In this document: one piece after another, positions 1 through 64,000 of the stretch
Layout of the letters: every line of letters starts with the position of its first letter
How positions within the stretch are numbered: position 1 is the first letter of the stretch
Origin: Hyphomonadaceae bacterium
GTDB lineage: Bacteria; Pseudomonadota; Alphaproteobacteria; Caulobacterales; Hyphomonadaceae
Assembly (NCBI GenBank): GCA_024742355.1
Contig: JANSYM010000001.1
Location: 372,001-436,000 of the forward strand
Direction of reading: 5' to 3'
DNA length: 64,000 nucleotides
The notes under the pieces: model-generated
Seen by the model: the letters and a program-made list of their open reading frames with translations, nothing else
Databases searched by the model: none
Told to the model about the DNA's origin: nothing
Translations under genes and position numbers: made by a program

Positions 1-248
1 AGGCCGCGCAAGGCGCTGAAACTGACGCGGTATATGATCGATCGGCCCTGGCGTTCTGAATGGATCAAACCGGCCTGGCTGAGTACATTCAGATGCTGGG
101 ACATGAGATTGTGGCGAATGCCGAGATGGCGCGCGAGGTCTCCGGCAGCGACACCGTCGGAACCGGCTTTGACCAGCAGGACCAGCGTGTCCAGACGGGT
201 TTCCTGGGACAAGGCGGCGAAGGCGGAGAGGGCGTTTGTTTTGTTCAT
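1..248 (-). CDS. ArsR-family transcriptional regulator, N-terminal part (runs off left edge)
   Basis: Reading the minus strand from the ATG at 248 gives an open frame to the window edge (82 codons). It starts MNKTNALSAFAALSQETR and continues through a winged-helix region with LARHLGIRHNLMSQHLNVL as the helix-turn-helix and a wing ending SIIYRVSF. This layout (A-L-S-x-x-T-R-L, then HTH, then wing) is that of small ArsR/SmtB repressors, which bind DNA as dimers and release it on metal or other ligand binding. The sensing residues are not visible because the C-terminus is outside the window. No clear Shine-Dalgarno precedes the ATG, so the transcript may be nearly leaderless. A perfect inverted repeat lies 25 bp upstream and is its likely autoregulatory operator. 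Confidence 0.82.
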   Translation of the reverse strand, partial: MNKTNALSAFAALSQETRLDTLVLLVKAGSDGVAAGDLARHLGIRHNLMSQHLNVLSQAGLIHSERQGRSIIYRVSFSALRG

Positions 249-272
249 GCACACCGAGATAGGGACGAAATT

Positions 273-308
273 TATTATGTCAATGATTCGTGATATATTG
301 ACATAATA
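273..308. promoter_or_regulatory. 12-bp palindromic operator with overlapping -35 hexamers
   Basis: The arms TATTATGTCAAT (273-284) and ATTGACATAATA (297-308) are perfect inverted copies separated by 12 bp. Each arm carries TTGACA in outward orientation, a consensus -35. On the minus strand a -10-like TATCTC sits 16 bp further on, just ahead of the ArsR start at 248. Long AT-rich palindromes over the promoter are usual for ArsR repressors, so autoregulation is the simplest reading. Whether a divergent transcript starts here is open. Confidence 0.65.
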
Positions 309-390
309 GTTTGACCACCGCCTTGCCTTCGCCAAATTCGCTGCGTATAGCCGCTCTCTCTGCCAACCTGATCAACAAGAGGAGGGGTGC

Positions 391-438
391 ATGCAGACCA
401 GATACGTCAACTCAAACCACCCCGTTTCTAACTCTTAG
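391..438 (+). CDS. possible 15-residue leader peptide
   Basis: A strong Shine-Dalgarno (AGAGGAGGGG) lies directly upstream of ATG at 391, which opens a 15-codon frame (MQTRYVNSNHPVSNS) ending in TAG at 438. It is the only ribosome-binding signal in the 300-bp gap between the ArsR operator and the next gene. It could be a leader peptide or chance. No similarity is recognised. Confidence 0.2.
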   Translation: MQTRYVNSNHPVSNS

Positions 439-555
439 GATCAGGACCTTTTCCAATGGGCCAATCAATAGCGGGCTGCGCCAGCAGTCCATCATGCGCG
501 CGTCTGCGCGCCCCATTTGTTTCAATTCAGCCGGAAAGGCTGGCAGGAGAATCTC

Positions 556-1308
556 ATGCGTGAGGATATGTTCAAAGTCATTGTCGAGCGTCCACGCTGG
601 GGCAGTCGGCATGCGCCGAAGGCCAAGCTGCGCAATGACAAAGTTCCAGGCCGCAAGCGCGCCACTGGCCGTCGCCAGGCGCTTGAACAGCACGGCTATA
701 CCAAATGCCTGAATGAGAATCTGGCGCCGCTCAAGCGCTATCTCATGAAGCAGGTCGGCCGTCCCTGGGACAAAGTTTATAGCGAGATCAGCGAGCACCT
801 CGATACGGGCAGCACGGTGAAGCAGCACGTGCGCGATCACCTGACCGATTTCATTCTGATCAATGTCTCGGTCGATCGCGATGGCGGCTTCATGGCAACT
901 CGTCACTGGGGCGGGCCACAACCGCCGCATCTGTGGTGGGCGAAGCTCTATGTCGATCCCAATGATGGCCTCATCAAGCGGACCGACAAATTGTGCCGAA
1001 AGCTCGGCGTGAAGGATTATCGCGGCAAGCTCCGCGACGATCGCAAACGCCGCGCGCAAGGCTGGCGCTTCGATCACAATCTGCGGGTCCTGACCGACAC
1101 GCGTGTTCTGGTGAAGCTGAAAGGCTGCTGGTTTCAGATCGACACTGATGAGGCACCAACCGACAAGTTCGGGCGTGCCCTCTATGGCCGCGATCTTGTC
1201 GAAGCGCTGGCCAAAGGAAGCTCAGACGACGGCGTCGCCTGGCGCATCATCGCCAAGCATCAGCTGAACAAGAAAGAGCTAAAAGCACACAAGCTCAGCA
1301 ATGATTGA
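556..1308 (+). CDS. conserved hypothetical protein, about 250 aa
   Basis: The ATG at 556 is preceded by CAGGAGA at good spacing; an upstream TTG at 517 is less likely. The product begins MREDMFKVIVERPRWG and has many basic residues, an early segment rich in R/K (ATGRRQALEQHGYTKCLNEN), then LKRYLMKQVGRPWDKVYSEISEHLD. Proteins with this opening and the PWDKV-SEI-EH segment occur as uncharacterised single-domain proteins in diverse bacteria (from memory; no search run). No catalytic motif, signal peptide or membrane segment is evident, so no function is assigned. The gene stands alone and ends in a strong intrinsic terminator. Confidence 0.75.
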   Translation: MREDMFKVIVERPRWGSRHAPKAKLRNDKVPGRKRATGRRQALEQHGYTKCLNENLAPLKRYLMKQVGRPWDKVYSEISEHLDTGSTVKQHVRDHLTDFILINVSVDRDGGFMATRHWGGPQPPHLWWAKLYVDPNDGLIKRTDKLCRKLGVKDYRGKLRDDRKRRAQGWRFDHNLRVLTDTRVLVKLKGCWFQIDTDEAPTDKFGRALYGRDLVEALAKGSSDDGVAWRIIAKHQLNKKELKAHKLSND

Positions 1309-1310
1309 GG

Positions 1311-1345
1311 GAGAGAGGCTTCGAGCAATCGGAGCCTCTTTTCTT
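1311..1345 (+). terminator. intrinsic terminator
   Basis: AGAGGCT (1314-1320) pairs with AGCCTCT (1333-1339), extended outward by wobble pairs, followed by TTTTCTTTC. It lies immediately after the stop codon of the preceding gene. Confidence 0.85.
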
Positions 1346-1410
1346 TCGCGCCAATGTTCGCTGAGGGTCATTGGCAGACATTGCGCGGCGACCGCGCGCT
1401 CGTCGACGCT

Positions 1411-1531
1411 CTGCCCAGCCCGGTCTGGGCAGTCCATCACCCGAGCGCACTGTGAAGACCGGGAGCGAAAACATCTCTCCCGGTCCTCGCGGCAAGATCC
1501 CGTGCTGGACCCCACGGAAAATTCCGTGGGG
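1411..1531. repeat. cluster of three perfect hairpins in intergenic DNA
   Basis: Three perfect stem-loops follow each other: CTGCCCAG/CTGGGCAG (1411-1418, 1425-1432), GACCGGGAG/CTCCCGGTC (1457-1465, 1477-1485) and CCCCACGGAA/TTCCGTGGGG (1510-1519, 1522-1531). None has a U-tract, so they do not look like intrinsic terminators. They sit in a 630-bp gap without a credible gene and may form a structured RNA or a repeat element. Confidence 0.5.
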
Positions 1532-1590
1532 AGCGCTTGGAGGAAAATGCGGATCTGCGTTTGCACATAGAGATCAGTTCCCTAATAGGC

Positions 1591-1695
1591 CCTCATCCTG
1601 AGCGAAGTCGAAGGATGAAGGGCCGTGCTTCCTGAAAGCCCGCCTCGTCCTTCGACCCCCGATCGCGTCGAGGGCAGGCTTCGCTCAGGATGAGG
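1591..1695. repeat. palindromic dispersed repeat (CCTCATCCTGAGCGAAG type)
   Basis: The element is bounded by a perfect 17-bp inverted repeat (1591-1607 and 1679-1695) and contains a nested 9-bp inverted repeat, GTCGAAGGA/TCCTTCGAC (1607-1615, 1648-1656). Sequences of this kind are frequent intergenic repeats in alphaproteobacterial genomes (from memory). It has no coding capacity. Confidence 0.6.
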
Positions 1696-1710
1696 CTCAA
1701 AGAGTTAACC

Positions 1711-1790
1711 GCTCATCCCGGGCTTGACCCGGGACCTCCGGCAACGCTTCCGGTCTCTATCGCACGAGATCCCGGATCAAGTCCGGGACA
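1711..1790. repeat. CCCGG-rich dispersed palindromic repeat
   Basis: Two related palindromic cores are present, CCCGGGCTTGACCCGGG near 1718-1733 and CCCGGATCAAGTCCGGG near 1771-1787, separated by about 40 bp. The TCATCCCGG..TTGA..CCGGGA pattern is a common intergenic repeat in alphaproteobacteria. With the preceding element it fills the space up to the ABC-F gene; nothing else is seen there. Confidence 0.55.
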
Positions 1791-1938
1791 GTCGGGGTGG
1801 CGTGCATGCCCACTCCTCCACCGAAAGCCGTCATCACAAACTCCGTCCTCTAACCCCGTGTGCGTCAGGCGGTTTCCAATCCCGATCCTTCATTGCCCCA
1901 TTGTGTTTGCCCGTTGAGGCGCTACACCCCGGGCGATC

Positions 1939-3867
1939 ATGCTGACCATTTCAAACCTCGACTATCGCGTAGAAGCCCGGCCGCTTTTTGAGGGGGCGTC
2001 AGCGACCATCTCCAAGGGCTGGAAAGTCGGTCTGGTGGGCCGGAACGGCACGGGTAAATCGACTCTGCTGAGACTGATCAGAGAGGATGTTGAAAACCCG
2101 AGCGGCGACAGTTCCATTCGTTTGGGCACCGGGGCGCGGCTGGGTTGGGTGGCACAAGAGGTTGCTCCAGGAGAGGAGACAATCCTGGATATCGTCCTTG
2201 CCTGCGATGAAGAGCGCGCGGCGCTGATGGCGGAAGCTGATATCGCAACCGACCCGAACCGGATTGCCGACATTCACACCCGCTTGATCGATATTGATGC
2301 CTGGTCGGCCGAGGCGCGCGCGGCGGAAGTTCTGATGGGCCTGGGATTCAAGCATGACGATCTGGCGCGCCAGACAAGGGAATTCTCCGGCGGCTGGCGG
2401 ATGCGGGCGGCGATTGCCGGTGTCCTGTTTTCACAGCCTGACCTTTTGCTCCTCGACGAACCGACCAACTATCTCGATCTTGAGGGGGCGGCCTGGCTCG
2501 AGACCTATATCAAGCGCTACCCCCACACGGTGATCATTGTTTCGCACGACCGGGAACTGCTCAACCGATGTGTCACGCACACGATGGCTCTGGAACATAG
2601 ACAGCTTTCCATTTGTCCCGGCGGATATGATGACTGGTTAAAATTGCGCGCCGCCAAAGCCGCGCAATTGGAAAGCCAGCGCGCCAAACAGGAAGCCGAC
2701 CGCGCGCATCTGCAGGCCTTCGTTGACCGGTTCCGCGCCAAAGCCTCAAAAGCGCGTCAGGCGCAGTCGCGCGTCAAGATGCTCGAGCGGATGCAGGACA
2801 TCACCGTACCGATCAGCGAACGCACGACGCCCTTCTCATTTACAACCCCGGAGGGCCGGTTGGCGCCGCCCATGCTGGAATTGCAAGAGGCGACTCTGGG
2901 CTATGGCGATGACGCGATCATTCTGGATCACGTGAATTTGCGTCTCGATCCGGATGACCGAATTGCGATTGTCGGCACCAATGGCCAGGGCAAGACGACA
3001 CTGGTCAAATCGATTGCCGAACGCCTGCCCCTGATGGCCGGCAAGCGCGTCGTCCCCAAGGCCGTCACCATTGGCTATTTCTCGCAAGACCAAATGGATG
3101 AGCTGACCCTTGGCGAGACGGTTCTGGACCATGTCCGACGGGCTTTGCCGCTTGATACCAGCATTGCCCGCCAACGCGCGATCGCCGCCAGCATGGGCTT
3201 CTCCCACGAGAAAGTCGAAACCAAGGTCGACAAGCTTTCGGGCGGGGAAAAAGTGCGGCTCCTGCTCGGCCTGATGGCGATCGAACAGCCGCACGTCCTG
3301 ATCCTGGATGAGCCGACCTCCCATCTCGACATCGACAGCCGTGAAGCGCTGATCTACGCGCTGAACGATTTTCAGGGCGCGGTTTTGCTGATCACGCACG
3401 ATGTGTATCTCGCAGAGGCCACGGCCGATCAGTTGTGGCTGGTCAAGGATGGCAGGGCGACCCGCTATGATGGCGATTTGCAGGACTATCGTGCCCTGGT
3501 GCTGCGCGCTGATCGCGATGAAGGCGAGGCAAAAACCGGGAACAACAAATCCAAAAAGCCTGCGATAGCGGCATCAACGGCGCCCAGAACCGGAACCGAC
3601 AAAGCCGAAAATCGACGCCGAAACTCAGAAGCCCGCAAGGCGGCGCAGCCGTTTAAAGACAAGGCAAAACAGGCCGAGCGGAAGATGGCGCAAGCCTCAA
3701 AGCGTATCGAAGCCATAGATCGCGATCTTGCGACACCAGGCTTATCCTCGGAATCCTTGCAAGACCTGATGCGCGACCGCGCCGCCCTGGCCAGCGACCT
3801 GGAACAGGCCGAGATCGCGTGGCTTGAAGCGACAGAAGCCTATGAGGACATGGTCACCGGATCATGA
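1939..3867 (+). CDS. ABC-F family ATPase
   Basis: The 642-residue product carries two ABC cassettes and no membrane segment. Cassette 1 has Walker A GRNGTGKST (about residues 34-42), the signature FSGGWRMR and Walker B LLLLDEPTNYLD. Cassette 2 has GTNGQGKTT, LSGGEKVR and VLILDEPTSHLD. A charged linker between them (rich in K/R/Q, about 230-290) corresponds to the P-site tRNA interaction motif of ABC-F proteins. The last 100 residues form a K/R/E/A-rich region predicted as a C-terminal coiled coil, as in Uup and YheS types. These soluble ATPases act on ribosomes, in translation regulation or rescue, or in rRNA/DNA-linked roles for Uup. Which subgroup this is cannot be settled by eye. The gene is monocistronic. 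Confidence 0.9.
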   Translation: MLTISNLDYRVEARPLFEGASATISKGWKVGLVGRNGTGKSTLLRLIREDVENPSGDSSIRLGTGARLGWVAQEVAPGEETILDIVLACDEERAALMAEADIATDPNRIADIHTRLIDIDAWSAEARAAEVLMGLGFKHDDLARQTREFSGGWRMRAAIAGVLFSQPDLLLLDEPTNYLDLEGAAWLETYIKRYPHTVIIVSHDRELLNRCVTHTMALEHRQLSICPGGYDDWLKLRAAKAAQLESQRAKQEADRAHLQAFVDRFRAKASKARQAQSRVKMLERMQDITVPISERTTPFSFTTPEGRLAPPMLELQEATLGYGDDAIILDHVNLRLDPDDRIAIVGTNGQGKTTLVKSIAERLPLMAGKRVVPKAVTIGYFSQDQMDELTLGETVLDHVRRALPLDTSIARQRAIAASMGFSHEKVETKVDKLSGGEKVRLLLGLMAIEQPHVLILDEPTSHLDIDSREALIYALNDFQGAVLLITHDVYLAEATADQLWLVKDGRATRYDGDLQDYRALVLRADRDEGEAKTGNNKSKKPAIAASTAPRTGTDKAENRRRNSEARKAAQPFKDKAKQAERKMAQASKRIEAIDRDLATPGLSSESLQDLMRDRAALASDLEQAEIAWLEATEAYEDMVTGS

Positions 3868-4168
3868 TGACAGGGCGCGGCGAGGAGTTGGTCGCGCTCA
3901 ATACCGGCTTTGAGGCTGGGAGGGGACGTCCGGATTGGGTCAGAAGGATACATTAGCCGAGTGGCTGACTTGGGGCGAATTTAAGCCGCTGTCGCGGACG
4001 AGCCTAACCTTCATTTCGCTGAGCAGGAGCGATGCTTAGAGTGTTCTTTGGAGTGATTTTAAGACTCGCGCGAGCGCGATAAGAGTGAAACACTCATACC
4101 GTACTCGCCGAATGAAACTCTGGTCGCACGCTCAGTCGGCTTTATCGTTCGCACTATGCGTCCATCAT
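3868..4168. other. intergenic gap, nothing recognised
   Basis: This 300-bp gap between two converging genes holds no credible ORF, no strong terminator and no repeat that I can identify. A GCCGAGTGGCTGA string near 3957-3969 recalls a tRNA D-arm but no cloverleaf can be folded around it. Confidence 0.5.
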
Positions 4169-6199
4169 TTAGTTCACGCGTGACAGGCTGTAGGTTTGCG
4201 AGCCGTCGGCGGAAATCCACTGCCCCGCCGATGGAGTCGTTACGACAATGCGCTGGCCTGTGCTGGCCATGTACTCACCTGACCTTGATAGATTATAGGT
4301 CGTTCGGTCCGCTGAGTTTGCGCGTTGGACGACGATCGCATTTGACTGAACTTCGACGACTTTCAGGTAAAACTTGTTGCCCTGAACCTCAAACATCCAA
4401 AGGCTGTTTGCCAGACCATCCGTCGTCGCCGCGCTCGAACTCGCGCGAACGGCGCGGGTGCTTCTGGAGCCCGTGCTCGACGTGCTTGCGCTCGAGGATT
4501 GGTAGCCATCGCACATGCCTTCATAATAAATGCGCTGTCCGTCTATAACGTCACCATCATCATTAACCGAGGTGGCCCAGACATACTCTCTACCCTCGCA
4601 TGGGTGCTCAAGATCAGCGTAATCTGGAACGCCTGAACTCGTGAATCCAAACTCTGGGCGCGTGTCCTTGTCCCAATACGTCACCCAAGCCTCGCGTTGT
4701 GGAATATTGTAGGCCCACGCGGTGACGCCATACTCTGAGAGGTCTCCGTCCGGATCTCGCAATTTCTGATAGACATTAAACAACCAGCTTGAGACTGATG
4801 ACCGTGACTCTTCCAAACCTGGGACGGGTAGAACACCTGTGCCAAGCTGTTCGGTCGCTCTCCCTCCAGCCCACATCGTCATGCCTTCTATCGCCAACGC
4901 AACCAAAGCGTTTTCGACGGCCCATGTCGCACGGTTCATTTTTTCTTCCCAGAACAGCACCTGAAAGTGTTGACGCGAGCAACTATCCGTTGCCGGATCG
5001 GCGAATATGACCGCAACAACATTGGAAGGGTCGGCAGTTGAGCCTTTGATTTGCGCATCAACGCTGCACTTACGCTCGCCGGAGATCTTAAATTCGTGCG
5101 TGGCTCCGGCAGGAATTTCAAACTCATCCATAATCCAGAGATCGCTGTTGCGCGTGTACCAATGGACCGTTGCATATACTTTGTTCGATGACTTGTTGGT
5201 CACGAAGAACGGATCTTCAAAACTTCCAACACGACGATAGCAGCGCTTGTTTTTGATGTTGTATTCGAAACCAGAATTACATACTTTTTGATCGCTCCGA
5301 GTTGCTTCGCACCCAATCTGGTTGTGGCCGCCACATGCGGTGCAATATTTTTCACCCGCTGAGTTTTTGCGCCAGTTGAATCCAGGGCGACAGTCAAAAC
5401 CGATGCCTTTCATGATCGGTTGACCTTCTCCACCGACTGCCCTGCAGATGCCTTCATCATTTTCTTGAGAATATGCCTCTGAACAGCTTTGACCGACGCG
5501 CATTTTTTCGCAGCTCACTTGACCGTTGGCTCCGCAGGGAACGCAGATGTCGTCGGCATCTGGAGCAAGATTAGCTTCATCGCAGCGAAATCCGATCCGT
5601 TTGGCTGGCCATGCTTCCTCGTTCTCGCCGCCCCAATTGCCGCAAGTGCCATCATATTTGTCCAGGCCATCATCGCACTGTTTGCCGGGGCGCGCCGCTT
5701 CGCAATAAATCTGATCCTGGCCTCCACACGCGGTGCATTTATTGTCGTCGCCAACATTGAAGCCGGGTTTGCAGTTAAACGGCCCACTGGAGTATTGCGC
5801 CTGTCCCTCACCGCCGCGTCCGCGGCATACGCCGCTCACAGCTTCCATGTAATTGTAGCATTGGGGGCCTCTTCTGGCTTTCTCGCAGGCAGGTTGGCCA
5901 TCTCGGTGGCCGCAGGTTTTACAGTTGCCCCGTCCATCTGGCGCGAGCCCTTTATCGCATCTGAAGCCAATTCGCTTGGCGGGCCAGGCCTTCTTGTTCT
6001 TTTTTCCCCAGTTGCGGCAGACCCCTTTGTATTTGGTCAAACTGCCACTGCACTGCGGTCCCTTTTTCCATGCCGCGCAGGCCTTTTCATTGGTTCCGCC
6101 ACATCCGGCGGATGCGGTGCCGTTGCCAATCCAGAATACCGCCAAACATAAGAAGGCGATTTTCAGTAGTGCTGAGATCTGCGTTGATATGCTGAACAT
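4169..6199 (-). CDS. secreted protein with tandem six-cysteine repeats
   Basis: The ATG at 6199 is preceded by GGGGAG at 8 bp; an upstream TTG at 6214 is less likely. A signal peptide of about 30 residues ends near TASA. Then come four complete units of about 60 residues and a partial fifth. Each has six cysteines, opens with CG and has landmarks such as GPQC, GVCR and GFRC. Units 1 and 3 share AWPAKRIGF and units 2 and 4 share GGEGQ, so a two-unit block was duplicated. The second half (about 330 residues) begins with a beta-rich stretch and includes a Ser/Thr-rich linker near residues 570-600 before a small C-terminal domain. The cysteines suggest a disulphide-stabilised extracytoplasmic protein, possibly binding a surface ligand. 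No enzyme motif is seen. Divergent from the response regulator gene, it carries a copy of the TGGGTA-N5-CCCCATA site 61 bp before its start. Confidence 0.8.
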   Translation of the reverse strand: MFSISTQISALLKIAFLCLAVFWIGNGTASAGCGGTNEKACAAWKKGPQCSGSLTKYKGVCRNWGKKNKKAWPAKRIGFRCDKGLAPDGRGNCKTCGHRDGQPACEKARRGPQCYNYMEAVSGVCRGRGGEGQAQYSSGPFNCKPGFNVGDDNKCTACGGQDQIYCEAARPGKQCDDGLDKYDGTCGNWGGENEEAWPAKRIGFRCDEANLAPDADDICVPCGANGQVSCEKMRVGQSCSEAYSQENDEGICRAVGGEGQPIMKGIGFDCRPGFNWRKNSAGEKYCTACGGHNQIGCEATRSDQKVCNSGFEYNIKNKRCYRRVGSFEDPFFVTNKSSNKVYATVHWYTRNSDLWIMDEFEIPAGATHEFKISGERKCSVDAQIKGSTADPSNVVAVIFADPATDSCSRQHFQVLFWEEKMNRATWAVENALVALAIEGMTMWAGGRATEQLGTGVLPVPGLEESRSSVSSWLFNVYQKLRDPDGDLSEYGVTAWAYNIPQREAWVTYWDKDTRPEFGFTSSGVPDYADLEHPCEGREYVWATSVNDDGDVIDGQRIYYEGMCDGYQSSSASTSSTGSRSTRAVRASSSAATTDGLANSLWMFEVQGNKFYLKVVEVQSNAIVVQRANSADRTTYNLSRSGEYMASTGQRIVVTTPSAGQWISADGSQTYSLSRVN

Positions 6200-6259
6200 G
6201 GAAAAGCTCCCCAAAAGCTAGAAATGCGAATTCAGCATCGCAGATCTCGCAAAAAACAG

Positions 6260-6277
6260 TATGGGGGCTGATACCCA
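6260..6277 (-). promoter_or_regulatory. TGGGTA-N5-CCCCATA site, copy 1
   Basis: On the minus strand this reads TGGGTATCAGCCCCCATA, with TGGG/CCCA half-sites of dyad symmetry. It lies 61 bp upstream of the cysteine-repeat gene, in the divergent region shared with the response regulator gene. Two further copies are at 7047 and 9118. Recurrence in front of three neighbouring genes suggests a binding site for the response regulator encoded here (inference). Confidence 0.55.
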
Positions 6278-6406
6278 TTTTCGGACCATAGCGGCGTACC
6301 TGGCATCTTTGAGTTGATTGGGCCGTCCGGAATCGCTTGTTTTTGTTTCCAAAATCCTGCCATAGTGGTGTCGAAACTCCGGGGAGGGAGGATCGCCATC
6401 AATCAA

Positions 6407-7036
6407 GTGATTCAAACAGCCGTTCTTGCCGACGATCATGCGATCGTTCGAGAAGGCGTGAAAAATGTACTGGCCGAGATCGGGCAGGTCACAGTCGCGG
6501 CGGAAGTCGCCGACGGGTTGAGCGCGATCAGTGCTGTAAAACAGCATCAACCGGGCTTACTCGTGTTGGATTCGGCAATGCCCCACGCGAAGGGGATCGA
6601 AGTGCTGGCAGAAGCCCGGCGCTGGAGCAAACAAACGTCGGTCGTTCTGCTGACCGGATTTACGTCCGCCGGCGTCCTCGCGAGCTGGCTCGACGCCGAA
6701 GTTGAAGGCATTCTGCTCAAATCGTGTTGCCCTAGTGAGATGAAGACCTGTTTCGAAACGGTGTTGCAAGGAGGGCGCTATTTCGCCCGGGACGCTCTCA
6801 AAATCTTGGAAGAAGCCACTGGCAAGACGGCGCTGACAAATCGAGAACGCGAAGTCCTGTCTTTGATCGCAATGGGGTATCAGAATTCAGGCATTGGCGA
6901 ACGCTTGAGCATTAGCCCGCGCACCGTTGAAAAGCATCGAGCAAGCCTGATGGAGAAAGTCGGCGTCAGCTCCTTGGCCGAGTTAATTGCATATGCATTG
7001 CGAGAAGGCCTGATCGCAGAACAAACACAACTGTGA
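6407..7036 (+). CDS. NarL/FixJ-family response regulator
   Basis: The product has an N-terminal receiver domain (acidic pair in LADDH, phospho-acceptor Asp55 in LVLDSAMP, conserved Lys in ILLKS) and a C-terminal LuxR-type helix-turn-helix (LTNREREVLSLIAMGY..ISPRTVEKHRASLMEKVGV). Phosphorylation by a sensor kinase would drive dimer binding to DNA; the kinase encoded immediately downstream is the obvious partner. The start is uncertain. GTG at 6407 puts ADDH at the usual distance from the N-terminus, but the strong GGGGAGGGAGG lies 15 bp away. An in-frame ATC at 6398 has ideal spacing, and in-frame GTG codons exist at 6365 and 6368. Confidence 0.88.
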   Translation: MIQTAVLADDHAIVREGVKNVLAEIGQVTVAAEVADGLSAISAVKQHQPGLLVLDSAMPHAKGIEVLAEARRWSKQTSVVLLTGFTSAGVLASWLDAEVEGILLKSCCPSEMKTCFETVLQGGRYFARDALKILEEATGKTALTNREREVLSLIAMGYQNSGIGERLSISPRTVEKHRASLMEKVGVSSLAELIAYALREGLIAEQTQL

Positions 7037-7046
7037 CCTCAGTGTT

Positions 7047-7064
7047 TGGGTAATGATCCCCATA
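7047..7064 (+). promoter_or_regulatory. TGGGTA-N5-CCCCATA site, copy 2
   Basis: TGGGTAATGATCCCCATA lies in the 60-bp gap between the response regulator and the histidine kinase, 33 bp before the kinase start. It shares all 13 fixed positions with copies 1 and 3. It could give the kinase gene its own regulated promoter. Confidence 0.55.
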
Positions 7065-7096
7065 GTCGCAGATCGTGAAAAGAGGCAAGTGAGCGT

Positions 7097-9124
7097 ATGG
7101 CTGTCCCTCCGTCGATAAGCACCTTTGAGCAAAAGCCCGCATTGCGCGGTGTGATCACGTTGGTCGCGATCTTCTTGATGTCGCTTGTTCTTTTATTTGT
7201 TCTTTCAACGCGCGAAGGGGCGTCGCCAGTCAATGACGGTGTGATCGAATTGCCTGTTGAAGACTTCTCAAGCCGGTTTTTGGGGCTGTATGGGGAAGCC
7301 CTGTTAGACATCGAGCCTACAGTTCCAATATCGCAAATCAGCCAATCAGATGACTGGCAGAAACTGAACACACGATACATCAGCTTTGACGCGATTTCGA
7401 AGCCTGTTTGGCTACGCGTGAAACTGCGTAATTTCAAGGATGAACCAATCACGGTGCGTTTCGATACGCGCCGAGTTGCGTTCAAGAGTATGCAGTTCTT
7501 TCTAACCCCAGACGGTGGTGAAACGGTCACTCAATTTCTGGACTATACCTACGAAGCGCCCTTCGCCAATCGGCCCGTCGACCATCGGATTCTCGTAGCG
7601 GATGCAGAGCTTCAGCCGAATGAGGAAACGACGTTCTACGTCCATTATGAGGGCCTGTATAATTCCGTCTTGCCGTTGCGAATTTCGCATCCGGCCGCGT
7701 TTGAGCGGGCAGACAAGCACGAGATTTTTTGGGCATCGATCTTTTATGGCGTCGCTGGCGCGACCTTTTTCCTGACGATCCTGACATGGTGGCTCACCGG
7801 CTGGCGGTTAAGCGTCAGCTTTGGTTTATTTTTGATCGCCAGCCTTTTATCCGTCTGGTCTGTGGAGGGGTATGTCGACCAATTGGTGATCCCGACCAAG
7901 AACGCTATTACGGCGCATCTAACCGATGCGATCTATTTGTGGACCTATGGCGCTATCCTGTTACTGAGCCGAAATCTGTTCGATTTGAAGAGCAAGGCGC
8001 CAGTATTAGACCTGCTGCTACGTGTTGCGATTATTGCGATCTTCACATTCTCATTCGTTCATCTGTCGATTGGCGTTGATTCGAGAAATATCTTCGTGCC
8101 AATCGCACTCACCTGTCGTGTCTCCTCTCTGGCATTGCATGCATCAGTCGGAATCTGGGCGATCTTCAACCGCGAAAAAGGTGGCTCAATCTTTACGGTG
8201 AGTGCCGTCCTTCTCACGATGGCATCTGCCTACATGGTTCTGGATGAGACGTTTGGCTTTCCATATGGCGGTATTCCGTTCACGCTGCGTTGGTTGGTGA
8301 CGATTGAGATCCTGGCGTTTGCCACGGCCATTGTTCAGAACGTCGCAAGCGTCAGACGCGAGCGCGATGCCGCATTGGTGGCAGACCTGAGAGCAACCCG
8401 CGAAAAACTTCGATTAAACGAAGCCTTACGTGACAGCCAATCGGCTTATGAGCGCGCCCGTCTAAGGGCGTTTGACTACCGCAATCGACTACAATCGGTC
8501 AGCCACGATATTCTACAACCGCTAAGCTCTTTGAAGACCGCACTTTACGAGAATTTGCCGGAGAACAGCGACGCGCGCAAACCGTTATCAGAGGCGTTTG
8601 AGTATTTGCAGTCCCTTGCCTACGAGAATCTACCGGCGGCGAAACGCGCCGAACGCGCTCAAGACGATGACGGTGAAACACCGATCACTTTGGTCTTAGA
8701 TGCCGTGGTCGCTATGTTCGTCAGTGACGCCGCAGCCAAGGGCATCGATTTAAATCGGCACTTCGAGATTGATGACACCGTTTCCGCGGACCCGGTCTTG
8801 CTGATGCGCGCTGTCAGCAACCTCGTTGCCAATGCCATCAACTACACCTCCAATGGTGCGGTGACCGTGTCCGCCGAACAATCCAATGGGATGGTCACCA
8901 TAGAAGTGAACGATTCAGGTCCAGGGCTGACCCGTCAACAAATCGACAGAGTGATGCAGCGCGGCGTCAGCGGCGACCAATCTAATGGATCCGGCCTCGG
9001 GCTATCAATCGTTCAAGACGCTCTAGACGAGTTGAATGGCTCATTTGAACTGATCTCAACGCCGGGCGAGGGCACGACAGCACGCTGTCAGATTCCAGTG
9101 CGCGTGGCCGAGGAGATTGGGTAG
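7097..9124 (+). CDS. 7TMR-DISM-type sensor histidine kinase
   Basis: The 675-residue protein starts with a membrane segment (about 15-38), followed by a periplasmic beta-sandwich region of about 150 residues with the spacing of 7TMR-DISMED2 domains. Then come roughly seven hydrophobic helices between residues 200 and 410 (7TMR-DISM_7TM) and a coiled-coil linker rich in R/E/A. The kinase core has an H-box with His470 in SVSHDILQPL, an N-box (SNLVANAINYT), a G1 box (NDSGPGL) and a G2 box (GSGLGLSIV). DISM receptors sense extracellular carbohydrates or other small ligands. The gene follows its likely response regulator by 60 bp. Its stop codon overlaps site copy 3, which serves the next gene. 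Confidence 0.88.
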   Translation: MAVPPSISTFEQKPALRGVITLVAIFLMSLVLLFVLSTREGASPVNDGVIELPVEDFSSRFLGLYGEALLDIEPTVPISQISQSDDWQKLNTRYISFDAISKPVWLRVKLRNFKDEPITVRFDTRRVAFKSMQFFLTPDGGETVTQFLDYTYEAPFANRPVDHRILVADAELQPNEETTFYVHYEGLYNSVLPLRISHPAAFERADKHEIFWASIFYGVAGATFFLTILTWWLTGWRLSVSFGLFLIASLLSVWSVEGYVDQLVIPTKNAITAHLTDAIYLWTYGAILLLSRNLFDLKSKAPVLDLLLRVAIIAIFTFSFVHLSIGVDSRNIFVPIALTCRVSSLALHASVGIWAIFNREKGGSIFTVSAVLLTMASAYMVLDETFGFPYGGIPFTLRWLVTIEILAFATAIVQNVASVRRERDAALVADLRATREKLRLNEALRDSQSAYERARLRAFDYRNRLQSVSHDILQPLSSLKTALYENLPENSDARKPLSEAFEYLQSLAYENLPAAKRAERAQDDDGETPITLVLDAVVAMFVSDAAAKGIDLNRHFEIDDTVSADPVLLMRAVSNLVANAINYTSNGAVTVSAEQSNGMVTIEVNDSGPGLTRQQIDRVMQRGVSGDQSNGSGLGLSIVQDALDELNGSFELISTPGEGTTARCQIPVRVAEEIG

Positions 9125-9135
9125 TCGCCCCCATA
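9118..9135 (+). promoter_or_regulatory. TGGGTA-N5-CCCCATA site, copy 3
   Basis: TGGGTAGTCGCCCCCATA overlaps the kinase stop codon and ends 62 bp before the start of the first lipoprotein gene. That spacing is almost identical to copy 1 and its gene (61 bp). The constant distance argues for a functional element rather than chance. Confidence 0.55.
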
Positions 9136-9196
9136 TCTCTCCCGCTTTGAAATCGTAATCTTCTTTCAGACATTCAATGCTGAGGGAGACTCAATA

Positions 9197-9781
9197 ATGA
9201 GCGCTAAAACTGACCTGACTCCAAGACTATTCGCCGGTATCGCGGCCTTGGGGCTTTTCGCAAGCGCTGGTTGCGCTGGGACTGAAGCTATTGCTGCGGG
9301 TCCAATGGGGGATGCGTTCGCGGCGGCCGCCGGTATCCCACAGATGGACGCGTTCCTGGATTATGAGACCCAGGTCCCACCGACTGAAGCGCTCCCGATT
9401 GATGGCGATTATACGATCTCTACACTGGGCAAACGCATCAGAATCGATCGCGGTCGCAGCTATGCCCTCGATCCATGGACGCATGCGATGACCCTGAAGA
9501 TCCGTCCTAATATGGTCATCGGCAAAGACTTTCGTCAGATTAGCGCGACCGAATATACCAGTCAGGATCTGCCATTGCTTGGCACCGCGACGATGAAGGT
9601 TCAGCCCGATGGGCGCATTGCCGTAAGCGTCGCGAGCATCCCGCCCTACAAGTACGTTTTGCTTCCGGTCGACGGCGGCAATGCTGCCGCGCCAGGGCGC
9701 GATGAAACGCCTGTCGATAACGGCGAGTGCCGGAATCTCGACATTGATCCCAACTCGGGCGACCTGATTTGCCTCGATTAA
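9197..9781 (+). CDS. putative lipoprotein of the two-component locus
   Basis: The 194-residue product has a short basic N-terminus, a hydrophobic stretch and a lipobox-like ASAGC near residue 26, so it is probably lipid-anchored. The mature part contains a conserved-looking segment around IDGDYTISTLGKRIRIDRGRSYALDPWTH and ends with a two-cysteine stretch (NGECRNLDIDPNSGDLICLD). No family is recognised. GAGGGAGACTCA precedes the ATG. It is first of three lipoprotein-like genes in a row and carries the TGGGTA-N5-CCCCATA site 62 bp upstream, which suggests control by the adjacent two-component system. Confidence 0.75.
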   Translation: MSAKTDLTPRLFAGIAALGLFASAGCAGTEAIAAGPMGDAFAAAAGIPQMDAFLDYETQVPPTEALPIDGDYTISTLGKRIRIDRGRSYALDPWTHAMTLKIRPNMVIGKDFRQISATEYTSQDLPLLGTATMKVQPDGRIAVSVASIPPYKYVLLPVDGGNAAAPGRDETPVDNGECRNLDIDPNSGDLICLD

Positions 9782-9810
9782 ACCGCGACGAAACGGAAGA
9801 TTGAAAGACG

Positions 9811-10635
9811 ATGCAGTGGACTCGGCTTTGCGCAATGCTCTCGGTAGCAGCTGTCTTCTTTGTGGCCTGCGTCAAGGTCGAAGGGCAGGCCGAGGCTGAG
9901 CCAGAACCGGCACGCATTGAGATTCCCGTTAAGCCATTCATCGCGCGTATGGTCGATACGGGAAACCTGATCGTAGAAATACGACCCGACAAGGCTATTC
10001 CTGCCGGGTACGCGCGGGTCGGGCCGCGCCCGAGCGTGGACGTGGACCATGCCTCGGCGACGATCACGGTTGCGGGATTATATACGTTCGAGCCATCTGC
10101 TGACCCAACACTGGAGGTTCCGCCAGCAGACAGATTTCAATCGTTCGAGTTCGATCCACCTGAGCCAAAGAAGTACCAAATCATCTATCATCCTGAGCAC
10201 GCTCGAGGCACGTTGGCGAAGCGAGCGGTTGATTTTGGGCCGCCAAAGCAAGCGGCGAAAAACGAGTTCTTGTCTATCTCTCCAACTGCGACCGTCACGC
10301 GTGACTCTGAATCGAAAACGATGACGGTCGCGCTCAGCCTTTCGGGCTGCGTTGGCGGACTTAAGACACCAGTGGGTGATGACTTGATGGTCGGCATCAA
10401 TCTCATAGAGCGTAAAATTCTGGTGTTCGGCGCCTACAGGTTCAACGCGCCGACTGGCGATGTGCCAAAATATTGCCGCGTGAATCCAGAGACCCCAAAG
10501 CGCGTCTTTCAGTTTGAGAATACGGAGCCGGGACAATACGAAATACTTTATGAACGGCGCAGGTTCCCGGGCAAACCGATGAGTTGGCCGCGCATGGTCA
10601 CTGGTCGACAATTAGACCAGGTCGATCTCTCCTAG
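9811..10635 (+). CDS. putative lipoprotein with two related halves
   Basis: The 274-residue product opens with a hydrophobic signal ending FFVAC, a probable lipidation site near residue 20. The mature part seems to contain two copies of one module. The first holds ARVGPRPSVDVDHASATITV and ends EPKKYQIIYHPE. The second holds SISPTATVTRDSESKTMTV and ends EPGQYEILYERR. The second module resembles part of the next gene product. The function is unknown; an immunoglobulin-like or beta-sandwich envelope protein is possible. It lies 29 bp after the previous lipoprotein gene and is likely co-transcribed with it. Confidence 0.72.
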   Translation: MQWTRLCAMLSVAAVFFVACVKVEGQAEAEPEPARIEIPVKPFIARMVDTGNLIVEIRPDKAIPAGYARVGPRPSVDVDHASATITVAGLYTFEPSADPTLEVPPADRFQSFEFDPPEPKKYQIIYHPEHARGTLAKRAVDFGPPKQAAKNEFLSISPTATVTRDSESKTMTVALSLSGCVGGLKTPVGDDLMVGINLIERKILVFGAYRFNAPTGDVPKYCRVNPETPKRVFQFENTEPGQYEILYERRRFPGKPMSWPRMVTGRQLDQVDLS

Positions 10636-10694
10636 GCACCCCCAGAGTGAACGAAGCTCCCAAACACCCCGATATGCAATGAGCGAGGTACAAT

Positions 10695-11573
10695 ATGATC
10701 ATCAAATCCAATCTCTCTGTGTTTCATGCGGTATCCATTATTGCAGGGGCGCTAGTCTGCTCCAGCTGCGCGGCTCCAGGTCTTGACCAGGGCGCTGAGG
10801 CGCAACCCCGATCACCGCTCGAAGCTCAAGCTGAGGAACAGGTATCGCCGTCTGAGCTCCCGCTCGAGGAGCTAACGCAAACATCAGAGCGCGTACCTTT
10901 GCGCGCCGCACATCCCGGCAGCATGCGCGTTTCCGCGAATCATGCTGCTCGGACGCTGACCGTCCAGGTCACGTTCGATGCCTGTAAGTCCGGCGGATTT
11001 GTATATGAGAAAAACTCGCTGGAAGTTGAGGTTGACCACACGGAACGCCGCGTGATTTTAACCGGCGTCGTTGAATATCTCGAACAGATTCCTGCGGACC
11101 CAGCGGCGTGCGAGCACCAGCACGAGCCGATCGTCTTTGTCTCAGAGGATGCAGAACCAGCCCCTTACTTGATCATGAATATGAGCGCCTGGATGGGGCG
11201 CGGAGGCAATGGCATTCAAGCGCGGGTGAGGGACTTTCGAACGCCTGAGCAAGTGGAGGCCGATAAGCAGAATTGCCTCACCAGCCGGGAATCCTACATC
11301 GGGAATATATCCGGCGTATGGTTCTTGCAGAGCGACCCCTTCAAGGCCATGGCTCTGTCGGGTAGTGCGTCCATGTTAAACCCCCAACCGGTCGTTCGAA
11401 CCTGGTCAGGATCAGTCAGACCCTTCATAATTGAAGCCGAAAAGCCTTACGCATTCGATCTTCCAGCCTTTGGGCGAACAGTTTTCCAGTCCTCAACGTG
11501 TGCCCTCATTCAATCGCCAAACAGCGACGAACCGACGGACCTGCTCATCCGGCAAACCCCCGAAGGCCTGTAG
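10695..11573 (+). CDS. putative lipoprotein, third of the cluster
   Basis: The 292-residue product has a hydrophobic N-terminus ending in VCSSCAAPG, a lipobox-like site at about Cys27, followed by a Pro/Glu-rich linker. The core includes SMRVSANHAARTLTVQVTFDACKSGGF and LEVEVDHTERRVILTGVVEY. It resembles the second module of the upstream protein (V-T/S-x..TMTVALSLSGCVGG..INLIERKILVFGAYRF), so the two are probably distant paralogs. No enzymatic motif is visible. The 180 bp after it, up to the converging CoA-transferase gene, contain nothing recognisable. Confidence 0.72.
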   Translation: MIIKSNLSVFHAVSIIAGALVCSSCAAPGLDQGAEAQPRSPLEAQAEEQVSPSELPLEELTQTSERVPLRAAHPGSMRVSANHAARTLTVQVTFDACKSGGFVYEKNSLEVEVDHTERRVILTGVVEYLEQIPADPAACEHQHEPIVFVSEDAEPAPYLIMNMSAWMGRGGNGIQARVRDFRTPEQVEADKQNCLTSRESYIGNISGVWFLQSDPFKAMALSGSASMLNPQPVVRTWSGSVRPFIIEAEKPYAFDLPAFGRTVFQSSTCALIQSPNSDEPTDLLIRQTPEGL

Positions 11574-11750
11574 TCAGAATCGGCAGACCATATAGCGGAG
11601 ACTAAGAAAACGTTCGCGATCCACCGTCCGAGATTGATCCAAAGTAGACTCTACGAGCGTCCGTTTTAGGGCGTTTTAAGTCGCTCATCTTATGCCCCCT
11701 CCGGCGCCGAAAGCCGTCATCAAAAGCACCGCAGAGCGACCGTACCAAAC

Positions 11751-12926
11751 CTACAGCCCCAAACTCGCCAGCACCGTTTCCGTGTCCGCGCCTAAGCGGC
11801 GTGGGTCGATTGCGATATCCGCCGGCGTCGCGCTGAAATCGACGGGGTGCTTCATCGCGCGATAGTCGCCAGCCTCGGGATGCGTGCGCGTCTGGAAGAA
11901 ATTGACGGCCGCCAGATGCGGATCGGCGAGCACGTCGCTCATCTCATTATAGCGCATGGCCGGGATGTTCGCCGCGTCTAGCAGAGCAAGCCATTCATCG
12001 GTGGTCTTCAACAAGGCGACCTCGCCAATGATGGCGTAAAGCTCGGTCGTGTTTTCGGTGCGCGCCGCATAGGTCGAAAAGCGCGGGTCTTCGAACACGC
12101 CGGATTTGCCGCCCATTTCGAAGAATTGTTCCCATTGCTGATCGGAATAGGGCACCAGGCCGATATAGCCATCCCTGGTCTTGTACGGCTTGCGATTAAT
12201 ATTGATCGAGCGCGTATAGGCGAGCTTGCCATTGCCCGGCAGGAAAGTCTCGCCATAGAGATTTTCGACCATGTTGAAGAAGGTGAAACTCTCCAGCATC
12301 GGAACCGACACGAACTGGCCTTCGCCGGTTCTTTCCTTGTGAAAAAGCGCGGCCAGGGTGGCATAAGTGGCAAACAGGCCAACCGTCTTGTCGGCCACCA
12401 GGCTCGGCGCATATTCCGGGTCACCGCCGGAGCGCATGGCGTTGAGCGCGGCAAAGCCTGACGCGCCCTGGATCAGGTCGTCATAGGCCTGGCGCTTTTC
12501 ATACGGCCCATCCGCGCCAAACCCGGCGCAATGGACATAGACGATGCCCGGATTGATCGCCTTCACGCTTTCATAATCGAGCCCCAGCCGCCCCATGCCG
12601 GCGAGGCGCACATTGTGGAAAAACACGTCAGCGTCTTTCAGCATGGCCAGGATGGCGGCCTTGCCGTCCTCGGTCTTGGCATCAAGCTGGACCGATTTCT
12701 TGTTGCGGTTGAGGCTGGTATAGATCGGGCCTAGGTCGCCGGTCGGTGAGGCGCCGGCATAGCGCATCAAATCGCCCGCCTTGCCCTTCTGTCCGGCTTC
12801 GATCTTGATCACGTCGGCGCCGAGATCGCCGAAGATCAGCGTCGCGAACGGGCCGAGCACGACCGATGACATGTCGACAATCTTGACGCCGGCCAGCGGT
12901 CCGGTGCGTTTTTCAGGTGTGCTCAT
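11751..12926 (-). CDS. class III CoA-transferase (CaiB/BaiF family)
   Basis: The ATG at 12926 has GGAGA 5-9 bp upstream; a longer frame to 12959 is less likely. The 391-residue protein shows the family pattern: GPLAGVKIVDMSSVVLGPFATLIFGDLGADVIKIE at the N-terminus, then LNRNKKSVQLDAKTEDGKAAI, the segment around AYDDLIQGASGFAAL, and a C-terminal region with WLALLDAANIPAMRYN. Members transfer CoA between acyl-CoA and free acids, in carnitine, bile-acid, formyl/oxalyl and succinyl chemistry. The substrate cannot be told. Neighbouring acyl-CoA dehydrogenase, thiolase and CoA-transferase genes indicate carboxylic-acid degradation. Confidence 0.9.
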   Translation of the reverse strand: MSTPEKRTGPLAGVKIVDMSSVVLGPFATLIFGDLGADVIKIEAGQKGKAGDLMRYAGASPTGDLGPIYTSLNRNKKSVQLDAKTEDGKAAILAMLKDADVFFHNVRLAGMGRLGLDYESVKAINPGIVYVHCAGFGADGPYEKRQAYDDLIQGASGFAALNAMRSGGDPEYAPSLVADKTVGLFATYATLAALFHKERTGEGQFVSVPMLESFTFFNMVENLYGETFLPGNGKLAYTRSININRKPYKTRDGYIGLVPYSDQQWEQFFEMGGKSGVFEDPRFSTYAARTENTTELYAIIGEVALLKTTDEWLALLDAANIPAMRYNEMSDVLADPHLAAVNFFQTRTHPEAGDYRAMKHPVDFSATPADIAIDPRRLGADTETVLASLGL

Positions 12927-12996
12927 TTGGGTCTCCGAACTGTTCTGTCCGGATTTCAAAAGCTTCCCGCGACGACAGGCAAGCGGTTTTTCCGAC

Positions 12997-15816
12997 CTAG
13001 CCGTAGGCGCCGTAGGCCTGACACACAGCGAGCGTGATCATGTGCATCTGGCGGTCGATCTCATCCAGCGGTTTGATGACTTCCTCATGCAGCTGATCAT
13101 AGCCATTGGCCGGGCTGCCGGTCATGTGACCGGGTTCGGAAATTGCCTCGAGCCTGGCTTCTTCTTCGCGCGATGCCGGGAAGATCTCGCACAGCAGTTT
13201 CACCGCGTCGCCAATCTGCATGGCGCGGATCAGGTTCATGATGTCGACCACGTTTGACTCATGGCGACGAGAGACGGTCGGCAATTGCCCGGCCAGCGCC
13301 AGTGCCTTCATCATCAGCGCCTGGCGGATCGCGTGCAGAATGTGCACGTCGAGGCGCACTTCGTGGCGTTCTTCCTTGCTCGGCACTTTTTCCATCTGGC
13401 TGAGCATCGGATCGAACTTGCTGAAATCGATGCTCAGCATGTTGGCGATTTTTTCAATCGAGGCGAGCGTCTGGCGGTCCTGCAGCAGGTAATAGATGCG
13501 GCGATAGGCGAGCGCCTTGTCGCCATCATCCGTGGCCGTGGACAGGGCCACCCAGAAGCTTGGATCGTAGAGGTTCGCATAAGCGCGCAGCACCGGCACG
13601 CTGGTCGCTGAACGGGCCATGGAGGCGAGCCGCATCAGGCCCCGCATGCGCGGCGAGTCCTGGATCAGATCATTGACCTGGTCACGCTCGCGGCGCAGGG
13701 CCGAGCCGATCCCGGCAGCGGTGTTCAGCGGCACGCCCAACTGTTGCAGCGTCGCATTGTGCGAGATGGCGCGCAGGGAGCGTGGTCCGGCTGGACCTGA
13801 GCTGCGGCGGCGCTGGCGCGAGCCGGCCTTGATCAGGAAATTGGTCGCAAAATCATTCAGCAAATGACCGTAATTGGGATTTGCGAACAGACGCTCATGC
13901 CACCGGCGCAGGGCGCGGTAGAAGTCCCAGACCAGATCGGTGCGGCTATAGAAGGGATCCTCCGCCGCATCGCTCGGATCGGACAGGAGGTGGTCTGCGA
14001 ACGCGTTATAGGTGGCGGCCGCGAGCTGGTCATTGGCAAAGTGCAAATAGCCGTCACCGCCCTGAAAGCTGACCTCATGGCGCAGCGGCACGCCGCGCTG
14101 GCGCGATTGCTGGCGCGTCCAGTGGCTGAGCAGGTGATCGAAGCGCTGGTCAAAACTGCCGGGCCAGGCGCCGCGGCCCATGGACTCGCCATGCGTGTTG
14201 AAGATGAGCAGCGAGAGATCGGCCTTGGCATCGGCCACCGCCCGGCTGATGAGATTGTGGATGCGCTCGATCGCCATGTCAGCGGAGACCTGACCGATGA
14301 ACCGGCCGGCATCCGAAAACCCAAGCTGGACAGACAGATATCCGCGACCCTTGAGGTATGTTCTGTATTCCGGCTCCTGCAGCAATTGCTCGATGAACCG
14401 GCCGCCGGTCTCCAGCGCTTCCGGCGTCTCGAACAGTGGCGAGATATCGAGCTGATGGTCGACACCGTACTGGCGGGCCAGATACAGCGCGCCCATGACC
14501 GTGGCCGGGTTTTCGCTTTCGGCAATCAGGAAGCGAATGGTCGAGTCCGCATCGATATGTTTCAGAAACTGCGCACACATCATGAACTGGCGTCGCGCCG
14601 TGGACTGTTCCAGGAACAGGTCGGCGAAGTTCACATTGAGCGGCTCTTTCACCGCGGCGAGGGTTGAGAGCTTGTTCAGCGCGCTTCGGCCAAGGTCGCG
14701 ATTCTCCGTCTCGAGCCCCAGGTCGCGGCTGATCACGGTGCGGATTTGCTCTGCATTCAGGCGCAGGTGAATGCGCGCCGTGCCGAGCTTGAGCGCGTCC
14801 ATTTTCGCCGCCAGGACGAGGATGGCCCTGGCCAGGGCGTCGTCTGTCTCGGCCGCTGCCAGTTTCTGCAATTGGGCGACGAAGGGCGCGGTCTCGACGA
14901 TGCGGTCAGCGGCGTCCTTGGTCAGCGCATTGGCCGCTGCGACGAGATTGTCGGCATCTGTCAGGTCGGCACTGAACGTCTCGGCTTCCCCGGCCGTTAG
15001 CGCCGCGGCGCGCTCGAACTGGGCGTGAAGCGCGTTGAGGTTTTTCGATGTTTCGCCGCCCGCTTGAGCTGCCAGGCCTGCGAGTTCGTCTGTGTAGCGC
15101 GCCAGTTGCACGGCCTTTTCCCGCAGGCGCAGGGCAAAGGATTGCGACCAGTGAATATCGGTCCGCCCATCCAGGTCATAGCCAACCCAGCTGGCCAGGG
15201 TCGGCACGCTGATGGTCAATCGGCGCCAGGTGTCGGGGAAGTGTGCCTGTGCGGTCGAGAGCACCAGGTCCGCATACTGGCTGAGCGCGGCCTGCGCATG
15301 CGTAATCGTGTCCTGAACTTCGTCATGTTCGCCCGGCAGCGAAATCGAGGCCGACCAGGCGCGGCCGTCTTCGCGAATGCTCGTCGTCAGGGCTTGGGCG
15401 CTGGCTTTGGTGTCCTGCGTCACATGGTCTGCGAAGGCGGCCCGCGTGGCGCGCGACATGGCGAAGGTCGGGTGCGCGGTGAACACGACCCCGCCGAGCG
15501 GCGTCTCGACCGCCTGCTTGAAAGCGTCCCAGCCGGTCTTTGCGAGGGCGTTCAGCCGCGCGGCGAGGTCAGGCGCATCTTCATGCTGACGCCGGAACCG
15601 CGCCGCACGCGCCAGCACACGTTCGCCATAGACGTCGAGGGCGGTGTCCTTCAGGTCGTCGAGGCCGATGGCACCGGCTTCCAGCTGTTGGAACAGTTCC
15701 TGAGCATAGGCGAACACCGAATTGGTTCGTGGGTCGACTTCAATCCGCGACGCGTGTTCACGCAAGCGGGCTTTTGCGGCGGGAATGTTCGAGGCAGTCT
15801 TGTCTAGCGCTGTCAT
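12997..15816 (-). CDS. divergent phosphoenolpyruvate carboxylase-family protein
   Basis: The 939-residue length and order of motifs match bacterial PEP carboxylase: VFTAHPTF (His115), SWVGYDLDGR, ISPLFET, a glycine-rich loop THGESMGRGAWPG, GSRQRRRSS followed by SLRAI, and a C-terminus of the ITLAVCQAYG type. Several strongly conserved positions differ. TAHPTE is TAHPTF, and the catalytic loop FHGRGGTVGRGGGP is replaced by THGESMGRGAWPG (His542 kept, the arginine of HGRGG lost). The TEQGE motif is replaced by a SFQGGDG stretch. PEPC makes oxaloacetate from PEP and bicarbonate; whether this protein still does is uncertain. The ATG at 15816 is the only sensible start. Confidence 0.75.
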   Translation of the reverse strand: MTALDKTASNIPAAKARLREHASRIEVDPRTNSVFAYAQELFQQLEAGAIGLDDLKDTALDVYGERVLARAARFRRQHEDAPDLAARLNALAKTGWDAFKQAVETPLGGVVFTAHPTFAMSRATRAAFADHVTQDTKASAQALTTSIREDGRAWSASISLPGEHDEVQDTITHAQAALSQYADLVLSTAQAHFPDTWRRLTISVPTLASWVGYDLDGRTDIHWSQSFALRLREKAVQLARYTDELAGLAAQAGGETSKNLNALHAQFERAAALTAGEAETFSADLTDADNLVAAANALTKDAADRIVETAPFVAQLQKLAAAETDDALARAILVLAAKMDALKLGTARIHLRLNAEQIRTVISRDLGLETENRDLGRSALNKLSTLAAVKEPLNVNFADLFLEQSTARRQFMMCAQFLKHIDADSTIRFLIAESENPATVMGALYLARQYGVDHQLDISPLFETPEALETGGRFIEQLLQEPEYRTYLKGRGYLSVQLGFSDAGRFIGQVSADMAIERIHNLISRAVADAKADLSLLIFNTHGESMGRGAWPGSFDQRFDHLLSHWTRQQSRQRGVPLRHEVSFQGGDGYLHFANDQLAAATYNAFADHLLSDPSDAAEDPFYSRTDLVWDFYRALRRWHERLFANPNYGHLLNDFATNFLIKAGSRQRRRSSGPAGPRSLRAISHNATLQQLGVPLNTAAGIGSALRRERDQVNDLIQDSPRMRGLMRLASMARSATSVPVLRAYANLYDPSFWVALSTATDDGDKALAYRRIYYLLQDRQTLASIEKIANMLSIDFSKFDPMLSQMEKVPSKEERHEVRLDVHILHAIRQALMMKALALAGQLPTVSRRHESNVVDIMNLIRAMQIGDAVKLLCEIFPASREEEARLEAISEPGHMTGSPANGYDQLHEEVIKPLDEIDRQMHMITLAVCQAYGAYG

Positions 15817-15862
15817 GCCGCTCGTTTAGCGTCAAAAATCTGAAATTGCCAGACCCTGCCGG

Positions 15863-16273
15863 TCAGGAATCGACGGCGATGACGGTCAGCAGCTCAACCC
15901 ATTCCAGCACATCCTCGCCGACACCTTCGTCGCGCAGGAACTGCGTGAGCGCCGGGGCCAGCGCCTGCACGCTGCCGCATTCGTCGACCGCGGCGTTCAG
16001 CGCGGGCAAGACGTCAGCTTCGAAATCACGCGCTAAGACCTTGAAATCCTCAATCATTCCTGGAATCTGCAGCGCCGTCAGCGGGCCGATATCGTCTTCC
16101 TGGAGGGTTTCGGAGAAATCCCGCAACCGCTTCACTTCGCTATAATTGGCGAGCGCAAACCGGCTCAGGATTTTCTCGCTTTTCCACTCCACCCATTCCG
16201 GTGTGCATGGCTCCGGTGTCGTGGCGCATGCCCCGAGCATGGCCAGTCCAATCAATCCTGCGGCAAGTCTCAT
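15863..16273 (-). CDS. small lipoprotein
   Basis: The ATG at 16273 is preceded by GAGGAGG, and the signal peptide ends in the canonical lipobox LGAC about 17 residues in. The mature protein (about 120 residues) is acidic and mostly alpha-helical in appearance, with one further cysteine pair candidate (EPC, DECG). No family is recognised. It lies between the PEP carboxylase-like and acyl-CoA dehydrogenase genes on the same strand. Confidence 0.75.
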   Translation of the reverse strand: MRLAAGLIGLAMLGACATTPEPCTPEWVEWKSEKILSRFALANYSEVKRLRDFSETLQEDDIGPLTALQIPGMIEDFKVLARDFEADVLPALNAAVDECGSVQALAPALTQFLRDEGVGEDVLEWVELLTVIAVDS

Positions 16274-16344
16274 CTGTGCGCCTCCTCTTGCCGGCACTCT
16301 GTCAGAGCGCGCGCAGAGAGGGAAGGCCGAGGCTCAGCTGTGCC

Positions 16345-17592
16345 TTACCAGAGCTCATGTCGTTGCAGTTCGGCGCGTCCGACAACCATGTGGTGGACCT
16401 CATCCGGGCCGTCAGCATAGCGCAGATGGCGCATATCGGCATACATGCTGGCCAGCGGGAACCATTGCGACATGCCCGCCGCGCCATGCATCTGCATCGC
16501 CTGGTCGATAATGGTGCAGACCTTTTCCGGCACCATGGCCTTGACCGCACTGACATAGACGCGGGCTTCCTTATTGCCGAGCACGTCCATCGCCTTGGCC
16601 GCCTGCAGGACGGCGAGGCGCATGGCATTAATCTCAATCCGGGCGCGCGAGATGACTTCCAGATTCTTGCCCAGCTTGGCGATTTTCTGGCCGAACGCTG
16701 TCCGCGTACCAGCGCGCTGGACCATCATTTCAAGCGCCTTCTCGGCCTTGCCGATCGAGCGCATGCAATGGTGGATGCGGCCCGGGCCGAGGCGGACCTG
16801 CGAAATCTCGAAGCCGCGGCCTTCGCCAAGCAGGATATTCTCCTTCGGCACCCGGACATCAGTGAAGCGCAGGTGCATGTGCCCGTAAGGCGCGTGATCC
16901 TCGCCCATCACTTCCATGGCGCCAAGGATTTCGACGCCGGGCGTGTCCATCGGCACCAGGATTTGCGATTGCTGTTTATGGGTCGGTGCGTCGGGATTGG
17001 TCTTGACCATGACAATCATCACCTTGCAGCGCGGATTGCCGGCCCCGGAAATGTAGAATTTCTCGCCATTGATGACCCAGTCATCGCCGTCGAGAACCGC
17101 CCGCGTGCTGATATTCTTGGCATCGGATGAGGCGACGTTCGGCTCTGTCATCGCATAGGCGGAGCGGATTTCGCCATTCAGCAGCGGCTTCAGCCATTGT
17201 TCCTTCTGCTCCGGCGTCCCGACCCGCTCGAGCACTTCCATATTGCCAGTGTCAGGCGCGTTGCAATTCATCGTCTCCGAGCCCATCGGATATTTGCCGA
17301 GCTCGGCGGCGATATAGGCATAATCGAGATTGGACAGGCCTTCACCCGTCTCTGCATCCGGCAGGAAGAAGTTCCAGAGACCGGCCTCGCGGGCTTTCGT
17401 CTTGGCTTCTTCCAGCAGTTCGAGCTGACGCGGATGCCAGGACCAGCGGTCCTCCTTCTCCTCGTTCAGCGCTTCGAACTCCTCGCGCCACGGCGCAACA
17501 TTCTCTTCGAGATGCTTGAGCACGCGTGCCAGCAGCGGCTTGGCTTCCTCGGACATGCTCAGTTCAAACAAGGCAGGATTTGGTACAGTCAT
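16345..17592 (-). CDS. acyl-CoA dehydrogenase
   Basis: The ATG at 17592 follows GAGGAG at 8 bp; a longer frame to 17664 lacks a ribosome-binding site. The 415-residue protein has the three-part ACAD layout. An N-terminal helical domain is followed by a middle beta domain with AYAMTEPNVASSDAKNI and WVINGEKFYISGA (FAD-contact region), and a C-terminal helical domain with RTAFGQKIAKLG and MQMHGAAGMSQ. These flavoenzymes introduce the alpha-beta double bond into acyl-CoA. It is probably of the larger ACAD10/11-like soluble type. It stands next to a repeat-rich region and the casposon, with a thiolase-like gene on the far side. Confidence 0.92.
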   Translation of the reverse strand: MTVPNPALFELSMSEEAKPLLARVLKHLEENVAPWREEFEALNEEKEDRWSWHPRQLELLEEAKTKAREAGLWNFFLPDAETGEGLSNLDYAYIAAELGKYPMGSETMNCNAPDTGNMEVLERVGTPEQKEQWLKPLLNGEIRSAYAMTEPNVASSDAKNISTRAVLDGDDWVINGEKFYISGAGNPRCKVMIVMVKTNPDAPTHKQQSQILVPMDTPGVEILGAMEVMGEDHAPYGHMHLRFTDVRVPKENILLGEGRGFEISQVRLGPGRIHHCMRSIGKAEKALEMMVQRAGTRTAFGQKIAKLGKNLEVISRARIEINAMRLAVLQAAKAMDVLGNKEARVYVSAVKAMVPEKVCTIIDQAMQMHGAAGMSQWFPLASMYADMRHLRYADGPDEVHHMVVGRAELQRHELW

Positions 17593-17710
17593 CTTAAGGC
17601 TCCTCAGGCGCGTCAGCGATATTTGGTCTGGCGCAACTGTCCGCCTGCGCGCGCGCGAAGACAACCCCGTACGCGAGGGGAAGGGGCGTGGTGGCTATGC
17701 TTCGTTCTGT

Positions 17711-17793
17711 CCGCAGCCACCTGCGGAGGCAGGTGTCCGGGGAATGAAATCAGCCGCCGGGACGAGGGGCGTGTACCGTCCATGGATACCTGC
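17711..17793 (+). repeat. 83-bp dispersed repeat, copy A
   Basis: This segment matches 18014-18096 over 83 bp with only a handful of mismatches, all in the first half. The last 40 bp, through CCATGGATACCTGC, are identical. It contains a hairpin CACCTGC-GGAG-GCAGGTG near its start. Beyond 17793 the sequence departs and returns to GCGCAGGTAACGTCGG at about 17819. This unit serves as the reference for the uninterrupted copy of the casposon target. Confidence 0.85.
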
Positions 17794-17865
17794 CCCCCAG
17801 TCCAGCTGGGCGCAGCGCTGCGCAGGTAACGTCGGATAATAGGTGTATTGCTCTCTCACCGCTCT

Positions 17866-17936
17866 GCCAGCGCAAGCTGGCATCCATGGCGGCTAGCTGA
17901 TGCCTCGACCGCCATGGGTCCTGACTTGCGTCAGGA
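17866..17936. repeat. palindromes with GCAA/TTGC tetraloops
   Basis: GCCAGC-GCAA-GCTGGC (17866-17881) and TCCTGAC-TTGC-GTCAGGA (17919-17936) are perfect hairpins with the same 4-base loop, GCAA on one strand and TTGC on the other. The loop recurs in ACACCTGC-GCAA-GCAGGTGT (18020-18039) and in the casposon target. GCAA is a GNRA-type loop in RNA. The set looks like a family of REP-like elements. Confidence 0.6.
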
Positions 17937-18013
17937 GGGCGGTGAAGACAACCGCGTGGTAGAAGGGAAGAGTGGTAATCATTCATTGGTTGGACGGCTC
18001 TTCATCAATATCT

Positions 18014-18096
18014 CCGCAGACACCTGCGCAAGCAGGTGTCCAGGGACGGAAATCAGCCGCCGGGACGAGGGGCGTGTACCGTCCATGGATACCTGC
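18014..18096 (+). repeat. 83-bp dispersed repeat, copy B (interrupted by the casposon)
   Basis: This is the second copy of the 17711-17793 unit. It ends within the left target-site copy. The continuation expected from copy A (GCGCAGGTA-x-CGTCGG) is found on the other side of the casposon at 29706-29720 as GCGCAGGTATCGTCGG, so the mobile element split this repeat. Confidence 0.85.
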
Positions 18097-18105
18097 TTGC
18101 GCAGG
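18092..18105 (+). repeat. casposon target-site duplication, left copy
   Basis: CCTGCTTGCGCAGG is identical to 29699-29712 and the identity stops exactly at both ends. Its 14-bp length equals the 14-15 bp duplications known for casposase integration. The target is itself nearly palindromic with a TTGC centre. Confidence 0.85.
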
Positions 18106-18117
18106 GGGGTATAGCTA
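18106..18117 (+). repeat. casposon terminal inverted repeat, left
   Basis: GGGGTATAGCTA is the exact reverse complement of 29687-29698. Positions 13-27 still match at about half of the sites (for example the AATT at 18129-18132), giving an imperfect repeat of about 27 bp. This is short for a casposon but well defined by the adjacent duplication. Confidence 0.85.
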
Positions 18118-18132
18118 AATCCGAAAACAATT

Positions 18133-18158
18133 AAGTCCGCAGCGAATTGTGCGGACTT
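18133..18158. repeat. perfect hairpin next to left casposon end
   Basis: AAGTCCGCA (18133-18141) and TGCGGACTT (18150-18158) form a 9-bp stem with an 8-base loop. It lies 15 bp inside the terminal repeat. It may insulate the element from outside transcription or act in end recognition; no U-tract follows. Confidence 0.55.
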
Positions 18159-18279
18159 CTACTTCTCAATAAAACGCCACTACCGACGCGGCCGGTAACC
18201 TTGAGCTTGGCGATTTCAGATGCCAAACAAGTGCTCTGAGTGGCAATACTTGGAACAAACAAGCAGTTGAGGCGAGCAA

Positions 18280-19098
18280 ATGTCCGCAACCACGGATCCA
18301 TATGAAATGCGATATGTCGGGTTTGTCGACATCCTAGGTTTCGGCGCACTCGTTGAGGCAGCGCACGCACAACCGGAGCGACGAAAGGCTATAGCAGAAG
18401 CGCTGAAGACTGCGCGAGAAGTAGATGCCCCGCATAATGGCGAAACCGGTCTCAGCTTCCACTTCTTTTCGGATTCGATTATCGCCAGCGCACATCGAAC
18501 TGAAGATGGGTTATGGCATTTGTTGTTGGCGCTCGACAGTTTAGCCCACAATCTTCTAGTCAAGGACATATGGGTAAGGGGCGGAGTCGCAGTCGGCGGA
18601 GTTTACGTTGATCCAGATCTCGTCTTCGGAACCGGAATAAACAGAGCCTATGCGCTGGAATCAACGATTGCCGTTCACCCGAGAATCATTCTGGGCAAAC
18701 AGGTTATGAAGGACGCAGAAGAATATGCTAGAACTTCCGCCTGGTCAGAAAACTACTTTGTCTCTCGAATACGTCGCGACACTGACGGAGTAAATTATCT
18801 TCATTATTTGGTCGACTACGTAGCAGTCAATGGAACGACCATTTCGGAAGCAACAAAAGGAGCCGAAGAGCATCCTTTGGTGCATCAAGGGAATGCCATT
18901 CGAGCAGCTCTTCAGAAACGAATCGATGACGCAATTGAAAACCCCGCGATTTACGCAAAAGCGAAATGGTTTGCGCAGTATTGGAATGACGCTGTAGTCA
19001 ATCGCAATATCGAGGCGGACCTATTCTTGAAAAGCATCGCTTTGGCGGGCTCAAGCAATACCACCTCGCCGTTGCCTTTTCGGGGAACACCAGGTTGA
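18280..19098 (+). CDS. nucleotide-cyclase-like protein, casposon cargo
   Basis: The 272-residue protein opens with YVGFVDILGFGALV, then HFFSDSIIAS, then WVRGGVAVGGVYVDPDLVFGTGINRAYALES and HPRIILG. This is the arrangement of class III nucleotide cyclase-like domains: an aspartate in F-x-D-x-x-G-F (Asp17), a second aspartate in F-S-D-S (Asp65), and an R-G-G-x-x-x-G segment with later N-x-A. By motif it could be a catalytic cyclase or a degenerate relative. Pycsar-type defence cyclases are one family with this fold. A 422-residue nuclease-like gene follows 110 bp downstream on the same strand. The start ATG has only a weak upstream GAGGCGAG. Codon use is AT-richer than in chromosomal neighbours. 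Confidence 0.5.
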   Translation: MSATTDPYEMRYVGFVDILGFGALVEAAHAQPERRKAIAEALKTAREVDAPHNGETGLSFHFFSDSIIASAHRTEDGLWHLLLALDSLAHNLLVKDIWVRGGVAVGGVYVDPDLVFGTGINRAYALESTIAVHPRIILGKQVMKDAEEYARTSAWSENYFVSRIRRDTDGVNYLHYLVDYVAVNGTTISEATKGAEEHPLVHQGNAIRAALQKRIDDAIENPAIYAKAKWFAQYWNDAVVNRNIEADLFLKSIALAGSSNTTSPLPFRGTPG

Positions 19099-19109
19099 TT
19101 GATCCCGAT

Positions 19110-19214
19110 ATGAGCGCGAACTACGAAATATTGAAATATCAGGCTCTCATCATGAGTGAGGGACCCGCGGGTTTCAGGTCAATTCAAGGGAAGGAAATTG
19201 GGGACACATGGTAG
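19110..19214 (+). CDS. possible 34-residue protein between the cargo genes
   Basis: The ATG at 19110 opens a 34-codon frame (starting MSANYEILKYQALIMSEG) whose stop overlaps the start of the nuclease gene by 7 bp. Start-stop overlap with the next gene favours translation, but no Shine-Dalgarno precedes it and the sequence is not recognised. It may be only a spacer. Confidence 0.2.
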   Translation: MSANYEILKYQALIMSEGPAGFRSIQGKEIGDTW

Positions 19215-20476
19215 GCTTTTCTGGCCCTGAAGATTATCTGTTTCACAAAGGAGATTGGTTTGCGACGCGGGATAAATGGAAAAAGGACCTTATCGCGTCC
19301 GTTGAGAATATGGATGGTGATGAGCTATTAAATACTTCCACATCTGATTTGGCGGCTCATTTCGCTGACAAATACAAATTGGACGTGCCGTCCATACACC
19401 CAGACGATTTAGTCGTAGACCAACGTGAGGTGCAGATAGATGTAAGCCGCGATAGGGATCGGTATTTTGATGATATTCGAGGTCCGCGGTACGTGACTGG
19501 GACAGCTGTGGATGTGGACCTTCCGTTCACTGGCGACAAAGTTGGTTTCCAAATTCAACCCTCCACGCAAAACTTCAACAATCCGCGGGCTTTCGTGGGC
19601 GAAGGTATTTTGAAGTTTTCGGTCTCAGGAACCAGCATGACGCCCGAAAGGGTAAAACAAGAAATCGAGACGCGGATTAGCTCGATCAACCAGCACCTCG
19701 GTTGGTTGAATAAGGACGCTAGCGCCTACAACGATAGTCTCGAAGCGCTCGCTACTCAAACCATCGACCGGCGTAAGGAGAAACTGCTAAGAGACAAATC
19801 GCTTGTCGCGGGCCTCGGTTTCAAAATGAAACCGCGTACAACCGAAACTCAAACATTTGCGGCCCCTTCGGTTCGTAGAACATTAAAGCCTACTCGGCCC
19901 AAACCAACCGCTTCGAGCACGCCCTTTGTTCCCGAACCCATTTTAACGCAGACAGACTACGAGCACATATTAAAAGTTCTCGAAAACATGGTTCAAGTAA
20001 TGGAACAAAGTCCAGGAGCGTTCCGAGAGATAGATGAAGAGAGTCTGAGAACACACTTCCTTGTCCAATTGAATGGTCACTTTAGCGGAGATGCAACGGG
20101 AGAGACATTCAATTATGAAGGCAAAACTGATATTCTGATTAAAGTGGATGGCAAAAACATTTTCATCGGAGAGTGTAAATTTTGGACAGGACCGAAAGGA
20201 TTTCTCGATACAATCGATCAAGTCCTATCCTATTTGAGCTGGCGGGATACAAAAGCAGCAGTACTAATTTTCAGTCGAAACAAAGAGTTTTCTGCTGTGT
20301 TGGAAAAAATTGAAGCTAGCACTCCAACCCATCCGCACTTCAAAAAAATGATCAATGCACGCTCAGAATCTAGCTGGACGTACTTGTTTGGGCATAAGGA
20401 CGATGCGAACCGAGAAATCACGATAACGGTTCAAGCCTACAACGTTCCTGAACGTATTAAGCCGCGTGGTCGATAA
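19208..20476 (+). CDS. PD-(D/E)XK nuclease-domain protein, casposon cargo
   Basis: The 422-residue product has an N-terminal half without recognised motifs (about 1-190), a Pro/Thr-rich linker (about 215-245) and a C-terminal restriction-endonuclease-like domain. The active-site pattern is visible as Asp308 in GKTDILI and Glu322-x-Lys324 in IGECKFW, followed by a helix with DQVLSYLSW and a strand AAVLIFSRN. A GGGGAC motif precedes the ATG. With the upstream cyclase-like gene it resembles a two-gene signal/effector defence layout, where the nuclease would be the effector (inference). A stand-alone restriction or toxin nuclease is an alternative. It converges with cas1, 13 bp away. Confidence 0.65.
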   Translation: MVGFSGPEDYLFHKGDWFATRDKWKKDLIASVENMDGDELLNTSTSDLAAHFADKYKLDVPSIHPDDLVVDQREVQIDVSRDRDRYFDDIRGPRYVTGTAVDVDLPFTGDKVGFQIQPSTQNFNNPRAFVGEGILKFSVSGTSMTPERVKQEIETRISSINQHLGWLNKDASAYNDSLEALATQTIDRRKEKLLRDKSLVAGLGFKMKPRTTETQTFAAPSVRRTLKPTRPKPTASSTPFVPEPILTQTDYEHILKVLENMVQVMEQSPGAFREIDEESLRTHFLVQLNGHFSGDATGETFNYEGKTDILIKVDGKNIFIGECKFWTGPKGFLDTIDQVLSYLSWRDTKAAVLIFSRNKEFSAVLEKIEASTPTHPHFKKMINARSESSWTYLFGHKDDANREITITVQAYNVPERIKPRGR

Positions 20477-20489
20477 CCCGTGAATTTGG

Positions 20490-21572
20490 TCATCCCACTA
20501 ACAACCGCCTCGCTAACTCCGGATTGACGCGGACCACCCCATCCGACTGCAGATCAAAATCCGCCCCTGAAAACGTCTCTTCAGAGACCAACTTTAAGGT
20601 CACACGATCTACCACCGGCCGCATAGGTTCCATCATATCAATCGCGAAGCCAGGACGCGGCGGCCCGTACAGCGACCTGGACCTTTTGTGGACCACTCCC
20701 AGCATCGGATCATAGCCGTCCGTGATCACCTGGATTTGCGTTTGCCCCAGCAATACCGTGTAGACGTAATTCAGCATTGCATTGACCGGATGGGTAGCGA
20801 AGATATTGCCCCCGCCTTTGCTCTGCGAATTAAGCGATCCGCGCGAATAGAACGTTCGCCATTCGTCCGGGATTGGATGCCGCTTCGTCACTTTCCATTT
20901 TATTTTTAGCGTGCGCCATGTCTGGAAATAGACGCTTGCGGCTTGGGCTTCCATTCCAAGCAATGATTTAAGTGTGATTGGTTCAGTCTTTATTCGCTCG
21001 ACATAATCCGAGATTTTGGTGATTGCACTTTCTCGAAACGTTGACGGCTCAAAAAAGTCTTCCAACGTAACAATTGAGTTTTCAAACTTTTGCTGGATGA
21101 GCGGTTTGAAGAATTTGGTGCGCTCGTGGTCGTCATCGCGAGCGCGGATTTGCCAAGCTAATTTTTTGGGGTCCGCGGCTTGCCCACCCGACGTAAGCAA
21201 AGAATTGAATTCGCCGTTGTAACGAACGCGAATGAGCGGGACTTTTTGCTCCGCAAGCCAATCCAGCGCATCCAAGGTTATGGACCCTTTTCCGTCCACA
21301 ACCACAATTCGCGGTGGAATATCCAAAGAACCTTTGAAATACTCGAATTGGCTGGCTTTTTGCGGATAATGCGTAAAACCGTCTTTGATAATTAGGCGAC
21401 CTTTATCGACATTGATTGAAAGCCCATTTCCAGTTAATACCAATCCGGTTTTAGACTTCTCTCGCCTTTTTCGTTTTGGAATATGTTTTTGTAATTTTGA
21501 GTGCCAATAAGCGCACCGAATTGGCCATTCTTTGTCTTTATCAGGAACAATTTCAGCGGTTTGATAATTCAA
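20490..21572 (-). CDS. cas1: Cas1-family integrase (casposase)
   Basis: The 360-residue protein has a beta-strand N-terminal part (GLSINVDKGRLIIKDG, IVVVDGKGSITLDALDWLAEQKVPLIRV) and an alpha-helical catalytic part. The metal-binding triad of Cas1 is present: Glu208 in LLGMEAQAASVYF, His295 in DGYDPMLGVVH, and Asp312 in AIDMMEPMRPVVD. Cas1 endonuclease/integrases join mobile DNA ends to a target with staggered cuts; in casposons they act as the transposase. No cas2 or CRISPR array is nearby, and polB and HNH genes are adjacent, so casposase is the correct reading. The gene is divergent from the replication operon across a 52-bp AT-rich promoter region with an inverted repeat. Confidence 0.93.
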   Translation of the reverse strand: MNYQTAEIVPDKDKEWPIRCAYWHSKLQKHIPKRKRREKSKTGLVLTGNGLSINVDKGRLIIKDGFTHYPQKASQFEYFKGSLDIPPRIVVVDGKGSITLDALDWLAEQKVPLIRVRYNGEFNSLLTSGGQAADPKKLAWQIRARDDDHERTKFFKPLIQQKFENSIVTLEDFFEPSTFRESAITKISDYVERIKTEPITLKSLLGMEAQAASVYFQTWRTLKIKWKVTKRHPIPDEWRTFYSRGSLNSQSKGGGNIFATHPVNAMLNYVYTVLLGQTQIQVITDGYDPMLGVVHKRSRSLYGPPRPGFAIDMMEPMRPVVDRVTLKLVSEETFSGADFDLQSDGVVRVNPELARRLLVG

Positions 21573-21594
21573 AACCTTTTATCCTTATTTCACA

Positions 21595-21615
21595 ATAAAC
21601 TCGTTCTTTGTTTAT
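21595..21615. promoter_or_regulatory. inverted repeat in the cas1/operon divergent promoter
   Basis: ATAAAC (21595-21600) and GTTTAT (21610-21615) are perfect inverted arms separated by 9 bp. They sit centrally in the 52-bp intergenic space that must hold promoters for both cas1 and the divergent operon. This is a plausible operator for the element's HTH protein (inference). Neither divergent gene has a clear Shine-Dalgarno, so leaderless transcripts are possible. Confidence 0.45.
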
Positions 21616-21624
21616 AGCGAATAA

Positions 21625-22347
21625 ATGGCCCAAAACACTGTAAAAATTCCAGAAAATGCCGAACCGCTAAGCCACGCGTGGATTAGTTATATGGCGTATT
21701 TTCGCGAAGACCCAAAACGTTACCGCGACGAATTCTACAGTAGGCGGCGGCCAAAATTGGACGAATCCCCCGAAGAAACGGATTTGAGAATTAGGCGCTC
21801 GGAAGTAAAAGAAAAAGATTGGCGAAACGATCTTTTGTCAGAAATCAGAGACGGCAAATTTGTGGTACTTGGTCGGGACATAACCGATCGCATCGACGCG
21901 CCATTAACCGATATTCCAATTAGTATTTTTGAAGAGCTCAATTCAAATGTCTCGATTGATTGGGATAACAACCACGTAATTGCTTACGGCAGAAAGATCA
22001 TTGACGTTCTTATTGCACCCAAACCGGTCGAGAGCGATGCAAGTTTAGTCTCTACTAATGAGCAAGCCGTCGCACCCGAACGAGTGTTTCCCGAGAAACC
22101 TGGTGCTACTTCGTATGAAGCCGAGCGGCGGCGAGCAATTTTGACGTGCTATGAGCGAAAGCCCGAATTTCTTAAATGGAAAGTCGAAAAACGAATTGAA
22201 TACGCAAAAAGCGTTGCCGATGAACTATTTCCGGGTCTGGGATTTAATGACAAACAAGGCGATCATTTCTCCAGATCAACTTTCTATAACACAATAAAAT
22301 CGCTAAAAGATTCTGGGCTCTTGCCGTCCAAAAATGTCCAAAAATAA
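21625..22347 (+). CDS. unknown casposon protein, first gene of the replication operon
   Basis: The 240-residue product is soluble, charged and without a recognised domain. The N-terminal 75 residues are rich in Arg/Asp/Glu (HAWISYMAYFREDPKRYRDEFYSRRRPKLDE). A central stretch with FEELNSNVSIDWDNN is followed by a flexible Pro/Glu linker and a helical C-terminus (SRSTFYNTIKSLKDSGLLPS) that could be a winged-helix-like DNA-binding end. It begins 52 bp from cas1 on the other strand. Position suggests a regulator or an accessory factor for excision or replication, but the sequence alone does not show it. Confidence 0.7.
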   Translation: MAQNTVKIPENAEPLSHAWISYMAYFREDPKRYRDEFYSRRRPKLDESPEETDLRIRRSEVKEKDWRNDLLSEIRDGKFVVLGRDITDRIDAPLTDIPISIFEELNSNVSIDWDNNHVIAYGRKIIDVLIAPKPVESDASLVSTNEQAVAPERVFPEKPGATSYEAERRRAILTCYERKPEFLKWKVEKRIEYAKSVADELFPGLGFNDKQGDHFSRSTFYNTIKSLKDSGLLPSKNVQK

Positions 22348-22432
22348 GCGCTGCATTTTGTATATTTCTGGAGTCTATTAAAGGATTCCGCGGCGGCCAA
22401 TTGTTGATCCGAAGTAACCAATCGGATCGAAC

Positions 22433-23011
22433 ATGGCTCGCACTCGCGACTACAAAGCAGAATACCGACGCCGCCTTGAACGCGGCAAAGCCTTAGGTCT
22501 GTCCAAGGCTCAGGCGCGCGGCCATCCGCGAAAGGGTGAGCCATTAGCAAGCTCACCGGAAGCCAAACCCAAAGTTGATGACAAGATCACAGAAGCCTTG
22601 AAGGCCATGCACGCGGGCAGCTCAATGACCGCTGCCGCGCGCGATGTGCAAATGTCGTCACGCCGACTGAGCAGATTTATCAAAGCCCATAAAGTCGCCC
22701 GTTTAAAAGGTCGCCGCTGGATCATGACGGACCGGCTATTGCGGCGTGTCCCGATCATCGAAAACACCGCGATCAAATCGATCATCGTTCCAACGTTTGA
22801 AGATGCCAGCCTGGTTGGCCAATACCACAATGCGGTGGGGCAATTCGTTCGGACCGGCGATCTAGCCGTTTTGACGGCGTTCGAAGGCCAAGCCGTGAAC
22901 GATCACAATGGCAAATCCCATCCTCTGGAAACCGACCCAAACGCGCTCTTTCGCTACGCCGCGAAGGACGAACCGCAGTTCTTCGAAATCTATCAAGTCA
23001 TTGCAAAGTGA
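22433..23011 (+). CDS. helix-turn-helix protein of the casposon
   Basis: The 192-residue product starts with a very basic segment (MARTRDYKAEYRRRLERGKALG). A predicted helix-turn-helix follows at about residues 55-85 (ALKAMHAGSSMTAAARDVQMSSRRLSRFIKAH), then RRWIMTD. The Psq/homeodomain-like pattern with A-A-R and S-x-R-L-x-R is typical of transposon-encoded DNA-binding proteins. The C-terminal 90 residues are unrecognised. HTH proteins recur in casposons; this one may bind the ends or the divergent promoter. It lies 85 bp after the previous gene and 12 bp before the HNH gene. Confidence 0.7.
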   Translation: MARTRDYKAEYRRRLERGKALGLSKAQARGHPRKGEPLASSPEAKPKVDDKITEALKAMHAGSSMTAAARDVQMSSRRLSRFIKAHKVARLKGRRWIMTDRLLRRVPIIENTAIKSIIVPTFEDASLVGQYHNAVGQFVRTGDLAVLTAFEGQAVNDHNGKSHPLETDPNALFRYAAKDEPQFFEIYQVIAK

Positions 23012-23023
23012 AAGGAGACACAG

Positions 23024-23401
23024 ATGGATGATATTATCAGCGACGCGGAAATCCGCAGGCAAAAGGATTTTCGGCGACTTCGAACAACGACGCCAATATG
23101 CCTGTCTTGCGGATACTCGAAAAGTTCGAGCGCGCTTGAGCTTGCGCATATTGCGCCAAAGCGGTTCCACGATGATGGCGGCGTGCTTTGCTCAAATTGT
23201 CACCGCGAAATGAGCGATGCAGAAAAAGACCTGTCCTATTCGCCGCAATCGGCCAACCCGCAAATGGAGACGATCGGGCGATACCTTCTCGCGCTTTCAG
23301 AATGGCTAACTCGCATTGCCGAAACCATTGCCGCTTTTGGAACTTGGCTTCTGGGGTTTGCGGAAAGCTCTCCAGCCATTGAACCGGAGCCGTTGTCATG
23401 A
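23024..23401 (+). CDS. HNH endonuclease of the casposon
   Basis: AAAGGAGACACAG gives a strong ribosome-binding site for ATG 23024. The 125-residue protein has an HNH fold with a zinc knuckle: Cys26-x-x-Cys29, then LELAHIAP with His42, then a glycine pair and VLCSNCHREMS with Cys56, Cys59 and His60. The C-terminal third is a hydrophobic or amphipathic helix (residues about 85-113) followed by an acidic tail, unusual for a small HNH enzyme. HNH nucleases are a regular casposon component and may help in excision or resolution. Its stop overlaps the polB start (ATGA), so the two are translationally coupled. Confidence 0.85.
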   Translation: MDDIISDAEIRRQKDFRRLRTTTPICLSCGYSKSSSALELAHIAPKRFHDDGGVLCSNCHREMSDAEKDLSYSPQSANPQMETIGRYLLALSEWLTRIAETIAAFGTWLLGFAESSPAIEPEPLS

Positions 23402-26112
23402 AACTGCGTGCGCACGTTCGAGCCTATACCGAAAAGCCGGGTCATGACCCGCTAGGATCCAAATGGAAGCAGCCCAAGGCAAGACCCGACCCGCACCATC
23501 AACTGATCTTTGATGGTGAAACAACCACCGACCCGGCACAGGCGTTACGCTTTGGAGCCTTCCAGGTTCGCAAGAACGGAAAGTTGCTGACCGCGGGCGT
23601 CTTCTGCTGTCCGCTCACGCTGTCCAAGCAAGAAGTTCTTCTGCTCAAGCAATATGCCGAGAAGTATGGGCTTTGGTTCGGGGACATCAAACGGTTCAGA
23701 AAAGAAGTTTTCCTGCGCGTGGGCTATCAAGCAGGCGCGAGCATAATCGGCCTCAACTTGCCGTTTGATCTTGCTCGGATCGTTCGGGGGTCCTCTGAGG
23801 CCCGCTATGATATGCGTGGCGGTTTCTCGCATTCAATCAGTCCGGACCCGCTCGTACCCAATGTCCGCACCAAGCATTTGAGCGCGAGTGCCGCTTTGAT
23901 TGATTTTGCCTATCCTGATGGACAGCCAGATGGACGGGGCATGCGAAACCGAGGTTTCAAATCAGACCCGCATCGCGGTGTATTCGTTGACATCAGAACA
24001 TTGGCTGCCGCGCTCTTGAGCCGGAAACACTCGCTGGCAAGCCTGTGCGAAGCATTAGGCGTAGCAACTAAGAAACAAGAAACCCATGAACATGGCGGAC
24101 CACTAACCGAGCAATATATCGAGTATGCCCTCACAGATGTTCAGGCCACCTGGGAATGCTACGACGCACTGAACAAAAAGTATCAGGCGTTCAAGCTTGC
24201 AACGCCGGTCCAGAAAATCTTGAGTGAAGCGAGCTTGGGCAAAGCAACGCTTTCCGAGGTGGGCATAAAGCCGCTTCTGTTTTGTCAGCCTGATTTTCCG
24301 CGAGAACAATTCGGCGTCGCCATGGCCCCTTACTTTGGTGGCCGCGCAGAAGTGCGAGAACGCAAGCACGTCGTCGAAGTCATCCCGACTGATTTTAAGT
24401 CGATGTATCCGACTGTGAACGCCCTCATGGGTTTATGGCGCTTCATGATCGCGGATGGATATAGCCAGGAAGATAGTACCGAGGAAACACAGGCGTTTCT
24501 GGACCGCGTTTCGGTCAACGATCTCCAGAAAGGGGACACTTGGAAACACCTATGTACGCTTGTTCAACTAAAACCGGATGGCGACGTGTTGCCATTGCGA
24601 GCGGCCTATTCAAAGCCGTTCGACAAAACCAAGAATAATCTCACGATCGGCCTGAACCATGTCAGCTCCAGCGAGTCTATGTGGCACACGCTCGCCGACG
24701 TGATCGGCACGAAAGTGCTGACCGGCAAGACGCCTAAAATTGAAAAGGCTATTACCTACAAACCGGGACTTGTTCAACGCGGTCTCAGACCCATCAATTT
24801 GTTCGGCGACCCGAAATACCGCATAGACCCACGCAAAGACGATTTATTTCTTACCCTTATCAATTTGCGGGATGGAGTGCCAAAATCCGATCCTGCAAAT
24901 CTTGCCTTAAAAATCCTCGCAAATTCGACGTGCTACGGCATCCTGGTCGAGGTCCAGCGCGATAACGCGCCAAAGCCGGAGTCGATCGTGGTTATTGGTC
25001 CGGACGGGCAAGCCTTCGAAACCAAGTCAGTGGCCTTGGAAGAACCAGGCAAATACTTTCACCCATTGCTCGCCAGCCTGATTACCGGAGCTGCACGCTT
25101 AATGCTCGCGATCACCGAGCGGCTGGCAACCGATCGCGGACTTAGTTGGGCATTCTGCGACACAGACAGTCTAGCGCTCGCAAGACCGACGGGAATGGAC
25201 CGCGACGAGTTCAGAGTGCGCGCCCGTGAAATTGTTGATTGGTTCGTAGAGCTGAACCCATACGAAAAACCGGGTTCCATCCTCAAGATTGAAGATGCGA
25301 ACTTCGACCCGAAAACGAAGGAAATGGAACCGCTTTATTGCTACGCAATTTCAGCGAAGCGCTACGCATTGTTCAACCTGAACGAAACTGGCGACGCGCT
25401 CATTCGCAAAGCGTCAGCGCATGGCCTGGGACATTTGATGGCACCTTATGACGGACCGCTTCCGCAACCGGAGTTTGGAAATATCGGCGTGAATCTTTGG
25501 CAGCATGATGTCTGGCTGCAAATTATCAAAGCCGCGCTCGCTGGGCATCCAAACCAAGTCGCGTATGACTATCACCCCGCATTGGAACAGCCTGCATTGC
25601 AACGCTACGGCGCGACCAGTCCAGCCCAGCTACGGTGGGTGCGTCTGCTTAATGCAGACACGCCTTACCGCCTGTCCGTGAAGCCTTACGGTTTTATGGT
25701 AGCTCCAATCGAACGCACCGGCCCGTTTGCGGAGCAAAACACTGACAGAGTGGTCACCCAAGTCCGGCCTGGGCGTCCAAAGAAGCCGGGGAAGCATAAG
25801 CCTATCGCTCCGTTCGAGCGTGATCCAAGCGTCATCGCAGAAACCGTGATCGACCGGGAAACCGGAGAACGCATTCCTGTTGAGTGCTTGAAGACCTATC
25901 GGGAAGCGCTCGCGCTCTACCACCTGAGCACAGAAGACAAATTCGAGAATGGCGGACCTTACGACGTCGGGATAACTCGGAGACGCCGTGTGCAGGTTTC
26001 TGGGGTCACGCTGATCGGGAAGGAAGCCAATAAGGTCGGTGAGGCTGGGGAAATTGATCCGGTTCGTGGAGAAGTGGCGATCTTTAAGAAACGAAAGAAC
26101 GGAGGCCGATGA
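23398..26112 (+). CDS. polB: family B DNA polymerase (casposon PolB) with 3'-5' exonuclease
   Basis: The 904-residue protein contains all core motifs in order. Exo I has Asp39 and Glu41 in FDGETTT; Exo II has Asn120 and Asp124 in GLNLPFDL; Exo III has Tyr243 and Asp247 in YALTD. Polymerase motif A has Asp332 in TDFKSMYPT, motif B is LKILANSTCYG (Lys505 to Gly514), and motif C is CDTDS with Asp588 and Asp590. It should therefore be active for both synthesis and proofreading. A basic C-terminal extension (last 120 residues) is not part of the core. It is expected to copy the excised element, the self-synthesising feature of casposons. The gene overlaps the HNH stop by 4 bp and ends next to a tiny ORF. 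Confidence 0.93.
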   Translation: MKLRAHVRAYTEKPGHDPLGSKWKQPKARPDPHHQLIFDGETTTDPAQALRFGAFQVRKNGKLLTAGVFCCPLTLSKQEVLLLKQYAEKYGLWFGDIKRFRKEVFLRVGYQAGASIIGLNLPFDLARIVRGSSEARYDMRGGFSHSISPDPLVPNVRTKHLSASAALIDFAYPDGQPDGRGMRNRGFKSDPHRGVFVDIRTLAAALLSRKHSLASLCEALGVATKKQETHEHGGPLTEQYIEYALTDVQATWECYDALNKKYQAFKLATPVQKILSEASLGKATLSEVGIKPLLFCQPDFPREQFGVAMAPYFGGRAEVRERKHVVEVIPTDFKSMYPTVNALMGLWRFMIADGYSQEDSTEETQAFLDRVSVNDLQKGDTWKHLCTLVQLKPDGDVLPLRAAYSKPFDKTKNNLTIGLNHVSSSESMWHTLADVIGTKVLTGKTPKIEKAITYKPGLVQRGLRPINLFGDPKYRIDPRKDDLFLTLINLRDGVPKSDPANLALKILANSTCYGILVEVQRDNAPKPESIVVIGPDGQAFETKSVALEEPGKYFHPLLASLITGAARLMLAITERLATDRGLSWAFCDTDSLALARPTGMDRDEFRVRAREIVDWFVELNPYEKPGSILKIEDANFDPKTKEMEPLYCYAISAKRYALFNLNETGDALIRKASAHGLGHLMAPYDGPLPQPEFGNIGVNLWQHDVWLQIIKAALAGHPNQVAYDYHPALEQPALQRYGATSPAQLRWVRLLNADTPYRLSVKPYGFMVAPIERTGPFAEQNTDRVVTQVRPGRPKKPGKHKPIAPFERDPSVIAETVIDRETGERIPVECLKTYREALALYHLSTEDKFENGGPYDVGITRRRRVQVSGVTLIGKEANKVGEAGEIDPVRGEVAIFKKRKNGGR

Positions 26113-26192
26113 TGGGCAGGGATTATTTGCTCCTGCAAGCCGCTGGCAGAGAGCGGACCAACTTGAGGCGGCTCTCAACCCGATATCAGTAA
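26109..26192 (+). CDS. possible 27-residue protein coupled to polB
   Basis: The ATG at 26109 overlaps the polB stop codon in an ATGA junction, with GGAGG 4 bp upstream. It opens a 27-codon frame starting MMGRDYLLLQAAGRERTN and ending TAA at 26192. The ribosome-binding site and overlap match those of the real operon members, but the length is short and nothing is recognised. It could be a small regulatory peptide or the remnant of a longer gene. Confidence 0.35.
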   Translation: MMGRDYLLLQAAGRERTNLRRLSTRYQ

Positions 26193-26307
26193 TTGTCGAA
26201 AGCGTTGCTTGTCGCTCAACAAGGCGCGAACGAAGCTGTGCTGAAGCGTACAAACAAACTTATTGCAGTATCGACTTTATGAATTATTCAAGAGGTGGAA
26301 AAGCCAA

Positions 26308-26332
26308 TATCTATTTATTGCCGTTATAGATA
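26308..26332. promoter_or_regulatory. inverted repeat upstream of the right-arm cargo
   Basis: TATCTAT (26308-26314) and ATAGATA (26326-26332) are perfect arms separated by 11 bp, 34 bp ahead of the cargo gene start. The AT-rich stretch includes a -10-like TATAGA. It is probably the promoter/operator of the right-arm operon. Confidence 0.45.
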
Positions 26333-26365
26333 CCGTTCAGGCATTAAATGTTGGGAGGGGAAAAA

Positions 26366-26830
26366 TTGTCAAACGAGAGCTTGATAGATGTTCCAGGGCT
26401 ACATTCCGCGAAGATTTTCGCAAGCAGCTCAAGTAAAGAAACGGCCCATGAAATTGCTGCTCTATTAGCTCGCCGCGGTTGGTCAACCGATACTGTAATT
26501 ACATCGTCTCACACGTCACAGTTGTCGAAAAATAAATATCCAGAGCGCGATGTAAGTGCAAATATTGCTCTAATGGATGAGAAGCTATACAATGAAAGCC
26601 GAGTTCTTTTCAATCAAATAGGCGTTTTTTGTGAGAATAATTTCCAAAATATATTTATTATTTCTTTGGATAAAGAATGGCAGAAAGCGAAGAACGACAA
26701 TACAAAAAAGATTTTCTCAAGATCTTTCGTATCGAGCTATAACCCTGAAATAATAGACGGTCTTGCTGCTCGTATCGAGAAGAAAGCGATGCACAGCTCA
26801 AGGGCGTTCTCCGCTTCGGTGTTCGCCTAA
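26366..26830 (+). CDS. N-terminal fragment of an interrupted cargo gene
   Basis: A TTG at 26366 with GGGAGGGG at 5 bp is the best start; an ATG at 26348 lies inside that signal region. The 154-residue frame is AT-rich and contains SAKIFASSSSKETAHEIAALLARRGWS, a beta-alpha opening as in nucleotide-binding or Rossmann-like effector domains, then IFIISLDKEW. It stops at TAA 26828-26830. The same frame continues without a further stop to 29212, and the downstream part lacks a start with a ribosome-binding site. I therefore read this as the 5' part of one gene broken by a single nonsense codon. A separate effector gene is the alternative. Confidence 0.5.
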   Translation: MSNESLIDVPGLHSAKIFASSSSKETAHEIAALLARRGWSTDTVITSSHTSQLSKNKYPERDVSANIALMDEKLYNESRVLFNQIGVFCENNFQNIFIISLDKEWQKAKNDNTKKIFSRSFVSSYNPEIIDGLAARIEKKAMHSSRAFSASVFA

Positions 26831-26971
26831 CTTATTGCGTCCTTTGGTTCCGAGCACAGAGTATTATTAGAGTTTAATAGCGATGCTGAGGGGCGTTTTG
26901 AGTTACACACCTTCAAGGCACCTCTCCAGCGAGAGAACGACTACATTCTTGTAATTTACGACGATTCCAGT

Positions 26972-29212
26972 TTGGCCAAGTCGCAAGAAAAATTGAAAAG
27001 TGAAACCCCTGAAGCGCTAGGGAAAAGACTCACCATTGTTCGTTACTCCTCTGGATCCGTCTTAACGGCGATTGAGCGGAGAAATACCGAAGAATTGTTC
27101 CCAGGCGCGCAGTGTTTCGCCTTCGAAGAATTTCACGCCCAAGATCTTTCCGATCGCCCCACATTAAATCAAAAACAGTTTCGCGATAAAATATTTGTTG
27201 ATGCGGATTGCACAATAGCCATTCGACATGGTTCGAACACGACGATGAGCTCGAAAAAGTTGAGCTCGAAGGTGGAAATTGATTCAGTCATCGATCGGGT
27301 TCGCGCAGATGCGATTTCAAAAGTCACGCTGATTCAAGCACCGGGTGGAACAGGCAAAAGTCATCTCGCGCGATACGCAAATGACCGATTGGTGGAAAGA
27401 TCTTCTGAAGTTGTGTTTTTGGACGCGCAACTTGTCAGACAGTGTTTGACGAGTGATGGATATCAAAACCTAGCGATCCGCTCAATCTATGACATCTATC
27501 GATTGTGCGCAGACCACTCAAAACAGCTCTCGCCGTTAACAGAAGAGCGCTTCCGGCTACGATTCAAGCTCCGAGATACAGCGATCGTAGTCGACGGACT
27601 CGAAGAAATTTATGCGCTTCTGGGACCCAGTTTCGACGTCAATGCGCTACTAGATGATAGTTTAAACTATTTGGAAGATAATATTAATGGAATAATTATT
27701 TTCACTTCCAGAAAAGACTTTTGGAAAGAGTCTGAATTCGACAATTTTAGAGTAATTAATCTTTACCCATTCTCAATAAGTAATGCCAAAACTTATTTTC
27801 GAAAACTGTTTGACGGGGATTTAAATAAAATAAATAGCGCAATGACAATAATAAATACGATGGCAAACAATGATGGCTTTGTCTTGCCCCTATATTGCGA
27901 TTTAGTCGGTCAGCAGATGAAGAGCATGTCTAATATCGAAACTAATGCTCACGTTCAGGTTGCGCCCCAAGAACGATTTTCGAACTTACTAATTTGGGTT
28001 TTGGACCGCGAGATGGAGCGGACTGACTCAGTGGATTGGGAGCACGATGGGAGCTTTGAGTTTCTAGAACGCGTTGCGTACGAGTCGGTTGATAAACCAT
28101 TAGGTTTCCAGCAAGCGAAACAAATACTTCGAGAGGTGTTGGGTAGAGAGTTATCGGACAAAGACGTCGGAGCCATTGAAAATCATAAACTTCTAACCGT
28201 AGACGCTTCGGAAGGATTGGTCATACACCGGTACCCATTCCTTAAAACCGCGCTCATAGCGCGACATTTATCTGGGTTGCTCAAAGAAACTGGGCCAAAC
28301 GCTTGGACACCTTCTGCCGATTCATCAGATTCGCTATCAAGTTTAATAGGATCGAACCTACTGATTCCGGGGTCGGACCTGGCCGAAGCGCTGCTCCTAG
28401 AACTCAGTGATGCCAAAAATTCAGAGTTACGATCTCGCCTAAAACAAGCAATTCAATCTGCAGCGACCAATATCATCGACGAACCGCTTAGACCGGGTCC
28501 GCTCACCTTTGCTCGAAACTTGGTGAACAATCTCTTTAGCATAATGCTGCGGCTGTACAGCGAAGACCTTGGTAATCCATCCAATAACACACTGATTATG
28601 CGAGAGTGTTTTGACGTAGGTGGAGGTGAGTATACAGGTCTGACGATGGTAGGCTACGCTCAATCTGGCGAACTGACGATAGCGTTCGATTTTTCCGACC
28701 TTACTATTTCTGCGGGACTATTCGTCGATTATCCGGATTTTTGGAAATGTTCCGCAAATGAAAGCACGACCTTCCGCGAATGCATAATTCGTCGATGTGA
28801 TCGAAATGCATCTACCAATTCGTCACTTGTCCTCGCGAATTTTTCCAACAGCCAGCTCGATGACGAGTTCTCAGAACGGTTTAGTAGAAAGACTGAATCG
28901 AAGGAACGCAAACAGGCTCAAATCATCAAAGCGTTGAAAGCATTTTTTAAAGGCACCGCTCCAGGACAAAACTATGATGTTGGTCGGGAAGAACAGGAGT
29001 TTACGACCGAAATAACGATCCCGGGGCCTGTTCGCTTCAAATATCTGAAACAGAAGCTCTTAGACCATGGACTTTTAATAGAGTTTAGCCCCTCCGACGG
29101 CAGACCCGTTCGACTTAAGATTCCCGATCAGCATCACTCACAAGTCAAACAGTTCGTCACAAACAGCGTTCCATCTCTCGAAATCAAGCGGCTGATTGAT
29201 GAATTGGTTTGA
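26972..29212 (+). CDS. STAND/NACHT-like P-loop NTPase, casposon cargo (possibly truncated 5')
   Basis: The open frame continues from 26831 in phase with the preceding fragment; the first usable start codon is a TTG at 26972 without a ribosome-binding site. The protein has Walker A APGGTGKSH (about residues 125-133), a NACHT-like Walker B AIVVDGLEEI, a sensor-like IIIFTSRKDFW, then winged-helix-like and helical parts. It also has a short stretch resembling pentapeptide repeats (FDFSDLTISAGLF..FRECII). Many STAND NTPases are anti-phage sensors of the Avs/NACHT kind; that role is an inference from architecture and context. The AT-rich composition differs from the replication operon. It overlaps the next gene by 14 bp. 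Confidence 0.65.
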   Translation: MAKSQEKLKSETPEALGKRLTIVRYSSGSVLTAIERRNTEELFPGAQCFAFEEFHAQDLSDRPTLNQKQFRDKIFVDADCTIAIRHGSNTTMSSKKLSSKVEIDSVIDRVRADAISKVTLIQAPGGTGKSHLARYANDRLVERSSEVVFLDAQLVRQCLTSDGYQNLAIRSIYDIYRLCADHSKQLSPLTEERFRLRFKLRDTAIVVDGLEEIYALLGPSFDVNALLDDSLNYLEDNINGIIIFTSRKDFWKESEFDNFRVINLYPFSISNAKTYFRKLFDGDLNKINSAMTIINTMANNDGFVLPLYCDLVGQQMKSMSNIETNAHVQVAPQERFSNLLIWVLDREMERTDSVDWEHDGSFEFLERVAYESVDKPLGFQQAKQILREVLGRELSDKDVGAIENHKLLTVDASEGLVIHRYPFLKTALIARHLSGLLKETGPNAWTPSADSSDSLSSLIGSNLLIPGSDLAEALLLELSDAKNSELRSRLKQAIQSAATNIIDEPLRPGPLTFARNLVNNLFSIMLRLYSEDLGNPSNNTLIMRECFDVGGGEYTGLTMVGYAQSGELTIAFDFSDLTISAGLFVDYPDFWKCSANESTTFRECIIRRCDRNASTNSSLVLANFSNSQLDDEFSERFSRKTESKERKQAQIIKALKAFFKGTAPGQNYDVGREEQEFTTEITIPGPVRFKYLKQKLLDHGLLIEFSPSDGRPVRLKIPDQHHSQVKQFVTNSVPSLEIKRLIDELV

Positions 29213-29630
29213 TTTTGGATTAGCGTTTAGTTTCACCGAGGAAGCAGAAACCAGTGTGGGTAGAACATTCGACGTAATTGGAAGTTCCAGAATTTACTAT
29301 TACAAACAGTTACTGGGCGTGCAGTGGGGCGAAAAAATCTCCACACTTTCCGAGAAGATTTATAGTAATCTTCCATGCGTCGTCTGGATGAACGAAAGTT
29401 GGACCGTAAGCGCCGCAACGCGGTTTGAGAGAGATCAGATAATGAAGTCTCAAGAGCCGGTTTTGGTGCTGAAGTCATGGAACGGCAATCATGCCCTAGA
29501 AAATCGTCGCGGAACGGTAACGGTGAATAGACGCCAATTCGAGCCAGCAAAAGACGCACAGATTATTTTAGACTGGATGATGGACAAAAAAATTATTCTT
29601 GGGCGGTTGTCAGCTGGTCCTCAGCAGTAA
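29199..29630 (+). CDS. unknown cargo protein coupled to the NTPase
   Basis: The ATG at 29199 overlaps the end of the NTPase gene by 14 bp, so translation is coupled. The 143-residue product starts MNWFDFGLAFSFTEEAETS and has no signal peptide, membrane segment or recognised motif. It is rich in aromatic residues (YYYKQLL, WNGNH, WMMDKK). A partner or adaptor of the NTPase is likely from the gene arrangement. It is the last gene before the right end of the casposon. Confidence 0.65.
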   Translation: MNWFDFGLAFSFTEEAETSVGRTFDVIGSSRIYYYKQLLGVQWGEKISTLSEKIYSNLPCVVWMNESWTVSAATRFERDQIMKSQEPVLVLKSWNGNHALENRRGTVTVNRRQFEPAKDAQIILDWMMDKKIILGRLSAGPQQ

Positions 29631-29649
29631 AATTTTTTCTCCTTGTGAT

Positions 29650-29668
29650 CTTCAAACACGCCTTGAAG
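29650..29668. terminator. short hairpin near right casposon end
   Basis: CTTCAA (29650-29655) and TTGAAG (29663-29668) form a 6-bp stem with a 7-base loop, 20 bp after the last cargo stop codon. A T-rich run precedes rather than follows it on the plus strand, so terminator activity is doubtful. Confidence 0.25.
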
Positions 29669-29686
29669 AACAATTAATCTTAGAGA

Positions 29687-29698
29687 TAGCTATACCCC
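29687..29698 (-). repeat. casposon terminal inverted repeat, right
   Basis: TAGCTATACCCC is the perfect reverse complement of the left end at 18106-18117. It is immediately followed by the right copy of the 14-bp target duplication. Confidence 0.85.
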
Positions 29699-29712
29699 CC
29701 TGCTTGCGCAGG
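29699..29712 (+). repeat. casposon target-site duplication, right copy
   Basis: CCTGCTTGCGCAGG is identical to 18092-18105. The following TATCGTCGG is the continuation expected for the interrupted dispersed repeat (compare TAACGTCGG after copy A). Confidence 0.85.
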
Positions 29713-29735
29713 TATCGTCGGAAGAAGGGAAAGCC

Positions 29736-31247
29736 CTAAGCAAACACGAACGTGCTGCGCTCATCTTCCGTGGTGACATTCACACCCAAGCCAACCGGGC
29801 TGTCTTCTTTCAACAGGCGCGGCATGGCTTCCGGAGCGGCCGCGGCGATAAACCGGTCACCTGTCGACGTCCGTCCAAAGATAATGCCGCTCATCGGGCC
29901 GTCTTTGCCATAAGTGACCGTGTAGGTTTCCACAGTGCCGCCTGTAGGCGCAGGGTCGAGGGCCACTTTGGTGTCTGGCTTGGCCATTGTCTCGACCGGT
30001 GTGAACGTGTCCGGTCGCGCGGTTGACCAGACGCCGACGGCTTCCTTGGTCATCCAGCCGCCATTGGCGAGCACCAGGCCGGCTTGCCCGGGATGCTCGC
30101 GCAGCCACTCGGTCATCGAGACAATACCGTGCATGGAATAATTGTTTCCGGGGCCACCGAAGAAAGGCAGACCGCCAGTCAGGGTCAGCGGCCGGGCCTC
30201 TGTCGTGTGGTCGATGCCGAGAACCGCCATCGAACTGAACACGGCGCACGGAAAACAGGAATAGAGGTCGAAGGCGCCGATATCGCTGGCAGACTTTCCG
30301 GCCTGCGCCAGGGCACGATTGATCGCCGTCTCCATCGCCCAGGAGCCGTCGAGGACGGGGCGCTCGGAAATGAAATCATCGCCGGCTTCGCCGCTGCCCT
30401 GCAGATAGACGCGCTTGTCACTGGCGACGCCCAGCGCATCGGCTTTCTCCTCCGACATGATCAGGAAGGCGCCGGCCTGGTTCACCGCGTCCTGGGCGAT
30501 ATGCCATTTCAGGAATGGGTCTGCGAACGGGTAATTGGCCTTGCTCGGGGTGGCGAGGAAGTCTGCATCAAACGTGCTGGTGTCGAATTGCGAATGTGGA
30601 TTCTCGGCGGCGACGGCGGCAAACTTTGCAAACAGTGCCGACATCTCTGCTCGGCGCGCCGACCGTGTCTGGCCATCACGCGCGGCCATGGCATTTTCGA
30701 ACAGGGCGTAGAAATAGGCCGGGGCGACAATGCCGTGTTTAATTTCCGGACGCGAGAGCAGCATTTCGCCCATGCCGCGATCCTCAAACGCAAGTTCGTC
30801 ACCATCTGCCCAGTTGAGTTCGACGCCATGTTTGCGCGCCGCTTTCGAGGCCTTGTTGGCCTCCGACCCGGTGACCAGGGCACAGTCAATTTCACCGGCA
30901 TGAATGCGCGCCGCCATTTCATTGGCGAGCTGCTGCGGGCTCTGTCCGCCGACCGCAGCATAGATGGCGCGCTCTGGTGTGGCACCAATGTCGCGCGCGA
31001 TTGTGCCAGGCAGGTTGGTATTGTGGCCATGCGGGTGGCGGTCGCCCGGTACGCTGTCCTCAAAGATGCGCACGACGGCCAATGTGTCGATTTCCGCGGC
31101 CGCGACGCCCGCATCGGCGAGCGCGTGTTTGCTGGCGGTCACGCACAGGCTGTTTGGAGACGGCGCATCCTCGGGGCCGGTCGTGCCGTCCCAATGGTCT
31201 GTGACTTGTCCTACACCGACGAGGACGGGCATGGCCCCTTTGGACAT
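29736..31247 (-). CDS. thiolase-like acetyl-CoA acetyltransferase family protein
   Basis: AAGGAGTTGCGCC precedes the ATG at 31247. The 503-residue protein has a thiolase fold: VLVGVGQVTDHW at the N-terminus, SLCVTASKHALADAGVAAAEID, AIYAAVGGQSPQQLANEMAARI, DLYSCFPCAVF and GGPGNNYSMHGIVSMTEWLRE. The C-terminal 90 residues form an extra beta-rich domain (VETYTVTYGKDGPMSGIIFGR). This is the layout of the SCP-x/acetyl-CoA acetyltransferase-like group rather than a classical FadA; the usual active-site cysteine near residue 90 is not evident. It probably works in acyl-CoA chemistry with the neighbouring dehydrogenase and CoA-transferases. Confidence 0.85.
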   Translation of the reverse strand: MSKGAMPVLVGVGQVTDHWDGTTGPEDAPSPNSLCVTASKHALADAGVAAAEIDTLAVVRIFEDSVPGDRHPHGHNTNLPGTIARDIGATPERAIYAAVGGQSPQQLANEMAARIHAGEIDCALVTGSEANKASKAARKHGVELNWADGDELAFEDRGMGEMLLSRPEIKHGIVAPAYFYALFENAMAARDGQTRSARRAEMSALFAKFAAVAAENPHSQFDTSTFDADFLATPSKANYPFADPFLKWHIAQDAVNQAGAFLIMSEEKADALGVASDKRVYLQGSGEAGDDFISERPVLDGSWAMETAINRALAQAGKSASDIGAFDLYSCFPCAVFSSMAVLGIDHTTEARPLTLTGGLPFFGGPGNNYSMHGIVSMTEWLREHPGQAGLVLANGGWMTKEAVGVWSTARPDTFTPVETMAKPDTKVALDPAPTGGTVETYTVTYGKDGPMSGIIFGRTSTGDRFIAAAAPEAMPRLLKEDSPVGLGVNVTTEDERSTFVFA

Positions 31248-31329
31248 GGCGCAACTCCTTGCTGTCTTGAGGCCAGCAATAATTGGTCAGCGACACGGTT
31301 CAATCCGTGCCGTGGGGGAACGAGCCGGG

Positions 31330-32070
31330 CTAAGCGTCTGCGGGTTTTTCGTAGACGATGACATACATGTCGCTCGATGCGGTCAGCGGCTGTTTCTGCC
31401 AGCCGCCCCAATGCGCGACCGGCTGCAATCCGGCGAGTCGCGCCATCAGGTCGAGCTCAGCTGGCCAGGCATAGCGCATCGGCAATGGCTTGAGCGTGGT
31501 GCCGTCGGGCGTAATCCGGATGCGCTGATAGTCGAGCGTCTGGGCGACGGGGTCATGCTGCACGGCTTCCAGCCAGACGCTGTCAAAGCTGACATGTTTG
31601 GTGCGCACCGCCTGGTTGTTCTCAAACCGCTCGCGGAGCGGCATGAAGGCCTCGACGAGAAAGCGACCGCCGGGGCGTAAGTGGCTTGCTACGCGCTGGA
31701 AACACGCGGCCTGGGCGTCTTGCGTGGTCAGATTGTACAGCGTGTTGAAGACCAGGAATGCGACATCGAACTGGCGTTCCAGCTCGAAGTCGGACATGTC
31801 CGCGACCCAGGTCTGGATGTCGTCGCCGCCGTGCTTGCTGGCCAGGATTTTGAGCATTTCAGGCGAGGCATCAAAGCCTGATACGCGCACGCCGCGCGCT
31901 GCCAGGGGCAGGGCGATGCGACCGGTGCCAATGGCCAGTTCAAGCACCTCGCCATCGGCGGCGAGTTCGGCAATCAGGTCGACACAGGCCTCGGTCGTGC
32001 CAGGGTCGTGCAGGGCGTCATACTCGTCGGCGTTCAATTCACCGAACGTGGCGGGCCCGTACCCCTTCAT
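31330..32070 (-). CDS. class I SAM-dependent methyltransferase
   Basis: The 246-residue protein shows the Rossmann methyltransferase pattern. Motif I is [19 protein letters not shown], an acidic loop follows in [10 protein letters not shown], and the post-I/II segments are [26 protein letters not shown] and [14 protein letters not shown]. The substrate is unknown. Its start overlaps the stop of the CoA-transferase B subunit (ATGA), so it belongs to the same operon. Confidence 0.88.
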
Positions 32071-32696
32071 CCCACAATCGCCGCTTCGGTGCGCGCGTGG
32101 ACCATGTCCATGGTGACGTCCGGCGCCAGTTCGACCACTTTCAGACCACCCTCGACGACATCAAAGACGCCGAGATCGGTGATGATGCGATCGACGACAC
32201 TTTTGCCGGTCAGCGGCAGCGTACATTCTTTCAACAGCTTGGCATCACCGCGCTTATTATTGTGATCGGTGATCACGACGACACGGCCGACACCGGCGAC
32301 CAGGTCCATCGCTCCGCCCATGCCTTTGACCAGCTTGCCGGGGATCATCCAGTTTGCCAGATCGCCATTCTCCGCGACTTCCATCGCGCCGAGTATGGCC
32401 ATGGCAATCTTGCCACCGCGGATCATGCCGAAAGAGGTGGCGCTGTCGAAATAGGCGGTGTGCGGCAGCTCCGTAATGGTCTGCTTGCCGGCATTGATGA
32501 GGTCAGCGTCTTCCTCGCCCTCATAGGGGAACGGGCCCATGCCGAGCATGCCATTCTCTGATTGCAGCGTGACGGTCATGCCGTCTGGAATATGGTTCGC
32601 AACCAGGGTCGGAATGCCGATGCCCAGGTTCACATACATGCCGTCTTCAAGCTCTTGCGCGGCACGCGCCGCCATTTGGTTTCTATCCCAGGGCAT
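32067..32696 (-). CDS. scoB: 3-oxoacid CoA-transferase subunit B
   Basis: The ATG at 32696 has AGGAGAGG 4-5 bp upstream; a longer frame to 32792 is not needed. The 209-residue protein matches SCOT/PcaJ B subunits: [30 protein letters not shown], then [12 protein letters not shown] with the catalytic Glu of S-E-N-G, and [28 protein letters not shown]. It transfers CoA between succinyl-CoA and 3-oxoacids, in ketone-body or beta-ketoadipate type metabolism. Unusually, the A subunit is not directly adjacent: a 144-codon ORF lies between them. Confidence 0.92.
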
Positions 32697-33117
32697 TAGC
32701 CTCTCCTGAACTGATCCGAACGTTAAATACACAATCGTGGTCTTCGCCGTTTCGCAGCGGAAGCAGCCCATAGACCAACTCAACCAAACCACCGACTACA
32801 TAGAGTTCTTTGTCCGCTTCATCGTTGACATACATGCCTTCTAGGAAAGACTCTTCGTGTGTTTTGATCATCACAGAGTTTGGGGTTTGATCGGTGTCCA
32901 TGCCCGCATAAACAAGTTCGGAAATTGTCCCGCGTTTAACCACTCTTGGAATTGTCCCGTCATCCCAAGCTTGCCACCATTGTTTGGAGGCATAGGGGCC
33001 GAACGTTTCTTTGAGTCCAGCCCATTTTCTTTTTCTGTCGCGCGAAGCCTTTCGAACCAGCTTCACATGTTCGTGGTCGTTGGTCAGGCGTCGGCGCAAT
33101 GAGTAGATTTCTTTCAC
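32683..33117 (-). CDS. unknown protein inserted between CoA-transferase subunit genes
   Basis: The GTG start at 33117 overlaps the scoA stop (GTGA) and the TAG stop lies 14 bp inside scoB, so it is embedded in the operon with coupled translation. The 144-residue product is basic at the N-terminus ([27 protein letters not shown]). It then has [22 protein letters not shown] and a moderately hydrophobic [18 protein letters not shown] near the C-terminus. No family is recognised. Its codons are less GC-rich than those of scoA and scoB, which suggests acquisition. Confidence 0.65.
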
Positions 33118-33812
33118 GCTTTCTCCCGCACGGTGCGTTGTTCAATGCGCTTCTCAAATGTGCCTTGGACCAGGCGATGGACATAGATGCCTGGAATGTG
33201 GATGGCGTCCGGGTCGAGCTCGCCTGGCTCAACAAGCTCTTCAACTTCCATGACGCAGACCTTGCCACAGGTGGCGGCGGGCTGGTTGAAGTTGCGGGCC
33301 GTCTTGCGGAAGATCGCATTGCCGGTGGTGTCAGCTTTCCAGGCTTTGACGATGGCAAGGTCGGCAAAGATGCCTTCTTCCATGATGTAATCTTCACCAT
33401 TGAAGGATTTCACTTCCTTGCCCTCGGCGATGACCGTGCCGACGCCGGTCTTGGTGTAAAAGCCCGGAATGCCGGCGCCGCCGGCGCGCATACGCTCAGC
33501 CAGCGTCCCTTGCGGATTGAACTCAAGCTCCAGTTCGCCCGAGAGATATTGCTGCATGAACAGGTCATTCTCGCCGACATAGGACGAGCACATCTTCTTG
33601 ATCTGCTTGGTCTGCAACAGCAGGCCGAGACCGAAATCATCGACGCCGGCATTGTTGGAATAGATGGTCAGATCCTTCGTACCGGCATCGCGGATGGCCT
33701 GGATCGAGAGTTCGGGAATTCCGCACAGGCCAAATCCGCCGGCGGCAATCACCATGCCGTCGAACAGGACCCCATCGAGCGCTGCGGCGGCGCTATCATA
33801 GACTTTGCTCAT
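33114..33812 (-). CDS. scoA: 3-oxoacid CoA-transferase subunit A
   Basis: The 232-residue protein follows the SCOT/PcaI A-subunit pattern: [89 protein letters not shown], and the C-terminal [22 protein letters not shown]. It pairs with subunit B downstream to form the heteromeric transferase. The operon runs scoA, unknown ORF, scoB, methyltransferase. Confidence 0.93.
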
Positions 33813-33900
33813 GCGCCTTCGTTACGCAGGGATAATTGCAATTGCAAGAGACCATTGGGCCCATTCTGGGTGAACAGTTTCGCTCAGGTGCGATCTGGCC

Positions 33901-34596
33901 TCAGGCCTCGGGATCAGGCCGCTCCAGCCGGTCGAGATATTCGCGCAACATGGCCACCCGCCGCGGACGGAAGGACCGGTCGGTGACAATCATCTGGCGG
34001 ATGCGATCGATGCGGAAGGAGCGATAATCCTGGCGCAGCTCGCACCAGGCCAGCGCCACCAGCGAGCGTTCGAAGAACACGATGGCGAGGGGCTGGATCG
34101 CCCGCACCGTGGGATTTTCATCCACGTCCAGATAGTTGATCTCGACCACCTGTTCATGCCGAGTCGCCTCTCGAAACGCAGAAATGTCGATCGCGATTTC
34201 CGGGCGGCAATAGAACCGCTTGGCGTAAAGCACCGCATGTTCGAACTCGGACCGCATGCGTTCCGGCAGCGACGCTTTCAGCTTGGACAGCGCATTCTCG
34301 GCCGCCTTGGCGAGCACCGGGTCAGCCACCTGAACCACTTCTCGCAGACCCAGGACGATGGATTCCATCTCATCGCGGCTGAACATCATCGGCGGCAAAG
34401 CCGGGTCTTCCTGCAGCGTATAGCCATAGCCCGCTTCGCCATCGATCAGCGCGCCAGAGCGGCGAAGGGTCTCGATATCGCGGTAGATCGTGCGCAGGGA
34501 AACGCCGAGCTCATCGCTCAGCGCCTGCGCCTTAACCGGCGGCGCGAAAGTGCGCAGGCATTGCATGAGCTGAAGGAGACGATCACTCTTGGCCAT
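33901..34596 (-). CDS. HTH/WYL-domain transcriptional regulator (YafY family)
   Basis: The 231-residue protein begins with an HTH_11 winged helix (DRLLQLMQCLRTFAPPVKAQALSDELGVSLRTIYRDIETLRRSGALI, then GYTL). A WYL domain follows (EINYLDVDENPTVRAIQPLAIVFFERSLVALAWCELRQDYRSFRIDRI). WYL domains bind ligands, often nucleic-acid or nucleotide related. The gene is divergent from a glutathione S-transferase gene with about 80 bp between starts and probably regulates it, the common arrangement for this family. Confidence 0.9.
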   Translation of the reverse strand: MAKSDRLLQLMQCLRTFAPPVKAQALSDELGVSLRTIYRDIETLRRSGALIDGEAGYGYTLQEDPALPPMMFSRDEMESIVLGLREVVQVADPVLAKAAENALSKLKASLPERMRSEFEHAVLYAKRFYCRPEIAIDISAFREATRHEQVVEINYLDVDENPTVRAIQPLAIVFFERSLVALAWCELRQDYRSFRIDRIRQMIVTDRSFRPRRVAMLREYLDRLERPDPEA

Positions 34597-34676
34597 GCGG
34601 ACACCCTAGCAAACCTTGCTGACAAAAAATGACAGGAGCAGCGTGCTACCCGGCTGTCAACAGCAAGGACCGTCCC

Positions 34677-35384
34677 ATGATCACACTCACAATTTTTCCT
34701 GAAGCCTTCGGCGAGCCGAGTGCCAGTCCGTTTTGCATGAAGGCCTGGTGCATGTTGCACGCCGCCGGTTTGCCATTCGAGTTGAATGTCACGCCTGATC
34801 CCCGAAAAGCGCCGAAAGGCAAATTCCCGATCATCGAACTGGACGGGGTCGCCATCGCCGACAGCGAACAGATCCGCACGCATATTGAAGCGATAAGCGG
34901 CCGCGATTTCGATGAGGGACTATCGGCGCGTGAGCGCGCTGTGTCGCAATCTCTGATCCGGATGGTCGAGGAGCATGTCTACTTCGCGATCCTCATGGAT
35001 CGCTGGGGCGAAGACGATAATTGGGCGCATGTGCGCCGCGTGTTCTTCAGCGATTTTCCATGGATCTTGCGCGGCATGATCACCCGGGTCGCGCGCAAGC
35101 AGGCTTTGCAAGGCCTGCAGGGGCAGGGCATGGGACGTCATACTGCCGAGGAGCGCTTTGACCGCGCGCGGCGCGACATGATGGCCATTCGCGAAATCCT
35201 CGGCGACAAGCCATTTCTGTTTGGCGATCAGCCGACGGCGGCAGATTATAGCGTGGTTCCCATGCTGCGGGCGGCGATCGTCACGCCGGTCACGAAGCCC
35301 CTCGGCCAATTCATCAAGGACGATCCTGCGCTAATGGCTTATGTGACCCGGGGCACAGACAGGCTCTATCCGACGGGTGTTTAG
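34677..35384 (+). CDS. glutathione S-transferase family protein
   Basis: AAGGAC precedes the ATG at 34677; a longer frame to 34629 is less likely. The 235-residue protein has an N-terminal thioredoxin-like domain (LTIFPEAFGEPSASPFCMKAWCMLHAAGLPFEL, then KGKFPIIELDGVAIADSEQI with the cis-Pro and SNAIL-like segment). A C-terminal helical domain ends with FLFGDQPTAADYSVVPML. The CxxK-like PFCMK is at the active-site helix. A strong terminator follows. Confidence 0.88.
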   Translation: MITLTIFPEAFGEPSASPFCMKAWCMLHAAGLPFELNVTPDPRKAPKGKFPIIELDGVAIADSEQIRTHIEAISGRDFDEGLSARERAVSQSLIRMVEEHVYFAILMDRWGEDDNWAHVRRVFFSDFPWILRGMITRVARKQALQGLQGQGMGRHTAEERFDRARRDMMAIREILGDKPFLFGDQPTAADYSVVPMLRAAIVTPVTKPLGQFIKDDPALMAYVTRGTDRLYPTGV

Positions 35385-35462
35385 TCGGTCTGGGTAAGGC
35401 TTTCTGTCCGCTTCCTCCCGGAACTCTCCATGGAAAGCCAGACATTTACCCAGTCTTTCAAG

Positions 35463-35492
35463 GGACGGCTTTCGCAGAGGCCGTCCTTTTTT
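35463..35492 (+). terminator. intrinsic terminator after the GST gene
   Basis: GGACGGC (35463-35469) pairs with GCCGTCC (35480-35486) around a 10-base loop, followed by six T. It lies about 80 bp after the GST stop codon. Confidence 0.85.
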
Positions 35493-35610
35493 GTTGGCGC
35501 GCGTCTGCGACCATTTCCAGACCACCTGATCGCGCCGTACCTCTACGTTAGGTCTTCCGCTGTCCCGTTCGCTGCGTATGTCTGTAGGATAAGAAATTCC
35601 GGGGCAGGAC

Positions 35611-37296
35611 ATGCATTACGAACAACTCAAAGCCGCGCACGCGCAACTGACCGGCCCTGGCGGCGCATTCGAAATCGTCGAAACCGAGATTCTCGGCAAT
35701 CGCATTCGCGATTTCAAGACCCGGCCGAACAGTATCCGCGAGGTCTGGCTGGCCACCCAGCAATTCGCTGAGCGCGACTATATTGTCTACGAGCAGGAGC
35801 GGATCACATATGCTGAGGCGCACCGGCAGACGGTCAGTATTGCGGGCTGGCTGTTTGAGCAGGGCGTCCGTCCCGGTGACCGCGTCGCCATTGCCATGCG
35901 CAATTATCCCGAATGGATGCTGATCTACTGGGCCTGTTGCTCGATCGGGGTTGCGGTGGTCGGGGTCAATGCCTGGTGGACCGAGCCGGAAATGGCCTAT
36001 GGGATCAATGATGCCGCGCCGAAATTTATCTTTGCGGACGCTGATCGCCTGGCCCGGATCATCGACAATCCAGACCTGAAGACCCGGCCCGGCCTGATCG
36101 CGGTGCGCGCAGAGCAATCCTATCCAGGTGTCACGGATTTGGCCGAGATCATCGCGACGGATCGCGCCTTGCCGGACGTCGCCGTCGATCCCGATAGTGA
36201 TGCCTGCATTTTCTACACGTCTGGCACGACCGGGTTCCCGAAAGGGGCGCAGCTGACGCATCGCGGCTGCGTCGCGAACCTGCTCAATATGCAATATGCA
36301 GCGGCCTCATCCATGCTTGCGGTCCAGGCCGCAACTGGGGTGGAACCGCCGGCTGTGATGCCGATCCCGGTGACGCTGATCACCACGCCGCTCTTCCATG
36401 TCACCGCCAATAATTGCGCCGCCTATCGCGCGACCGCGGTCGGCGGCACGCTTGTCCTGATGTATCGCTGGGATGCCGGCGAGGCATTGCGCCTGATCGA
36501 GCGTGAGCGGATTACCTCGGCTGGCGGTGTGCCGGTCATGGGGCGAGAACTGATCAACCACCCGGATTTCGACAAGACCGATACGTCCAGCCTGCTGGCC
36601 ATTTCATGCGGCGGGGCGCAGGTGCCGCCGGATCAGGTCCAGAAGATTGAGGACCGGATTGAAACCGCGCGCCCCGGCACCGGCTATGGCATGACCGAGA
36701 CGTGCGGGATCATCACCTCGGTCGCCGGTGACTTCTTCATCGACAAGCCGGACTCCGCCGGCCCAGCCATGCCGAACTTTGAAGTCAAATGCGTGAATGA
36801 TGACGGCGAAACCGTTCCGACGGGCGAGCTCGGCGAGCTCTGGGTGCGCGGCTCGTCGGTGATCAAGGGCTATATCAATCGCCCCGAAGCAACCGCAGAA
36901 TCGATCACGGATGGCTGGCTGCACACCGGCGACATTGCCCGCCTTGATGAGCATGGCTTCATCTATCTGGTCGATCGCAAGAAGGACATGGTCCTGCGCG
37001 GCGGCGAGAATATTTATTGTGTCGAGGTTGAGGCCGCGATCTATCACCACCCTTCGGTCGCAGAGTGCTGCGTGTTCGGCGTTCCGGACGAGCGCCTCGG
37101 TGAAGAGGTCGGGGTGGCCGTCTACCTCAAGCCTGGCACATCGCTCACCACAGAAGAACTCCAGGCGCATTGCGCCGAACGCCTCGCCAAGTTCAAGATC
37201 CCGACCCATGTCTGGGTCAGCGACGATCCATTCCCGCGCAATGCCAGCGGGAAGTTCCTGAAGCGCGAGGTGCGGGCAGGGCTGATTGAGGCTTAG
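35611..37296 (+). CDS. AMP-dependent acyl-CoA synthetase (class I adenylate-forming)
   Basis: The 561-residue protein carries the AMP-binding signature IFYTSGTTGFPKGAQLTHRG, then GYGMTETCG, the hinge segment WLHTGDIARLDEHGFIYLVDRKKDMVLRGGENIY, and the C-terminal catalytic lysine region PRNASGKFLKREV. It activates a carboxylic acid to acyl-AMP and then acyl-CoA. Length and motifs fit medium/long-chain fatty acyl-CoA ligases; the substrate is not determined. It is likely monocistronic, ending in a terminator shared with the converging groESL operon. Confidence 0.93.
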   Translation: MHYEQLKAAHAQLTGPGGAFEIVETEILGNRIRDFKTRPNSIREVWLATQQFAERDYIVYEQERITYAEAHRQTVSIAGWLFEQGVRPGDRVAIAMRNYPEWMLIYWACCSIGVAVVGVNAWWTEPEMAYGINDAAPKFIFADADRLARIIDNPDLKTRPGLIAVRAEQSYPGVTDLAEIIATDRALPDVAVDPDSDACIFYTSGTTGFPKGAQLTHRGCVANLLNMQYAAASSMLAVQAATGVEPPAVMPIPVTLITTPLFHVTANNCAAYRATAVGGTLVLMYRWDAGEALRLIERERITSAGGVPVMGRELINHPDFDKTDTSSLLAISCGGAQVPPDQVQKIEDRIETARPGTGYGMTETCGIITSVAGDFFIDKPDSAGPAMPNFEVKCVNDDGETVPTGELGELWVRGSSVIKGYINRPEATAESITDGWLHTGDIARLDEHGFIYLVDRKKDMVLRGGENIYCVEVEAAIYHHPSVAECCVFGVPDERLGEEVGVAVYLKPGTSLTTEELQAHCAERLAKFKIPTHVWVSDDPFPRNASGKFLKREVRAGLIEA

Positions 37297-37320
37297 ACTG
37301 CAATCATTGGAAATGAAAAA

Positions 37321-37349
37321 AAAGGGCGGCTCGATGGGAGCCGCCCTTT
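37321..37349. terminator. bidirectional intrinsic terminator
   Basis: AAAGGGCGGCT (37321-37331) and AGCCGCCCTTT (37339-37349) form a perfect 11-bp stem with a 7-base loop, preceded by an A-run and followed by T-rich sequence. It can end the acyl-CoA synthetase transcript and also groESL read from the other strand. Confidence 0.88.
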
Positions 37350-37383
37350 CTTGTCTGGTCAGGCTTTGGCCGCTGCCGCGGCC

Positions 37384-39097
<1,714 letters not shown>

Positions 39098-39130
39098 TTA
39101 CGAGTTGAAACAAAAAAGGCGTGAGAGGGC

Positions 39131-39421
39131 TTAAGCCTCGATCACGCCCATGACGTCGCTTTCTTTCATGATCAGCAGGTCTTCACCGTCGATCTTGACT
39201 TCAGTGCCACCCCATTTGCCGAACAGGATCTTGTCGCCTGGCTTGAGGTCGAGCGGAATGCGCTCATTGTCGTCACCGACAGCACCATTGCCAACAGCGA
39301 GAACTTCGCCTTCCTGCGGCTTTTCAGTGGCTGTGTCTGGAATGATAATGCCACCAGCGGTTTTGGTGGCTTCTTCAACGCGGCGGACCAGAACGCGGTC
39401 GCCAAGTGGACGGAACTTCAT
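39131..39421 (-). CDS. groS: co-chaperonin GroES
   Basis: The 96-residue protein matches GroES throughout: [31 protein letters not shown], the mobile loop, [36 protein letters not shown]. It caps GroEL as a heptamer. It is first gene of the operon with a CIRCE operator 58 bp upstream. Confidence 0.98.
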
Positions 39422-39478
39422 GGGAAACCCTCTTGTTCGTCAGTTACAATTGTTTGTTTCGTCAACAGTGTGAGCGTT

Positions 39479-39505
39479 TTGGCACTCACACCCTTCGAGT
39501 GCTAA
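39479..39505. promoter_or_regulatory. CIRCE operator (HrcA binding site)
   Basis: TTGGCACTC-N9-GAGTGCTAA (39479-39487, 39497-39505) matches the CIRCE consensus TTAGCACTC-N9-GAGTGCTAA with one mismatch in the left arm. It lies in the 5' leader of groES and indicates HrcA repression. Confidence 0.93.
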
Positions 39506-39515
39506 CGATGGCGAG

Positions 39516-39544
39516 CAAGTAGGTTCTGAATGCGCCAGCGTCAA
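39516..39544 (-). promoter_or_regulatory. candidate groESL promoter
   Basis: On the minus strand TTGACG (39544-39539) and TACTTG (39521-39516) are spaced by 17 bp. Transcription would start just before CIRCE, placing the operator at the start of the mRNA as in other HrcA-controlled operons. The -10 is weak; a heat-shock sigma contribution is not excluded. Confidence 0.5.
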
Positions 39545-39714
39545 CAATTGGCGGGTGAATTCTCTGAAAAAAATCGGCACATCCACAGAAGGGCCGCCGG
39601 TGATTTGGCAGCACTCATCAAGATATGCTGCTAAGCTGCTGAAATTGCTTATTAATTACTCGTTCACATGGAATGGGCATCGTGAAGGTCTGAATCAAGA
39701 CCGGAGCCGAAAAA

Positions 39715-39987
39715 ATGCATGTTGATGATGATTTTATCGCTCAGATTGGCGGGAAGGGCGTCCTGACGACCGAGATTCTGTATTACCGGCCTGATTATCG
39801 CTCCTGGCTGCAAAGCTTTGTCTGGCAGACCATGGACGAGGCCCCGCGCTTCCCGCGCCTGGCCCAATTCCTCGACCATTGGCGCCGCGAAATCGATGCG
39901 GTCATCCACTCCATCCGCATCGCCCATGCCGACTGGGTCGGCCCGACGGAGATTCGCGCTGTGGATGGAACGTTTCGGCTGAACTAG
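39715..39987 (+). CDS. Usg-like family protein
   Basis: The 90-residue protein has the Usg pattern seen upstream of tryptophan genes in alphaproteobacteria: GKGVLTTEILYYRPDYRSWLQSFVWQTMDEAPRFPRLAQFLDHWRREIDAVIHSIRIAHA. The function of the family is unknown. The gene is not beside trp genes here. Its last 4 bp overlap the end of the converging FMN-protein gene. Confidence 0.75.
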   Translation: MHVDDDFIAQIGGKGVLTTEILYYRPDYRSWLQSFVWQTMDEAPRFPRLAQFLDHWRREIDAVIHSIRIAHADWVGPTEIRAVDGTFRLN

Positions 39988-40595
39988 CGCCCCAATTCCT
40001 GTTTCAGGAAGGCATTTTCCTGCCGGAGGGTCTGTAATTCCTCGACCATGGGCGTCAGGCTGGCGGCGAGTTCGTCCTCGGTAAAACGCGGCGTGATGAA
40101 TTGTGGGCAGTTCCAGTCGAACGCATCCACCTCAATCGTGAACAGGCGCTCGACCTTGCCCTGGCCATCTATGTCCAGTTGCGCGGTGAGGGCCGGATTG
40201 TCTGCCGCTTCCTGCACTGTGGCGCGGCCAAGCAATTTCAGGCGCGCGCGATTGGGATAATCCATCAGGAACAGCGAGACGCGCTTTTCATTATGCAGGT
40301 TGCCGACCGATACATATTGCCGATTGCCGCGATAATCGGCGAAACCGAGCTGCGTCGGTGACAAGACTTTCAGGAACCCGCGCGGGCCGCCGCGATGCTG
40401 GATATAGGGCCAGCCATCTTCGGACACCGTCGCCATGTAGAAACTGTCGCGCATCGAGATGAAGGCGGCTTCACGCTCCGAGAAGCCGTCCGGCGCCGGC
40501 CGCGCGACCATGCCTTCATACATCTCACGCGAACCGCGCGCGTCCTGCTCGGCTTTGACCTGGTCGGTAAAGGCGATGTCTCCGAAATGTTTCAT
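39984..40595 (-). CDS. pyridoxamine 5'-phosphate oxidase-family FMN-binding protein
   Basis: AGGAG lies 7 bp before the ATG at 40595; a longer frame to 40628 is less likely. The 203-residue protein has the split-barrel pattern: FISMRDSFYMATVSEDGWPYIQHRGGPRGFLKVLSPTQLGFADYRGNRQYVSVGNLHNEKRVSLFLMDYPNRARLKLLGRA. The C-terminus is a heptad-like helix (ELQTLRQENAFLKQEL). Such proteins reduce or bind small molecules with FMN; the substrate is unknown. Confidence 0.85.
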   Translation of the reverse strand: MKHFGDIAFTDQVKAEQDARGSREMYEGMVARPAPDGFSEREAAFISMRDSFYMATVSEDGWPYIQHRGGPRGFLKVLSPTQLGFADYRGNRQYVSVGNLHNEKRVSLFLMDYPNRARLKLLGRATVQEAADNPALTAQLDIDGQGKVERLFTIEVDAFDWNCPQFITPRFTEDELAASLTPMVEELQTLRQENAFLKQELGR

Positions 40596-40682
40596 CTCAT
40601 GCTCCTGTCTGACGCCTAGATAGCGCACGCGCCGGTGAGAGGAAGCGATGGTTCGGAAATAGGACTTATTCCGGTTTGCGTA

Positions 40683-41864
40683 TCAGCCTTCGGCGTCAAT
40701 CGCCGCCTGCACCGCCTTGTAGAAGTCTTCGCGCTTGGGGTGCTCATCATAGCCCATGGCGGTGGACCAGCTGCTATTGGTGGCAATGACCAGGTTTCGA
40801 TTGGGATCGATGAAGATGCCCTGACCGAAGATGCCGTCGGCGGCATAGGCACCATCATCATACGTCCACCACTGGAAGCCATAGCCATGGCCCGGATCGC
40901 CAATGCCGACCTGTTTGACGGTGGCTTGCTCGACCCATCCTGCGGGCACGATGGGCTGGCCGTCCACTGCCGCGCCGTCGAGCATGAACTGGCCGAACCG
41001 GGCAAAGTCGCGGGTCGTCGCCTGGATACAGCAACCGCTAATCTCGGTGCCGTCTTCATTCAGCAGCCAGGTCGCATCGTCGGCCATGCCGTACGGGCCC
41101 CAGATCTTCTCTGACAGATAGTCTGACAGCGTCTTGCCAGTGGCCTGGATAACCAGCACGCCAATGAGATTGGTCTCGCCGGTGGAATAGTTCCAGACAT
41201 CACCCGCCGGATGCGCCCGGGGCAAGCTTTTCATATAGCTCACCAGATTGGAGGAGCCGTCATCAGAGACATGATTGTTGAACAGCGCGACATCGGAATT
41301 CGGGTCCTCATAATCCTCAATCCAGCGCACCCCGGAGGTCATGGTCAGCAGCTGTTCGATGGTGACATCATCATAGGCTGAGCCACTGAGGTTCGGGATA
41401 TATTTCGACACCGGCTCGTCGAGGCTTTCAATATAGCCATCTGTGATGGCGGCGCCGACCAGGGTTGAAGTGAGGGACTTGGCGACCGAGAAACTGGTCC
41501 AGCGGCCAATCTCGTTGAAGTCCAGCCCATAGGTTTCCAGGCGGAGTTCACCATTGTGGAGAACCACAATCGCTGAATGTCGATTGTCCTGCATGTAAGC
41601 GTCGAAGTCGATCTCCAGCGACAGCGGCGCGCCCTCGGGCAGGTCTTTGGTCGTGTCTGATGCGGGAATATCGCGGGCTTCGATCAGGATTGGAACGCGG
41701 TCCAGCATCCGGAATCCGGCATCGCGCTGGCCTTGAGTCCAGAACAGGACATTGGCGTCCGACGGCGCCGCCAGGACCAGCCGGCGCCAGTCCGCCCCTA
41801 TCATCCACCAGACCGCCGCCAGGATGACGACCAGGATGCCCACTCCGATGCCAAGACGTTTCAT
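40683..41864 (-). CDS. serine hydrolase, beta-lactamase family (class C type)
   Basis: GAGAGGAAAG precedes the ATG at 41864. The 393-residue protein has an N-terminal membrane anchor (about residues 4-24) and a DD-peptidase/beta-lactamase fold with the active-site SxxK in TSFSVAKSLTST and the Tyr motif YSTGETN. A C-terminal GYGFQWWTYDDGAYAADGIFGQGIFIDP region is in the KTG-equivalent position. It is probably a periplasmic-facing esterase or peptidase; an antibiotic-resistance role is not implied. Confidence 0.87.
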   Translation of the reverse strand: MKRLGIGVGILVVILAAVWWMIGADWRRLVLAAPSDANVLFWTQGQRDAGFRMLDRVPILIEARDIPASDTTKDLPEGAPLSLEIDFDAYMQDNRHSAIVVLHNGELRLETYGLDFNEIGRWTSFSVAKSLTSTLVGAAITDGYIESLDEPVSKYIPNLSGSAYDDVTIEQLLTMTSGVRWIEDYEDPNSDVALFNNHVSDDGSSNLVSYMKSLPRAHPAGDVWNYSTGETNLIGVLVIQATGKTLSDYLSEKIWGPYGMADDATWLLNEDGTEISGCCIQATTRDFARFGQFMLDGAAVDGQPIVPAGWVEQATVKQVGIGDPGHGYGFQWWTYDDGAYAADGIFGQGIFIDPNRNLVIATNSSWSTAMGYDEHPKREDFYKAVQAAIDAEG

Positions 41865-41970
41865 GATCTTTCCTCTCCGCGCTGCAGGTTCACGCGTTTG
41901 TGCAAGTCTCAGCAAGTGCTAGCCATGTTTCGGACGCTTGCAAGCCAGCCCCCGCGGCACCTCCGGGGCG

Positions 41971-43407
41971 CTATTTCCTTGGCTTGAACGCCTCATTCTT
42001 GAGATTCCAGATCGGCGTGCGCAGCGCCATCCAGAGGATCAGAACGGTCATACCGGTGGCCGGCACAATGGCGATCTTGTAGGGCCCGAATGCATCGACC
42101 ATCCAACCCATGATCGCCGCTCCAAACGGCGCGCCGGCCATGAATCCGAGCTGATAGATGGACAGCACCCGCGCCAGCTGATCCTTCGGCGCCGCGTCCT
42201 GGACAATCGACCGGCTCATCGCGATCGACACGCCCGCTGACAGGCCCCAGGTAAACACGATGAGCAGGAACGCCTCGTGCGGAATCCGCGTCATCATCGG
42301 CAGAATTGCGAGTGATCCGATCAGCTGGGCGACTAGCAAAAGCCGGCCTTGTCGCTTGATATTCTTGAACAAAGACAACGCCACAGACGAGACGAAGGCG
42401 CCGAGCCAGAAGGTCACGAACATGTCGCGAATGCCGTCGCCCGACAGGCCGTAAACATCACGGTTGATGATCGGCAGCACCACCAGGAAAGCGCCGATCA
42501 CGAAGATGCCGACCCCGAACATCAACACGGTCATCGCCCAAAGTTTTGGTTCGGCGGCGACCACTTTGAAGCCTTCGCCAATATCGCCAAAGGCGGCGCC
42601 CAGTCCGGACCGCCCGGTCCGCACTTTTCGGCCTTTTGCCAGCAGGAAAGCGAGCACGGCCCCCATCGCCACGACAGCGCCTTGCAAGGCCATCAGGAAC
42701 CAGCTGTCGATCGGCCCGACACCGAAGCCGCCAAGCCAGTCCGGCATCTTGGTCATCTTGTCCGCATAGCCGCCGAGAATGAGGCCGGTAATTTGCGCCG
42801 CAAACTGGGCCAGCGTGGCAAAGGCGACGCCTTGCTGCAGGGTTACCCCGGAGCCGACGCGGCCCCGGCGTTCGACCACTTCATTGAGGATCGAATCCCG
42901 CGCCGGCATCATGAAGGCGCCGACCGTACCCAGTGCCAGACCATAGGCGATCATGTAGGGATAGGTCAGGTTGTCAGTGGCGAGCGCGAAGGCCAGTCCA
43001 AAGGCCGGCACGGCTGCAAACAGATGCAGGATCATCAGCAATGGCTTGCCAGAAGCCCGCTCTGCGACGACGCCGCCGAGCAGCAGGAAGATCACGGACG
43101 GGCCCGACAAGGCGAGATTGGCAAAGCCGAGCTCGGTTCCGCCCAGGCCTAATTTGTTGGTGATCAAATATGGAAACAGCACCATTTGCAGCCCAAAGGC
43201 GACAAACCAGGTGGCCTGGACGGAGAGATAAGCCGGCAGCTCGACCTTGACGCCGCGCCGGGCTTTTCGGGCCATCATGGATTGCGCGGTTTCCAGCAGA
43301 GAGGCCCCGGCGCTCATGGCCGAGCCCATGCCACTCAGGGGCGAGCGGGCTTCCTCCAGAATGTCCGGATCATCCAGATTTTCAGCCGACTCCGTCGGTT
43401 CGCTCAT
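41971..43407 (-). CDS. MFS transporter
   Basis: The start is placed at ATG 43407 (MSEPTESAENL), since the upstream extension to 43518 has no support. The 478-residue protein has an acidic N-terminal tail of about 60 residues and about twelve hydrophobic segments. Major facilitator family features include MMPARDSILNEVVERRGRVGSGVTLQQGVAF and the late SRSIVQDAAPKDQLARVLSIYQLGFMAGAPFGAAIMGW. Similar permeases are annotated as effluxers (EntS/enterobactin-exporter type). The substrate is unknown. Confidence 0.88.
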   Translation of the reverse strand: MSEPTESAENLDDPDILEEARSPLSGMGSAMSAGASLLETAQSMMARKARRGVKVELPAYLSVQATWFVAFGLQMVLFPYLITNKLGLGGTELGFANLALSGPSVIFLLLGGVVAERASGKPLLMILHLFAAVPAFGLAFALATDNLTYPYMIAYGLALGTVGAFMMPARDSILNEVVERRGRVGSGVTLQQGVAFATLAQFAAQITGLILGGYADKMTKMPDWLGGFGVGPIDSWFLMALQGAVVAMGAVLAFLLAKGRKVRTGRSGLGAAFGDIGEGFKVVAAEPKLWAMTVLMFGVGIFVIGAFLVVLPIINRDVYGLSGDGIRDMFVTFWLGAFVSSVALSLFKNIKRQGRLLLVAQLIGSLAILPMMTRIPHEAFLLIVFTWGLSAGVSIAMSRSIVQDAAPKDQLARVLSIYQLGFMAGAPFGAAIMGWMVDAFGPYKIAIVPATGMTVLILWMALRTPIWNLKNEAFKPRK

Positions 43408-43556
43408 AGCTCGTCTGCCCTTGCTCCCAGCCCCGCAAACTGTCGTGGGATTTGCGATCGCGCAACAGGAAATATCCGCAGTCTGAACAGCAGCGTCTTG
43501 GAGCTGCCACATCGGCATGCTAGGCCTCTGTTCAGTGTGCGTAAGGAGACAGTATT

Positions 43557-44009
43557 ATGCGAGCCATGCGTCAGGTGGGGAGTTGGGGGCTGGCTCTTTT
43601 TTTGATTTTCATGTTCCTGCAGGCGACGATTCATCCATTGCCGAATCCGCCGGAAGGGTCTGTGAAGCTGTTTGATCCGCCAGGACAGAACATCGTCTTC
43701 GCGACGATCGCGGCGAACACTCAAATTCCATTGTTCGAGCCGACCGGGCGCGTCGCGGTTGCGATTGCTGAATTGTTGGCAGCTCTGCTTTTGCTCTTGC
43801 CGATGACTCGGCGGACCGGGGCGGGTCTATCCTTCCTGATCCTCGGCGGCGCGGTTGCTGCTCATCTGATGCCCGGCGTTCTGGGGCGGGAAGTGCCGAC
43901 AGTGCTTGGATCGACGACGGAGACCGATGGCGGACAGTTGTTTGCACTGGCCATCGCCATGCTGGCGGCGAGCATGCTTTTGTACGTGCTTCACCCGCGA
44001 AAACGCTGA
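43557..44009 (+). CDS. DoxX-like small membrane protein
   Basis: AAGGAG lies 8 bp before the ATG. The 150-residue protein has four hydrophobic segments (about 10-25, 62-82, 88-105, 125-143), with a motif-like PTGRVAVAIAELLAALLLLLPMTRRTGAG typical of DoxX-like proteins. The role is unknown; some family members act in redox or thiosulphate metabolism. Confidence 0.65.
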   Translation: MRAMRQVGSWGLALFLIFMFLQATIHPLPNPPEGSVKLFDPPGQNIVFATIAANTQIPLFEPTGRVAVAIAELLAALLLLLPMTRRTGAGLSFLILGGAVAAHLMPGVLGREVPTVLGSTTETDGGQLFALAIAMLAASMLLYVLHPRKR

Positions 44010-44076
44010 CTCAATTCTCATTAGAATATTAACGGTTTTCGGCCACTTTCGCTGAGTTTAGATCTGGCGAGAGCTC

Positions 44077-45282
44077 ATGAGCGACCCAATTGCATTCGAA
44101 GAACACGCGGGCGAAGGCGGCCTGGCGCGGCGCACGCTGCTGCGGCGATTGATCGACTTTATTGCCATGCCAGCCTCGCAAGTCGCGCCGCAGGACCGCT
44201 CCATGGGCGGCGATATTCTGCTCGACATGCTGTTCCACGCGACGGATTCGGATCGGCTTTTGTGCGCCAAGCGGATTGCTGTGCTGAGCGACGCGCCGCG
44301 CCGCCTGCTGCGTTATCTGGCGCAATGCAATATCGATATTGCCCGGCCATTGCTTGAAGACAGCGAGTCCTTTGACAGCTCCGACCTGCTGGAGATTATC
44401 GATCAGGTGACGCCAGATCATCGCGTGCTGATCGCCAAGCGCAAGCGCGTGCCGGCCGTGGTGTCGGATCAACTCGCGCGACGCGGCGAGATCAGTGCGG
44501 TGAAGGCTCTCATACAAAATAAAGGCGCGGAGCTGTCCGAAACGGCGATCGATATTCTGGTCGAGCGATCCCGCAAGGAGGGCGACCTCAGCAGCCTGTT
44601 GATCACCCGGCTCGAGCTGAAACCGGCGCAAGCCATGGCAATGTTCTGGTGGTCGGATCGCGACACCCGCCGGACCATTCTGCAACGGCATGCCGCCGAT
44701 CGCGGCGAGATGGTCAATATGTGCGCCGATGTCTTTGCCATCGCAGCCAAGGAAGGCTGGTCGGACCCTGTCGCTCGCAAGACCTTGCAACTGATCGAAC
44801 GCCGCCAACGCAATCGTCAGGCGATAGAACGCAGCGAATTTGAGAGCCTCGAAGCCGCCATCGAAACGGCAGCGACGATGGGCATGAGCCCGGAAATGGT
44901 CGAAGAGATTGGCTATCTCGCCGGGATCAAACCGGTGACCAGCGCGAAAATTCTGAGCGACACCGGAGGCGAGGGCATTGCCGTCCTGTGCAAGGCGACC
45001 GGACTGAAGCGGCCATCACTGAAGAACCTCTGGATCTCGCTGAAACGGCCGCTGGAGGCCGATGATGGAACGCCGCACATGCTGTACGAGCACTTGCAGG
45101 AAACCTATGATTTGCTGAGCGTTGCCAAGGCGCAAACCACGCTGCGCTATTGGAACTGGTCGCTATCGTCTTCCTATTCGCCGAACCAGGCACAACCGCC
45201 GAGTCTGGATGATGCGCACGCCAATGATGAATCAGCATTCTCGACCTCGCGCCGTACTGCGAGCCTGGTATTTGGCAGCTAG
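44077..45282 (+). CDS. DUF2336 domain-containing protein
   Basis: The 401-residue soluble, mostly helical protein has the DUF2336 pattern: LLLDMLFHATDSDRLLCAKRIAVLSDAPRRLLRYLAQCNIDIARPLLEDSESFDSSDLLEIIDQVTPDHRVLIAKRKRVPAVVSDQL, a series of HEAT-like helical repeats. The domain is confined mainly to alphaproteobacteria and has no settled function. The last 40 residues are low complexity. It is monocistronic, upstream of the Mrp operon. Confidence 0.85.
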   Translation: MSDPIAFEEHAGEGGLARRTLLRRLIDFIAMPASQVAPQDRSMGGDILLDMLFHATDSDRLLCAKRIAVLSDAPRRLLRYLAQCNIDIARPLLEDSESFDSSDLLEIIDQVTPDHRVLIAKRKRVPAVVSDQLARRGEISAVKALIQNKGAELSETAIDILVERSRKEGDLSSLLITRLELKPAQAMAMFWWSDRDTRRTILQRHAADRGEMVNMCADVFAIAAKEGWSDPVARKTLQLIERRQRNRQAIERSEFESLEAAIETAATMGMSPEMVEEIGYLAGIKPVTSAKILSDTGGEGIAVLCKATGLKRPSLKNLWISLKRPLEADDGTPHMLYEHLQETYDLLSVAKAQTTLRYWNWSLSSSYSPNQAQPPSLDDAHANDESAFSTSRRTASLVFGS

Positions 45283-45359
45283 GTGATTTTTTCGCACCTG
45301 CCGGGTCGGTTTAGACTGGTCAAACCCTGATTCCGGTTCTAATTCCCGATTAGAGCAAG

Positions 45360-45878
45360 ATGTTCGAAACCGGAGCGACTGGGCGCGTGGGCTATTTTCT
45401 AGGATTGATCACTGTTCTGATCGCGCTGTGGCTCGGACTGTCCTGGGACTATTCCCTGAAGCCAGTCATCGCCTCTCTCGGCGCTGTTTCGATTTTCCTG
45501 TCAGCCGTCCTCGCTTACCGCTTTGATATCCTCGATCGCGAAGGGTCGCCTTATGGTCGCCTGTTCCAGCTGATGGCCTATTGGGTCTGGCTGATGGTCG
45601 AGATTTTCAAGGCAAATTGGGTGGTCATCAAAGCCTGCCTGCGCTCCACGCTCGACATCAACCCGGCCCTGGTCAAGGTCAAAACCGGCTGCGAAAGCGA
45701 TCTCGCACGGACCGTGTTTGCCAACTCGATCACGCTGACGCCAGGCACGGTCAGTGTTGAGATTGAAGGCGATAAAATCCTGGTCCACGCGCTTTTCGAA
45801 GAAGAAGCCGGGCCCGGCGCATTTGATGAAATGGACCGGCGTGCTCGCGAAGCCTCAGATGGGAGGCGCAAACCATGA
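45360..45878 (+). CDS. mrpE: Mrp antiporter subunit E
   Basis: The 172-residue protein has MnhE features: two to three N-terminal membrane segments, then YWVWLMVEIFKANWVVIKACLRSTLDINPALVKVKTGCESDLARTVFANSITLTPGTVSVEIEGDKILVHAL. It is the first gene of a ten-gene operon joined almost entirely by ATGA overlaps. The Mrp complex exports Na+ (or K+) in exchange for protons across the inner membrane. Confidence 0.92.
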   Translation: MFETGATGRVGYFLGLITVLIALWLGLSWDYSLKPVIASLGAVSIFLSAVLAYRFDILDREGSPYGRLFQLMAYWVWLMVEIFKANWVVIKACLRSTLDINPALVKVKTGCESDLARTVFANSITLTPGTVSVEIEGDKILVHALFEEEAGPGAFDEMDRRAREASDGRRKP

Positions 45879-46165
45879 TCGGCGCCGCAGCTCTTGCCCT
45901 CATCGTCGCGATTGCATTGATGCTCGTCCGCGCCCTCAGTGGCCCGACGCTGTATGATCGCGTGCTGGCGGTCAACTCGCTCGGGACGAAAATCATTCTC
46001 CTGCTCGGCGTCATCGGGTTTCTCACAGGACGCCCGGACTTCCTTGATATTTCTATACTTTATGCGCTGATCAATTTTGTCGCGACGATCGCGATCCTGA
46101 AATTCTTCCGCTACCGGTCGTTCCAGGTGTCGCTGACGAGACGCGGACGAGGAGGCTCGCAATGA
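45875..46165 (+). CDS. mrpF: Mrp antiporter subunit F
   Basis: The 96-residue protein has three membrane segments and the MrpF pattern RALSGPTLYDRVLAVNSLGTKIILLLGVIGF, then ISILYALINFVATIAILKFF. It overlaps mrpE and mrpG by 4 bp each. Confidence 0.92.
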   Translation: MIGAAALALIVAIALMLVRALSGPTLYDRVLAVNSLGTKIILLLGVIGFLTGRPDFLDISILYALINFVATIAILKFFRYRSFQVSLTRRGRGGSQ

Positions 46166-46515
46166 CCGAGATTCTCGACCTCTGGCACGCCTTCCGTCCG
46201 GCGCTTGGTTCAGCCTTGTTGCTGGTCGGGGCTGTGCTTGCGGTGATCGGAACGATTGGCGTGCTGCGCTTCCCGGATTTCTATACGCGTCTGCATGCGG
46301 CGAGTGTGACGGACACAGCCGCCGCCACGCTGGCAATTGTTGGCATGGCTTTGCTCGCGCCAAGCCTCGCCGTCGTGGTCAAGCTTGCTGTGGTCTGGTT
46401 GTTCCTGTTCCTCACGGGGCCGACCTCGTCGCACGCGCTTGCCAATGCCGCCCATACAGCTGGATTGCAGCCCATGATTGGCCGCCTCGGTGAAGATGAT
46501 GGAGGCGGCGAATGA
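46162..46515 (+). CDS. mrpG: Mrp antiporter subunit G
   Basis: The 117-residue protein has three membrane segments with the MnhG pattern IGVLRFPDFYTRLHAASVTDTAAATLAIVGMALL and a C-terminal FLTGPTSSHALANAAHTAGL. It overlaps its neighbours by 4 bp. Confidence 0.92.
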   Translation: MTEILDLWHAFRPALGSALLLVGAVLAVIGTIGVLRFPDFYTRLHAASVTDTAAATLAIVGMALLAPSLAVVVKLAVVWLFLFLTGPTSSHALANAAHTAGLQPMIGRLGEDDGGGE

Positions 46516-47132
46516 CCGGTTTTGAAGGCGCGACCCTGGCCATCGATCTTCTCAATATTACGCTGTTGATCATCCTGTTCGTGGTCGCGATCGCGATTGC
46601 GCGCCTGCGCAGCCTGTTCGCGATTGTCATGCTGTCAGGGATCTATTCCCTGGTTTCAGCCACCTGGTTTGTCGCACTGGATGCGGTCGACGTGGCCTTT
46701 ACCGAGGCCGCAGTCGGGGCCGGTATTTCGACCGCGCTGTTCCTGGGCGCCATGGTGCTGACCTCACGCACGGCCAAGGCAGAGAAGGGCGCGACGCAGA
46801 TTGTGCCGCTCCTCGTCGTCATCGCGACAGGGGCCGTCCTGATCTATGCGACCATCGACCTGCCTGGCTTCGGTGACGCGACATCGCCCGCCAATACAGG
46901 CGTTGGCGTCTCTTTCCTGGAACGCACCTATAATGAAATTGCGATCCCGAACGTGGTAACCGCCGTGCTCGCCAGCTATCGGGGCTTCGATACGCTGGGC
47001 GAGGTTGGCGTGGTGTTTGCCGCTGGGCTCGCGGTGACCCTGCTGCTCGGGTTCGGCGAGCGGTCACTCGGCGCCACGGTGCGCCGTGAAGACCGGGAAC
47101 GCCCAAGCAAGAAAGATGAGGAGGAGTCATGA
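46512..47132 (+). CDS. MrpA C-terminal-like subunit (DUF4040/MbhD + MbhE region)
   Basis: The 206-residue protein covers what is the C-terminal part of canonical MrpA. The first half has a DUF4040/MbhD pattern (RLRSLFAIVMLSGIYSLVSATWFVALDAVDVAFTEAAVGAGISTALFLGAMVL). The second half, after a loop, contains NVVTAVLASYRGFDTLGEVGVVFAAGLAVTLLLG, the MbhE-like segment. Its encoding as a separate gene, between mrpG and mrpB, mirrors the Mbh hydrogenase Mrp module. Confidence 0.85.
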   Translation: MTGFEGATLAIDLLNITLLIILFVVAIAIARLRSLFAIVMLSGIYSLVSATWFVALDAVDVAFTEAAVGAGISTALFLGAMVLTSRTAKAEKGATQIVPLLVVIATGAVLIYATIDLPGFGDATSPANTGVGVSFLERTYNEIAIPNVVTAVLASYRGFDTLGEVGVVFAAGLAVTLLLGFGERSLGATVRREDRERPSKKDEEES

Positions 47133-47581
47133 AGGGCGACCATCACGTCATTCTCCGCGTTGTTGCCAAGGTGCTGATCCCGATCATTGCCTTGTACGGT
47201 TTCTATGTTCAGTTCCACGGCGAATACAGCCCGGGTGGTGGCTTCCAGGCCGGGGTTATTCTCGCCGTGTCGGTGATCTTGTACTCGCTGATTTTCGGCA
47301 TCGCGCCGGCGATGCGTGCGATCACGCCGGGCTTTGCCCGTTTCATCGCTGGATTGGGCTTTGTCACCTATATCGGAGTCGGCGTCTGGGCCCTCGCCAT
47401 GGGCGGTAACTTCCTCGATTATGACGCACTGTTCCGCGAACCGCCGGGTGGTCACAATGGACAACATGTCGGCATTATCGTGATCGAACTTGGTGTTCTG
47501 TTCGCCGTAGCAGGATCGATGGTGTCGATCTTTTACGCTTTCGCCGGACGGGTCAGCGAAATCCGGGATGAGGACTGGTAG
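47129..47581 (+). CDS. mrpB: Mrp antiporter subunit B
   Basis: The 150-residue MnhB protein has four hydrophobic segments and the pattern VLIPIIALYGFYVQFHGEYSPGGGFQAGVILAVSVILYSLIFG. It is followed 2 bp later by mrpC. Confidence 0.92.
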   Translation: MKGDHHVILRVVAKVLIPIIALYGFYVQFHGEYSPGGGFQAGVILAVSVILYSLIFGIAPAMRAITPGFARFIAGLGFVTYIGVGVWALAMGGNFLDYDALFREPPGGHNGQHVGIIVIELGVLFAVAGSMVSIFYAFAGRVSEIRDEDW

Positions 47582-47583
47582 AT

Positions 47584-48117
47584 ATGCTGGAATTCATTCT
47601 CGAGCGCGGCAATTACTGGGCGATCATCGGCTTGATGATGATCGGGCTCTACATTTCGTTTGCGGCCACCAATCTGATCAAGCGTCTGGTCGGGCTCGGC
47701 CTGTTCCAGACCTCTATCATCCTGTTTTATATCTCTTTATCCCGCATCGATGGCGGCACTGCGCCAATCCTGTTCGGCAAGGATTATGGCAAGAATAAAG
47801 GCCATGACAAAGCCGGCGAACATGGCGGTGAAGCGGCTGAGCATGGCACGGATGCGGCTCATGGCGCCTATGATGCGGCGCATGGTTATGGCGGAGAAGG
47901 GCTGGAAAATGTCTATTCGAACCCGCTGCCGCACGTGTTGATGCTGACCGCGATTGTGGTCGGCGTGGCGACGCTGGCGGTTGGCCTCGCCATCATCGTA
48001 CGTATCCGCGAGGCGTATGGCACGGTCGAGACCGACGAAATTCGCGAAATGGACCTTGAAGTCGCAATCTCTGAAGCTGCATCAGAAGCTGAAGAGAGCA
48101 GGGCGGGAGCGGCATGA
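47584..48117 (+). CDS. mrpC: Mrp antiporter subunit C (NuoK-like)
   Basis: The 177-residue protein has three NuoK-like membrane segments (IGLMMIGLYISFAATNLIKRLVGLGLFQTSIILFYISLS; MLTAIVVGVATLAVGLAIIVRI). Between segments 2 and 3 is an unusual insertion of about 45 residues rich in His, Gly, Ala and Glu (HDKAGEHGGEAAEHG and similar), which could bind metal ions or be a flexible loop. The acidic C-terminal tail is also long for the family. Confidence 0.9.
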   Translation: MLEFILERGNYWAIIGLMMIGLYISFAATNLIKRLVGLGLFQTSIILFYISLSRIDGGTAPILFGKDYGKNKGHDKAGEHGGEAAEHGTDAAHGAYDAAHGYGGEGLENVYSNPLPHVLMLTAIVVGVATLAVGLAIIVRIREAYGTVETDEIREMDLEVAISEAASEAEESRAGAA

Positions 48118-49646
48118 TCGAGCTTATTTCTTCCCTGGTGCCTGCGGATATCGCGGCGCACGCGCCTGCGCTTCTGGTCGTTGGACCGATGCTGCTGGCA
48201 CCGATTGCGGCCTTCATGCCGAACGGGCGGCTGGCCTGGATCCTGTCCATTCTCGCCACTGGGTTTGCCCTGGTCATGGCCATGGTCCTGGTGTCGCAAG
48301 TGCGCTCGGTCGAAGGCGGCGCCGTGCTGTCCTATGCGATGGGCGGCTGGGCCCCGGATGCCGGGATCGAGTTTCGCATTGATGCCCTGAATTCCATGGT
48401 GCTGCTGCTGGTCAGCGTGATCGGCTTCCTGGCCGCGATCTTCAGCTGGCCGAGCGTGGTCGCCGAGATCCGCGATGCCAAGCGGGCCATGTTCTATGCC
48501 GCTTATCTGGTCTGTTTCACCGGCCTGTGCGGCGTCGCGTCGACCGGTGATGCGTTCAATCTCTTCGTGTTCCTGGAGATCAGCTCGATCGCGACTTATG
48601 TGCTGGTGGCGCTGGGCGCCAGCCGCGATCGCCGCGCGCTTCCTGCTGCCGCAAATTACCTTTTGATGGGTACGATCGGCGCGTCATTCTTCGTGGTTGG
48701 CGTCGGTTTCCTCTATGCCGCCACCGGCACGCTGAATATGGCCGAACTGGCTGTGCGCCTGCAGGAAATGCAGGGCAACAAAGCCGTTCTCGCTGGCTAT
48801 GCCTTCATCTTTGTCGGCCTCGGCATCAAGGCGGCGATGTTCCCGCTGCACCAATGGCTGCCCAATGCCTATGCCTATAGCCCGAGCTTCGTCACCATGT
48901 TCCTGGCGGCGACCGCGACCAAGGTCGCCATCTATGCGCTGGTCCGCTTCCTGTTCACCGTGTTCGGACTGGAATTTGCGTTTGAAGGCTCGACGCTGAT
49001 CTGGATCCTGATGCCGATGGGCATCGCGGCGATGATCGCCTGCTCATTCCAGGCGGTGTTCCAGACCGATGTGCGACGAACGCTGGCTTATTCGTCCGTC
49101 GCGCAGGTTGGATACATGTTGCTCGGCATCTCGATTGGAACCACAGCCGGTGTCTCTGCCGGCATGTTCCATCTGGTCAATCACGCGCTGATCAAAGGCG
49201 CCTTGTTCATGGCTCTGGCCGGCATGGTCCTGTCTTATCAGGGCACCAGCCTGAATGACCTCAAAGGCCTCGGGCGCTCGGCACCGTGGACGATGACGGC
49301 GTTCGCAATCGGTGCTGTGTCCCTGATCGGCGTACCTCTGACAGCCGGCTTCCAATCCAAGTTCGCCCTGGTCAACGCGCTGTTCGAACATGGCTGGTGG
49401 TGGGCCGTCGCGGTGGTGATGTTCTCCAGCTTGCTGGCGGTCGTCTATATGGGGCGGATCCTGGAAGCGGTGTTCTTCCGCGCGCCGAGCAATCCGAACA
49501 AGCGCCGCAAGGAAGCGCCGATGCTGATCCTGATCCCGCTCTGGGTGCTCGCGATCGCCAATCTCTGGGTCGGTGTTCAAGGCGGCTTCGTTGCCGGACT
49601 GGCTGAAGACGCTGCGATGTCGCTGTTTATCGGAGATGTGTCATGA
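48114..49646 (+). CDS. mrpD: Mrp antiporter subunit D (NuoN/M-like)
   Basis: The 510-residue polytopic protein has proton-translocating antiporter motifs: FLEISSIATYVLVALG with the conserved membrane Glu, GLGIKAAMFPLHQWLPNAYAYSP with its conserved Lys, RRTLAYSSVAQVGYMLLG and HLVNHALIKGALFM. It forms one of the ion-translocating core subunits. Confidence 0.92.
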   Translation: MIELISSLVPADIAAHAPALLVVGPMLLAPIAAFMPNGRLAWILSILATGFALVMAMVLVSQVRSVEGGAVLSYAMGGWAPDAGIEFRIDALNSMVLLLVSVIGFLAAIFSWPSVVAEIRDAKRAMFYAAYLVCFTGLCGVASTGDAFNLFVFLEISSIATYVLVALGASRDRRALPAAANYLLMGTIGASFFVVGVGFLYAATGTLNMAELAVRLQEMQGNKAVLAGYAFIFVGLGIKAAMFPLHQWLPNAYAYSPSFVTMFLAATATKVAIYALVRFLFTVFGLEFAFEGSTLIWILMPMGIAAMIACSFQAVFQTDVRRTLAYSSVAQVGYMLLGISIGTTAGVSAGMFHLVNHALIKGALFMALAGMVLSYQGTSLNDLKGLGRSAPWTMTAFAIGAVSLIGVPLTAGFQSKFALVNALFEHGWWWAVAVVMFSSLLAVVYMGRILEAVFFRAPSNPNKRRKEAPMLILIPLWVLAIANLWVGVQGGFVAGLAEDAAMSLFIGDVS

Positions 49647-51154
49647 CGGGTGAAATGGCCATCATAGCCGCCCTGGTGCTGCCGCTCCTGATTTGCGCCG
49701 GCATCTGGCTCGCCGGACGCGTACCTGATTTGCGCGAAGGTGTGACGCTGCTCGGTGCGGCGGCTTTGTTCGTGGTCGCAATCATCATTGCTGGGCATGT
49801 TGCGGCTGGCTCGCCAGCCGAATTGAGCCTGGGCGAAGCGGTTCCCGGGCTCGAATTTGCGTTCAAGGCAGAACCGCTTGGCGCCTTGTTTGCGCTGGTC
49901 GCGAGCGGTCTGTGGATCGTCAATAGTTTCTATTCGATCGGCTATATGCGCGGCAATCGCGAGCGCAATCAGACGCGATTCTATATGTGTTTTGCCATCG
50001 CGCTGCTCGGCGCCATGGGCGTTGCCCTGTCTGCCAACCTGTTCACGCTGTTCGTGTTCTACGAAATCCTGACCCTGTCGACCTATCCGCTGGTTGCGCA
50101 CAAAGGCGATGCCAATGCGCAGCGCGGCGCGCGGATCTATCTGATGACGCTGCTCGGGACCTCGATCGGGTTCCTGCTGGTGGCGGTCATCTGGACAGGC
50201 GCTCTGGCCGGAAGCCTCGACTTCATGCCGGGTGGATTGTTGCAACAGGCCGAAGGACTGACGCCGGTTGTTGCCAGCGCACTGCTCCTGCTGTTCGCCT
50301 TTGGCGTCGGTAAGGCGGCGCTGATGCCGTTCCATTTCTGGCTGCCCAATGCGATGGTTGCGCCAACCCCGGTCTCGGCCCTCCTGCATGCGGTGGCCGT
50401 TGTGAAGGCGGGTGTGTTCACCATCCTGAAAGTCGCCATCTATGTGTTTGGCGAGGAAATCCTGCACGAGACGGCGTCACGTGAATTCATTCTCGCGGTG
50501 GCCTGTTTCACCATCATCGTGGCCTCATTGGTGGCGATGACGAAAGACAATCTGAAAGCGCGATTGGCCTATTCCACAGTGGCGCAGCTGGCTTATGTCA
50601 CCTGCGGCGCGATGCTGGCGACGTCGGCCGGGTTCATGGGCGGCTCGTTGCAGATTGCCGCGCACGCGGTCGGCAAGATCACGCTGTTCATGTGCGCCGG
50701 GGCGATCTATGTCGCGACCGGACTGACCAATATTTCCGACATGCGCGGCCTCGGGCGACGTATGCCGCTCGTCTTCATCGCCTTCTTCATTGCCTCACTG
50801 TCAATTATCGGCATTCCGCCGCTGGCCGGTGGCTGGCCGAAATATGAACTGATGCAAGGCGCGGTGGATACCGGGATGAACTATGTGCCGATCGTGTTGA
50901 TCGTGTCGTCGCTGCTGAACATTGCCTACCTGCTGCCAATCCCGATCCTGGCGCTGATGCCGCCGCCCGACACACCGGAGCCAGCGCCATACAAGCGTCC
51001 TGGCGGAGCGCCGATGCTCACCGTCGCGGCGCCGTGTTTCACTGCCATTCTCTGTTTCATCATGTTCTTCATGGTCGGGCCGATTTCGGACTTCCTGGAA
51101 CCGGCGACGGGTGAGCGCGTTATCGCGGCCATGAACACTGGAGGCACGCCATGA
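49643..51154 (+). CDS. second NuoM/N-like antiporter subunit
   Basis: The 503-residue polytopic protein has core motifs FVFYEILTLSTYPLVAH, KAALMPFHFWLPNAMVAPTPVSALLHAVAVVKAGVF and KARLAYSTVAQLAYVTCG. HisGLn-rich contacts of NuoL are absent, and the best fit is the NuoM/MrpD group. A second D-like subunit in one operon is not part of the canonical seven-subunit complex. Overlaps are 4 bp on both sides. Confidence 0.88.
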   Translation: MTGEMAIIAALVLPLLICAGIWLAGRVPDLREGVTLLGAAALFVVAIIIAGHVAAGSPAELSLGEAVPGLEFAFKAEPLGALFALVASGLWIVNSFYSIGYMRGNRERNQTRFYMCFAIALLGAMGVALSANLFTLFVFYEILTLSTYPLVAHKGDANAQRGARIYLMTLLGTSIGFLLVAVIWTGALAGSLDFMPGGLLQQAEGLTPVVASALLLLFAFGVGKAALMPFHFWLPNAMVAPTPVSALLHAVAVVKAGVFTILKVAIYVFGEEILHETASREFILAVACFTIIVASLVAMTKDNLKARLAYSTVAQLAYVTCGAMLATSAGFMGGSLQIAAHAVGKITLFMCAGAIYVATGLTNISDMRGLGRRMPLVFIAFFIASLSIIGIPPLAGGWPKYELMQGAVDTGMNYVPIVLIVSSLLNIAYLLPIPILALMPPPDTPEPAPYKRPGGAPMLTVAAPCFTAILCFIMFFMVGPISDFLEPATGERVIAAMNTGGTP

Positions 51155-51531
51155 CCCTTCCTCCTGAACGCGACGAAAGCGGTCGGTTCGTAAAGCCGGA
51201 AACCGAGGTGCCGAAACCCTCGGACGAGCACACCCACCCAATGGCCAAGCTCCTGTTCGGCTGGGTTGAGTCGCCGCGCACGCCGCTCTTGCTGCTGCTG
51301 ATTGTCGGGCTGATCTGCGCTGGATTGATCGTCGCCGACCTGTTCGTGCACCGGCACGAATACAAATATACAGCATTCGCTGAATCCACTGGATTCTACG
51401 CCTTCTGGGGCTTTGCCGCTTTCGCAACGGCTGTACTGTCGGGCTGGCCGCTCGGCAAATTGTTGCGCCGGGATGAGGATTATTACGGCGAGGCAGACAC
51501 CAAACCGCAGGATGTGGAGTCAGACTCATGA
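51151..51531 (+). CDS. small membrane protein of the Mrp operon
   Basis: The 126-residue protein has a polar N-terminus (TLPPERDESGRFVKPETEV), then two hydrophobic segments (TPLLLLLIVGLICAGLIVADLF and FYAFWGFAAFATAVLSGWPLG) and an acidic tail. It overlaps both flanking antiporter genes by 4 bp and so is an operon member. No family is recognised; it may be an accessory subunit. Confidence 0.8.
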   Translation: MTLPPERDESGRFVKPETEVPKPSDEHTHPMAKLLFGWVESPRTPLLLLLIVGLICAGLIVADLFVHRHEYKYTAFAESTGFYAFWGFAAFATAVLSGWPLGKLLRRDEDYYGEADTKPQDVESDS

Positions 51532-53306
51532 GCGGGCTGCTCGGTCAGATCAATCCGGGCCTGCTCCTGGTGGCTGTCGGCTTTGCTGGCTGCCTGATTC
51601 CTGTCCAGCGGGTGCGCCAAGCCCTGATGGTGGCAACACCCGTGGTTGCCATGTTGCTGCTGGCCATGGCCGATCGCGGCACCGACCTGGCGACCGCGTC
51701 CATTCTCGGGCTCGACCTGGTGCTCTACAAGGTCGACAGCCTGTCCTTTATCTTCGGACTGGCCTTCCTGATCGCCTCCTTCCTGAACGCCATCTATGCC
51801 CTGCATACCGATGACCGGCTGCAGGACGGCATGGCGCTGGCCTATGCCGGCGCGGCGGTGTCAGCGACCTTTGCGGGCGATCTGATGACGTTGTTTGTGT
51901 TCTGGGAAATCACCGCCGTCAGCTCTGTCTTCCTGATCCTGAGGGCAGGGACCAAGGCCGCCTACCAGGCATCGATGCGCTATCTCGGCGTCCAGATCCT
52001 GTCGGGTGTCTTGCTGCTCAACGGGCTTTCATATGTCTACAAATCGACCGGCAGCCTCTCCCTGGAAGCGTTTACCAGTTTCGATCAGCCGGGCGCGAAA
52101 TTCATCTTCGCGGCCTTTGCGATCAAGGCGGCCTTCCCGTTCCTGCACAATTGGCTGCAGGACGCTTATCCGAAAGCGACCGTCATTGGTGCGGTGGTGC
52201 TGTCGGCATTCACGACCAAGCTCGCTGTCTATGCCTTCGCACGCATGTTCCCGGGCTTTGAGATCCTGATCTGGATCGGCGCTGTGATGACCGTATTCCC
52301 GGTCTTCTTCGCGGTGATCGAGAACGACCTTCGCAAGGTCCTGTCCTACTCGCTCAACAACCAGCTCGGCTTCATGATCTGTGCGATCGGTATCGGAACG
52401 CCGCTGGCCCTGAACGGCGCCGCGGCGCACGCCTTTGCGCACATCATCTATAAGGGCCTGCTGTTCATGAGCATGGGCGCGGTCCTCTACCGGGTCGGCA
52501 CGGCGAAAGCCAGCGAGCTTGGTGGGCTCTACAAGTCGATGCCCTGGACGACCATTTTCTGCATCATTGGCGCCGTCTCGATTTCAGCTTTCCCGCTCTT
52601 CTCCGGCTTCGTCGCCAAGGCGATGACGATGAGTGCGGTGGCGACCGAAGGCTATGTCATTGTCTGGCTGATGCTGCTCTTTGCCTCGGCCGGTGTGCTC
52701 GAGCATTCCGGGATCAAGATCCCATATTTCACCTTCTTCAGTCATGATAGCGGCATTCGCGTCAAGGAAGCGCCGTTCAACATGTTGCTGGCCATGGGTA
52801 TGGCAGCGTTCATCTGTATCGCGATTGGCCTGCCGGCGATTGGCGGTTTTGGCTATGGCTGGCTCTACGACATGTTGCCGTGCACGGTGACCGCGCCGGC
52901 CGATGTCTGCTCGATATCAGGTGCCGAGATCAAACCGTACAAGCCTTACACGGTCGATCATGTACTGACCCAGATGCAGCTTCTGATGCTGGCGATTCTC
53001 GCCTTCATGCTGCTCAAGCGGTTTGGGCTCTATCCGCCAGAGAAACCGGGCACGATCCTGGATACTGACTGGGTGCTGCGCAAGCCGGGCTATGGCCTGT
53101 TCAAATGGGCAGGCACCGTCTGGGGCAAAGCAGGGCCGGCTATGACTGGGTTCGCCGGTCGAATCGGATCGCAGACCTTCGACAAGATCGAAGCGACATT
53201 CAGCCCGCGCGGTGCTCTGGCCCGCGGTGGACTGACCAATTCGATGGCAATGTGGTCGGCTGTCCTGCTCGGAGTCGTGATGCTGATCGTGCTCCTGACG
53301 CGCTGA
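51528..53306 (+). CDS. third NuoL/M-like antiporter subunit
   Basis: The 592-residue polytopic protein has FVFWEITAVSSVFLILRAG, AAFPFLHNWLQDAYPKATVIGAVVLSAFTTKLAVYAFARMF and DLRKVLSYSLNNQLGFMICAIG plus AAAHAFAHIIYKGLLFMSMG. The C-terminus extends for about 120 residues with a final membrane helix (MWSAVLLGVVMLIVLL). It may stand in for the large MrpA core that is missing as a fused gene. It is the last gene of the operon. Confidence 0.88.
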   Translation: MSGLLGQINPGLLLVAVGFAGCLIPVQRVRQALMVATPVVAMLLLAMADRGTDLATASILGLDLVLYKVDSLSFIFGLAFLIASFLNAIYALHTDDRLQDGMALAYAGAAVSATFAGDLMTLFVFWEITAVSSVFLILRAGTKAAYQASMRYLGVQILSGVLLLNGLSYVYKSTGSLSLEAFTSFDQPGAKFIFAAFAIKAAFPFLHNWLQDAYPKATVIGAVVLSAFTTKLAVYAFARMFPGFEILIWIGAVMTVFPVFFAVIENDLRKVLSYSLNNQLGFMICAIGIGTPLALNGAAAHAFAHIIYKGLLFMSMGAVLYRVGTAKASELGGLYKSMPWTTIFCIIGAVSISAFPLFSGFVAKAMTMSAVATEGYVIVWLMLLFASAGVLEHSGIKIPYFTFFSHDSGIRVKEAPFNMLLAMGMAAFICIAIGLPAIGGFGYGWLYDMLPCTVTAPADVCSISGAEIKPYKPYTVDHVLTQMQLLMLAILAFMLLKRFGLYPPEKPGTILDTDWVLRKPGYGLFKWAGTVWGKAGPAMTGFAGRIGSQTFDKIEATFSPRGALARGGLTNSMAMWSAVLLGVVMLIVLLTR

Positions 53307-53488
53307 TAGATTGCGCCGCGTTCTGTAATAAAACTGGGCGCCGTGGGTCAGTGTTCTGCGTGTCTTCAAGTGAAGACTGTTGCACTTAAGGCGCTTGTTA
53401 GAGAAGCTGCGGTAAATCCTCTGTAATTTCTTATTTACTCACAACCAGCGCCCGCCATATATCCCAGCTTGTACTAAGGGGAACTAGT

Positions 53489-53905
53489 ATGAGTGAAGAG
53501 ATTGAACGTAACATCGCCTCGAACGGCGAGATCCTGGAATTCGCATCCGATATTGTCTCAGCCTATGTGAGCAACAATACGATCCAAAGTGGCGAGCTTC
53601 CATCTTTGATCCGTGATGTGCATGCGACGCTCGCGACATTGGGCAATGGGCGCGACAGCGCGCACGCGAAGAAACCGGCCGTGTCGATCAAGAATTCCAT
53701 CACGGACGAGTTCCTGATCTGTCTCGAAGACGGCAAGAAGTTCAAATCCCTGAAGCGTCACCTGCGGTCCAAGTACGGCCTGAGCCCGGAAGAGTATCGC
53801 GAGAAATGGGGCCTGCCTTACGACTATCCCATGGTCGCGCCCAGCTACGCACGCAAGCGTTCAGCACTGGCGAAAGAAATGGGTCTGGGAAAGCTCGAAA
53901 AGTAG
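53489..53905 (+). CDS. mucR: MucR/Ros-family transcriptional regulator
   Basis: AAGGGG lies upstream of the ATG. The 138-residue protein has the MucR N-terminal dimerisation region (EFASDIVSAYVSNNTIQSGELPSLIRDVHATLATL) and the zinc-finger-like DNA-binding region FLICLEDGKKFKSLKRHLRSKYGLSPEEYREKWGLPYDYPMVAPSYARKRSALAKEMGLG. The CLED form of the first zinc pair is normal for MucR. MucR proteins are AT-rich-DNA-binding, H-NS-like regulators that also act in alphaproteobacterial cell-cycle control. Confidence 0.95.
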   Translation: MSEEIERNIASNGEILEFASDIVSAYVSNNTIQSGELPSLIRDVHATLATLGNGRDSAHAKKPAVSIKNSITDEFLICLEDGKKFKSLKRHLRSKYGLSPEEYREKWGLPYDYPMVAPSYARKRSALAKEMGLGKLEK

Positions 53906-53953
53906 TTTCGAATTCAAAACAAAGCCTTTTGTTTCGGAAAAGAAACGAAAGAA

Positions 53954-53987
53954 ATCAGTAATATAGGTTAACAAAATACTGATTTTT
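53954..53987 (+). terminator. weak intrinsic terminator after mucR
   Basis: ATCAGTA (53954-53960) pairs with TACTGAT (53977-53983) and runs directly into TTTTT. The loop is 16 bases and the stem AT-rich, so it is weak. It may also be a regulatory dyad. Confidence 0.45.
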
Positions 53988-54048
53988 CTCTTGCGCGGCG
54001 AATCAAACTGATTCACTAGTGGTGAGTCGAATCACCGCGGGGGTGGCT

Positions 54049-54549
54049 ATGGTTTCGTTGTCAACAGAATTCGCCGGCTTCACGCCGTCGCAGATCGATC
54101 TCTTGCAGCATTGGGAATCACGTCGTCACGGACTGTGCTTGCCACAGCGCGAAGATCTCGATCCCGGCGCCATCCGCGCGCATCTGGCAGCTATATCTAT
54201 CGTTGAAGTTGAACCGCACGGACAAGTTCGATTTCGCCTCGCTGGCTCGGGACTGCGCGACATTCTTGGTCGCGAGATGCGGGGACGTTGCGTTCACGAA
54301 CTCGACAAGACAGTGGGCGAGATGTGGTCCCTGGGCCTCGCCAGCGCACTTGATCAATTGCGGCCCGTCGGCGGCTTGATTGAGCGCGAAACCGACTGCC
54401 ACGCCTGGCTGCGTCTGCCGCTGCATTCGCCGCGAAGTCATGCGCTTGTTCTGTGTCATGACATGCTCGTTCCCAAGGAGCGTATGCGGCAAGACCGGCG
54501 CCGCGAGTCCCACAGCGTTCAAGGTTCGCACCACACGCTAGCTGCTTGA
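54049..54549 (+). CDS. PAS-domain protein
   Basis: The ATG at 54049 is chosen over an upstream GTG at 54019 because the GGGGGTGG signal precedes it. The 166-residue protein resembles the alphaproteobacterial PAS_5 group: FTPSQIDLLQHWESRRHGLCLPQREDLDPGAIRAHLAAISIVEVEPHGQVRFRLAGSGLRDILGREMRGRCVHEL. The C-terminus has a run of basic residues. It probably senses a small ligand; no output domain is attached. Confidence 0.72.
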   Translation: MVSLSTEFAGFTPSQIDLLQHWESRRHGLCLPQREDLDPGAIRAHLAAISIVEVEPHGQVRFRLAGSGLRDILGREMRGRCVHELDKTVGEMWSLGLASALDQLRPVGGLIERETDCHAWLRLPLHSPRSHALVLCHDMLVPKERMRQDRRRESHSVQGSHHTLAA

Positions 54550-54646
54550 TTTCATTGCATTAGAAACATGAAGTATAGGAAAATAATCCTACACCTATAG
54601 GGCCATGATAAAGTTTCTTTCCCGGTGGTCGGAAGGAGATTGTAGA

Positions 54647-54982
54647 GTGGGCAGCCAGAAACGGATTGATAGAAATAATGCTTATCTGGCGGCCAGTCTG
54701 GTCGGTTACGCGTTGGAGTTGAAGGCGGAAAACATCCTGATGCGCGATCGAGGGCCACGTGACATGGTGCAGGCCCGCCAGGTCGCCATGTATCTCTCGC
54801 ATGTGGGACTGGAGATGAGCCTGTCGCGCGTTGCGAATGCCTTCGAGCGGGATCGGTCCACGGTTGCACATGCGTGCCACAAGATTGAAGAAATGCGCGA
54901 TGAAGCCGAGTTTGATACCTGGCTTGAGACTCTCGAAAAAGGCTTGATGACCGTCGCGCCCTTGATTGAATCGAGCCTATGA
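54647..54982 (+). CDS. stand-alone DnaA domain IV-like helix-turn-helix protein
   Basis: GTG at 54647 follows AAGGAGATT at 9 bp; an ATG at 54605 would add 14 residues without a ribosome-binding site. The 111-residue product contains MVQARQVAMYLSHVGLEMSLSRVANAFERDRSTVAHACHKIEEMRD, the DNA-binding signature of DnaA domain IV, without the AAA+ part. It could compete at DnaA boxes or act as a regulator. It overlaps the DUF6456-like gene by 4 bp. Confidence 0.82.
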   Translation: MGSQKRIDRNNAYLAASLVGYALELKAENILMRDRGPRDMVQARQVAMYLSHVGLEMSLSRVANAFERDRSTVAHACHKIEEMRDEAEFDTWLETLEKGLMTVAPLIESSL

Positions 54983-55668
54983 ATAACCGCCTCCTGCGTG
55001 CTTTGCAGCGGGGCGGAATGGCGGCGCAAATCGGCGTAGATCGATGGGGTGTGTGGCGTGGCCGGGATCGTCGTGGCCGTATGATTGGTGTGATGTCCGG
55101 CGCTGAAATTGATGTTTTGCGCATGCGAGAAGCGCTCCAACTCTGGGGGGATGGGCAGCCGCCTATACTTCTCTGGAACAAATCTGTTCTTGCGCCGCCG
55201 CCGGAAGCGCCCAGCGCGAAGCGTCTCACCGCCGCTGAGCCCGCACCAACCGCACCGTTGATCGAGCTTATTCTGTCGCACTGTCATGATCGCGAGCTGC
55301 GCCAACTGATCCGCGAAACGACGCAACACTATCGCGCCGATATTGAATGTGCCGCGCAGGCCGGCGCGGCGCATGGGATGAACTGGGACGGGTTGGCGCT
55401 TGGCGGACGGGTCGATGGCGGGCGCAGCGACCGCGAACTGGGTCCCGCGCCGCAGGCGATGCGCGCGCAAGCTGCGCTCAAAACCATACACGCCCATTTG
55501 AGCGGGGATTGTATAGAACTGCTTGACCGGTTGATTTTGAGCCAGGATAGCCGCGCTCAATTGGTGCGCCGACTGGGCGGTCGACCATCATTGATGGAGC
55601 CGCGCGCGCTGGCAGCCATTCGCGCCCTCCACGAGGTTTACAAGACCAAAGTCCGGGCGCGAAATTAG
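54979..55668 (+). CDS. DUF6456-like protein
   Basis: The 229-residue product is encoded in an ATGA overlap with the DnaA-like gene. It starts with a basic helical segment and a stretch RWGVWRGRDRRGRMIGVMSGAEIDVLRMREAL. The C-terminal domain (ERLNWDGLALGGRVDGGRSD-like region, AALKTIHAHLSGDCIELLDRLIL) resembles DUF6456, which in alphaproteobacteria is found beside DnaA-like HTH genes. The function is unknown. It converges with sufE and overlaps it by 4 bp. Confidence 0.68.
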   Translation: MNNRLLRALQRGGMAAQIGVDRWGVWRGRDRRGRMIGVMSGAEIDVLRMREALQLWGDGQPPILLWNKSVLAPPPEAPSAKRLTAAEPAPTAPLIELILSHCHDRELRQLIRETTQHYRADIECAAQAGAAHGMNWDGLALGGRVDGGRSDRELGPAPQAMRAQAALKTIHAHLSGDCIELLDRLILSQDSRAQLVRRLGGRPSLMEPRALAAIRALHEVYKTKVRARN

Positions 55669-56084
55669 GCGATTGCGGTCTGTTTGATACGCGCCAACAT
55701 GGAGGCGAGGCCATTCGACCGCTGTGCACTCAAGGCACCGGTAACGCCGATTTTTTCCAGGAAAGCGTCAGCATCGAATGCGGTGATCTCAGACCGTGTT
55801 GCACCGGAAAACAAACGCACCAGAAGCGAGATCAGGCCAGACACAATCATCGCATCGCTCTCGGCCCGGATTTCCAGGCGGTCATCGTCCATGGGTGTGA
55901 TCACCATCCACACCTGTGAGGCGCACCCGCGAACCTTGCTTTCTTCGGTGCGTTCGTGCGCGGCGAGCGCCGGATTAGATTTTCCGAGGTCGATGATGTG
56001 CGCGTAGCGATCTTCCCAATCGTCCAGGAAGGCGAAGTCATCTTCGATATCTGTGGCGCGCTGTGCAATCGTCATGCGCCGCAT
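55665..56084 (-). CDS. sufE: SufE-family sulfur acceptor
   Basis: The 139-residue protein matches SufE: DIEDDFAFLDDWEDRYAHIIDLGK, then KVRGCASQVWMVI with the sulfur-accepting Cys, and a C-terminal FLEKIGVTGALSAQRSNGLASMLARIK. It accepts persulfide sulfur from SufS for Fe-S cluster assembly. The start may be ATG 56084 or ATG 56075; neither has a strong ribosome-binding site. Confidence 0.93.
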   Translation of the reverse strand: MRRMTIAQRATDIEDDFAFLDDWEDRYAHIIDLGKSNPALAAHERTEESKVRGCASQVWMVITPMDDDRLEIRAESDAMIVSGLISLLVRLFSGATRSEITAFDADAFLEKIGVTGALSAQRSNGLASMLARIKQTAIA

Positions 56085-56106
56085 TTGGGTGATTATCAGG
56101 CAAAAG

Positions 56107-56136
56107 AAAACCCCTGGTACTGCGTCCAGGGGTTTT
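56107..56136 (-). terminator. bidirectional intrinsic terminator
   Basis: AAAACCCCTGG (56107-56117) and CCAGGGGTTTT (56126-56136) form a perfect 11-bp stem with an 8-base loop. It sits just after the end of the secreted-protein gene and before the sufE start, both on the minus strand. Confidence 0.88.
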
Positions 56137-56156
56137 GCAGGAGTGGAGATGAATTC

Positions 56157-57167
56157 CTACTGGGTGACTTTGCCAATGCATTTGCCGACATCCGACAAGG
56201 CATGCTCGCCAATGCAGAAGGGCACTTCATAATGCTTGTGAGCCGCTGCGACACATTGCTGAAGATTGAGGTTGGCCATGTTCAGGCAACCTTGCGTCTC
56301 ACGCTCGCTCATCGCCTGGCGCATGGAGCCGGCTTTGACCGGGTCGGCGCTCAGGATGCGATAGGCTGCAAGCGTTGTGATGCGGTCGGCAATCGGCTCC
56401 TTGCCGCGAGCAATGCGGTTCGACTGGCCGAGATTGGCAACGACAGACGGAACCCGAATGGTGCTCGCTGCGCCAGAGACGCTTTCCCAGACAGATGGCG
56501 CACCAGATTGGCCAGCCTGTTGGAAGACCGTGTTGATTTCCGGAGAATGCATGGCCTGCACCATGGCATTGCGTGCCGGGATGCCGGTCTGGGTTGAGGC
56601 GAACAGGTTAGAGGCTTTGGCGCCGGAGTTTCCGACACGGCCCTTGGCCCAGCCGGCAGCCTGGAGGCTGTAGGCCTGTTCCTTCACGAACGCGGCTGCG
56701 CCGAACAGGCGGTCGCTATCTGCGTTCACGGCGGTCAGGGCCTGATTCACGGCGGCATTACCGCCGCTCAGTGTCCGGGCGTACCGAATGTCGTTCTGCA
56801 TGCCGGTCATCAGCATGTCGCGGCCATAATAGCCTTCAATGTCGAGGACTGCGGCGCGGAATTCCGGATTCTGTGCTGCCACCAGAGCCGAATAGGCCAT
56901 CCAGCCTTGCGTGAGCTGTTCCGGGTTGTGACCGCCAAGATTGTTCAGTGAGTCTTCAATGTCGCGGGCTGAAGTAAAGCCATTGGTCTTAACGTCTGTG
57001 ACCTCGCCCTGATAGGTCGCGTAAAGCGCAGCTGCGCGCGCCAGTGGGTCGGTTTCTGCAGATGTTGCCGAGACCTGCTGGGGAGCCGGCGTGACCATTT
57101 GCGCTGTCGCCTGAAGGGTCAGGCCGGCAATGGCTGCGATGGCAGTCATTATCGTTCGTTTGGTCAT
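56157..57167 (-). CDS. secreted protein of unknown function
   Basis: The 336-residue product begins with a signal peptide (MTKRTIMTAIAAIAGLTLQATAQ, hydrophobic to about residue 22). The mature part is Ala/Gln-rich and helical: ARAAALYATYQGEVTDV, then AYSALVAAQNPEFRAAVLDIEGYYGRD and SDRLFGAAAFVKEQAYSLQAAGWAKG. Four cysteines sit near the C-terminus (GCLNMANLNLQQC, PFCIGEHALSDVGKC), probably in two disulphides. Similar envelope proteins occur in Caulobacterales-like bacteria (from memory), without known role. Confidence 0.78.
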   Translation of the reverse strand: MTKRTIMTAIAAIAGLTLQATAQMVTPAPQQVSATSAETDPLARAAALYATYQGEVTDVKTNGFTSARDIEDSLNNLGGHNPEQLTQGWMAYSALVAAQNPEFRAAVLDIEGYYGRDMLMTGMQNDIRYARTLSGGNAAVNQALTAVNADSDRLFGAAAFVKEQAYSLQAAGWAKGRVGNSGAKASNLFASTQTGIPARNAMVQAMHSPEINTVFQQAGQSGAPSVWESVSGAASTIRVPSVVANLGQSNRIARGKEPIADRITTLAAYRILSADPVKAGSMRQAMSERETQGCLNMANLNLQQCVAAAHKHYEVPFCIGEHALSDVGKCIGKVTQ

Positions 57168-57276
57168 GAATAGCTCCTCACTCTACGACCGAGACACTGG
57201 CCTATCTTTTGCGTCCCGCAAAGGCTAGCATCTGCTGAATTATGGATTCTGCCGCATATTTAATGAATCCGCGATA

Positions 57277-58521
57277 ATGAAAATGCCTAACAGACCTGAC
57301 CAATCCGTTAAGATCAGCCCTCGAGATCGCCGCCACTCGGTTAAGAGTTACTGGCTTTTGGGCGGAACCTGCCTGGCGGGAATTGGCGCGCTTGCTGTAA
57401 CATTGGCAGGCGGTCAGCAAGGCACCTTGTTCGGCGCGGCGGTGTTTACCGTACTGATCATATTGCAGATTTATTCACTGATGACGCAAGCGGACCGGGC
57501 GCCAGACAGGCCGCCCGAGCTGTCTCAATCTGGTGCGGAAATCGCCCCTCCAATTGCCCCGAATCGAGACCAAATTCTCATAATCAATCTTTCTGATCTT
57601 GGACGGGTCCGGTCGATTTGGGGGAAAACCGACTATTTGCCGGGTCTGCGCGTTGGCGGAGTACTCGACAAATGGGTTGGGCCGGACGCGACTGAAATCG
57701 AGACCAGGGTCGATGGCGCATCAGAGCGACTGAGTGTTCTGAGAATCAACACCGTCGCGGGCTCGCTCGTCGTTTTGGCGCCGACCGAACAAGCAGGCGT
57801 AGACGTCTCGAATGAAGTGCTCGAGCGCACACATTTCTTTGCAGGCCTCGGCCATGATTTGAAGAGCCCGCTGAATGCGGTGATCGGATTTGCTGATGTC
57901 ATGGACGCAGAGATCCGCGGACCGATGCCAGAGGCTTACCGGGATTATCCCGGGCTGATCCGCGAGAGCGGCGAAACTCTGCTGCGTCTGGTTGAAGACA
58001 TGCTTGGCTATGCGCGGTCAGAGGCGGGCACCTATGAGCTTGATCTGGCGCCGATGGATGTTGCGGCAAGCGGCGAGAGCGTCTTGCGCCAGTCTCAGGC
58101 GGTCGCTGACAAATCGAACGTCGCATTGCGCATGAAGTGCGATCGTGAAGTCCTGGCGCTCGCTGATGCCGGAGCCGTACGCCGGATCTGGGACAATCTC
58201 GTCTCCAATGCGATCAAGTATTCTGCCCCTGGCGATACGGTGACACTGATGTCTGACGTTCGAAACGGCCAGGCCGTGATCCAGGTCAACGATACCGGGA
58301 CGGGCATGGATGCCGAGGACCTGGCGCGAATTGCCTCGCCGTTCTCGCAAGGCCGCAATGCCAAGGGCCGCGCCGGAACCGGGCTTGGCCTGGCGCTGGT
58401 CCATCGCCTGGCCGAAATGCAGGGCGGCCAGGTGAAAATCGAAACAGCGCTCGGTGCGGGTACAACCGTGACAGTCACCCTGCCAGCTTTGCGCGACGAC
58501 CAGAAACGGGCCGCGGAATGA
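57277..58521 (+). CDS. sensor histidine kinase
   Basis: The 414-residue protein has two N-terminal membrane helices (about 25-70), a linker of about 110 residues with a PAS-like appearance, and a complete kinase core. The H-box is GLGHDLKSPLNAVIGFADVM (His193), followed by DNLVSNAIKYS (N-box), NDTGTGM (G1), and GTGLGLALVHRL (G2). No response regulator gene is adjacent, so the partner is unknown. The H-box resembles PleC/DivJ-like kinases. Confidence 0.9.
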   Translation: MKMPNRPDQSVKISPRDRRHSVKSYWLLGGTCLAGIGALAVTLAGGQQGTLFGAAVFTVLIILQIYSLMTQADRAPDRPPELSQSGAEIAPPIAPNRDQILIINLSDLGRVRSIWGKTDYLPGLRVGGVLDKWVGPDATEIETRVDGASERLSVLRINTVAGSLVVLAPTEQAGVDVSNEVLERTHFFAGLGHDLKSPLNAVIGFADVMDAEIRGPMPEAYRDYPGLIRESGETLLRLVEDMLGYARSEAGTYELDLAPMDVAASGESVLRQSQAVADKSNVALRMKCDREVLALADAGAVRRIWDNLVSNAIKYSAPGDTVTLMSDVRNGQAVIQVNDTGTGMDAEDLARIASPFSQGRNAKGRAGTGLGLALVHRLAEMQGGQVKIETALGAGTTVTVTLPALRDDQKRAAE

Positions 58522-58545
58522 GCGTGCCTCAGAATTGGATTGAGA

Positions 58546-58887
58546 ATGTTTGACGAACGCCTCCCGACACGCGTCTGGGTCGATGCCCTCATGCGCCGTG
58601 CCCAGGTGGCCGGAGCTTCGGCCTTTGTCCTGCAGCGCGGAGAGGAGTCGCGCGGCGATGTGCTGATCAAGGTGGCTGACCTGAGCGGCGGCGCGCGCGC
58701 TTATGTTCCGCGAACTTCCATGGAAGGCACACGGGTATTTGTTGACCTCGAAACCCAGGGCGTCGGTCCGGAAGAAGCCGGTGTCGATGAGTATGTTGGC
58801 CGCGCCCGCGACCGCGATCGCGATCTCTGGGTTATCGAAATCGAGGACCGCGAAGCTCGGCATTTCCTGACCGAACCCGTAGAATAG
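58546..58887 (+). CDS. DUF1491 family protein
   Basis: The ATG at 58546 is used; a TTG at 58540 is the only alternative. The 113-residue protein has the DUF1491 pattern: LPTRVWVDALMRRAQVAGASAFVLQRGEESRGDVLIKV, then RDRDLWVIEIEDREARHFL. The family is alphaproteobacterial and of unknown function. Confidence 0.85.
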   Translation: MFDERLPTRVWVDALMRRAQVAGASAFVLQRGEESRGDVLIKVADLSGGARAYVPRTSMEGTRVFVDLETQGVGPEEAGVDEYVGRARDRDRDLWVIEIEDREARHFLTEPVE

Positions 58888-58960
58888 TCGTCTCAATCAC
58901 ACGTTGTAACGGTTCGTTAACCGCAAATCCGCGACATGGGCGTTGAGTGAGGGACAATCG

Positions 58961-59314
58961 ATGTTGTTTTTGCTGAATGACACGGTCATTGAGATCGAAA
59001 CGCCAGAGGCGCGCGTGTTGGCGCGCTGGCGTGATATGGGCTGCGGTGATCCGCGCAAACTCCGCGCATCTGACGCCGTAGAATTTGTCAAAACACAGCT
59101 GCACCCGTGGATTGGCCGAACATCCCAGGCCGGACAGGAGCTTCTTAAGGATGTGGCCGCGCTGATCATCTCCAAAACTGGCGCCAACAGCCTGATCCTG
59201 AAGCCTCTGCCTGACGACCTGTACGAAGCGCGCCTTCAGGACGTCGCGCCACTGGTGCTGGAAACATTCCGGGCCGGCGCGGCCAATGATCTGGACGAAC
59301 GTCAACACGCTTGA
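58961..59314 (+). CDS. conserved hypothetical protein
   Basis: GAGGGAC precedes the ATG at 58961; a TTG at 58943 is less likely. The 117-residue product starts MLFLLNDTVIEIETPEARVLARWRDMGCGDPRKL and has mixed alpha/beta character with no motif I recognise. It lies between DUF1491 and prfC on the same strand. Confidence 0.7.
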   Translation: MLFLLNDTVIEIETPEARVLARWRDMGCGDPRKLRASDAVEFVKTQLHPWIGRTSQAGQELLKDVAALIISKTGANSLILKPLPDDLYEARLQDVAPLVLETFRAGAANDLDERQHA

Positions 59315-59396
59315 GTGCAGAAGATCGCAGGCTGGTGAATTGAAGCCGCCCGCAATATCGTTTAACCGCACGGCCTGACCATATTCGAGAACTCTC

Positions 59397-60992
59397 ATGT
59401 CCCTCACTGAAGAGGCGGGCCGCCGCCGGACCTTTGCGATCATTTCTCACCCGGATGCGGGTAAGACAACGCTGACCGAGAACCTGCTCCTGGCCGGCGG
59501 GGCCATTCGTGCGGCGGGTGAGGTCGCTGCGCGCGGTGAGCGACGTCGGACGACGTCCGACTGGATGAAGATCGAACGCGATCGCGGCATCTCTGTCAGC
59601 GCCTCGGTTATGACGTTTGAGTATCGCGGCAATGTCTACAATCTGCTCGACACGCCGGGACACGAAGACTTTTCCGAAGACACGTATCGCACCCTGACGG
59701 CTGCAGATTGCGCCATCATGGTGCTGGATGCTGCGAAAGGTATCGAGCCGCAGACATTGAAACTGTTCGAAGTCTGCCGCCTGCGCGACATCCCGATTGT
59801 CACCTTCATCAACAAGATGGACCGCGAGGCGCTCGATCCGCTTGAACTGCTCGACCAGATCCAGGACCAGTTACAGCTCGATTGCGCGCCGCTTTACTGG
59901 CCGGCCGCCTCCGGACAGCGCTTTGGCGGCATGTCGGACCTCCGGACAGGTGAGTTTCTGCATTACTCCAAGAAGACCGCCGATGAAGGTCTGACACCGG
60001 GCGAATCACCTCGAGTGGCACTCGATGATGTGCGTGACCAGGTCGACCCAAGCGCACTGGAAGAGCTCGAAGAGGGCGCTGAAATGGCGGTCGAGATGCT
60101 GCCCGAGATCGACAAGCAGGCTTTCCTGGAAGGGCATATGACGCCGGTCGTCTTCGGCACCGCCTTGCGCCATTTCGGGGTTGGAGAGCTGCTGTCTGTC
60201 CTTGAGGAATTCGCCCCCGCGCCGCGCCCGCATAGCTGTCATCGCAAGGACGCAGAACATACGCTCAATCGAGACGATAAGGGCGTTGCCGGTTTCGTGT
60301 TCAAGATCCAGGCAAACATGGACCCGAACCATCGCGACCGGGTCGCCTTCCTGCGTCTGTGCTCGGGCGAGTTCAAGCGCGGCATGCGGCTGAAGACCGC
60401 TGGCGGCAAGCAGATCAATATCCACAACCCGCTGATGTTCTTGGCACAGGACCGCGAGATTGCCGAAACCGCTTATGCCGGAGATGTCATCGGTGTGCCC
60501 AATCACGGCCAGTTGCGGGTCGGCGACAGCCTGTCCGAGGGCGGCGATATCAAGTTTGCCGGAATTCCAAACTTCGCGCCGGAGATCCTGCGCCGCGCGC
60601 GAACAACCGACCCGATGAAAGCCAAACACTTGCGCAAGGCGCTGGAAGGCCTCGCCGAAGAAGGCGTGACGCAATTGTTCAAGCCGAATATCGGCTCTGA
60701 CATGATTGTCGGGGCCGTCGGAGCACTGCAAATTGACGTGATGGCAGAGCGTATGGTCAATGAATACGGTCTCGACGTCGTCTTCGAGGAAGCGCCATAC
60801 AATGTCGCACGCTGGATTCACTGCGATGATGATGCCGTGCTCGAGGCTTTTCTCGACAAGAACAAATCCGCGTCCGGCACCGACCTCGACGATGCGCCGG
60901 TTTATCTTGCCAAGAATGCCTGGGACGTTGGTTATGCTCAGGAAAAGAACCCGGAACTACGCTTCACCGCGACCAAGGAACGGGCTGTTTAG
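59397..60992 (+). CDS. prfC: peptide chain release factor 3
   Basis: The 531-residue translational GTPase has G1 SHPDAGKTT, the switch I region GISVSASVMTF, G3 DTPGHEDFSEDTYR, G4 NKMD and the RF3-specific C-terminal region (QFEVLMAERM-like segment DVMAERMVNEYGLDVVFEEAPYNVARW). RF3 recycles RF1/RF2 from the ribosome after peptide release. Length is normal. Confidence 0.97.
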   Translation: MSLTEEAGRRRTFAIISHPDAGKTTLTENLLLAGGAIRAAGEVAARGERRRTTSDWMKIERDRGISVSASVMTFEYRGNVYNLLDTPGHEDFSEDTYRTLTAADCAIMVLDAAKGIEPQTLKLFEVCRLRDIPIVTFINKMDREALDPLELLDQIQDQLQLDCAPLYWPAASGQRFGGMSDLRTGEFLHYSKKTADEGLTPGESPRVALDDVRDQVDPSALEELEEGAEMAVEMLPEIDKQAFLEGHMTPVVFGTALRHFGVGELLSVLEEFAPAPRPHSCHRKDAEHTLNRDDKGVAGFVFKIQANMDPNHRDRVAFLRLCSGEFKRGMRLKTAGGKQINIHNPLMFLAQDREIAETAYAGDVIGVPNHGQLRVGDSLSEGGDIKFAGIPNFAPEILRRARTTDPMKAKHLRKALEGLAEEGVTQLFKPNIGSDMIVGAVGALQIDVMAERMVNEYGLDVVFEEAPYNVARWIHCDDDAVLEAFLDKNKSASGTDLDDAPVYLAKNAWDVGYAQEKNPELRFTATKERAV

Positions 60993-61106
60993 GCAGGCCA
61001 TCTGCTGACCCATCTGCAACATGAATAGGCGCGCCTCAAAAGCGACGGGTTTTTAACCCAGAAATTTGTGATAGCTTCTTCTGGTGACCGGGGAGATTAT
61101 CACGCC

Positions 61107-61862
61107 ATGTTCCGTTTCCTTTCCTTATTGCTGATTCTTGTCGGCCTGGGCGCCCTCGCATTCGGGGGGTATCAGTATTATCAGACACAGCAGCAGCCAG
61201 AGCGAAGGGCATCTGCATCAGCGCCGTCCGAGAGTTTTGGATTTGACGCACCCGACGCAGCGGACTCACCTGTCGCGTCCAGTCCGCGCAGTCTATCGAC
61301 ACCATCGGCCGGCAGTGATGACGAATTCTTCGGCGTTGCATCGGTTGGCGGCGACGTGATGAGCGCATTGAGAACCGTACCGATCGCGCATGAGACACCG
61401 TCAAAAGCGCAATTCGGCCGCGAGTTTACCGTGACGTTGGCTGTGGACGCCACAGGCGACGACACAGCCGTCGACGCGCTCTCCGGGCGCGGCAATGTTG
61501 TCGAGGGTGAGGCGCAAATTTCTTCCTCGATGACCGCGCTGGTCTCGGGCGAGACGTTTGAAGTCCGGGCGATCACACCCGAAACGCAATTGATTTCCCC
61601 AGTGACCGAGAATGTCTGGCGCTGGAAGGTGACGCCCACTGCAGTGGGCAGTCAGGAGTTGGTCATCGAGCTGTTTGCCAACCTTGATGGACAGGCGCTG
61701 CCATTGCGCACGTTTCGCGATGAGGTCGAAGTCGATGTCTCTCGCATCGGACAAGCCATTGCGATCGCAAGATCTGTCAGCCCGATCACCGTGGTTGCTG
61801 GCGGTATTGGCTCGCTGCTGGCCGGACTGTTCGGATTTGTGGGGTTCTTCCGCCGCCGTTAA
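61107..61862 (+). CDS. hypothetical membrane-anchored protein
   Basis: The ATG at 61107 is chosen so that the first helix starts at the N-terminus (MFRFLSLLLILVGLGALAFGGYQYY); an earlier frame to 61068 exists. A Ser/Pro/Ala-rich linker is followed by a domain of about 120 residues (FTVTLAVDATGDDTAVDALSG..., VWRWKVTPTAVGSQELVIELFA) that looks beta-sandwich-like. It ends in a second membrane helix (GGIGSLLAGLFGFVGFF) and RRR. Two membrane anchors frame a periplasmic domain; the function is unknown. Confidence 0.72.
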   Translation: MFRFLSLLLILVGLGALAFGGYQYYQTQQQPERRASASAPSESFGFDAPDAADSPVASSPRSLSTPSAGSDDEFFGVASVGGDVMSALRTVPIAHETPSKAQFGREFTVTLAVDATGDDTAVDALSGRGNVVEGEAQISSSMTALVSGETFEVRAITPETQLISPVTENVWRWKVTPTAVGSQELVIELFANLDGQALPLRTFRDEVEVDVSRIGQAIAIARSVSPITVVAGGIGSLLAGLFGFVGFFRRR

Positions 61863-61957
61863 TCGCCTGGGCTGTGACACGTGTGATCTAGGCAAACCCG
61901 GTTTTGTCTGAAACAAAGTTGATAACAAACATAATCTTATTCGCCAGGAGACCCTCC

Positions 61958-63601
61958 ATGCGCTTGAATCGACTTTTAGCTGGAACCGCGATTGCCTTCG
62001 CGCTTGCCTTGTCTGCCTGCGGCGGCGGAAACGGGGGCGATGATACGCTGACGCTCCGCCGCGGAATCTCGGCAAAAGTCGATACGCTCGACCCTCACCG
62101 CTCCTCGGCGGCCTGGGAAAACATTATTATCGGTGACATGTTTCTCGGCCTGACACAGCACACCGCTGATGGGCAGGTTATTCCGGCCATGGCAGAGAGC
62201 TGGACCGTCTCGGATGATGGCCTGGTCTGGACATTCAATCTGCGTGACACATCCTGGTCGGACGGCACGCCCCTGACGGCAGAAGACTTCGTCTACGCAC
62301 TGCGCCGCATTCAGGACCCGGCCATTGCTTCGCAATACTCATCCTTGCTGTACATCATCAAGAACGCGCAAGCGCTCAACGAAGCACGCATCGCCCCGGA
62401 GGAACTGGGCGTACGCGCGATCGATGACCGCACGCTTGAGATCACGTTGGAAGAGCCGGCACCATACCTGCTCGGCCTGCTGACCCATTACACCACGTTT
62501 CCTGTGCCGCGGCACATTGTGGAACAGTATGGCGAAGCCTGGGTGCAGCCTGAGAATATCGAGGTCAACGGCCCGTACAAACTGGTTTACTGGGTGACGG
62601 GCGATCAACTCGTGGTCGACAAGAATCCGGCCTTTTATGAAGCCGACACGCTTTGCTATGAGCGCGTCAGCTATTTCGAGCTTGAGGACCTTGCGGCGGT
62701 TGAGCGCCGGATTGAAGCGGGCGAGCTCGACATCAACAATGCCTTTGATGGCGGTCGCAAAGCTGAACTTGATCGCCGCTTGCCCGGCTGGGCACGCACG
62801 ACACCAGGCCTGCTGACCACCTATTGGAGCTTCAATTCCAGCGAGCCTCCGTTTGACGACATTCGCGTCCGCAAGGCACTGGCAATGGCGCTTGACCGGG
62901 AATACCTGGTCGAGAACGTGCTGACCCCCGGCTTCGTTCCGGCCTACAGTTTCACGCCGCCCGGTATCAATAATTATGAGACGGATCGCCCGGAAGTTTC
63001 GTGGAAATCCCTCACTCGACCCGAGCGTCTGGCCGAAGCACAACGACTGCTGGAAGATGCGGGTTATGGCCCGGACAATCCATTGCGTTTCGAGTTCAAG
63101 CACCGCTCCACGGATGATAACCCGAAGGCGGCGCCCGTGGCTCAGGCCAATTGGAATGAGATTGCACCCTGGGTGGATGCCCAGATCCTGCGCCAGGACA
63201 CAAAAGTGCTGTACGCCGACCTGCGCCAGGGCAATTTCGAGGTTTCGGACGGCGCGTGGCTCGCCGACTATAATGATCCGCTGAACTTCCTGTACCTGCT
63301 CGACAGCGATACCGGTCAGCAGAATTACGGCAATTATTCCAATCCGGAATATGACCGCCTGTTGGAAGCAGCGAGCCAGGAACGCGACCTGGTGGCGCGC
63401 GCGGAACTGTTTGCCGAGGCCGAGAAAATCATGCTGGAAGACCATCCGATCACACCGATGTGGTTCCAGGTGACCAAGAATCTGGTCGATCCGAATATTG
63501 AGGGCTGGGCTGAAACCGCTGAAGACAATCACCGGTCGCGCTGGATGTGTCCGGCGGCCGACACGGACGCGGACGCGGATGAAACGGCCGCCACGGAATA
63601 G
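61958..63601 (+). CDS. peptide ABC transporter substrate-binding lipoprotein (OppA-like)
   Basis: AGGAG lies 7 bp before the ATG at 61958. The signal peptide ends in the lipobox LSAC. The 547-residue protein has the SBP_bac_5 pattern: LRRGISAKVDTLDPHRSS, GLTQHTADGQVIPAMAESWTVSDDGLVWTFNLRDTSWSDGTPLTAEDFVYALRRIQDP, and WLADYNDPLNFLYLL. No permease or ATPase genes follow in the window, so it may serve a distant transporter. The last 15 residues are Asp/Ala-rich. Confidence 0.9.
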   Translation: MRLNRLLAGTAIAFALALSACGGGNGGDDTLTLRRGISAKVDTLDPHRSSAAWENIIIGDMFLGLTQHTADGQVIPAMAESWTVSDDGLVWTFNLRDTSWSDGTPLTAEDFVYALRRIQDPAIASQYSSLLYIIKNAQALNEARIAPEELGVRAIDDRTLEITLEEPAPYLLGLLTHYTTFPVPRHIVEQYGEAWVQPENIEVNGPYKLVYWVTGDQLVVDKNPAFYEADTLCYERVSYFELEDLAAVERRIEAGELDINNAFDGGRKAELDRRLPGWARTTPGLLTTYWSFNSSEPPFDDIRVRKALAMALDREYLVENVLTPGFVPAYSFTPPGINNYETDRPEVSWKSLTRPERLAEAQRLLEDAGYGPDNPLRFEFKHRSTDDNPKAAPVAQANWNEIAPWVDAQILRQDTKVLYADLRQGNFEVSDGAWLADYNDPLNFLYLLDSDTGQQNYGNYSNPEYDRLLEAASQERDLVARAELFAEAEKIMLEDHPITPMWFQVTKNLVDPNIEGWAETAEDNHRSRWMCPAADTDADADETAATE

Positions 63602-63628
63602 GGCCAGACGCAGACTCGGGGGAGGATG

Positions 63629-64000
63629 ATGTCTCTAGAGCTTGAAATCGCCGGAGCCGCGTCGACAGGCGCGCTGACAACACGGCAGTCCGCTGATCTC
63701 AGCGGTGAGCCTTGCCGCAATTGTGGCGCGCAGGTCGAAGAGAAATATTGCCCGAAATGCGGCCAGCTCGCCGCCAGCTTCCATCGCCCGATCTGGACCC
63801 TGGTGGGCGAGACGATCTCAGACACGTTCACTGTCGACGGACGGTTGGCACGCACGCTACCGGTCTTGCTGTTTCGTCCGGGGCGCCTGACTCGCAGATA
63901 TACAGACGGACAGCGCGCACGCTATGTGCCGCCATTTCGCATGTTCCTGCTCGCCAGCTTACTGTTCTACCTGATGTTGTTCACGGTGGTGACGCCTGGG
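63629..64000 (+). CDS. DUF3667-type protein, N-terminal part (runs off right edge)
   Basis: GGAGG lies just upstream of two adjacent ATGs (63626, 63629). The visible 124 residues contain a zinc-ribbon (PCRNCGAQVEEKYCPKCGQ) followed by FHRPIWTLVGETISDTFTVDGRLARTLPVLLFRPGRLTRRYTDGQRARYVPPFRMFLLAS. This is the DUF3667 pattern, and a membrane segment begins at the edge. The function of the family is unknown. Confidence 0.8.
   Translation, partial: MSLELEIAGAASTGALTTRQSADLSGEPCRNCGAQVEEKYCPKCGQLAASFHRPIWTLVGETISDTFTVDGRLARTLPVLLFRPGRLTRRYTDGQRARYVPPFRMFLLASLLFYLMLFTVVTPG

Follow-up and report, generated by a model that had tools for sequence, protein, structure and literature searches.

Casposons are regarded as the origin of the CRISPR adaptation enzyme, and the casposases of Aciduliprofundum boonei and Methanosarcina mazei that have been assayed use sites at the ends of tRNA genes. 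Casposases are described as Cas1 integrases that make duplications of about 14-15 bp (PMC6977970, PMC6614799), and the A. boonei casposase as recognising a palindromic repeat of the tRNA-Pro T-psi-C loop (PMC9939771), which is the nearest precedent for the sites reported here and had already hinted at a role of palindromes. Intergenic regions are given as the location of family 3 and 4 casposons in the available part of their description (PMC6614799), which is consistent with the hairpin sites found in this work. Among the casposon papers listed in our literature searches, titles and opening lines of abstracts contain no hairpin or terminator target rule, and an earlier notice of palindromic targets is possible.

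We analysed a stretch of 64,000 nucleotides (the window) from a Hyphomonadaceae bacterium whose genome comprises 18 contigs and 3.46 Mb. Our main reading, to which we give a probability of about 0.72, is that the window contains a casposon of a proteobacterial Cas1 clade whose casposase targets short palindromes of varying sequence and duplicates their core. The features of the locus are as follows.

17995..18105, left part of a host repeat with two palindromes (remainder at 29699-29722), the second of which is the insertion target
18092..18105, left copy of the target duplication, CCTGCTTGCGCAGG, a perfect 14-bp direct repeat
18106-29698, casposon body, 11,593 bp, between both duplication copies
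18106..18117, plus strand, left terminal inverted repeat, GGGGTATAGCTA
18280..19098, plus strand, cargo, 272 aa, without a Pfam match; another casposon (L042/L068) has a weak homologue (26-27%)
19208..20476, plus strand, cargo, 422 aa, candidate defence protein PDC-S54 (E 1.7e-158)
20490..21572, minus strand, cas1 (casposase), 360 aa, from profile, alignment, tree and structure comparison
21625..22347, plus strand, 240-aa protein between cas1 and the HTH-type gene; no Pfam match, homologues in a few relatives
22433..23011, plus strand, conserved HTH-type protein, 192 aa, present in most relatives
23024..23401, plus strand, HNH-like protein, 125 aa, with invariant C/H residues
23398..26112, plus strand, family B DNA polymerase (PolB), 904 aa, from Pfam and invariant motif columns
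26348..26830, plus strand, cargo, 160 aa, no family matched convincingly
26972..29212, plus strand, cargo, 746 aa, P-loop NTPase, weakly NACHT-like (NACHT 0.0012, below cut-off)
29196..29630, plus strand, cargo, 144 aa, no match
29687..29698, minus strand, right terminal inverted repeat, TAGCTATACCCC
29699..29712, right copy of the target duplication, CCTGCTTGCGCAGG, a perfect 14-bp direct repeat

The gene set, the perfect ends, the duplication and the Cas1 tree all support what a previous, sequence-only reading of this DNA had proposed, namely that the block is an intact casposon. The inverted ends (12 of 12 positions identical, 20 of 27 when extended) and the 14-bp flanking repeat were both re-found where that reading had placed them, and the AT-richness it had noted was borne out by measurement, the G+C content being 0.43-0.56 in most of the block versus about 0.60 or more on either flank. 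The cas1 gene is on the minus strand and the genes for the 240-aa, HTH-type, HNH-like and PolB proteins are on the plus strand, with two cargo genes to their left and three to their right. The three Cas1 residues singled out beforehand (E208, H295 and D312) show no variation among 22 aligned sequences, that of the window being one of them. The same is true of the PolB motif set: columns D39/E41, N120/D124, Y243/D247, D332, K505, Y513-G514 and D588-T589-D590, which we take to be the Exo and Pol motifs, do not vary across 20 sequences, again including the window. The Pfam model DNA_pol_B_2 matches 7 of 20 PolB members, and the window PolB reaches 1.4e-5 for the exonuclease and only 0.069 for DNA_pol_B_2; a comparison with PDB sequences gave no match. 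The predicted HNH and HTH genes are conserved neighbours of cas1 among the relatives. The HNH-like protein of the window is under the Pfam cut-off, and its residues C26, C29, H42, C56, C59 and H60 are conserved without exception across 15 sequences, its own among them; HTH domains were detected in a few of the relatives' homologues of the 192-aa protein, and none in the window protein. Pfam indicates no other recombinase or transposase among the ten proteins of the window casposon. A search of its own genome for miniature copies returned full end matches at this casposon's two ends only, and matches with one mismatch numbered 3 versus 4 and 4 in the reversed control.

HenMar-C1 of Henriciella marina, a bacterial (family 3) casposon, is alike in its Cas1 without extra domains, its PolB, HNH and HTH genes, its inverted ends and its duplication (PMC4046053). 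In the available part of the same account, however, HenMar-C1 also has a Ser/Thr kinase, a C5 methyltransferase and a Cas4-helicase fusion, for which Pfam gives no match in the window casposon, and published ends measure 25-602 nt, whereas those of the window casposon are 12 nt and perfect. The window block is an intact member of the casposons that is set apart from HenMar-C1 by published gene content, and identity with HenMar-C1 was ruled out on this ground.

The 14-bp duplication forms the central part of a hairpin with a perfect 9-bp stem, the pre-insertion site being rebuilt as GATACCTGC-TTGC-GCAGGTATC. This hairpin is the second palindrome within a repeat of about 110 bp that is dispersed in the host genome (window 17700-18105, paralogues L168-L177); with at most 2 mismatches, the palindrome is matched at 21 places in the genome, versus 1 for the reversed control. 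All 10 fetched paralogues cross the rebuilt junction unbroken, with small gaps only and about 73-82% identity, and one of them, the contig 5 copy, has 29 of the 30 rebuilt bases. The empty site reconstructed in the earlier reading is thus upheld by these copies, but the neighbouring repeat at 17711-17835, which had been taken as its model, is not the best one because its loop holds about 24 additional bases. The exact empty allele of the window site was searched for and not found.

Relatives were gathered from the host's order and by a scan of named genomes. Their ends were located via the GGGG-TATAG motif or a scan for inverted ends and direct repeats, not via hairpins, and pre-insertion sites were rebuilt for the 23 casposons with both ends. 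Centred hairpins were scored with G-T pairs and one mismatch allowed, the centre lying at most 1.5 bp from that of the duplication. Scores of at least 12 were obtained for 22 of the 23 rebuilt sites (the sole miss being L087), versus 3.6% of 124,480 background and 3.3% of 5,440 intergenic-like positions, and scores of at least 16 for 20 of the 23, versus 0.56% and 1.2%, respectively; a perfect stem of at least 7 pairs is found at 17 of the 23, versus 0.27% of 82,383 positions. In 7 of 22 sites the hairpin centre is 0.5-2 bp away from the duplication centre, and the length of the duplication is uncertain by a few bases across the relatives because the G-run of the ends merges with the G/C arms. 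When six of the rebuilt targets were folded in single-stranded form, each formed the hairpin, with z-scores of -3.7 to -6.1.

Sites with one end point the same way. Among 18 such sites, chosen by eye for their inner end sequence, 15 have a one-ended score of at least 10, versus 6.6% of 25,500 controls, a proportion that becomes 15 of 23 when the omitted end-like motifs of L089, L093, L097, L104 and L105, all scoring below 10, are added. Without any selection, the strict end motifs (73 ends, at 46 of 68 loci) include 54 that score at least 10, a share to be set against the same 6.6% of controls, and 46 that score at least 12. The 19 that score below 10 comprise 6 apparently devoid of the inner end sequence (L070:13122, L072:17596, L074:13493, L082:12373 and L090 twice), 4 whose opposite end scores at least 13 (the left ends of L066, L068, L074 and L085), the right end of L087, the recA-type ends of L089 and L105, and those of L084, L093, L097, L100, L103 and L104. 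Duplicate extractions (L033-L046, L048, L050, L051, L053 and L054 versus L057-L099) were counted once, L096 standing for two ends. L082 and L098 are two-ended but of the recA type and were kept outside the 23, as was L085, whose left G-run is expanded so that the duplication is not computable, and which was placed among the 18; this G-run (L085:1540-1556) is 12 versus 5-9 in the other two-ended relatives. In many loci both ends were not located, e.g. L049, L052, L053/L091, L054/L099, L067, L078 and L086.

Several loci have unusual arrangements. A 1.9-kb derivative (L055:8572-10495) has kept both ends and, of the genes, only a broken cas1, and it is likewise inserted in a hairpin. Two right-type ends lie 66 bp apart at L096:2000-2150, each adjoining a separate terminator-like hairpin. 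At one locus (L043:16600-16640 and L203:90-130), two casposon ends stand back to back on one shared 16-bp hairpin, the second end being solo, as if a tandem insertion had been followed by loss; no partner of this neighbouring solo end was found within 20 kb.

Some target sites are intrinsic terminators that are intact in relatives without the casposon. The hairpins of L060, L064, L066, L071, L074 and L081 have the look of intrinsic terminators with a T-run, which is on one side in most clear cases, these being too few for a claim about orientation. At the Ruegeria site (L074), 1 of 53 other genomes aligns across both flanks, and a terminator of the L074 type was seen in 15 of 19 fetched loci, only one strand being read. 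At the L081 site, where the upstream gene is presumably greA, 21 of 39 other genomes of the genus align across both flanks, and the terminator was seen in 16 of 19 fetched loci.

The hairpin rule holds for the window's branch and for most other proteobacterial members, and not for the whole 48-row clade of the Cas1 tree. In the window's 24-row branch, 23 of 23 members with a known end adjoin a hairpin, the end of L067 not having been located. The tree, which does not include L100 and L103 (both with only a partial Cas1), puts Streptomyces L116 and Nitrosomonas L114 outside the clade and Nitrosomonas L090 and L093 inside it. Within the deep branch formed by L090, L093, L097 and L104, end-like motifs without a hairpin were observed at L093:13486, L097:10748 and L104:7248 (Nitrosomonas, Chloroflexi and Armatimonadetes records), and the end of L094, likewise deep, adjoins a hairpin. 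L100 has a casposon-like end without a hairpin, and the hairpins of L084, L087 and L103 are weak. Another set of casposons (L082, L089/L050, L098 and L105) has its ends immediately in front of recA and at, or close to, GAAC-N7-GAAC boxes, which we take to be the alphaproteobacterial LexA operator; the duplications of L082 and L098 at these sites are 14 bases long. The four recA-type ends score 0-4 by the one-ended measure, and the procedure therefore does not force hairpins. The sites upstream of recA are a second, sequence-type target, and target choice seems to have changed within the clade.

The main rival to a casposase that reads palindrome architecture is a symmetric casposase that prefers approximately CYCC...GGRG on ordinary duplex DNA, the palindrome being a by-product of this symmetric sequence preference. 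We asked of the 22 sites (all but L087) how far the two arms match each other. Among the first eight stem pairs, 170 of 176 are Watson-Crick and 5 of the other 6 are G-T, whereas 100,000 shuffles of the right arms among sites averaged 96 Watson-Crick pairs and never exceeded 128, the loop and centre having been picked per site, a choice that favours the true pairs. If only 8 sites whose left arms are unlike one another are kept, 62 of 64 pairs are Watson-Crick versus a shuffle mean of 33, the 62 being reached in 4 of 100,000 shuffles, about 2.5 of which are expected to restore the true pairing. When own and swapped halves were optimised alike, the own halves paired at a mean of 7.5 and the swapped ones at 4.3 (0 of 20,000 permutations as high). 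Swapped halves still outpair background positions (mean 2.2, from a slightly narrower search), which makes a common sequence, with pyrimidines on the left and purines on the right, one component of the target; at stem pairs 4-7 counted from the loop the pyrimidine is mostly on the left. Beyond this shared leaning, however, the arms are complementary to each other. This includes pairs 1-3, at which the type of pair differs, and the match persists after thinning to dissimilar sites; we thus regard a sequence preference on duplex DNA as an unlikely source of the palindromes.

Three other explanations have far less in their favour. It might be argued that there is no target preference, and that insertions are widespread but survive only in harmless intergenic hairpins. 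Most rebuilt sites are indeed shortly downstream of a stop codon (in a rough scan, that of a gene reading towards the site lies at most 71 nt away in 15 of 22), but the intergenic-like background yields only 3.3% and survival alone does not account for the register of the duplication with the hairpin centre, and we give hardly any credence to this argument. Nor do we give much to homing to dispersed host repeat families that happen to be palindromic: such a repeat is what was hit in the window, but terminators in conserved gene neighbourhoods were hit as well, and these exist also in relatives that lack the casposon. Finally, the window Cas1 matches Cas1 models built for CRISPR proteins, as would an adaptation protein stranded beside a mobile element. 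Tree, sequence and predicted fold nevertheless group it with the casposases and not inside the CRISPR adaptation proteins, as the sequence-only reading had anticipated, and the solved structure closest to it, by sequence and by fold, is a casposase; PolB, HNH and HTH-type neighbours are conserved together with this Cas1, which is the one Cas1 match of the window genome and is stand-alone. A CRISPR origin of the window cas1, the chance of which we put close to nil, was ruled out by the tree and the closest structures. A scan of viral contigs gave a single weak Cas1 match.

The accessory cargo of these casposons appears often to be of a predicted defence type, with many kinds among relatives. 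We listed 72 large cargo proteins, of which 60 were scanned together and 20, one per casposon, singly. PADLOC models were matched at 1e-8 or better by 10 of these 20 casposons (one large cargo gene each), and the other 10 match none. The models matched were short-Argonaute-associated and Avs2 (L061), PDC-M60A (L062), LmuB (L064), type IIG (L066 and L077), PD-Lambda-4 (L075), type II methyltransferase (L076), AriA-like (L080), PtuA (L085) and PDC-M36A (L087). Resolvase or recombinase matches were found for 3 of the 60 cargo proteins, on other casposons than that of the window.

Our preferred reading, a casposase that targets short palindromes, suggests the following mechanism. The casposase would attach the GGGG-TATAG ends to the two strands of a short palindrome, at points about 14 to 17 bp from each other, after which the palindrome core would be duplicated by gap filling; the end product is what we observe, and the chemistry is carried over from other casposases. 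The target would be chosen because it is an inverted repeat, as almost all rebuilt sites have matching arms although their sequences differ, and we infer that the casposase itself reads this architecture, either as an extruded hairpin or through the dyad symmetry of the double strand. The simplest picture has a symmetric enzyme acting on a symmetric target; the extruded hairpin is the bolder one. Landing sites would be intrinsic terminators and dispersed intergenic palindromes, which would explain spread with little gene damage. PolB presumably copies the casposon, the HNH and HTH-type proteins may assist replication and integration, and the accessory genes, often of defence type, would be carried along.

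More tentatively, and with somewhat more doubt than belief, we propose that this lineage reads inverted-repeat architecture rather than a fixed sequence, that each insertion consequently has the palindrome-insert-palindrome layout of a CRISPR unit, and that it offers a present-day model of the path from a transposase target to the palindromic CRISPR repeat. One might speculate that an array would result if the duplicated hairpin received another insertion, a case with which the back-to-back ends on one hairpin may be compared. The question of why CRISPR repeats are palindromic would thus become testable, the duplicated target being itself a palindrome of varying sequence. Many casposons of this lineage are shown here to carry defence-like genes, but the new point is the target, that is, hairpin sites and their bearing on the possible beginnings of palindromic CRISPR repeats.

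Insertion sequences that target repetitive extragenic palindromes are alike in that dispersed palindromes receive insertions (PMC1525189); no Cas1 is apparent in the available part of that account, and the casposons described here also enter single-copy terminators. Group IIC introns share the use of a stem-loop, e.g. a terminator or attC, as target cue, but they are retroelements whose insertion point is beside or within the stem-loop and whose chemistry is different, as described with no Cas1 (PMC7923331). For casposons of the HenMar-C1 type, a palindromic target rule is absent from the available part of the description (PMC4046053). The A. boonei and M. mazei casposases are alike in being Cas1 integrases with 14-15 bp duplications (PMC6614799, PMC6977970). 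Their palindrome, however, is described as a single tRNA feature beside the duplicated segment (PMC9939771), whereas in the window lineage the duplicated segment is itself the hairpin, with a sequence that varies by site.
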